Part shown: positions 1-22,784 of the stretch, piece after piece
How positions within the stretch are numbered: position 1 is the first letter of the stretch
Layout of the letters: each line of letters starts with the position of its first letter
Source: a virus
Length of the DNA stretch: 22,784 bases
Strand: one strand, 5' to 3'
Virus record (IMG/VR): IMGVR_UViG_3300046011_000883
Span: 1 to 22,784 of that record
Position numbers and translations under genes: made by a program
The notes under the pieces: model-generated
What the model saw: the letters and a program-made list of their open reading frames with translations, nothing else
What the model was told of the DNA's origin: nothing
Database searches by the model: none

Positions 1-1
1 C

Positions 2-448
2 GATTTAGATGCAGAGGTATCTGCATTTGAAACTATGTGGGGTAGAAGTCCTACGCTTATCGTAGTAGATAACCTTATGGACATTGCTGTTGATGGTGGC
101 GAAGAGTTTGCTGCTATGCGACAGGTTATGAAAGAACTCAAGTATCTTGCAAGAGATACCAATGCATGTGTACTAGTGTTACACCATACTAAAGAAGGTG
201 CTCAGGGTTATCCATGTCAGCCACGCTCAGCGTTGCAGGGTATGGTTAGTCAGGTACCTGCTATGGTATTGACAGTAGGACAGATGATGCAGGGACCAGA
301 TGCATACCTATGCGTAGCCCCTGTTAAGAACCGTTATGGTAAAGCAGACTTTACTGGTAACACATATGTATCTTTATCTTTTGACCCAGCCTCTATGTAT
401 TTAGAAGATGTGGTCAGAGACTATAGACAAGTGGAGATGAAAGTATAA
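2..448 (+). CDS. RecA/DnaB-like replicative ATPase, C-terminal part (5' truncated by window)
   Basis: The reading frame is open from base 2, so the first in-frame ATG (35) is probably internal and the gene begins outside the window. The visible part has a Walker B-like strand (PTLIVVDNL) followed by a RecA-fold strand ending in VLVLHHTKEG, then a basic segment APVKNRYGKADFTG. This matches the C-terminal half of the RepA/AAA_25 or DnaB-like ATPases that serve as replicative helicases or helicase-like recombinases in phages. Walker A is missing because of the truncation. The stop overlaps the next start (TAATG). The neighbouring nuclease and primase support a replication role. Helicase and RecA-like recombinase cannot be told apart from this half; the ATPase fold is fairly sure, the exact role is not. 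Confidence 0.75.
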   Translation, partial: DLDAEVSAFETMWGRSPTLIVVDNLMDIAVDGGEEFAAMRQVMKELKYLARDTNACVLVLHHTKEGAQGYPCQPRSALQGMVSQVPAMVLTVGQMMQGPDAYLCVAPVKNRYGKADFTGNTYVSLSFDPASMYLEDVVRDYRQVEMKV

Positions 449-588
449 TGCCAAAGTTTGAAATCACACTAGAAAAAAACAAAGTAGTTGTTATCCGTGC
501 ATCTAGTATAGATATTGCACGTGAACGTGCAGAGAAACTAGAAGCAAATGGATGGGCAATTGCAATCATTACAGAGTTAGATAAGTAA
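448..588 (+). CDS. Small hypothetical protein, 46 aa
   Basis: This short frame starts on the ATG that overlaps the previous stop (TAATG) and ends in another TAATG overlap with the nuclease gene, so it is wedged with no spare base between two real genes. The product begins MPKFEITLEKNKVVVIRASS, then has a helix-like charged stretch (IDIARERAEKLEANG) and ends AIAIITELDK, a small alpha/beta pattern. No family is recognised. Translational coupling on both sides is the main evidence that it is expressed. It may be an accessory factor of the replication module, but nothing in the sequence shows a function. Confidence 0.7.
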   Translation: MPKFEITLEKNKVVVIRASSIDIARERAEKLEANGWAIAIITELDK

Positions 589-935
589 TGGGTAGCGCAG
601 CCAAAGCAAAAGGCTCAGGAGCAGAGCGAGATGTAGTTAAATACCTCAAGCAATGGTTCCCTTATGTAGACAGACGCTTGGCTGGTGCAACCCTAGACAA
701 AGGTGACATCTCTGGTATTCCTGGTGTTACCATTGAGATAAAAAACCACGCCAAGATGGACTTGGCGGGTTGGACAGAAGAGTTGATAGTCGAGATGGCT
801 AACGACAACGCATGGACAGGTGTGGTGTGGCACAAACGGAAGGGTAGGGGAAGCCCTGAAGATTGGTACTGCACCATGCCTGGCTATGTGTATGTAGATT
901 TATTAAGGAGAGCAATTGGAAAGGGACAAGCCTGA
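588..935 (+). CDS. PD-(D/E)XK nuclease, Holliday-junction-resolvase-like
   Basis: A 115-aa protein of the size usual for small archaeal/phage-type resolvases. The nuclease motif is readable: an N-terminal glutamate in GSGAERDV (E13), an aspartate in KGDISG (D40), then E50-x-K52 in TIEIKN, the classic D...ExK metal-binding arrangement on a beta hairpin. Such proteins cut branched DNA, resolving recombination or replication intermediates before packaging. The start overlaps the 46-aa gene stop (TAATG). Its 3' end overlaps the primase zinc-finger gene by 20 nt. Another PD-(D/E)XK endonuclease role, such as a VRR-NUC-like one, is possible; the fold call is stronger than the substrate call. Confidence 0.75.
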   Translation: MGSAAKAKGSGAERDVVKYLKQWFPYVDRRLAGATLDKGDISGIPGVTIEIKNHAKMDLAGWTEELIVEMANDNAWTGVVWHKRKGRGSPEDWYCTMPGYVYVDLLRRAIGKGQA

Positions 936-1299
936 CATTGGTGAGTACCTCCACTACATAGGCGCCACCGTGCCTGCTATAGGCAGCGGTTGGCGCAAGA
1001 TGAAGTGCCCGTTTCATATAGATTCACATGCATCAGCAGCAGTAAACTTTGATAAGAACGCCTTTATCTGCCACGGTTGTGGAGTTAAGGGCGATACTTA
1101 TTCCCTAATTATATACAAAGAAGGTGGTGATTATCGTGAGGCTGTCAAATTCGCAGCGTCAGTTCTTGCTTCAGGCAACACAGAGATACGCAGCCAAGAT
1201 AAATCTCGCAGAAGATTATCTGGCAAGCCGTCAACTCTCGGTAGAAGAGGCAAGCATCTTTCATCTGGGGGTGGTAGACGAACCGCTTCCAGGTCATGA
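916..1299 (+). CDS. DNA primase, N-terminal CHC2 zinc-finger part
   Basis: The start is a TTG at 916 set by a strong Shine-Dalgarno AAGGAG (905..910), five bases upstream and inside the nuclease gene. Residues 31-55 hold the primase zinc finger: C31-P-F-H34 and C52-x2-C55 within ICHGCGVKGD, the DNA-binding ribbon of DnaG-type primases. Sequence up to about residue 90 (GDYREAVKFAASV) looks like normal primase. The tail after that is Arg/Ser/Gly-rich and low in complexity, as expected when reading past the point where the coding frame has moved. The TOPRIM half lies in the +1 frame (1124..1768). The pair therefore looks like one primase divided by a frameshift, or two subunits translated separately. 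The primase call is firm; the mechanism is open. Confidence 0.82.
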   Translation: MERDKPDIGEYLHYIGATVPAIGSGWRKMKCPFHIDSHASAAVNFDKNAFICHGCGVKGDTYSLIIYKEGGDYREAVKFAASVLASGNTEIRSQDKSRRRLSGKPSTLGRRGKHLSSGGGRRTASRS

Positions 1300-1768
1300 G
1301 CCTTACAAAGGTAGACTTGCTATCCCATACATTACACCATCAGGTGTAGTTGATATTAGATTCCGTTCACTGCATGGTGAAGACCCTAAGTATATGGGTC
1401 TAGTAGGTGCAAAGACTACAATGTTTAATACACAAGCATGCTTTGTTGCAGATAAATACATTTGCGTCACCGAAGGTGAGTTCGATTGCATCATGATGAG
1501 TGTCAAAACCTCACATCCTACGGTAGGTATTCCTGGTGCAAACAACTGGAAACCTCACTATAGTAAGATTTTAGATGACTTCGATGTGGTCATAGTCCTT
1601 GCAGACGGTGATGCTGCAGGGCTAGAGTTCGGTAAGAAAATCAGTAGAGAGTTAGGTAATGTCAACATTATCAGCATGCCTGATGGCGAAGACGTCAATA
1701 GCATGATGATTAAACAAGGAAGTGAGTGGCTAGATGAGCGAATCAGAGAGTGCGTTACCCCCGCTTGA
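1124..1768 (+). CDS. DNA primase, C-terminal TOPRIM part
   Basis: This frame carries the catalytic TOPRIM domain: VTEGEFD (E117, E119) and VLADGDAAG (D161, D163), which bind the metal ions for primer synthesis. Before it come a helical segment (LAEDYLASRQLSVEEA) and a primase core-like strand LAIPYITPSG. The frame opens at a GTG at 1124; GTGs at 1127 and 1136 are alternatives, and AAGGTG at 1121..1126 could serve the 1136 start as a Shine-Dalgarno. The first 15-20 residues read poorly, while plausible primase sequence appears near QRYAAKINLAEDY, suggesting entry from the upstream frame around 1170..1200. The overlap with the zinc-finger frame is 176 nt. There is no helicase domain in this chain; the ATPase upstream may supply it. 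Confidence 0.82.
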   Translation: MVIIVRLSNSQRQFLLQATQRYAAKINLAEDYLASRQLSVEEASIFHLGVVDEPLPGHEPYKGRLAIPYITPSGVVDIRFRSLHGEDPKYMGLVGAKTTMFNTQACFVADKYICVTEGEFDCIMMSVKTSHPTVGIPGANNWKPHYSKILDDFDVVIVLADGDAAGLEFGKKISRELGNVNIISMPDGEDVNSMMIKQGSEWLDERIRECVTPA

Positions 1769-2048
1769 CCATACGTTTTGGGAACACATAGAACATTTAG
1801 ACTTTGCTATTGGTATTCCAGTATCAGAAGATAGATTGTTAGATGTTATCGGTGCACTGCATGACATCTATGACACCCTTGTAAAGGGTGATTTAGAAGA
1901 TGCTAAGATGTGTACTACAGCATTGGCTGCTATCCTAGTAGCCAGCAAGTATGGCAAAGCAGAAGAAGTATGGGCTGAGTTTTCAGTCAAAGAAGCCATG
2001 ACTAACTTCGATAACCACATGAAAGAGATACTCGATGAAGAATCCTGA
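1734..2048 (+). CDS. Hypothetical acidic protein, 104 aa
   Basis: Starts inside the primase 3' end (35-nt overlap) and runs into the next gene (14-nt overlap), a packing seen only with real genes here. The protein is acidic and mostly helical by pattern, with no cysteine cluster, signal peptide or membrane segment. A central alanine-rich helix (TALAAILVASKYGKAEEVWAEF) and a charged C-terminus (NHMKEILDEES) are the only salient parts. No family is recognised. Its place between primase and a DUF1599-like gene suggests a replication or nucleotide-metabolism accessory role; this is position-based inference only. Confidence 0.72.
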   Translation: MSESESALPPLDHTFWEHIEHLDFAIGIPVSEDRLLDVIGALHDIYDTLVKGDLEDAKMCTTALAAILVASKYGKAEEVWAEFSVKEAMTNFDNHMKEILDEES

Positions 2049-2328
2049 TGACGCTAAAGTCATTGTAAATCACCTACTTCAGACACTTTATGATAAGCAT
2101 GCAGACTATGGTCCTATGAATATTGCAGGTGCACCTGGTGGTCCAATGAATGGATTACGTGTGCGCATGTATGACAAGTTGGCTAGACTTAACAACCTGT
2201 TAGATACAGGCGACACGCCAAAGTATGAATCATTAGAAGATACACTACTTGACCTTGCAAACTATGCCATAATTGGACTGCTTGTCCAGCGTGGACAGTG
2301 GGAGGGAATCCCTAGCAATGGAGAATAG
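2035..2328 (+). CDS. DUF1599-like protein (nucleotide-modification-associated domain type)
   Basis: A 97-aa protein with a compact pattern I associate with DUF1599: KHADYGPMN near residues 21-29, VRMYDKLARLNNLL in the middle and ESLEDTLLDLANYAIIGLL at the end. Spaced acidic residues on helices (YDKLARLNN, EDTLLDLANYA) resemble the metal-binding helices of all-alpha NTP pyrophosphatase-like folds. Families of this type are often found in phage genomes near DNA replication or base-modification genes. The ATG at 2035 lies inside the previous gene. I see no modification enzyme in this window, so a link to DNA modification here is untested; nucleotide-pool housekeeping is an alternative. Confidence 0.68.
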   Translation: MKNPDDAKVIVNHLLQTLYDKHADYGPMNIAGAPGGPMNGLRVRMYDKLARLNNLLDTGDTPKYESLEDTLLDLANYAIIGLLVQRGQWEGIPSNGE

Positions 2329-2330
2329 AT

Positions 2331-3068
2331 GTGAAACGAGTAGTCGTATTGAGCGATTTACAGATACCGTACCAACACGATAAAACTGTAGATGCCACAT
2401 TAGAGTTTATCCAAGACTATAAACCAGATGAACTCTGGTGTGTAGGAGATGAACTAGATGCACCAGAACCATCACGTTGGAACAAGGGTATGGCAGGAGA
2501 ATATGCTGAGACCCTACAAGATAGTATTGATTTAACGCACGACATTATGGCTCGTTACCGCAAGGCTCTAGGTAACAAGCCATTTTACATTCAACGCAGT
2601 AATCATACTGACCGCATTGATACATACATGCGCAAGTATGCGCCAGCCTTTATGTCACTCAAGTCATTAGAGATTGAGGAACTACTAGGCTACGGCAAGT
2701 TAAAAATTAATTACTTACACAAGATGCATGAGTTGTTACCTGGTTGGGTAATGGCACACGGAGATGAAGGAGCACTTAACCGTGCACCAGGGGCTACTGC
2801 ATTGAACTTAGCAAAACGTTTAGGTAAATCTGTAGTGTGTGGACACACGCATCGTGTTGGATTACAACATGAGACCACAGGATTTTATGGGAAAACCAGT
2901 ACTTTATACGGGTTAGAGGTGGGGCATATGATGGATGTCAAGCAGGCTAGTTACCTCACATCAGGCTCTGCCAACTGGCAGCATGGTCTTGGTATCCTTG
3001 TTGAGCACAACCGTAAGGTTACACCGTTTGCAGTTCCAATTGTAAATGGTGAGGTAATTATTCCATAA
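2331..3068 (+). CDS. Metallophosphoesterase (calcineurin-like)
   Basis: A 245-aa single-domain phosphoesterase with the metal-binding motifs in order: SDLQ (D9, Q11), VGDELD (G39-D40, D43), the GNHD/E-equivalent SNHTDR (N91-H92), HGDE (H143) and CGHTHR (H172, H174). Such enzymes use two metal ions to cleave phosphomonoesters or diesters; phage members may act on DNA ends, nucleotides or RNA, and the substrate is not readable. The start is a GTG at 2331 with GGAG seven bases upstream; an overlapping ATG at 2329 is in another frame. The gene lies two bases after the DUF1599-like gene and its stop overlaps the next start (TAATG). The first motif has Gln where many relatives have His. Confidence 0.85.
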   Translation: MKRVVVLSDLQIPYQHDKTVDATLEFIQDYKPDELWCVGDELDAPEPSRWNKGMAGEYAETLQDSIDLTHDIMARYRKALGNKPFYIQRSNHTDRIDTYMRKYAPAFMSLKSLEIEELLGYGKLKINYLHKMHELLPGWVMAHGDEGALNRAPGATALNLAKRLGKSVVCGHTHRVGLQHETTGFYGKTSTLYGLEVGHMMDVKQASYLTSGSANWQHGLGILVEHNRKVTPFAVPIVNGEVIIP

Positions 3069-3712
3069 TGAATTACATTGCTGAGTACAACGAGTTAGTA
3101 CAGCAACTCTCATCTGAATATTCTAAGCGTTATAGTATGTTAGAACGTGATGATATAGGACAAGAGTTGTGGGTGTGGTTTGTTAGCCATCCCCGTAAGT
3201 ACAAAGAGTGGTCTGCATTAGAACAAAAAGACCGCGATAAGTTAATTGCCAAGTCACTTCGTAATGCTGCGCTTAAGTTTTGTGAGCGCGAGAAGGCTAA
3301 GAAAACAGGTTATGATATATCAGACCTGTATTACTATGACCTTTCTGTAGTAGAAGCATTCTTGCCTTCTATCATTGGGGAATCTTATGAGATTCCTACA
3401 AAAATTCAAGACCTTAATGCTAAGTTTGGTAGTGGTGCAGCATCAGATGGCAACAACTGGTTGTCATTGCGCTCAGATATTGCATCTGCATTTTATAAGT
3501 TAACAGATGCTAAGCAAAATATATTAAGGTTGCGTTTTAGTATTGACTCACCTGACTGGACATTGCTATCTAAAGATATGGATAGCACACCAGATGGTGC
3601 GCGTATGAAAGTACAACGTGCACTTAACTCATTGGTTAAAAACTTAGGAGGCTGGAAGCCTTACTATGAACCAGACCAAGAAACAGAAGTAAGTGAACGA
3701 CCTCAGGGGTGA
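3068..3712 (+). CDS. Sigma-70-like transcription factor
   Basis: A 214-aa protein in two parts. The N-terminal half has a region-2-like signature (DDIGQELWVWFVSHP followed by KEW, then LIAKSLRNAALKFCEREKAKK), as in extracytoplasmic-type sigma factors that bind core RNA polymerase and the -10 element. The C-terminal part (about residues 142-196) reads as a region-4 helix-turn-helix: LTDAKQNILRLRF, then TLLSKDMDSTPDGARMKVQRALNSLVKNL. It is the most likely switch for phage late transcription, directing host polymerase to phage promoters. The ATG overlaps the phosphoesterase stop. With WhiB a few genes downstream, this end of the arm looks like a regulatory module. The family is diverged and I cannot name the promoter it recognises. 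Confidence 0.72.
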   Translation: MNYIAEYNELVQQLSSEYSKRYSMLERDDIGQELWVWFVSHPRKYKEWSALEQKDRDKLIAKSLRNAALKFCEREKAKKTGYDISDLYYYDLSVVEAFLPSIIGESYEIPTKIQDLNAKFGSGAASDGNNWLSLRSDIASAFYKLTDAKQNILRLRFSIDSPDWTLLSKDMDSTPDGARMKVQRALNSLVKNLGGWKPYYEPDQETEVSERPQG

Positions 3713-3875
3713 GCCAGCATTCGCATGCATATGCGGATGTAAGATGTTTAGAGTTACCGTTATGTGGGATGAAGAAACTAGAGCAGTTGGCTGGTATGAT
3801 TTAGCCCAAGAATGTATAGAGTGTGGAACAGTTACAACTGCACCTACTGAGATAGATGGAGATGATTGTGCCTAA
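3693..3875 (+). CDS. Small zinc-ribbon protein, 60 aa
   Basis: Starts at a GTG (3693) inside the sigma-like gene and overlaps the next gene start by 8 nt. Two cysteine knuckles are visible: C12-x-C14-G-C16 and C41-x2-C44-G-T, about 25 residues apart, a rubredoxin/zinc-ribbon spacing. Zinc ribbons of this size commonly bind nucleic acid or act as assembly surfaces in transcription complexes, and its place beside the sigma-like gene suggests the same here (inference). The aromatic linker (VMWDEETRAVGWYDL) would form the central strands. No named family is recognised. The first ten residues have no close Shine-Dalgarno, so translation probably depends on coupling. Confidence 0.68.
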   Translation: MNDLRGEPAFACICGCKMFRVTVMWDEETRAVGWYDLAQECIECGTVTTAPTEIDGDDCA

Positions 3876-4035
3876 CTATGATTACAAATGCGACCTGTGT
3901 AATATGACGCAAGAAGTTTATCGTGAGTTTGGAGATGACAGGGAACCAACCTGTTGTCAAATGGTAATGACTAGGATATGGACTTCGCCACCTGTAAAGT
4001 TTAAGGGTGGCGGGTTCTATAGCACAGGAGGATAA
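3868..4035 (+). CDS. FmdB-like zinc-ribbon protein, 55 aa
   Basis: The GTG at 3868 overlaps the previous gene's final codons. The product starts MPNYDYKCDLCNMTQEVY, very like FmdB-family putative regulatory zinc ribbons (MPxYxYxCxxCxxxxE). It continues with the second knuckle TCC (C29, C30) and the usual tail with R-I-W-T-S-P-P-V-K-F-K-G-G-G-F-Y followed by STGG. Cys 8 and 11 pair with 29 and 30 to hold zinc. FmdB members are widespread small proteins of uncertain role, often called transcription regulators, and are frequent in phages. The gene ends just before an AGGAGG Shine-Dalgarno for the next gene. The family assignment is good despite the small size. Confidence 0.8.
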   Translation: MPNYDYKCDLCNMTQEVYREFGDDREPTCCQMVMTRIWTSPPVKFKGGGFYSTGG

Positions 4036-4038
4036 GCA

Positions 4039-4149
4039 ATGAAATGGATTATAGTCTTTGTACTATATGTAGGATTTACAGGTTTAATCATATCCTTTAT
4101 GATGGGAGCAAGTCGCAAAGACAATACGTCACGTGACACTAACAGTTAA
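4039..4149 (+). CDS. Single-pass membrane peptide, 36 aa
   Basis: ATG at 4039 has a near-perfect AGGAGG (4026..4031) seven bases upstream, the best ribosome site on this arm, so the short frame is very probably translated. Residues 3-23 (WIIVFVLYVGFTGLIISFM) form one membrane helix. The tail (GASRKDNTSRDTNS) is basic then polar, predicting a cytoplasmic C-terminus. No family is recognised. Its place ahead of WhiB and away from the lysis genes argues against a holin. A membrane anchor, a superinfection-exclusion peptide or a host-takeover peptide are all possible; none is shown. Confidence 0.7.
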   Translation: MKWIIVFVLYVGFTGLIISFMMGASRKDNTSRDTNS

Positions 4150-4162
4150 AGGAAGCCATAAA

Positions 4163-4423
4163 ATGTACGCATTCAGAGAAGAGGCTAACTGTGCAGACAC
4201 AGACTCAGAGGCTTTCTTTACAGTAGAGAAAACCAGTACGTACACAGATATAAAGATGCTGCGTAGGATATGTGGCAACTGCACAGTAGTAGACCAGTGC
4301 CTAGACTATGCCCTTAAGCATGAGGTACTAGGGTATTGGGGCAATACCACTGAGTTTCAACGCAAGAAGTTACGAACTAAACTGGGTATAATTCCACGCC
4401 AGTTGCACCTAGACTACAATTAA
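4163..4423 (+). CDS. WhiB-family iron-sulphur transcription regulator
   Basis: An 86-aa protein with the four cysteines of the Wbl family: C10, C37-x2-C40-x5-C46, which hold a [4Fe-4S] cluster sensitive to redox or nitric oxide, followed by the tryptophan turn G57-Y-W-G-N and a basic C-terminal helix (EFQRKKLRTKLG) for DNA. Wbl proteins bind the host principal sigma factor region 4 and redirect RNA polymerase; phage copies are known to interfere with host regulators and superinfection. The turn here is GYWGN rather than the usual G[V/I]WGG, a mild deviation. I chose the ATG at 4163, which has GGAAG seven bases upstream, over an in-frame GTG at 4133. It is the last gene before the terminator and the best host marker in the window. 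Confidence 0.92.
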   Translation: MYAFREEANCADTDSEAFFTVEKTSTYTDIKMLRRICGNCTVVDQCLDYALKHEVLGYWGNTTEFQRKKLRTKLGIIPRQLHLDYN

Positions 4424-4433
4424 AAGCAGAAAA

Positions 4434-4475
4434 GACCCCCGCCAGGTAGGTTAATGTACCTGAGCGGGGGCTTTA
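4434..4475. terminator. Probable bidirectional intrinsic terminator between convergent arms
   Basis: A GC-rich hairpin: CCCCCGC-CAGGTA (4436..4448) pairs with TACCTG (4457..4462) and GCGGGGG (4464..4470), with one bulged A (4463) and an eight-base loop. On the + strand CTTTAA follows; on the - strand the hairpin is followed by TCTTTTCTGCTTTT, a clear U-tract. It lies 10 bases after the whiB stop and about 40 bases after the last - strand gene, so it probably stops both arms. A weaker GGGG...CCCC hairpin (about 4483..4501) lies between it and the - strand gene. Confidence 0.85.
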
Positions 4476-4512
4476 ATGTCTCTACGGGGCTGCTAGACCC
4501 CTTAAAAGGGTA

Positions 4513-4722
4513 TTACTTTACTTGCATTGCCTTGCCTGAACCACGTCCAAAGGCTGTTTCATTTGGGTCAAGAGCCTTAAGAACTGGACCAGCAACTGCT
4601 GCAACTCCTGCCATAAGTAGTGCCTTAGGGTCAGTAATTCCAGATAGGTATAGGGCTAGGACTGCTGCAATTGCTGCACGTACATATGTTGCTGTAATTG
4701 CTTCTAACTTTTTCTTGTTCAT
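4513..4722 (-). CDS. Holin-like membrane protein, 69 aa
   Basis: The product has a lysine-rich start (MNKKKLEAI), a first hydrophobic helix (about 12-27, ATYVRAAIAAVLALYLSG) and a second (about 34-50, ALLMAGVAAVAGPVLKAL), then a polar basic tail. Two closely spaced membrane helices in under 70 residues beside an endolysin fit a class II-type holin, which would open the inner membrane to release the enzyme. The ATG overlaps the endolysin stop (ATGA), with AAGGAG six bases upstream. It is the last gene of the - strand operon. A general small membrane protein cannot be excluded because holins have no diagnostic motif. Confidence 0.68.
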   Translation of the reverse strand: MNKKKLEAITATYVRAAIAAVLALYLSGITDPKALLMAGVAAVAGPVLKALDPNETAFGRGSGKAMQVK

Positions 4723-5165
4723 TTGTTCTCCTTCTTTTTAGGTGCTGGCTTAACTGCTGCCTTTACCTTGTTGATGGTTGTTGGCTTGCCTAACCAAGGA
4801 AACCAAAGAGAAGTGTCTTCTCCACAGGTAACCTTGATTGATATATGTAAATGCTTGTTGTGTTGGTTGATTCCCTTGTACTTAAGTTCACCATTCTGAG
4901 AAGACCAAATCTTTCCCTTAAATATCAGGTACTTAACTCTGTCATCTTTTTGTAACTTCTTATAGATATCAACACAATCAATCCCATTTACTGGGTCATG
5001 AGTTAAGTCAACTGCATATCCTGTGTTGTGGTCTGAATTAGGGCTTTGTGCAATGTGTGCCTTAGATGGAAGTAATCCATCAGATGCTTTATTTCTTTTA
5101 GGAAATAGTGCTGTTGCTTGTCGAAGCACTGCTTTGGCTGATGGTGCTGCTGTTCTTGCAATCAT
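4719..5165 (-). CDS. Endolysin, M15-type L,D/D,D-peptidase
   Basis: A 148-aa enzyme with the zinc site of VanY/M15-like peptidases: SDHNTGYAVDLTHD gives H46 and D53, and KHLHIS gives H105/H107 near residue 105. Such enzymes cleave peptide cross-links or stem peptides of peptidoglycan. There is no recognisable wall-binding domain and no signal peptide; the C-terminus instead ends in a lysine/proline-rich tail (VKAAVKPAPKKKENK) that may stick to the acidic cell wall. It therefore probably needs the adjacent holin-like protein to reach its substrate. The start overlaps the 29-aa peptide gene stop (ATGA). A virion-borne role is less likely given the holin neighbours. Confidence 0.82.
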   Translation of the reverse strand: MIARTAAPSAKAVLRQATALFPKRNKASDGLLPSKAHIAQSPNSDHNTGYAVDLTHDPVNGIDCVDIYKKLQKDDRVKYLIFKGKIWSSQNGELKYKGINQHNKHLHISIKVTCGEDTSLWFPWLGKPTTINKVKAAVKPAPKKKENK

Positions 5166-5251
5166 TCGTCTTCATCTTCCCAATCACTAGGATTTATATT
5201 AGGTGTTACTGGGTCCCACATTGGCTCAGGTAATATGGTTGTGTATCCCAT
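5162..5251 (-). CDS. Acidic 29-aa peptide in the lysis cassette
   Basis: This mini-frame fills the gap between two lysis genes exactly: its ATG overlaps the upstream stop (TAATG at 5249..5253) and its TGA overlaps the endolysin start (ATGA). The product (MGYTTILPEPMWDPVTPNIN, then PSDWEDEDE) is proline-rich with an acidic end, has no membrane helix and no cysteine. No family is recognised. Double overlap in an operon built this way is the evidence for expression. It may only serve to keep ribosomes coupled into the endolysin gene, or may be a lysis regulator; neither is shown. Confidence 0.6.
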   Translation of the reverse strand: MGYTTILPEPMWDPVTPNINPSDWEDEDE

Positions 5252-5454
5252 TACTTCTTTACCATTTCGATAACTAATTCGTGAAGCATTTCAACTTTTT
5301 GTTCCAGTCTCGCGACAGAATCTTTGAGGCTTGAGCCACCATTGGGCTTAAGTTCATATAGATAGTGCTTGACTAACCATCTAACTGCACCGCTGAAAGC
5401 GGTTACAATTGCAATAATAGATACGATTAGTCCTGCCCAGTTTGCTGGTGTCAT
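5251..5454 (-). CDS. Membrane/coiled-coil peptide, holin-like or DUF2746-like, 67 aa
   Basis: Residues 6-28 form one membrane helix (WAGLIVSIIAIVTAFSGAV), followed by a short basic turn (RWLVKHYLYELK) and a heptad-like helix at the C-terminus (SVARLEQKVEMLHELVIEMV). One N-terminal membrane span plus a coiled coil is the layout of DUF2746-type proteins often beside phage lysis genes. It could be a second holin, an antiholin pairing with the 69-aa protein, or a spanin-like envelope linker. The gene lies between the 743-aa tail gene (18-base gap) and the 29-aa peptide (overlapping stop/start). Confidence 0.7.
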   Translation of the reverse strand: MTPANWAGLIVSIIAIVTAFSGAVRWLVKHYLYELKPNGGSSLKDSVARLEQKVEMLHELVIEMVKK

Positions 5455-5472
5455 TCTTTGCGCTCCTAGGAG

Positions 5473-7704
5473 TTATAGTGTTCGGATGGTTAGATAAGCA
5501 ATGCCACCAAACCCAGAGAATCTTTTATCTCCAGAGGTTTGGTTGTTGAAACTAATTGATTCAATCAGACCGATGAATGATTCACCAGTTCTGAAATCGT
5601 CAACACGAATAGAGTCACCAGCATTTTCTAGTGTCTCTAAATTTCCAAGACGGTCATATGCAGAACCAGTATGTCCAGTTTGTACATTAAATCTATCCTT
5701 CTCGTTGTCAAAGCAAGCAAGTGGATATTGAATGATGCGCTGGCGTGGCACTGCGGGTAACGACTTGAGTTGGTAGCCATCAAAGATGGCACCCAATGAT
5801 GTGTTTGTAGTGTTATGTGAGATAGTAAACTTAAAAGACATATACTCTTGAGCACCTACTGGGTAGGATACGTTTACCTCAGGAACAAAGTCTCCCTTTG
5901 CAAAGTTACCAATAGTTCGTGCGGTTCCCATTGTGTCAATAGACTCAATAGTTAATCCACCATTAGTGTTGTCTACTAAAGCCTTCATCACCTTAAATAC
6001 TTTAGGCTCAAGTGTTGAGTATCGAATACGACCAGTAGTGATATAACCCGAAGAAACTAAAGTGCTTGCTGATTCAAGATAGGTGGCTCCATCAGTTACA
6101 TTGTATGCTGTAGCAAACGCAAGACGATTGGTAGTGCCTAGGAAAGCAAGAGCGGTTGTATAGTGTTCTCCAGTTTGAGTGCTGAACAAGTCGTTTGCAT
6201 AGGCAAAACGTAGTGGTTCAATCTCAGAACCTAAGTCAATTCGGATTGTTCCTGCGTCCGCTCCAACTCCAGTAGAGCACCAGATAAATCTATCTCTTCC
6301 AGCAAAGTCGTAGACTGGTTGTGATGTTTCAAAGATTAAAGGTCCATAGTTAAGTGAACCATCTTGGTCTGAAACAATAGAGGCGCGAACGCCTTTGTTA
6401 GTTCCAATCATCATATAACCAAGGTAGTAGTACAACTTCTCAACTATTTCACCAGCAGGTAATTCTGCTGCTACTGCAGGAGAGGTTAGTGTTGGCATAG
6501 CACCAGATGTATTAAGTGTATACTTTTGAATAGTAGAATAAATACCTGAGTGACCAGCAGTATATATAGCGGGACCAGATGCAGCCACAGATGTGTAATG
6601 ATAATTAGCGTTAGGAGAAGTAGTGTATATAGGACTTGGAAGTGAAGTAGCAGTAGTTGTTAATTCATAAACCTGGTTGTTTACACACAAAATAATACGG
6701 TCTTTAATAAACTCCATAGTTGCATATTGAATTTCAATACTACCGCTTTGAAACATTTGGGTCACATCACCTGTAGCAGATGGATTAGATGAGCCAGTAA
6801 TTGAGTCGCCAGTTAATGGCTTCTTAAACATAGTTAAACGCTCATTGCCCCCAACTGTCTTGTTGGTTACCCAGTAAGCGTTGACTCCGTCATCGCAAAT
6901 AGCAAATACTTTTTTATCAGTTCCAGATAAGTAATCAACAAAGTGGACTACTGAATTTGTAACACCAGTACCTACTGGAGATACTGCAGTAGATGCTACG
7001 TTAGTAGCAGTTTTAGCGTAAGTAAAAGTAGTAGTTGTTGGCACAGTTGTGATGCGGTAAGAACCATTGAATGTTGCATCAACACCTGTTATTACAATCG
7101 TCATACCTACAGCAAGTCCGTGCGCTGTGCTAGTTGTAAGTGTTGCTACGTCAGTAGTTAAAGCCTTATTCGTAATTGAAACGGTAATTGATGGCTGAAT
7201 CTTATCAACATCAAACTCATCGTGTAGCAGTACAGCATTTATTCCACTCCATTGAATAGAGCGCATATGTTGATTAGGGTGTTGATGGTCTGTGCCAACT
7301 ACGGGACCAGTAGTATTGTGAACATTAACAACATCTTTAAGTAGGGTTGCTTGACCCTTAGTCCAGACATCTACACCCTTACTATCTGCAAAGCGATAGG
7401 AGACAGTCTCACCTGCTGATGGGTCATAGAAGTTAATGCCAGTTCCATTATGAAATGATGATTGTGAGCGAAGCCACCAACCAGTAAGCGTTTGCTCACC
7501 TGGTTCTGTGGATTGGTCAATCTGTTGCTTGCGATACTCAGCAGTTTGACGACGATAAGGAGTCTCATCTGTAGCATAGATAAAGAATGGAAGTCCATTG
7601 ACAGACAAGTCATAGGCTGCGCCTGTAACCGTGTAAGTCTTTACACTGTTAGGATTAGATAGTGGAAACGGTAAACCTTCCGTAATATCATCACCATATG
7701 GCAT
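5473..7704 (-). CDS. Tail protein, 743 aa (beta-rich, FCCH-like insertion)
   Basis: A large protein without transmembrane helices, rich in Thr, Ser, Gly and beta-strand patterns. The N-terminal 165 residues carry a conserved-looking block (NGLPFFIYATDETPYRRQTA, then WWLRSQSSFHNGTGINFYDP) that I associate with tail or minor-tail proteins of actinobacterial podo- and siphophages. Residues 171-248 form a small beta domain (TVSITNKALTT...HGLAVGMTIVITG...NGSYRITTV) resembling the FCCH-type domains inserted in phage structural proteins. The middle (about 250-560) has propeller-like repeating strand patterns, and the end (SFNNQTSGDKRFSGFGGIAYLTIRT) is a beta-sandwich-like cap. It lies between glycosyltransferase and lysis genes, at the end of the structural block. 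A fibre or nozzle-type tail role is inferred. Confidence 0.72.
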   Translation of the reverse strand: MPYGDDITEGLPFPLSNPNSVKTYTVTGAAYDLSVNGLPFFIYATDETPYRRQTAEYRKQQIDQSTEPGEQTLTGWWLRSQSSFHNGTGINFYDPSAGETVSYRFADSKGVDVWTKGQATLLKDVVNVHNTTGPVVGTDHQHPNQHMRSIQWSGINAVLLHDEFDVDKIQPSITVSITNKALTTDVATLTTSTAHGLAVGMTIVITGVDATFNGSYRITTVPTTTTFTYAKTATNVASTAVSPVGTGVTNSVVHFVDYLSGTDKKVFAICDDGVNAYWVTNKTVGGNERLTMFKKPLTGDSITGSSNPSATGDVTQMFQSGSIEIQYATMEFIKDRIILCVNNQVYELTTTATSLPSPIYTTSPNANYHYTSVAASGPAIYTAGHSGIYSTIQKYTLNTSGAMPTLTSPAVAAELPAGEIVEKLYYYLGYMMIGTNKGVRASIVSDQDGSLNYGPLIFETSQPVYDFAGRDRFIWCSTGVGADAGTIRIDLGSEIEPLRFAYANDLFSTQTGEHYTTALAFLGTTNRLAFATAYNVTDGATYLESASTLVSSGYITTGRIRYSTLEPKVFKVMKALVDNTNGGLTIESIDTMGTARTIGNFAKGDFVPEVNVSYPVGAQEYMSFKFTISHNTTNTSLGAIFDGYQLKSLPAVPRQRIIQYPLACFDNEKDRFNVQTGHTGSAYDRLGNLETLENAGDSIRVDDFRTGESFIGLIESISFNNQTSGDKRFSGFGGIAYLTIRTL

Positions 7705-7707
7705 TAA

Positions 7708-8472
7708 CTACTCCTTTGATTGTTGTTGTAACTTCTTTTTCATTTCAACCATACCCCAGTACAGGCTGTAATAGTCGTGGTCTAAAGCAAATCGTTTCAT
7801 ATGTGCTGCAATGATTCCTGTATGTGCGTGAACAGGAATGCCAGCACGATAAACCTTGTTGAAGAAGACAATATCCTCACCAACAAAGTTATCTCCCAAT
7901 CCTTCTTGCTCTGCAAAGAGTGACTGATTAGGGAACATCTCACGTAGTTTTACAAATACGCTACGGTGCATAATTACTAAACCCATACCTGCCGAGTCAA
8001 TCTTAATGAGTTGATTCTCAGGTAGTGGATGGATATGCTGGATAGCATTATCTGTTACGCGATTAAAAATACAAGGAACTGGGGAAGCAAGGCTTCCTTC
8101 TCTTTCCTTTGAGATAAAGTAAACGCCACTTACAATTGGGCGATGCACTGCATCTGCTAAGTCCCATAGTTGGGCAATCATATTGATGTCAACTACAATG
8201 TCAGAGTCAATCCATAGAATCCAATCGGATTCAATCTCATCAATCCAATGGTCTGTCAACGCTTGACGTTGACGACCAATCTGGTTACCCTGCACACGTA
8301 GTGTGTGACTAATAGGGATTCCATTAACTGGTGCTTGTACACCAATAGCCATCAATCCTTCTGTAAACTTTCCATCTACTATACCATTATCGCACCAAGC
8401 GATAGTAAGTGTTCCTTTACCCTTAGGTGCTGGTGCTGGCTTGCCTATTACTGGTTTGTTATACTTAGACAT
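7708..8472 (-). CDS. GT-A-fold glycosyltransferase (GT2-like), 254 aa
   Basis: The GT-A nucleotide-sugar site is visible: WILWIDSDI with the D89-S-D91 (DxD) motif for the metal and UDP/GDP-sugar, after a segment with RVQGNQIGRQRQALTD typical of family-2-like enzymes. Downstream are GMGLVIMHRSVF (about 162-173) and GEDIVFFNKV (E199-D200), the probable acceptor/base region, then His residues near HAHTG. The first 20 residues are a Pro/Lys-rich linker. Located inside the structural operon, it more likely decorates virion proteins or host wall sugars than DNA, though the substrate is unknown. The start has GGGG in a 13-base motif that also precedes the gene at 16485. Confidence 0.85.
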   Translation of the reverse strand: MSKYNKPVIGKPAPAPKGKGTLTIAWCDNGIVDGKFTEGLMAIGVQAPVNGIPISHTLRVQGNQIGRQRQALTDHWIDEIESDWILWIDSDIVVDINMIAQLWDLADAVHRPIVSGVYFISKEREGSLASPVPCIFNRVTDNAIQHIHPLPENQLIKIDSAGMGLVIMHRSVFVKLREMFPNQSLFAEQEGLGDNFVGEDIVFFNKVYRAGIPVHAHTGIIAAHMKRFALDHDYYSLYWGMVEMKKKLQQQSKE

Positions 8473-8487
8473 TTTGTCCCCTATTGT

Positions 8488-8685
8488 CTACCATTTGCCC
8501 AACGGGCAAGTTGCTGGTTGTAACTTAGTTTTCATATACATAAAGCATCCACATTTTTTACAAGTAGAGGTTAACTCTACCAATTCTGGACAGGCTTTGC
8601 AGGTATTAAATCTACGTTCTGCCTCTTCTGGTGTTGCTCTGGGAGTGCCATTAAACATATCCCAAGGCTTTACATCGTCACTCAT
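8488..8685 (-). CDS. Small cysteine-rich (zinc) protein, 65 aa, DUF6171-like
   Basis: Six cysteines form two knuckles: C29-x2-C32 (NTCKACPEL), C42-x2-C45-x-C47 (TCKKCGCFM) and C60 in TCPLGKW. The pattern CxxCP...CxxCGC...KTKL...CPLGKW is one I know from a small family found in phage structural operons (DUF6171-like). Two zinc ions or one zinc cluster would fold such a short chain. Its function is unknown; its steady place near tail genes suggests a tail assembly or virion role. It sits 15 bases before the glycosyltransferase and has AAAGGG six bases upstream of its ATG. Confidence 0.75.
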   Translation of the reverse strand: MSDDVKPWDMFNGTPRATPEEAERRFNTCKACPELVELTSTCKKCGCFMYMKTKLQPATCPLGKW

Positions 8686-8705
8686 TTGTCCCTTTCTTAA
8701 TCAGA

Positions 8706-9137
8706 TTAGCAAGGTGGAGGGCTTGGATACCCGCTTGTTGAACAGGCAACTGTCTCTGAACACTCACCAGTAAAAGATACGTCTGAGGTTGTAGTGAAGG
8801 ACCCACCAAATGCAGTGGTGCAATACCAGGTAGTTGCTGGTGGTGGTGAAGAGCAAGCCTGAGACTCTGTTTCAGTTGTTGATGAAGTCTCTGTATATGT
8901 AGAGCAGTCAGATGCTGTACAAGTTCTTGTGCCATTTACAGTACGAGTACGACTCTGAGTATTGTTCACACAAGCAGAATAAGCAGACCATTCTCCGTAT
9001 GTATAACTCCAAGCACCACAAGTAGGTGTACAAGTTGGTGGCGTTGGTGGTGGAGTAGGAGGTGGCTCGGGAGGTGGGGGTGCTGGTGTTACCGTTGAGT
9101 ATCCTGCAGCAATTACGCCATATAGAAAATGTGACAT
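8706..9137 (-). CDS. Pro/Cys-rich protein with thrombospondin-1-like segment, 143 aa
   Basis: A short start (MSHFLYGVIAAGYSTV) leads into a polyproline stalk (residues 18-35, PAPPPPEPPPTPPPTPP). Residues 42-95 resemble a thrombospondin type-1 repeat: W43 and W50 spaced as in WxxW, SAYSAC, then Q-S-R-T-R-T and paired cysteines (C56, C73, C78, C95). A second cysteine block follows (C106, C126, C132) and the chain ends PPPC. Ten cysteines in all, an even number, fit disulphides in an extracellular environment such as a virion surface. The start overlaps the fibre-like gene's stop (TAATG). The TSP1 likeness is by eye and could be convergent; a virion adhesion role is inferred. Confidence 0.7.
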   Translation of the reverse strand: MSHFLYGVIAAGYSTVTPAPPPPEPPPTPPPTPPTCTPTCGAWSYTYGEWSAYSACVNNTQSRTRTVNGTRTCTASDCSTYTETSSTTETESQACSSPPPATTWYCTTAFGGSFTTTSDVSFTGECSETVACSTSGYPSPPPC

Positions 9138-10045
9138 TAGGCTGACAAATCTCCAGTAGCAATGAATGTATTACTGGCTGTGCAAAGCAAAGCAGCAACT
9201 GAGTACTGTGCTCTTAGCACCAACCCTGGGGTTCCAGTAATTGTAGTTCCGCTTGGTGTAATTGTACAAGCACCTGAACCTAAACGAGTAAGATAGATTA
9301 CATCTCCTGCAGAGAATACTCCAGAAGGAACTGTAAGGTTTGCAGTAGATGATGAGTTAATAATAACCATCTTAGACTTATCAGTTGCAGTTAGTGTGTA
9401 TGCTGCAGTCTGAGGGTTAGTAGCAATGCTTACTGTTGGTGTAGTCAGAGTCTTGTTGATAAGAGTCTCAGCGCCAGCAAGAGTTGCAAAATCATTATCA
9501 GATAGTGCTGTATTAAACTGTGCTGTAGTACCAGTCAATGTATTGGATGTTAGGTTAACGGTCTTGCCAGTTAAAGTCTCAGTTCCAGCCAATGTAGCAA
9601 AGTCACCATCTGTTAAAGCAGTATTAAATTGAGCGGTAGTACCTGTGACCGTGTTGGAACCAATAGCAATAGTCTTGTTGGTTAGAGTACTAGTAGATGA
9701 TGCAGTAATAGTTCCATCTGCTGCAGTATTAAAGTAATCTAGGTCATTAGATGTAAGTACGTGTTTGACTGTTGCTCCACCTGAGTGGGCAATAGCAGAT
9801 GTTCCAGCACGTCCACGGACGATTGTTAGTGTATCTGAGGATACTTCAGTAACAAAGACAATCTCTTCAAGTGCTGTGTCTGGGTCAAGTGCGATTGTAA
9901 ACTGGTCAACGTTGCCACCTGCTAGGGTAACTCCACCCATAAGGGTAGAACCTGTTCCAGCAGCAACAGTAATGCTAGTAGCAGAGGTTGATACACCTGC
10001 TGCAAGAGTAGTTTCAATAGAAGTCGAACTAAATTTTCTAGTCAT
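9137..10045 (-). CDS. Fibre-like virion protein with 37-aa repeats, 302 aa
   Basis: A Thr/Ser/Ala-rich, almost cysteine-free protein typical of phage fibres. The N-terminal 100 residues (TTLAAGVSTSATSITV, DPDTALEEIVFVTEV, LTIVRGRAGTSAIAH) match the small beta-domain often starting structural proteins that attach to the baseplate or tail. Residues 131-204 are two near-identical 37-aa repeats built on TGTTAQFNTAL and FATLAG motifs, with flanking half copies (LTNKT). The C-terminal 90 residues form a beta-sandwich-like cap (NLTVPSGVFSAGDVIYLTRLG). It lies between the connector gene and the Cys/Pro-rich protein, so it may form part of the same fibre. Receptor-binding is plausible but not shown. 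Confidence 0.75.
   Translation of the reverse strand: MTRKFSSTSIETTLAAGVSTSATSITVAAGTGSTLMGGVTLAGGNVDQFTIALDPDTALEEIVFVTEVSSDTLTIVRGRAGTSAIAHSGGATVKHVLTSNDLDYFNTAADGTITASSTSTLTNKTIAIGSNTVTGTTAQFNTALTDGDFATLAGTETLTGKTVNLTSNTLTGTTAQFNTALSDNDFATLAGAETLINKTLTTPTVSIATNPQTAAYTLTATDKSKMVIINSSSTANLTVPSGVFSAGDVIYLTRLGSGACTITPSGTTITGTPGLVLRAQYSVAALLCTASNTFIATGDLSA
9434..9655 (-). repeat. Two tandem 111-nt coding repeats (37 aa each) in fibre-like gene
   Basis: The repeat period is 111 nt: matching blocks start at 9477 and 9588 on the + strand. The protein units (residues 131-167 and 168-204) share TGTTAQFNTAL-[TS]-D-x-DFATLAG-x-ETL-x-x-KT. Differences are mostly synonymous or conservative, as in a duplication under selection. 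Copy number could vary by recombination. Confidence 0.85.
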
Positions 10046-10055
10046 TTATTTATCC

Positions 10056-10982
10056 TTAGCGGTTGTAACGAATCTTGGTTGGGAACTTGCCTTGCAACTT
10101 GCCAGCCTCTTCATTAAGACGCTGTTGATATAGAGCAAAGATGTAACGAGATGCAGATGTACCAGCAGTAGAAGGTAACTTAGAATCTGCTGTGTCAGCC
10201 TCTGCTGAGGCTAAGTTAATACGTCCTGGGTCAATGTATGAAAGCAGACGATAGGCTGCGCCAAGGGCTACAACATCTCTGCAAGATTCAGTTAGACCAG
10301 TTACTGTTGTGAACTCATCATTGTTATCAACAAGTAGTGATGGTTCCTTCGTGTAGTACACCTGAACCGTACGACCTGGAGTGATGCCATCATAGACAGT
10401 AATAGTGTGACCTGATGTGAATGCACCAGTGTTTGCCATTGGGTCTGGTCGCCAACGCTTTACTGGGTACCATTCCTTAGATGAGCCAACTGATTGCCAC
10501 GATACTGATAGTACTTCTTCTGCATTAGCAGGTAGTGTGTAAGTATTGACTACACCATTGAATGTAAAGGTAGTAGATGCGGTACCCCACAACTTAGGAA
10601 ACAATGAACCGATTGTATCGTTGATTGCTTTCTTGATTGAAGCACGTGGGAAGGTTGGAGATAGGATTACAGGTGCAAACTTTGCGTGAGATGCAGCCTC
10701 AGTTCCCTGGAATCCACGACCAAAGCCCGAAGGAATTACGTTGAGTGTGCTAGTTGTCTTATCAAATGAATCTATATAAATAAGTTCATCATCAATCTCA
10801 ATAATACCTTTGGATAAGTTATCTTGTGAGCCTACCTTGATAGAAATATCTGTTGCGTTAATACCGCCTTCTGGGTTAGCAACGCTAGGTTCGTTAGCAA
10901 CATAGGTAATACGGTCTTGGTTAAGGGTATAACCTTGCAGGTTTGCCTTAACTTCATCAACTAAGTCTGATAGTGTAGCCAC
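10056..10982 (-). CDS. Probable head-tail connector / adaptor protein, 308 aa
   Basis: Begins with a helical segment (ATLSDLVDEVKANLQGYTLN) and then a small beta domain (residues 36-100, ISIKVG...GIIEIDDELIYID). A helix follows (RASIKKAINDTIGSLFPKLWG), then more beta strands and a C-terminal helical part (SCRDVVALGAAYRLLSYIDP...ASRYIFALYQQRLNEEAGKLQGKF). A helical bundle interrupted by a strand domain is the plan of gp6-like adaptor and tail-tube-attachment proteins that join portal to tail. The start is a GTG at 10982 overlapping the previous stop (TAGTG). Assignment rests on pattern and position among virion genes; a tail-completion protein is the main alternative. Confidence 0.62.
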   Translation of the reverse strand: MATLSDLVDEVKANLQGYTLNQDRITYVANEPSVANPEGGINATDISIKVGSQDNLSKGIIEIDDELIYIDSFDKTTSTLNVIPSGFGRGFQGTEAASHAKFAPVILSPTFPRASIKKAINDTIGSLFPKLWGTASTTFTFNGVVNTYTLPANAEEVLSVSWQSVGSSKEWYPVKRWRPDPMANTGAFTSGHTITVYDGITPGRTVQVYYTKEPSLLVDNNDEFTTVTGLTESCRDVVALGAAYRLLSYIDPGRINLASAEADTADSKLPSTAGTSASRYIFALYQQRLNEEAGKLQGKFPTKIRYNR

Positions 10983-11206
10983 TAGATAACCTCTTCTTCA
11001 TCTGGAGTAACGATTCCTGCTCTGTCAATAGTTCCATTAGGAAAGGCTGAGTCATCCCACTCTGCTGTGTTAGGGTCGCCATCAATTTCAATAGGCTCAC
11101 CTAGTAGCACACCATTGACTACAAGCCCTTGGGCTAGGTAGACTTTGGTTTCATTACCAAACTCATCTGTTACTACTTCAATATCGTAACTGCGTAAAGT
11201 ACCCAT
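10982..11206 (-). CDS. Hypothetical acidic protein, 74 aa
   Basis: A short acidic protein (about 17 Asp/Glu) with a beta-like N-terminal half (RSYDIEVVTDEFGNETKVY, VVNGVLLGEPIEID) and an extended acidic tail (GIVTPDEEEVI). No cysteine, membrane span or signal. It is fixed between the 1217-aa lectin-like gene (2-base gap) and the connector gene (TAGTG overlap), so it is surely part of the operon. Small acidic proteins in this place can be assembly chaperones or joining proteins; no family is recognised and this stays inference. Confidence 0.7.
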   Translation of the reverse strand: MGTLRSYDIEVVTDEFGNETKVYLAQGLVVNGVLLGEPIEIDGDPNTAEWDDSAFPNGTIDRAGIVTPDEEEVI

Positions 11207-11208
11207 AA

Positions 11209-14200
11209 TTAGTCTCTTCCATTAAAGTAGTTAGTGATGTCTGCAATGTTTTTTATTGTTAGCGTATTGCGGAATATGGCTGCACCAATGAACTCCATAA
11301 AGGCATAAGTACTAGCAGTAGGTGAGATTGCACCTATTCTTAAAGGATTTATTGAACCAACTGGCGTAGTTATTGTACTTATACTTGCAGTAGTAGCAGT
11401 ACCAGCATTTTTAATTAAACTAATTAAATTAGTTGAACGGTCTACGATTGCTACGTGAGTATTAAGAACACCATTTACCCAACCTGCAGGAATAGATGTG
11501 CTATCTGTAGCAGCAACTGCAGCAGTTCCACTTACTCCAGAGTAAACTCTATTTACACCACCAGATTGTGATGTAACAGCAAGCCAATAACCAGGTTCAA
11601 CTGTTCCAGCAACAATGGTACGATTTCCAATAAGCGCACCGCTTATTGCTGTATCCCATTGTCTGTGAATTACAAGATAGGTAAACGAATCAGTAGCACC
11701 AAAGTTCAAGAAGTCTGTAGTGCTATTGCTAAAGGTGTTAGTTGCTCCTGGGTAGAGGTAACCAGCATCAATAACACCAGCACTGCGGAATGTGCTACCA
11801 GAACGGTTGATTGTTACAGTGGCACCATTAGTTGAGGATTCAGTAAATGTTGTCTGGTTAAGGCTGGTGATGCTGTTCTCAAAGTTAGCATCGAAGGCTA
11901 CTGTGCCGTTGATACCGTTGAGTACCTGTGCGCGGAAGAACTTGCCACGGGATACTCCACCACCTTGACTATTTGAGCCAACCGCAAGAATCGCTGTTCC
12001 AGAGTAAATACTGGTTACTCCAGCAGTAGTTTGAGTAGTTCCTAATTGAGTCCAAGTAATACCGTCATCTGAAGTATAGAAAATAACATCGTTACCTGAT
12101 GCTCCGTTGTCTACATCAAGGGTTGCACGAATCCACTTTGTAGAACCATCTGTTATTCCTGTAGCAACTGATGATGTTTTAGTTATTGCAGTGCTTCCGT
12201 TTGTCGTCCAATAAAAATAAACTTTCCCATCAATACCAATTTCTAAATCATAAGAAAGTTGTCCAGTTGCCCATTTGCCTAATAAAGTATTTGCAGTAGA
12301 AGGTGTCCAGTCATCTAAGGCAACCTTCACACGTAGGTCCAAGTCACCTGTGATGTCCAGCGCAGCAGCATCAGGTGCTGAGGCATAGTTAGAAGTAACA
12401 CCTGGCAGATACAGATAGTTGCCAGTAGATACGAATGTACCAACGCCAGACTTGTTAATAGTAACTGTGTAGGCATTGCTTGAACGGTCTACAAATGTAG
12501 TCTGAGATGGCAGTGTGATTACTGAGGCATCAGCATCTAGGACTATTGTGCCATCAATACCGTTAAGGACTTGAGCACGGAAGAACTTACCCTTTGTTAA
12601 AGTAGAGGTTCCAGCATCTGCAGTTCCAATTTCTAGATTTCCACCACCGTCAAAGATTGATGTAACACCAGCGGTAGTTACAGTTGCTCCCAACTGTGTC
12701 CACGTTGTGCCGTCATCTGAACTAAAGAACTTGACATCATTACCACTGGCTCCGTTGTCCACATCGAGTGTGGCACGAACCCACTTGGTTGCTCCGTCGG
12801 CAATACTTAAAGCAACTGTAGAAGTTTTTGTTATTAAAGTACTACCGTTGGCAGACCATCTGAAGGTAAGTGTTGAATCAGAATTTACTAATAGTGAGTA
12901 ACTTCTATTTCCACCAGACCATTTTCCAAGCATTGATTGGTTAGTTACGGCACTCCAGTCATCTAATGCAAACTTGGCACGTAAATCAATATCTCCTGTA
13001 ACGGATAGTGGCGGTGTATCAGATACCGTCATATAGTTGCCAGAGGCACCAGAGAGGTAGACATAGTTCTCGGCTGCAGTTGAATGAGCCATATAGCGGT
13101 TGTTGACTTCCATATAGTCATCAGTACCAAAGAGCCAAGTAGGTTGAGTTACAGCAACAGTTTTGCGTCCAGAGGTGGATCGGTTGATGGTAACTGTTTG
13201 ACCAGTAACTGCGGTAAAGGATGTAGCAGCACCTGTAGTAATAACTGAGGTGTCTACATCGAGGACTGTTGTACCGCCAATGCCGTTGAGGATTTGTGCG
13301 CGGTAGACTTTACCTGTAAGCGGAGTCGTACCGATATCAGGAATTGCTCCAATACGCACAGGTGCTGTACCGACATAAATGCTTGTAACACCAGCGTTTG
13401 TTACTGTACTTCCCAACTGTGTCCAACTTGTTCCGTTGTCTGATAAGAAGAACTTGACATCATTACCAGAGGCACCATTATCTACGTCTAATGTGGCACG
13501 AACCCATTTTGCTGTGCCATCTGTTACACCTGTTGCAATTGTACTTGTTGCCGTTGTAACCGTACTGCCATCGGCTGACCATTGAAAAGTAACAAAACCT
13601 GTTGAGTTAATTGCTATCTTGTAACTGCGATTGCTTAGTGTTTGCTTAGCAAGTAATTCATTTTGAGTGGCTGGAGTCCAATCGTCAAGTGCTCCATACC
13701 AACGTAGGTCAATATCACCTGTAATATCCAATGCTGCTGCATCTGGTACTTCCAAATAATTTGTAATAGACCCAGGCAGATACACATAATTAGTGCCAGT
13801 ATGGTCTAGGAACTTAGGATCGTTAGAGTCTGCAGCAAGGCTAGAGCCAACAGTAGTTGGGAGTAGTGAGCCAGCAGTGCCATAGTTGGCAACCGTTCCT
13901 ACGCCATTAACTGTAACTGTCTGACCAGTAGTAGCGGTAAAGGTGTCTAGGTTAGAAGACTTGTAATCGGTAGCAATGTTGACATCAAGGACTGTTGTAC
14001 CGTCAATACCGTTAAGAATCTGTGCTCGGTAGATTTTCTGCGCTTGAGCGATTGCAAGATTTGTTTGAGCACCAATTTGAATTTCCGTTGTACTTACATA
14101 AATGTTTCCACTTGTTACAGTAACATTTGTTCCTAATTGAGTCCAAGTGGTTCCATCGGTAGAAGTAAAGAACTGACAGACACCAGTTGCTGCTACTCTA

Positions 14201-14862
14201 GTGGCTCTAATCCACCTTGCTACACCATTTGGAATTGATAAAGCCACTGTTGATTCAGCAAAAATTCCTGTTGTTCCATCTGAAGAAACTCGTAATTGAA
14301 CCCCATTTGATGAGTTCATACCAAGGCTATAAGACCTTTGGTTGCCCGTAGATTGATATTTACCAATCCAAATTGAAACGGCAGAAGGCGCCCAGTTGTC
14401 CATTGCAACATAGACTCTTAAATCAATATCGCCAGTAATATCAAGATTGTTAGCATCTGGTACAGATAGACGGTTTCCGTCAATATTAGGCAGATAAACA
14501 TAACCAAGGCTACCCCAGTTGGTAGGAGTAGCAGCATCTACATAGTAAGAAGCAGAGCGTGCAGTAGTTCCCTTAAGTAGTACCTCTGCTGGGTGATTGA
14601 TGGTGCGTAGTGCATCAACATCAGACAAGCCAGTAGTTCCTGCTAGTTCATTACAAACTGCAGTAAGTCCCTTGTAATTATTATCTGTACGGTTAGGGTC
14701 AACAATGTAGTTGAGAGCACCCAATAACCCAAGACCTGAGGTACCTGCCCAAACGTTGGCAGCACCTTGCTCTTCTAGGAAGTCATCTCTATCTGGGTAT
14801 ACGCCATAGTTTGCGATACGGTTGAGTTCTGCACATAATGGACTACCAGTATTACCAGCCAT
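11209..14862 (-). CDS. Large virion protein with four tandem LamG/ConA-lectin-like domains, 1217 aa
   Basis: The first 110 residues are a non-repeated adaptor (CAELNRIANYGVYPDRDDF; NYIVDPNRTDNNYKGLTAVC). Four copies of a 215-240-residue beta-sandwich domain follow, each opening with YVYLPG-like and carrying DITGDIDLR-x5-[MLD]-D-[DN]-W, then WVRATLDVDNGASGNDV-type strands and KxYRAQILNGI. DIDLR motifs lie near residues 146, 384, 625 and 841. The last 165 residues (LNFGATDSFTYLVIHRQW ...) form a fifth, diverged sandwich. These are concanavalin-A-like/LamG folds, which bind sugars or act as spacers. It most likely forms the host-contacting tail fibre or spike. Shine-Dalgarno GGAAGG lies eight bases before ATG. 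The family class is firm, the ligand unknown. Confidence 0.82.
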   Translation of the reverse strand: MAGNTGSPLCAELNRIANYGVYPDRDDFLEEQGAANVWAGTSGLGLLGALNYIVDPNRTDNNYKGLTAVCNELAGTTGLSDVDALRTINHPAEVLLKGTTARSASYYVDAATPTNWGSLGYVYLPNIDGNRLSVPDANNLDITGDIDLRVYVAMDNWAPSAVSIWIGKYQSTGNQRSYSLGMNSSNGVQLRVSSDGTTGIFAESTVALSIPNGVARWIRATRVAATGVCQFFTSTDGTTWTQLGTNVTVTSGNIYVSTTEIQIGAQTNLAIAQAQKIYRAQILNGIDGTTVLDVNIATDYKSSNLDTFTATTGQTVTVNGVGTVANYGTAGSLLPTTVGSSLAADSNDPKFLDHTGTNYVYLPGSITNYLEVPDAAALDITGDIDLRWYGALDDWTPATQNELLAKQTLSNRSYKIAINSTGFVTFQWSADGSTVTTATSTIATGVTDGTAKWVRATLDVDNGASGNDVKFFLSDNGTSWTQLGSTVTNAGVTSIYVGTAPVRIGAIPDIGTTPLTGKVYRAQILNGIGGTTVLDVDTSVITTGAATSFTAVTGQTVTINRSTSGRKTVAVTQPTWLFGTDDYMEVNNRYMAHSTAAENYVYLSGASGNYMTVSDTPPLSVTGDIDLRAKFALDDWSAVTNQSMLGKWSGGNRSYSLLVNSDSTLTFRWSANGSTLITKTSTVALSIADGATKWVRATLDVDNGASGNDVKFFSSDDGTTWTQLGATVTTAGVTSIFDGGGNLEIGTADAGTSTLTKGKFFRAQVLNGIDGTIVLDADASVITLPSQTTFVDRSSNAYTVTINKSGVGTFVSTGNYLYLPGVTSNYASAPDAAALDITGDLDLRVKVALDDWTPSTANTLLGKWATGQLSYDLEIGIDGKVYFYWTTNGSTAITKTSSVATGITDGSTKWIRATLDVDNGASGNDVIFYTSDDGITWTQLGTTQTTAGVTSIYSGTAILAVGSNSQGGGVSRGKFFRAQVLNGINGTVAFDANFENSITSLNQTTFTESSTNGATVTINRSGSTFRSAGVIDAGYLYPGATNTFSNSTTDFLNFGATDSFTYLVIHRQWDTAISGALIGNRTIVAGTVEPGYWLAVTSQSGGVNRVYSGVSGTAAVAATDSTSIPAGWVNGVLNTHVAIVDRSTNLISLIKNAGTATTASISTITTPVGSINPLRIGAISPTASTYAFMEFIGAAIFRNTLTIKNIADITNYFNGRD
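11713..14502 (-). repeat. Four tandem diverged lectin-domain repeats within the 1217-aa gene
   Basis: Matching DNA blocks encoding (D/I)-T-G-D-[IL]-D-L-R occur near 14420, 13705, 12982 and 12334, spaced about 715, 723 and 648 nt. The third copy is preceded by an extra linker (VTQPTWLFGTDDYMEVNNRY). Divergence is greater at the first copy, and copies 2-4 share whole strands such as WVRATLDVDNGASGNDV, suggesting more recent duplication or homogenisation. Confidence 0.82.
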
Positions 14863-14895
14863 TGTTTTGCCTTCCTTGTTGTACGATTAAATTAC

Positions 14896-15153
14896 TTACC
14901 ATTTAACTTTGTCAGCCCAGTAGGCTGCGCTCATTTTACCTTTTTGGATATTGGCTTTGTGACGAGCCTTAAAAGATTTCTGTCTTGCTGTTGGCTTCTT
15001 GTCGCCAGTGACACCCTGTTGACCAAAACGAATAGTCTTGACCTTGCTACCTTCTTTTGCTACAACAACGTGTGACTTGGTTGGGTGACTAGGTGTACGC
15101 TTTGGCTTGTTAAAGCCAGATACTCCTATTCGCTTTAGTCTAGGGTCTGTCAT
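14896..15153 (-). CDS. Basic small phage protein, 85 aa
   Basis: Rich in Lys and Arg (about 24 of 85) with no cysteine and no membrane span. The C-terminal half (KKPTARQKSFKARHKANIQKGK, split here, then MSAAYWADKVKW) is a pattern I recognise from small conserved phage proteins. The role is unknown; strong basicity suggests binding to packaged DNA or to acidic virion proteins. The ATG follows the preceding stop directly (TAAATG). It is the last and longest-conserved member of the run of tiny basic genes, and lies 33 bases before the lectin-like gene. Confidence 0.75.
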   Translation of the reverse strand: MTDPRLKRIGVSGFNKPKRTPSHPTKSHVVVAKEGSKVKTIRFGQQGVTGDKKPTARQKSFKARHKANIQKGKMSAAYWADKVKW

Positions 15154-15309
15154 TTACTTAACCTTTTTTAGATTCGGATTCTTTTTCTTTGCTTTTGCAC
15201 TTGCCTTGCGTGTAGATGATGCGAGGATTGCACCAGCAGACTTCATCGATACACCGCTCTTTTTTGCTATACTCTTCTGTGCTGCTTTGAAGCCCATACC
15301 CTTTGGCAT
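15154..15309 (-). CDS. Basic small protein, 51 aa
   Basis: The start ATG overlaps the previous stop (TAATG at 15307..15311) and its stop is followed at once by the next ATG. The product (MPKGMGFKAAQKSIAKKSGV..., then KASAKAKKKNPNLKKVK) has some 19 Lys/Arg in 51 residues and no acidic residue at all. Alanine- and lysine-rich, it resembles histone-H1-like tails. A longer frame on the same strand (15158..15346) is a shadow: it has poor composition and ignores both overlaps. DNA binding or virion packing is inferred. Confidence 0.72.
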   Translation of the reverse strand: MPKGMGFKAAQKSIAKKSGVSMKSAGAILASSTRKASAKAKKKNPNLKKVK

Positions 15310-15593
15310 TATCTACGCTTGCCTTTGCTGTCATAACGGTTTCCAATTAGGGAACCAAGGAATTGTCCACGTTCTGCTTCTGCTTTCTTACCAGCAGCAG
15401 ATGCTGCTTTCTTTAATGCTGGTCGCTGTGAAGGTGGATAGTTCTTTGCCTTATCAGTTGCATCAACTGAACGGCTCCAAGCCTTTGCTGCTTCGGAGCC
15501 TTCCTTAACAACATTGCCTACATAGCCTGCAACAGGTCGGTAGATTTTGTCCATAAATGAACGGTCGCTTGCTGATTTACGTGTGCTTGCCAT
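15309..15593 (-). CDS. Basic small protein, 94 aa
   Basis: A helical, basic protein (MASTRKSASDRSFMDKIYRP, then VAGYVGNVVKEGSEAAKAWS, and a Lys/Arg/Ala-rich tail ending DSKGKRR). It is the most mixed in composition of the run, with some acidic residues and a glycine-containing amphipathic centre (GQFLGSLIGNRYD). It follows the 51-aa gene's stop without a gap (stop at 15594, ATG at 15593) and overlaps the next start. No family recognised; a structural role in the head is inferred from its neighbours. Confidence 0.72.
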   Translation of the reverse strand: MASTRKSASDRSFMDKIYRPVAGYVGNVVKEGSEAAKAWSRSVDATDKAKNYPPSQRPALKKAASAAGKKAEAERGQFLGSLIGNRYDSKGKRR

Positions 15594-15749
15594 TTACTTC
15601 TTCTTTCTTACTGCTACGTTGTCTATTAGATTTGGATAAGGACGTCCTGCTGCTTTAGCACGAGCCTTAGCCTTAGCCTTTTGCGCTGCTGTTAGTGGAG
15701 TTGATTTCTTCTTAGGATTCTTAGTATCCCAAAATGGTTTCTTCTTCAT
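15594..15749 (-). CDS. Basic small protein, 51 aa (KKKPFWDTKNPKKK type)
   Basis: Starts MKKKPFWDTKNPKKKSTPLT, then an Ala/Lys helix (AAQKAKAKARAKAAGRP) and ends YPNLIDNVAVRKKK. This arrangement, a short aromatic basic head, an Ala/Lys helix and a PYPNL-x-D motif, looks like a small phage protein I have seen repeatedly, of unknown role. The ATG overlaps the 21-aa peptide's stop (TAATG). The highly basic nature suggests contact with DNA or RNA. Translation evidence is the double junction and the conserved-looking motif. Confidence 0.75.
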   Translation of the reverse strand: MKKKPFWDTKNPKKKSTPLTAAQKAKAKARAKAAGRPYPNLIDNVAVRKKK

Positions 15750-15814
15750 TAGCACTTACACGCCTTATCTGACTTGCCACATAAGCGGCACTTGCCTGGT
15801 TTACGGATTGGCAC
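15749..15814 (-). CDS. 21-aa zinc-knuckle-like mini-protein
   Basis: A GTG at 15814 follows immediately on the upstream gene's stop (TAAGTG) and the stop overlaps the next ATG (TAATG). The product (MPIRKPGKCRLCGKSDKACK, then C) has four cysteines, C9-x2-C12-x6-C19-x-C21, enough to hold one zinc, and eight Lys/Arg. At 21 residues it would be a minimal zinc knuckle; no family is recognised. Support is the exact fit between neighbours and the cysteine pattern, but it could also be a chance frame. Confidence 0.6.
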   Translation of the reverse strand: MPIRKPGKCRLCGKSDKACKC

Positions 15815-15937
15815 TTACTTCTTCTTCTTCTTAGCAGTCTTCTTTACCATCTTTTTGCCAGACTTCTTTGCTTCTGCTTTAGCCATTGCCATACCCTTAG
15901 CGGTATATGGGAACTCTTTTCCGTTTACCTTTGGCAT
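15815..15937 (-). CDS. Basic small protein, 40 aa (MPKVNGKEFPYT type)
   Basis: Starts MPKVNGKEFPYTAKGMAMAK and ends in a run of lysines (KKTAKKKKK). The head MPKV-x-G-K-x-F-P-Y-T-x-x-G-M is a pattern I know from small proteins in many phage genomes, close to capsid or tail genes. It follows the previous stop directly (TAAATG). Fifteen of 40 residues are Lys. The function is unknown; internal head protein or DNA-condensing peptide is the natural guess. Confidence 0.75.
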   Translation of the reverse strand: MPKVNGKEFPYTAKGMAMAKAEAKKSGKKMVKKTAKKKKK

Positions 15938-16057
15938 TTACTTCATCTTCTTCTTAGCGACAGCCTTCTTTGCAACCTTCTTGGCTACAGCCTTCTTAGC
16001 AGTCTTCTTAGCAGACTTCTTCATCATCATATCCATCATCATATTCTTGTTCATCAT
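15938..16057 (-). CDS. Met/Lys/Ala-repeat peptide, 39 aa
   Basis: Starts MMNKNMMMDMMMKKSAKKTA with nine methionines and continues as AKK/VAKK repeats (KKAVAKKVAKKAVAKKKMK), 17 Lys in 39 residues. This is a histone H1 C-tail-like sequence able to bind DNA by charge. The ATG overlaps the upstream stop (TAATG at 16055..16059). The next gene follows directly. It opens the mini-gene run and is its most extreme member. A chance frame is unlikely given the junctions and repeated codons. Confidence 0.72.
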   Translation of the reverse strand: MMNKNMMMDMMMKKSAKKTAKKAVAKKVAKKAVAKKKMK

Positions 16058-16485
16058 TATATTGTTCCTACTTCCTTTAGTACTTCGGTTGTATTTTTAT
16101 TGATGTGTTGTGCAGGAGGCATCTTCTCAGCGTTGTAAGGTTTGTTAAGAACCTCACTAGCATTGTATGCTGCTTCCACGTGTTGCCTTGTTGTACCACC
16201 TGGTTGCATACCCTGAGCACGTGCGTCTCTGTATGCTTGGAGTTCACCAGTCCATTTCTTGTCAGATATGTCTCTGGTTGCATCTCCTGCATTCATCTGT
16301 AAAGTTTTTACTTTACATCCGAAGCAATCTTCATCACAGGCTGTGTGGTCTATTTCAATCTCTTCGTGCTCAAAGGGAGCATCTGAAGTTTCATCACACA
16401 AAGAACAACCCCACTTAAGTGCCTTGAAGTTGTGGTTCTCATCAAATCCAAAATCTAATACCTTGCTAATATGGATGTGTTCCAT
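16057..16485 (-). CDS. Zinc-binding-like hypothetical protein, 142 aa
   Basis: The N-terminal 60 residues hold five cysteines with nearby histidines: C27-x2-C30 (WGCSLC), then C50-x3-C54-x2-C57 (TACDEDCFGCK), a treble-clef or ribbon-like zinc site. Residues 58-110 (VKTLQMNAGDATRD ... KKWTGELQAYRDARAQGMQP) form a charged helical module with a Gly-Thr turn, a block I associate with proteins of actinobacterial phages of unknown role. The C-terminus is polar. It lies between the small protein after the capsid and the basic mini-genes. Its start follows the 13-base motif TGTCCCCTATTGT (read on the + strand). No enzyme motif is seen. Confidence 0.75.
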   Translation of the reverse strand: MEHIHISKVLDFGFDENHNFKALKWGCSLCDETSDAPFEHEEIEIDHTACDEDCFGCKVKTLQMNAGDATRDISDKKWTGELQAYRDARAQGMQPGGTTRQHVEAAYNASEVLNKPYNAEKMPPAQHINKNTTEVLKEVGTI

Positions 16486-16493
16486 TGTGTCCC

Positions 16494-16763
16494 CTATTGT
16501 GCTGTAAAGTTTGCCTCTGTTACTCCGACATTGCCAGCAATTAATGCTGCCTTTGTTGCTTCACTTACTGTGTGGTTATATCCACCACGATAAACTTCTT
16601 GGTAAGTAGCCAAGTCACCATCTACTAGATAACGTTGTTGAGAGTAGACACCATCTTGTCTGATGATAGTAATGCCTCTATCAATCTTGTAAAAACTAAA
16701 TAGGCGATGAGCACCAGCAGGTCCTTCTGCGACTACTGGTGTCTTGAATGTATATGTTGTCAT
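16494..16763 (-). CDS. Small conserved phage protein after capsid, 89 aa
   Basis: An 89-aa protein of mixed strands (TTYTFKTPVVAEGPAGAHRL, then FSFYKIDRGITIIRQDG; YSQQRYLVDGDLATYQEVYR) ending in a short helix (SEATKAALIAGNVG). I recognise the type, beginning MTTYTF-x-TP and holding YQEVYRGGYNHTVSE, from phages related to actinobacterial ones, where it follows head genes. No function is established; its position suggests a head decoration or completion protein. GGGAG lies five bases before the ATG, the site just after the capsid's downstream hairpin. No cysteines. Confidence 0.75.
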   Translation of the reverse strand: MTTYTFKTPVVAEGPAGAHRLFSFYKIDRGITIIRQDGVYSQQRYLVDGDLATYQEVYRGGYNHTVSEATKAALIAGNVGVTEANFTAQ

Positions 16764-16791
16764 TATTCTCCCTAGTTAACTTACTGATAGA

Positions 16792-16809
16792 CAGGGGATT
16801 GCTCCCCTG
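16792..16809 (-). terminator. Hairpin after the capsid gene (attenuator or mRNA end)
   Basis: A perfect 7-bp inverted repeat (CAGGGGA/TCCCCTG) with a four-base loop lies in the 65-base gap behind the major capsid gene, in an operon otherwise nearly without gaps. There is no long U-tract, so it is more likely a partial terminator or an RNA-stabilising hairpin letting the capsid be made in excess over downstream genes. Confidence 0.6.
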
Positions 16810-16828
16810 CCCACCCGTCAATCAACTC

Positions 16829-18037
16829 TTATAGAGCGCCGATTGATGAACCTGATTCGATTCGGTATAGTGCTTCTTCGCGGTAGCGAGCAAAGCCAAG
16901 TACGCCGTACCAACCCATTGGGCGGAAGCGCATCAACTTGTCAACTACTGGTCCGATTACTACGTGTGGCTCTTCGGCAACTGCCTCAGCCATTGCTTGC
17001 TGTCCAGCAAGGATTGTGTCGTAGACACGTGTTACTGGAGTTACTGTGATTGTTGCTCCCACAGTTACAGCAGCAGAGTTAGCAACGTCAACAGTAAATG
17101 TTGTTGTTGAACCTGATGTTGCGATACCAGTAATCTTTGCAGATGTACCTACGCCTGTACCAGAAATCTTGTCTCCAACTTCAGCGCGTGTTGCGATAAC
17201 AGATGATGATGCAACGCCGAATGTGAATGCAGCAGATACACCAGCAACTGTTGCTGTTGTTGTTGCTAGAGCAGTCTGGTCTGCACCAATCTTGTCAGAA
17301 GCAATACGTGGTGACTCGATGAAGTATGCACCTTCGTATGAACCGATTTCACCAGCCCAAATGTTTTCATTTGTCTGGTAGTTGTGTGGGTCGCGCCAAG
17401 CAGCAGCACCTGTCTCAGCACGAAGGTCGTGTGAAACTTCTGGGTGAATACCTGCCCAGTACATTGCACCCTTACGGTATGCAGCCTTGTTAGCACGCAA
17501 CTTTGCAACAGCCTTACGGATGTTTGCGGAAGTTAGTGTTGCAGCAGCAGTAACTGTTGCTGATGATGTTGCAGTTGAACCTGAGTAGATTACGTTAGTT
17601 CCTGCACCTAGTGTCGCCATTGCAACTGTGTCGATAGAATCGGCAAGGTTGAATGCGATGATGTTAGCAACTGCTGGGTCTACGTCTGCAAGTGAGAAGA
17701 GTTCCAAAGCACGTGTTACCAATACAGAGTTACCGTACTCGTTAAGAGTAATTGTAACTGTGTTTGGTGTTGTCAATGAAACTGCATCTGGGTCAGATGT
17801 TTCTGTAAGAGCAGTTGTTGCCTGTGATAGGTCGTTGTACTTCTGTAGAACGACTGTTGAACCTGGTGTTGACTGGTTAGTTGGACGCTTATCTGCAACT
17901 GAACGAATTAGTGGTTCGGCGCGGAGAGCGAATTCGACAAGGCGGTCATACGCCTTCTGTACTAAACCAGCACCACCTGCGGTACCTCCGAGGGAAGCAG
18001 CGCCTGTTGATGTTGTGCCTGTGTATGATGTAGGCAT
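16829..18037 (-). CDS. Major capsid protein, N4-gp56-like, 402 aa
   Basis: The sequence has the marks of the N4-gp56 capsid family (HK97 fold): a Gly/Thr/Ala-rich start, then YDRLVEFALRAEPLIRSVADKR, GSTVVLQKYNDL, LNEYGNSVLVTRALELFS, and the C-terminal MGWYGVLGFARYREEALYRIES. Residues about 252-336 form a Thr/Ser/Ala-rich beta insertion (FTFGVASSSVIATRAEVGDK; TTTFTVDVANSAAVTVGATI) between capsid blocks, like an Ig/FCCH-type added domain. The gene has a strong GGAGGT Shine-Dalgarno (in a small hairpin, 18044..18059) and a hairpin after it. It follows the scaffold gene. The family is fairly sure; the insert may be a decoration domain or part of the shell. Confidence 0.85.
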   Translation of the reverse strand: MPTSYTGTTSTGAASLGGTAGGAGLVQKAYDRLVEFALRAEPLIRSVADKRPTNQSTPGSTVVLQKYNDLSQATTALTETSDPDAVSLTTPNTVTITLNEYGNSVLVTRALELFSLADVDPAVANIIAFNLADSIDTVAMATLGAGTNVIYSGSTATSSATVTAAATLTSANIRKAVAKLRANKAAYRKGAMYWAGIHPEVSHDLRAETGAAAWRDPHNYQTNENIWAGEIGSYEGAYFIESPRIASDKIGADQTALATTTATVAGVSAAFTFGVASSSVIATRAEVGDKISGTGVGTSAKITGIATSGSTTTFTVDVANSAAVTVGATITVTPVTRVYDTILAGQQAMAEAVAEEPHVVIGPVVDKLMRFRPMGWYGVLGFARYREEALYRIESGSSIGAL

Positions 18038-18043
18038 TAGTGT

Positions 18044-18059
18044 GTCACCTCCAAGTGAC
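18044..18059 (-). promoter_or_regulatory. Capsid ribosome-binding site within a small hairpin
   Basis: On the - strand GTCAC-TTGGAG-GTGAC forms a 5-bp stem with the capsid Shine-Dalgarno GGAGGT straddling loop and stem, nine bases before the ATG (18037). The hairpin could show or hide the site depending on ribosome traffic from the scaffold gene. The stem is short, so function is only possible. Confidence 0.45.
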
Positions 18060-18071
18060 TATGAACGGACA

Positions 18072-18551
18072 TTACGATTGTGAGCGAAGGATTGACAAGA
18101 TGTCGTCTGCACTTTGTGCAGCACCTAACTTATAATCTAAGTCTTCTGCTCTATCGGGCGTTACAGCATTACTAGTCAATGAGTCTTGCTGGCGCAATTG
18201 TGCGCGGTCAAACTCAGTAGTCTTTCGTGCTTCTTCAGCAGGTGTTAGTCCAAACAAATCAGCATTATCTTCAAGCCAGTTACTCACTGACTCTTCGCTA
18301 AAGTCTTCAATGTCTTTTAGAATTAACCGTGCTGCCTTTAAGTTAACGCCCTTCTTTTCAAGGACTTCTTTGACAGTTCGTTCACGCTGCTCCTTGGTAT
18401 AGTTCTCAAGTTGCTCAGTGAGTTCTTTGATACGCTTTTCATCAGAACGCTTAGCCTTCCGTAACTTTTTAAGTAAGTCACTTCCGTCTGGTTGTACATC
18501 CGTGTCGGTATCTAGGTCATCGTCTTCGTCGTCCCAGTAGTTGTTGCTCAT
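18072..18551 (-). CDS. Scaffold-like head assembly protein, 159 aa
   Basis: A highly charged, helical protein without cysteine or membrane span: an acidic head (MSNNYWDDEDDDLDTDTDVQ), then a long coiled-coil-like helix (LLKKLRKAKRSDEKRIKELT, EQLENYTKEQRERTVKEVLE), helices ending near NWLEDNADLF and an Ala/Ser/Asp-rich tail ending DDILSILRSQS. Acidic head plus coiled coil directly before the capsid gene is the layout of phage scaffolding proteins, which guide procapsid assembly and are removed later. Start ATG 18551 has GAAGGG ten bases upstream. A decoration protein is less likely. It lies after a 125-base gap which may hold regulatory sites. Confidence 0.8.
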   Translation of the reverse strand: MSNNYWDDEDDDLDTDTDVQPDGSDLLKKLRKAKRSDEKRIKELTEQLENYTKEQRERTVKEVLEKKGVNLKAARLILKDIEDFSEESVSNWLEDNADLFGLTPAEEARKTTEFDRAQLRQQDSLTSNAVTPDRAEDLDYKLGAAQSADDILSILRSQS

Positions 18552-18729
18552 AGCAACGCCACCCTTCTATTCGTTGTAGTCGCAAGCCACAGTATCTAGT
18601 CGGGGAACTAGGCTGGCTCTTGCTACCAGTCTTATACGCTATGTGGGCTGGTCGGTCACATAGGATTCTTTTGTTGTTAGATACGTCCTGCTGTTGAAGA
18701 GGACTTAGTACTTCCAGAAGATAGAGCAC
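18517..18729 (-). CDS. Possible small Cys/Arg-rich protein (uncertain)
   Basis: The 125-base gap ahead of the scaffold gene is open in one frame. It encodes, in part, RILCDRPAHIAYKTGSKSQP and TRYCGLRLQRIEGWRCYEQ, ending in an Arg run. The three cysteines in C-D-R-P-A...Y-C-G...W-R-C could belong to a small zinc-binding domain. However, no ATG lies in the gap itself; the nearest start, a GTG at 18729, is 53 bases inside the preceding gene, and the end overlaps the scaffold gene by 35 bases. The alternative is a structured, untranslated leader (18576..18663). Codon use is unlike neighbouring genes. I favour neither. Confidence 0.3.
   Translation of the reverse strand: MLYLLEVLSPLQQQDVSNNKRILCDRPAHIAYKTGSKSQPSSPTRYCGLRLQRIEGWRCYEQQLLGRRRR
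18576..18663 (-). promoter_or_regulatory. Inverted-repeat region ahead of scaffold/capsid genes
   Basis: Two structures fill the longest gap of the - strand operon. First, a perfect 7-bp inverted repeat CTATGTG-11-CACATAG (18639..18663), an operator-like spacing. Second, an extended imperfect stem (18576..18626): GTAG/CTAC, CAAG/CTTG and CCA/TGG outside, with CTAG-8-CTAG (18596..18611) as the inner hairpin. TATAAG just downstream of the first repeat could be a -10 element, though no good -35 is seen. Possible roles are a late promoter with operator, or a structured mRNA leader. Confidence 0.45.
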
Positions 18730-19882
18730 CTTGTCCTATACCTGCTGAACCACTAAATGCCGCACGTTCAAGTGAGGCTAGTTTCTTACGCTTTTCCATT
18801 GCGCTTGCATTAGACTTAAAGAACTCTGATTCGCCTGCTGCTTGGTCGTATTTAATATTAGCCTGAGAATAAATACTGCTAAGTTTCTCAGCGGTAGGAA
18901 GTACTTGACCAATATTTCCATAACCAGCAATTGCTTGCTCGCGAGTAACGCCATACCTCTGTAGGTCTTCAATACGTCCAAAGCCGTAGTCAAGACCTGC
19001 TTGACTAGCGGCTGCACCAATTTCGCCCATGGAAACTTTCTTTTGCAATTCAGGTAAAGTATTCTCTGGGTCAAGGAAGTAACCCACTAAATCCTGTTGA
19101 GATATAGTTGGGCTGTATGTACGAATCATTCTCATAATTTCAGGGTCTGCATTCTGCACACGGTCTACTGCCATGTTAACGCGCTTGCCAACCTCAGTTG
19201 GAGAAACTGCTCCACCAATTAACTTAGCATAGGTAGCACGAGTACCAAGTTTTGATACTCCACCTGCTCTAAGATATTCAGCATAAGAGTTTTCCTGTTG
19301 AATATAGTTGGCTTCGCTTAATGCGTTAAGCCCATTCTTTAAGCGTGTTTCATTACCAGAAAAACGAGCCTTGTATGTAGGCAATGCACGCAACTCAAGT
19401 ACCATTTGGTTAGGACCAATTTTAGGATTGATTAAAGCACCCTCAATATACTTAGATAGTTCAGAGTACTCTTCTTCGCTAAAGCCATAGTCTTGAATTG
19501 TTGCACGAATTGTAGCAAATGCATCACGTTTTTCATTTAACTTTTTTGCTTCTTCTACAGCAGCAGCCTGTCGTGCCGCTAATTCTTCTTTGCTCATGCC
19601 ATCGCTTTTAGCATCAGAAGGTGGCAATACATAACCAGTTTCAGGGTCAATGGTTCCGCCTATTGATTTTGCTACCTCAGCAGCATTTACCTCTGCATCT
19701 AACTGTGCTTGTGTCTTACCAGTGTTGCCAACTTTTTGAGTATAGTAAGCATCATCTGGAGTGACTACGTTAGTGTCTGAGTCAGGTGTTACTGACATTC
19801 CAAGAATTTTCTTTTCAGCATCAGTTAATGGTTGGTTGCTTTGTAATTTTCTAAGAGCCGTTGCTGCATTAGTTTGTGCCAT
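18677..19882 (-). CDS. Putative internal/structural virion protein, 401 aa
   Basis: An alanine-, glutamate- and lysine-rich helical protein. It begins with a polar, Thr/Asp-rich region (about 1-100), followed by AARQAAAVEEAKKLNEKRDA, DYGFSEEEYSELSKYIEG, LELRALPTYKARFSGNETRL, LNALSEANYIQQENSYAEYL, then VDRVQNADPEIMRMIRTY and ISQQDLVGYFLDPENTLPEL. These blocks, with a C-terminal KRKKLASLERAAFSGSAGIG, are a set I associate with proteins just before scaffold and capsid genes in actinobacterial phage genomes; their role is unknown. No enzyme motif or membrane segment is seen. An ejection or internal core protein is the likely role, as with the two upstream neighbours. One base separates it from the 488-aa gene. 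Confidence 0.68.
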   Translation of the reverse strand: MAQTNAATALRKLQSNQPLTDAEKKILGMSVTPDSDTNVVTPDDAYYTQKVGNTGKTQAQLDAEVNAAEVAKSIGGTIDPETGYVLPPSDAKSDGMSKEELAARQAAAVEEAKKLNEKRDAFATIRATIQDYGFSEEEYSELSKYIEGALINPKIGPNQMVLELRALPTYKARFSGNETRLKNGLNALSEANYIQQENSYAEYLRAGGVSKLGTRATYAKLIGGAVSPTEVGKRVNMAVDRVQNADPEIMRMIRTYSPTISQQDLVGYFLDPENTLPELQKKVSMGEIGAAASQAGLDYGFGRIEDLQRYGVTREQAIAGYGNIGQVLPTAEKLSSIYSQANIKYDQAAGESEFFKSNASAMEKRKKLASLERAAFSGSAGIGQGALSSGSTKSSSTAGRI

Positions 19883-19883
19883 A

Positions 19884-21350
19884 TTACATGCCTACCTTTC
19901 CCCATGTTTTTAGGATTGCATCAATAAATTCTGCTGAAGATTCGTTAGCCTTCTTAGTAAAGCGCCAGTTAGGGTCGCTACGAATACCCAATAGATAATC
20001 ATTCTGGTCCATTAAAGAAGAACCCTTAATTGCTTTCTGTACATTGTCATTAAAAATATCTGTTGTACCTGGAGCAAGTTCAAGTTCAGAATCACGAGTC
20101 TTCTGGTAGAAAGAAGCAATATCGCTAACCTTTAATCCACCATCAATATAAGTTCCCAGAGTAGAGTAATGAGCCTTTGCTGCCTGCGTCATAGACTTTA
20201 TCTGTGCATCTACTGAGCCTCCTGGAAGGAGGGCTTTAGCAGCACGTGCAACAAGGTCATCCTTGTTTACAGGTACTCCCATATCATATGAGTGGTCAAG
20301 TAACTTTGTATAGTTATCACCAATAAGACCGCCAGTCTCCTGCAATCTCTCATAGTCAACACCCTTGATACCTGTGCTTACTGAAGTCTTACCAGTCTTA
20401 GCGTTCTTTACAGAACCACCCTTAGTAATAAAACCAACTCGCATTTCAAGACGGTCTTGGTCTGACAACTGTACGTATGAAACGCTAGAACTAGAACGAT
20501 TACCAAAAATGTCAGTAGTGCTTGTACTTGTGCTTCGGCGATTTAATTCAGTAGCATGTAATTTATTCCAGTATGCTTCTGCAAGTGTAGGTAAGTTGTT
20601 AACTAAATCTGGGTCACCAACATACTGTTGAACTGTACGATAAAACTCAGCCAATGCATCTTCACGAGTAGTTAACCCACTAGAGCGAGCACTCTCGCTT
20701 GTTGGTGTAGCAACCTGCGGGCGAGACATAACATATGAATCAAATGTATATAGTGCACTAGGTAGTGGAGCATTAGGATTCTTTTCTAATGCTATTGCAT
20801 TTTGTGTACCAGCGTTAAAGTTAGATACAGATACTTCTGACATAGCACGCTTGATAGCGTTCTGGAATGCTACGTCTTTATCTGGTGAAGCAATAGATAA
20901 TCTAAACTCTTTATCAGATGTATAGTAGGCACGTAGTTGTGCCTTATAGCCCTGCATGTTTGTAGCAGTTACACCAGTTAAACTAGACTGAACAATCTTA
21001 TCTAAGTCTTGTGTGTAGTATCCAGTGCCATCAGCAGTAGGAAGAATAACAACAGCCTTAGGCTGTCCACCCTTAACTGGTACCATAGATACATAAGGAG
21101 AAGACTGAACTCCACCTGTAGTAGAACCAGAGTTAAGTACTAATGTACCATCGGTAAACTTAGACCACTCAGTAGTTGGTGCTGTCTCCATTGCTGGCAA
21201 TTGATTGTCATTACCCACAACTGGAACATTTGTTTTACCAGTTGATGTTGAACTAGGCTTAGGAGTAGCGGTAGGCTTAGGACTCTTGCTGGCATTAGCC
21301 TTTGCCAGTGCTTCAGCAGCGGCTGTTCTTGGGTCTGGTGGTGTTGTCAT
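19884..21350 (-). CDS. Putative structural virion protein, 488 aa
   Basis: The first 60 residues are a Pro/Ser/Thr/Ala-rich linker (PKPTATPKPSSTSTGKTNVP), after which a small beta region (WSKFTDGTLVLNSGST; YVSMVPVKGGQPKAVVILPT) and then helical blocks (LTTREDALAEFYRTVQQYVG, LPTLAEAYWNKLHATELNRR, YSTLGTYIDGGLKVSDIASF) follow. The end is helix-rich (DYLLGIRSDPNWRFTKKANE). No catalytic motif, cysteine or membrane span. The helical half has the same feel as the 401-aa product and the larger protein before it. The gene is packed by 3- and 1-base gaps between them, so the three probably act together in the virion interior (inference). No family is named with certainty. Confidence 0.66.
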   Translation of the reverse strand: MTTPPDPRTAAAEALAKANASKSPKPTATPKPSSTSTGKTNVPVVGNDNQLPAMETAPTTEWSKFTDGTLVLNSGSTTGGVQSSPYVSMVPVKGGQPKAVVILPTADGTGYYTQDLDKIVQSSLTGVTATNMQGYKAQLRAYYTSDKEFRLSIASPDKDVAFQNAIKRAMSEVSVSNFNAGTQNAIALEKNPNAPLPSALYTFDSYVMSRPQVATPTSESARSSGLTTREDALAEFYRTVQQYVGDPDLVNNLPTLAEAYWNKLHATELNRRSTSTSTTDIFGNRSSSSVSYVQLSDQDRLEMRVGFITKGGSVKNAKTGKTSVSTGIKGVDYERLQETGGLIGDNYTKLLDHSYDMGVPVNKDDLVARAAKALLPGGSVDAQIKSMTQAAKAHYSTLGTYIDGGLKVSDIASFYQKTRDSELELAPGTTDIFNDNVQKAIKGSSLMDQNDYLLGIRSDPNWRFTKKANESSAEFIDAILKTWGKVGM

Positions 21351-21353
21351 ATA

Positions 21354-22784
21354 TTATTTGCCCATCGCTACGGTTGGAATTGTGTATAGGTCATCAAGGT
21401 AAGGCTTAATAACAGAGTTAAATGCTTCAGAAAGAATAGGATTTGCTGAAGAGTATTTCTGTAAATTAGCCATACCGTTACGCAGTGTGTCATCTACTAC
21501 AGTTTGTCCATCAAACTGTGAGCGGATATTGACATCTTCAAGAACCATTGCCATACGCTTTGCTAGTGGCAACATCTGTTCAACTAACTTCTTACGTGGT
21601 CCCTCTGCAATAACTCCAATAAACTTAGGGTTGTTAACCATTTGGTCTAAGTGATTAAAGCGTTGAGTTAGTAGGGCACGTGTTTCAAATGATGAGGTAC
21701 CTAGTACTGTTTTAAGGGCGTAGTTCTCAGCAAGCATATACTTCTTTGTAGCATCTGCTTGTGCTAAAAGTTCCTGACGATAGGTAGCACGGTTGCGCTC
21801 AGTATTGTTAGGGTCATTTAACTTACGGTCTACCTCACGGTCAATGTTATAGTAATCATTGCGTGCCTTAACTGCTGCCAATGTTGTCAGGTACTTCTTG
21901 AATCCAGCACCATTCATATCAAATGGATTATCTTTAGCCTTAATAAGGTCGCTTGCTTCCAAGAACTTAATAACAGATGGGTCATATTCACCTGTATGTG
22001 GGGCAAATACAAAGGCTACATCAGGGTAGGCTTTAAGTAATTCGTTATTATTGATAACCCACTTCTTTGTTTCTTGTGTATATCTAATAGCAACCTGTGC
22101 TTGCTTTGTGTTAGGGCTTACAGTGTAAACAAGTTTATCTGGATTAGAAGCAACAAACATAGATACTGCTGTACCAATAGGGTCTTCAAGACCATAACCA
22201 TATTTAGAGTTAACATCTAGTACTGCACGAAGTATGTCACTAAAGGCTGTACTCATTTTAACAATGCCAACCTTGCGCAGTTCTGGCGGAATGTTAGGTT
22301 CAGTCTGACCAATAGGTGCACCAGAAAGAGTATTGAATCCCAGTTTTACAGAAACAACATTATGTGCTGCTAAGCGTAGACGCTCATACCAAAGTTGAAC
22401 CTTCTCTGCATTCTTGTAATCTTCTGGGTTCAGCCTAGTAAGTTCATTAGCCTGAAGGAATGTTGCAGCCTGCACAATAGTACTTGCTTCGATAGCAGTC
22501 TTGTGTTCTGGGTCGAATTGACCCCAGATGTTTAGCAGGTTGCCAGGAACAATAGCCCGTACCCATGTTGTGTTATCAGACTGTGGTCCAAGAATCCAGT
22601 TATCTAGATTGTCACCAATGTTCTTTAGTGTTGGATTATCAGATAAACTAAGAATTGCTTTTGCTGTTAGCGTTGGAACAGCCATAGTAGGACCAGTAAG
22701 TGATGGAACACCAGCACCTTCTCCATAAGAAGGGTTAAGTAAAGATAACTTTAATGTTGATTGATTCCATGCTGGTTGCTTTTT
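21354..22784 (-). CDS. C-terminal part of a large virion protein (5' truncated by window)
   Basis: The frame is open to the right edge of the window: 33 codons (KKQPAWNQSTLKLSLLNPSY ...) precede the first internal ATG (22685), so the gene starts outside. The visible 476 residues are helical and without membrane segments. They include a WVRAIVPGNLLNIWGQFDPE block, then LNPEDYKNAEKVQLWYERLR, PDVAFVFAPHTGEYD, KARNDYYNIDREVDRKL and RKKLVEQMLPLAKRMAMVLE. This resembles the ends of very long phage virion proteins (internal/ejection or 'large polyvalent' type). It may be one such protein several hundred to over a thousand residues long. Function rests on position before structural genes. Confidence 0.65.
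   Translation of the reverse strand, partial: KKQPAWNQSTLKLSLLNPSYGEGAGVPSLTGPTMAVPTLTAKAILSLSDNPTLKNIGDNLDNWILGPQSDNTTWVRAIVPGNLLNIWGQFDPEHKTAIEASTIVQAATFLQANELTRLNPEDYKNAEKVQLWYERLRLAAHNVVSVKLGFNTLSGAPIGQTEPNIPPELRKVGIVKMSTAFSDILRAVLDVNSKYGYGLEDPIGTAVSMFVASNPDKLVYTVSPNTKQAQVAIRYTQETKKWVINNNELLKAYPDVAFVFAPHTGEYDPSVIKFLEASDLIKAKDNPFDMNGAGFKKYLTTLAAVKARNDYYNIDREVDRKLNDPNNTERNRATYRQELLAQADATKKYMLAENYALKTVLGTSSFETRALLTQRFNHLDQMVNNPKFIGVIAEGPRKKLVEQMLPLAKRMAMVLEDVNIRSQFDGQTVVDDTLRNGMANLQKYSSANPILSEAFNSVIKPYLDDLYTIPTVAMGK

Follow-up and report, generated by a model that had tools for sequence, protein, structure and literature searches.

How does a virus build a DNA primase when the two halves of the enzyme lie in different reading frames? 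The question is raised by the window analysed here, the whole stretch of a virus record of 22,784 bases, in which a zinc-finger half and a TOPRIM half occupy two frames offset by +1. A preliminary description of this locus had considered a programmed +1 (or -2) frameshift, a one-base sequencing error and separate translation of two subunits; its motifs and positions for the two halves proved correct when both frames were checked. Based on comparison with related sequences, we propose that the two polypeptides would be translated separately from overlapping genes, and we assign this reading a probability of roughly 0.93. The features discussed below are collected in Table 1.

Table 1. Features of the primase locus and adjacent genes (positions within the window)
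Feature	Position	Strand	Remarks
DnaB-like helicase	2-448		family matching; encoded just upstream
RusA-like resolvase match	588-935		family matching
Shine-Dalgarno-like AAGGAG	905..910	+	sequence; ahead of ORF1
ORF1, zinc-binding primase subunit	916..1299	+	127 aa, TTG start, TGA stop
Folded zinc-ribbon domain of ORF1	916..1176	+	includes last helix (1132-1176)
Internal Shine-Dalgarno AAGGTGGTGAT for ORF2	1121..1131	+	within ORF1, near-perfect
ORF2, catalytic (RPD/TOPRIM) primase subunit	1136..1768	+	210 aa, GTG start
Shared 29 nt	1148..1176	+	read as a zinc-domain helix (frame 0) and as the first RPD helix (frame +1)
ORF1 tail, basic, R/G/S-rich	1177..1296	+	40 residues, 12 K/R, 2 D/E; predicted disordered (pLDDT below 50 over most of residues 87-120)
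CATGAG	1295..1300	+	His-Glu of ORF2 PGHE; out of frame, ORF1 TGA stop (1297-1299)
ORF, 104 aa	1734-2048	+	overlaps ORF2 end

Both halves are recognizable as parts of a DnaG-type primase. ORF1 matches PHROG_360 (8e-27) and, above cut-off, the Pfam family Zn_ribbon_DnaG (PF01807, 6e-12). It carries the zinc ribbon C-P-x-H ... C-x-x-C followed by a short conserved C-terminal helix; C31, C52 and C55 are invariant among 58 ORF1 sequences and H34 is conserved in at least 90% of them. Its model aligns structurally with 1d0q (Z 11.0) and 2au3 (Z 10.8), residues 1-87 corresponding to residues 3-90 of A. aeolicus DnaG (2au3). ORF2 matches PHROG_849 (2e-44) as well as Toprim_2, and contains the E-G-E-x-D and D-x-D-x-x-G motifs of the RPD/TOPRIM core, with E113, G114, E115, D117 and G162 invariant and D157 and D159 conserved in at least 90% of 60 ORF2 sequences. 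Modelled from GTG 1136 (pLDDT 94.4), it aligns with the RPD of 2au3 at Z 22.2, residues 4-210 corresponding to residues 100-352. ORF2 can be regarded as a DnaG-type primase core that would carry out template-directed RNA primer synthesis. It has no counterpart of the DnaG sequence beyond about A. aeolicus residue 352 and so lacks the C-terminal helicase-binding domain; the next gene (1734-2048) gave no match in searches of Pfam, PHROG and NCBIfam.

The junction between the halves deserves attention. In the predicted folds, the last zinc-domain helix of ORF1 (residues 73-87, AlphaFold2 pLDDT about 90) and the first helix of ORF2 (residues 5-19, nt 1148-1192) are read from common DNA. Their counterparts in 2au3 are sequential, the first ending at residue 90 and the second beginning at residue 100. 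Because the two complete predicted domains overlap by about 30 nt, no single polypeptide could hold both of them whole. The second frame had been thought to become primase-like only near QRYAAKINLAEDY; in fact, its family similarity begins earlier, at VRLSNSQRQFLLQAT, and the predicted RPD helix starts at residue 5.

The arrangement recurs throughout the relatives. The +1 offset is present in 77/77 IMG/VR relatives with both halves readable, and in 76 of these exactly 97 aa separate CPFH from the ORF1 stop, which is far beyond chance. All fetched phage and viral loci, a redundant set in which some contigs are present twice, show the +1 offset in 258 of 261 cases, with one +2 and two untypable. 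Zinc-binding domain and RPD do not share one polypeptide in the window or in any relative with both halves, and an uninterrupted primase, which had been named as evidence against a genuine split, was found neither among these 261 loci nor among 34 loci from bacterial genomes. ORF2 matches 1453 phage records, mostly from phages of Mycobacterium, Streptomyces, Cutibacterium/Propionibacterium, Rhodococcus and Gordonia. Such records, representing more than a thousand related phages, are usually annotated with two DNA primase genes, and the split is seen in sequenced isolates from five host genera. Overlapping primase genes gp31/gp32 were already listed in P. acnes phages (PMC3094311). Window ORF2 is at most about 48% identical to members of the annotated phage collection; the two-gene annotation is already widespread, and the window adds a new, divergent case to it. 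As a separate observation, three loci in actinobacterial genomes (L286, L295, L296) contain ORF2 but not the part of ORF1 upstream of the tail, and retain tail sequence like GGYVPAWRRR; they look like degraded copies.

Where would translation of ORF2 begin? Its alignment across lineages has a common N-terminus, which in the window is VRLSNSQ and corresponds to GTG 1136. The start codon at this site is GTG or ATG in 71/72 aquatic loci (the remaining one has CTG, with in-frame GTG codons just upstream), TTG or ATG in 51/60 mycophage-type loci, ATG in 60/60 Cutibacterium loci and GTG in 21/22 Streptomyces-type loci. Judging from this conservation, GTG 1136 is most likely the start of ORF2, and the internal start is conserved with few exceptions. 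The previously given overlap of 176 nt would be right if ORF2 started at GTG 1124, but the better-supported GTG 1136 reduces it to 164 nt; nor do both halves have GTG starts as supposed, because ORF1 begins with TTG.

The internal Shine-Dalgarno sequence points in the same direction. For AAGGTGGTGATTATCGTG in the window, the anti-SD duplex energy is -15.3 kcal/mol, compared with -8.2 kcal/mol for the region upstream of ORF1's own start at TTG 916, and in most aquatic and mycophage-type relatives the internal element beats other ORF1 windows. Its duplex is stronger than that of synonymous shuffles in mycophage-type loci (-16.7 vs -11.6) and modestly so in aquatic ones (-14.2 vs -13.0). Most mycophage-type loci read like AGGAGGTGAGTTTTG, that is, a perfect Shine-Dalgarno, an in-frame TGA and then TTG; the TGA, within AGGAGGTGA, shuts the ORF2 frame just upstream of the start. 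Two observations weigh against such an internal start. Cutibacterium phages have no Shine-Dalgarno at the ORF2 ATG (-2.5 kcal/mol). In 9/60 mycophage-type loci (L101, L102, L106, L107, L109, L117, L136, L137, L149) the start site behind a strong Shine-Dalgarno is occupied by the minor start codons ATC or ATT, so a rare non-NTG start would be needed there, which is possible. Conservation of RLSESQ was dropped as proof of ORF2 translation at overlapping loci, because the conserved EAVRIAE of ORF1 would yield RLSESQ passively; non-overlapping loci were used instead. Independently of the above, the GenBank start of ORF2 is set too far downstream in RER2, RGL3, phiCAM, KSSJEB and 20ES (L084, L085, L087, L095, L298), which removes the first RPD helix, and Serenity (L092), CaCom2 (L093) and Fabian (L086) have no ORF1 annotation.

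The non-overlapping loci provide a natural control. In Streptomyces phages Nishikigoi and Paedore and in Streptomyces sp. NRRL F-5123, ORF1 ends and ORF2 starts about 15 nt later. The gap in Nishikigoi contains GGAGGAGA, and the order is TAA, GGAGGAGATCCAGC and TTG, the last being the ORF2 start. These loci retain the N-terminus of ORF2 (LSTSQKEMLEEA) as well as the tail of ORF1 (SRYGG...GGYVPAWKRK), although the two have no DNA in common. As they form one single clade nested among overlapping Streptomyces-type loci (support 100/100), the overlap was probably resolved once.

With these data, the alternatives can be weighed. One possibility is that this particular contig carries a degraded gene or a one-base error of sequencing or assembly. 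The frame change itself, and nothing more, speaks for it; the same frames, offset and stop position in 76/77 readable relatives, the recurrence of the split in isolates from five host genera and the coding constraint on both frames speak against. The relatives refute this explanation, and we consider its probability practically nil. A programmed +1 (or -2) frameshift in the overlap, producing a fused zinc-RPD primase alone or beside separate products, is another candidate. The +1 offset occurs in nearly all lineages, and ORF1 contains an SD-like element, as the RF2 +1 frameshift signal does. If ribosomes changed frame after about nt 1165, the fusion point would lie close to the boundary between the domains, and nine mycophage-type loci lack an NTG start. 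Nevertheless, among 52 representatives the overlap has no stretch of 90%-conserved nucleotides longer than 4 nt, and no conserved shift site or +1 slippery site; moreover, a conserved start codon lies behind the Shine-Dalgarno, at a distance suited to initiation. Any single frame change would cost part of one helix of the predicted folds, the non-overlapping clade produces the same two proteins, and the tail and stop of ORF1 are under selection. Such a frameshift thus finds no support, and we regard it as very improbable. Separate translation of two subunits, on the other hand, has strong support from the comparison of relatives.

A variant of the two-protein explanation, not exclusive of it, concerns the tail: ORF1 might be functional only to about residue 87, the rest being a passive reading of ORF2 DNA. 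Two observations would fit passive reading: tail residues are more variable than the zinc domain, and tails of the Streptomyces and Cutibacterium groups hold nearly as much R/K and G as the synonymous null predicts. Against this stands strong avoidance of those ORF2 synonyms (T in third place) that would create a stop in ORF1. In the aquatic group they number 0/582 in the tail part of the overlap vs 1391/2820 downstream, related sequences being counted that are not independent, so that p-values overstate the strength; among 90% representatives the figures are 0/77 vs 187/379, and among mycophage-type representatives 0/249 vs 141/963. The Streptomyces and Cutibacterium groups, with few 90% representatives, show no significant avoidance. 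For the aquatic group, a null from ORF2 residues and codon use leaves frame 0 open in about 1% of synonymous versions, whereas it is open in 72/72 observed loci. Tails of the aquatic and mycophage-type groups contain more R/K than the null predicts, and those of the aquatic group alone also more G. ORF2 synonymous change is lower in the overlap than outside in aquatic (0.205 vs 0.356) and Cutibacterium (0.067 vs 0.158) loci, and slightly lower in the remaining groups. The stop itself is affected as well, since the CAT of ORF2 PGHE, which creates it, is used in 62/64 mycophage-type loci vs 18/107 elsewhere in ORF2. Finally, the tail survives where the ORF2 overlap is gone. Because ORF2 codons in the overlap shun all ORF1-stopping synonyms, the tail is a selected product, and purely passive reading appears unlikely. 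The suggestion that other actinophages have a similar R/G-rich tailed zinc-finger half was confirmed.

We therefore return to two separately translated subunits, for which the following scheme can be proposed. Overlapping genes on one mRNA would encode a DnaG-type primase as two polypeptides. Some ribosomes would begin at TTG 916 and produce the zinc subunit with its 40-residue basic tail, terminating at TGA 1297-1299. The Shine-Dalgarno at 1121-1131 would direct other ribosomes to GTG 1136 within ORF1, from where they would produce the 210-residue RNA-polymerase (TOPRIM) subunit. The subunits would then cooperate in trans, the zinc subunit reading the template and the RPD subunit synthesizing the RNA primer next to the DnaB-like helicase, whose gene lies just upstream. 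Two independent coding frames, an internal start and a selected tail are supported by the sequence comparison. We infer that both proteins are translated in the cell and associate; by analogy with DnaG and T7 gp4, they may act jointly as a primase, and the tail may bind nucleic acid, the partner subunit or the helicase. It could serve, for example, for docking or for binding ssDNA, and in many lineages it ends in a P-x-W-basic motif. We judge it slightly more probable than not that this tail, encoded over the RPD gene, adds a new functional module to split primases and that the locus specifies a true two-subunit DnaG-type primase.

Family matching identified further neighbours as a DUF1599 protein, a metallophosphoesterase, a sigma-like protein and a WhiB protein, and an Rfam search of the window found no known RNA element. 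Since the relatives are almost wholly phages of actinobacteria, the host is likely to be an actinobacterium, probably a freshwater one. Elsewhere on the minus strand, a 1217-aa protein (11209-14862) has several long internal repeats (NYVYLPG...DITGDIDLR) and a LamG-like look; PHROG_5313 covers part of it, and it is possibly a tail or adhesion protein. A 143-aa protein at 8706-9137, also on the minus strand, is rich in Pro/Thr/Ser/Cys and has no PHROG match.

Taken together, a tempting frameshift story gives way to simpler, testable two-subunit priming from overlapping genes in a very large phage group. The locus is also a clear example of an extended overlap coding in two frames, for which nature supplies a resolved control; in addition, it indicates start-site errors in several GenBank phage records. 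In the open-access literature we found no dual-coding, internal-start or resolved-overlap evidence and no study of the mechanism, which does not prove that such work is unpublished.

Among known systems, the closest is the two-gene DNA primase (PHROG_360 + PHROG_849) of cluster A mycobacteriophages and of Gordonia, Rhodococcus, Streptomyces and Cutibacterium phages, which has the same halves in the same order, with the +1 overlap in most. The window differs by its GTG start of ORF2 and by a tail end without Trp (RRTASRS), whereas many other tails end in P-x-W-basic or PW[ST]. Bacterial DnaG unites zinc-binding domain, RPD and helicase-binding domain; its zinc and RPD folds are alike (2au3, Z 10.8 and 22.2), but the window primase consists of two polypeptides and has an extra basic tail on the zinc subunit. 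RF2 (prfB) represents +1 programmed frameshifting, with an SD-like sequence in the upstream frame followed by the +1 frame; in the window the corresponding site has neither a stop nor a slippery codon, and the conserved element is a start codon. In T7 gene 4 (63-kDa and 56-kDa products), an internal start gives a polypeptide that has the RPD but lacks the zinc domain, and the zinc domain of one subunit can act on its neighbour. That internal start is in frame, whereas the one in the window changes frame, the zinc half being its own protein and the helicase a separate gene.

Follow-up and report, generated by a model that had tools for sequence, protein, structure and literature searches.

The window, by which we mean the whole 22,784-nt stretch analysed, is a 22.8-kb virus record representing part of a tailed phage, and between positions 14896 and 16057 it carries an array of seven consecutive small genes, all on the minus strand. 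The first, g1 (15938..16057; 39 aa; net charge +14), has a Met-rich N-terminus followed by AKK repeats and belongs to the K-rich families of the first slot (clusters F18, F19, F28, F42 and F11). It is followed by g2 (15815..15937; 40 aa; +13; family F0), g3 (15749..15814; 21 aa; +6; F14), which has a GTG start and encodes a CxxC-x6-CxC mini knuckle, g4 (15594..15749; 51 aa; +15; F4), g5 (15309..15593; 94 aa; +12; F8), g6 (15154..15309; 51 aa; +15; F7) and g7 (14896..15153; 85 aa; +18; F1), the summed net charge being +93. The number, strand, lengths and limits of these genes were correctly given in the original prediction, as was the way in which they are joined: TAATG overlaps are found between g1 and the 142-aa gene preceding it, between g3 and g4 and between g5 and g6, and a stop codon abuts the next start at g1/g2, g2/g3 (where the start is GTG), g4/g5 and g6/g7. 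The prediction had also noted that one gene lacks acidic residues, which is true of g6, and had counted 17 Lys in the 39-aa gene, where g1 holds 15. Its description of six strongly Lys/Arg-rich products, with the 21-residue four-cysteine peptide set apart, holds for the polybasic character of the set, but the K/R content of g5 is moderate (22%) and the cysteine peptide is itself basic (7 K/R), so that all seven products are basic. Per residue, the net charge of g1 to g7 exceeds that of 14 small genes elsewhere in the window (Mann-Whitney p = 1.5e-4).

The array lies in a zone of head genes, although not immediately beside the capsid gene as had been proposed. The major capsid protein gene (16829..18037, minus strand; phrog_1357 major head protein, E 1.7e-80) is directly followed by a conserved 89-aa gene (16494..16763, minus strand; phrog_8987) and then by the Cys-containing 142-aa gene (16057..16485, minus strand; phrog_24600). 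These two intervening products are neutral (net 0) and acidic (net -10), respectively, unlike those of the array. After the array comes a gene for a 1217-aa protein (11209-14862, minus strand) in which repeated LamG-like units were recognised by eye; its short N-terminal domain is, in relatives, a protein by itself, about 90 aa long (ELNRLANGG), and the protein is apparently expanded in the lineage of the window.

The nearest cultured relatives are the Planktophila phages LanE43AprE7 and F5 (OX376640/1), with 84% identity for the capsid protein and 89% for g7. These phages are the first isolates on the freshwater actinobacterial order Ca. Nanopelagicales (PMC10202952), and the window is a member of the large freshwater phage group that includes them, relatives of its capsid protein being encoded by hundreds of IMG/VR contigs. 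An ORF at 4133-4423 appears WhiB-like by eye, which would agree with the marker given for actinophages in that study (PMC10202952). Also by eye, a primase-like zinc-finger ORF (916-1299, plus strand) overlaps a TOPRIM-like ORF (1124-1768, plus strand) in a different frame, and the pair may represent two separate genes or one primase with a frameshift. No tRNA gene was found in the window by ARAGORN; in Streptomyces phage Kumquat (L088), a run of 21 tRNA genes (2314-4327) lies just upstream of the homologous capsid gene. Kumquat, a soil relative with the same capsid family, has no array, and the array is thus dispensable for this kind of head.

The conservation of each short frame was assessed from synonymous and non-synonymous change among homologues, as the original prediction had suggested. 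Pooled dN/dS values, based on pairs more than 60% identical, with synonymous sites near saturation in several families, were 0.25 for g1, 0.14 for g2, 0.18 for g3 (five pairs), 0.10 for g4, 0.18 for g5 (six pairs), 0.11 for g6 and 0.09 for g7, and ranged from 0.06 to 0.34 across all families, indicating purifying selection in every one. Since synonymous change lies far above non-synonymous change within each family, the seven ORFs are real genes. The frames, whose breakage in relatives would have spoken against the prediction by its own account, are intact in 60 related arrays, and tiled junctions (-8 to +2 nt) occur at 257 of the 298 array boundaries. The low-complexity AAG repeats present in g1 and g2 could suggest spurious frames in a stretch rich in Lys codons, an explanation that these intact frames, the tiled junctions and the dN/dS range make extremely improbable; frames arising by chance are ruled out by dN/dS. 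The excess of charge, the existence of relatives for every family and the recurrence of the g2-g7 order indicate together that the pattern is beyond chance.

Gene content was compared among the 60 related genomes in which both array borders could be placed. Each array holds 4 to 9 genes drawn from about 54 sequence clusters, with a K-rich gene of the g1/g2 type at the first position (the g2 family is present in 53 of the 60). The g5 family is one among several occupants of the second position, the most variable, and g3 is kept in seven loci (L047, L066, L068, L108, L179, L180 and L186). Three genes of the window have alternatives in relatives, and the members of each pair replace one another. 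The first alternative, DUF6321 (PF19846; family F9; 76.3 bits, above the cut-off of 28.5), stands for g7 in 8 arrays against 52 that carry g7, with neither both nor none in any array (p 4e-10). Likewise, a DUF5872-like pair of genes (F2) is found in 32 arrays and g4 in 22, never together (p 3e-11), and DUF6496 (PF20106; F3; 43.6 bits, cut-off 24) in 26 arrays and g6 in 13, with both in a single genome (p 9e-4); these p-values ignore relatedness. DUF5872 (PF19197) scores 26.5 bits for a fused 131-aa form of the pair (110 aa submitted), just below the cut-off of 27.5, and gives no match for the split, two-gene forms. Mapped on the capsid tree, the minimum number of switches is 5 for g7/DUF6321, 12 for g4/DUF5872-like and 8 for g6/DUF6496, and among a further 130 loci, 80 of which had been selected for carrying the g4 family, none of the three pairs co-occurred. 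Profile-profile similarity between slot partners is weak: g7 aligns with DUF6321 over only 13 columns (hhalign E 0.021, probability 2%), and 5 of 32 g7 relatives match DUF6321 (best E 8e-4).

These results change the view of the array as a whole ordered set. The order is mostly kept, although not strictly, the g4 family being early in the window and L123 differing as well. A synteny search recovered the g2-g7 order (F0 F14 F4 F8 F7 F1) in two further contigs only, L179 and L180, while other relatives carry exchangeable subsets; a fixed ordered module is ruled out by the varying gene content of the 60 arrays. The array is an assembly of exchangeable cassettes with slots.

Exchange occurs mainly at gene ends. 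The window and locus L002 share about 95% identity that starts upstream and reaches into g2 as far as its Lys-codon end; L002 then has a single 57-aa gene in place of g3-g6, and identity returns at the start of g7. Among 153 identity breakpoints identified in 116 genome pairs, 70% fall within 30 nt of a gene end compared with 25% for random positions, bearing in mind that the pairs are not independent and that selection against chimaeric proteins would yield the same pattern. Among Lys codons, AAG is slightly commoner at gene ends than inside genes (odds ratio 1.6), which would be in keeping with a part played in coupling or recombination.

What does not vary is the charge. All 343 array products of the 60 genomes have a net charge of at least +6, with a median of +15 and a Lys:Arg ratio of 4:1, and the summed charge per array ranges from +55 to +146. 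These 343 comprise the products of at least 35 aa plus the 21-aa g3 family, taken without any charge filter, and leave out fifteen shorter ORFs, mostly gap fillers picked by the tiling script. That charge is kept while the sequence is replaced fits a polyanion such as DNA as the partner, and this retention of charge through sequence turnover is the strongest hint in that direction.

Three of the genes belong to families already catalogued in PHROG without an assigned function: g2 (phrog_33179, E 4.9e-10), g4 (phrog_34011, E 9.2e-24) and g7 (phrog_7595, E 8.8e-36, a full-length match over positions 6-96 of 96). Over a stretch, g7 also matches profiles of longer proteins, including one named 'minor head protein and DNA pilot' (E 2e-4, and 5e-5 for a relative of g7). 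In the alignment, its family shows the invariant motif N-K-P..TP.H..K..V....IRFG..R....SA..W, with 16 invariant residues. It is probably related to Tlr6F/DUF5754 (PF19058); the family aligns over nearly all 49 positions of that model and 13 of 32 members match it at E <= 0.1; assignment of g7 as a confident Tlr6F member was rejected, its score of 13.6 bits, and that of its best relative (17.5), being under the Pfam gathering cut-off of 27.4.

Structures were modelled by AlphaFold2 with input alignments restricted to sequences of the window and related loci. The model of g7 is unusable (pLDDT 51). That of g6, of moderate confidence (pLDDT 72), is an all-helical hairpin with a basic Lys tail, for which the top Foldseek matches are HU-DNA complexes at non-significant values (E 1.2-4; rmsd about 0.6 A over 28 residues), a lead for a putative stripped-down HU-like peptide. 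The 51-aa model passes from helices to the Lys tail and lacks the beta-ribbon DNA-binding arms of HU. Searches of solved structures with four family profiles returned nothing meaningful, designed tandem-repeat proteins being the sole matches for g6.

The array families also occur in phages without a relative of the window capsid in the DNA examined, and there again they are mostly found among head genes. In L218, the g7 family and F2 separate an SU10-type portal gene from the head genes that follow. The g7 family lies with F0 after the portal gene in L219, with F0 and F2 ahead of a capsid gene (phrog_267) in L195, with F4 and F0 directly before a terminase gene in L124 (order F4, F0, F1), and after the portal gene, F7 and F4 in L144; in L106, a capsid/protease gene is followed by F9, F4 and F3. 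When 101 flanking genes were scanned, the commonest functional families were the terminase large subunit, portal and adaptor; many flanking genes had no assignment, and a few were replication or glycosyltransferase genes. The g7 family is present in podoviruses including SIO1, P12053L and HMO-2011, and several array families span phages of cyanobacteria, alphaproteobacteria and actinobacteria. In the HMO-2011 record (L083), the annotated g7-like gene (2524-2817) shares part of its length with a second long frame annotated on that strand (2642-3679), and one of these annotations may be mistaken. Genes resembling g7 are also seen in metagenome-assembled genomes of many phyla (L187-L228), often adjoining phage head genes, and these are probably binned phage contigs. 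DUF6321 is found in 465 phage records, mostly of cyanophages. In T4-like cyanophages, it forms the C-terminal domain of the T4-GC119 proteins (271-532 aa), whose genes lie beside gp15/gp16, near neck and terminase genes; the domain protein of S-P4 is annotated as a 'structural protein', and in P-SCSP1i DUF6321 has a gene of its own, the next one after that for the capsid protein. No match to the array families was found in the 47 kb examined of S-CREM2, a phage with virion proteomics (PMC10665884).

This distribution, with genes between those for capsid and tail in the window and adjoining portal, adaptor and terminase genes elsewhere, would also be expected of small head or neck parts that serve as scaffold, cement or connector and do not bind DNA, and the 16 invariant residues of g7 suggest a specific fold or partner. 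Such a role is nevertheless quite unlikely in our opinion, because cement proteins need no uniform polybasic character and because the numbers and kinds of genes vary, from 4 to 9 per genome. In addition, the icosahedral shell of P-SCSP1u, solved by cryo-EM, consists of the capsid protein only, with no cement protein (PMC10575957), which is a mild argument against a cement role for the DUF6321 gene of its relative P-SCSP1i.

The unrelated pelagiphage HTVC035P (L095) departs from the head-gene linkage. It holds much of the toolkit: an unannotated 40-aa g2-like frame (2603-2722) lies directly before a DUF5872-like pair (2804-3231), and a DUF6321 gene is nearby (1639-1893). These genes are near DnaA-like and single-strand-annealing genes and not near known head genes, which counts against head-associated DNA-binding proteins, as do the missing array of Kumquat and the S-SM1 record, where the T4-GC119 protein is still hypothetical although 41 virion proteins were detected. 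Together with the weak resemblance of the g6 model to the HU helical hairpin, the HTVC035P locus would suit nucleoid or RNA-binding proteins that stay out of the virion and act late in the infected cell, on the host nucleoid, transcription or replication. We consider this improbable, as the linkage is mostly to head genes and the HU match is not significant (E 1.2), g6 having no beta arms.

Taken together, these data are best explained by a set of exchangeable, putatively DNA-binding proteins whose synthesis would accompany that of the head. They would probably be packaged, perhaps even be ejected, and work in the manner of the internal proteins of T-even phages; we would put such a function at an even chance. 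The proposal of mini-proteins for DNA condensation or head filling thus keeps its basis in real, polybasic, head-linked genes whose charge persists through sequence turnover, and loses the ordered set. Translational coupling of the polycations with the head genes would give matched amounts, and the products would accumulate with the capsid protein and either go into the prohead or associate with the DNA while it is packaged or afterwards. They could then neutralise or organise part of the phage genome, and some would possibly be ejected along with the DNA. By our calculation, half of the phosphates in a 39-kb genome would be neutralised if each of the seven products were present at about 420 copies, a value near the 360 given for every internal protein of T4 (PMC9026906). 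Selection would act to keep every slot filled and the charge maintained, leaving the occupant of a slot free to be exchanged between relatives by recombination, comparable to the varying basic internal head proteins of T-even phages. Against a DNA-only reading stands the affinity of polycations for RNA, membranes and the inside of capsids as well.

The T4 internal proteins IPI-III are basic, present at about 360 copies each, DNA-binding at low salt, ejected, and variable between relatives (PMC9026906, PMC9391042), and in one case anti-restriction (PMC9391042). The array proteins could be packaged in the same manner as IPI and IPIII but retained for what they do inside the host, as ejected anti-defence or takeover proteins whose swapping is driven by changing host defences. 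Their turnover and slot exchange would suit such a role, as would the inhibition of GmrSD by IPI, the need for IPIII on one E. coli strain (PMC9391042) and the variable basic proteins of the T-evens (PMC9026906). The low dN/dS of most families is unlike the usual signature of an arms race, the poly-Lys tails and the uniformity of charge suggest that the partner is a generic polyanion, and several families are common to phages of hosts as different as cyanobacteria, alphaproteobacteria and actinobacteria; we therefore regard host-directed action as unlikely, though with some claim to attention.

In the usual view, the DNA in tailed phages is packed almost naked, polyamines and metal ions serving as its counter-ions. 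If a widespread group of phages of very abundant freshwater bacteria maintains 4-9 polycationic mini-proteins per genome, this view would be challenged, and the question of packing is directly testable because two isolates with such an array (LanE43AprE7 and F5; families F11, F5, F3 and F1) exist. More broadly, the array could belong to a genome-packing kit under selection for its slots and net charge, its parts, a Tlr6F-like one among them, common to phages with unrelated heads and perhaps to polinton-like and giant viruses, which would make it a virus-wide accessory of DNA packing or delivery; we offer this extension as a possibility, doubtful at present. In the open-licence literature, no earlier description was found of the array, its slot organisation, the one-for-one replacement or the universal charge. 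The slot rule and charge conservation thus appear undescribed, and the claim of a novel module stands to that extent, the families of g2, g4 and g7 being already in PHROG.

Among known systems, the internal proteins of T4 offer the best model of the way in which the array may work. Its products resemble IPI, IPII and IPIII in small size, basic character and linkage to the head, in being several to a phage and in having a locus that differs among closely related phages. By sequence, the array does not belong to their family: PHROG and Pfam scans gave no homology to IPI, IPII or IPIII, and no shared N-terminus is obvious across the array families. The systems differ also in that T4 has, as far as the cited T4 literature shows, neither a coupled array adjoining the capsid gene nor an either/or slot rule, and in that packaging and ejection have been demonstrated for T4 and are putative for the array. 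Compared with basic proteins of other viruses and of chromatin, the array shows a likeness by composition alone, with no homology shown. The adenovirus core proteins and histone H1-like AKK tails share its polycationic, poly-Lys composition. In chloroviruses, basic virion proteins are stated to neutralise the genome (PMC7019647). Tlr6F/DUF5754, widespread in polinton-like viruses, virophages, giant viruses and some phages and with no function assigned (PMC4642659), is small and basic like g7, which differs in its score below the gathering threshold. Finally, DUF6321, DUF6496, DUF5872, phrog_7595, phrog_33179 and phrog_34011 all supply genes to the array of the window or of its relatives; databases list each of them singly and without function, and the array gives the DUF families, together with the Tlr6F-like one, a context of head-zone position and exchangeable slots.
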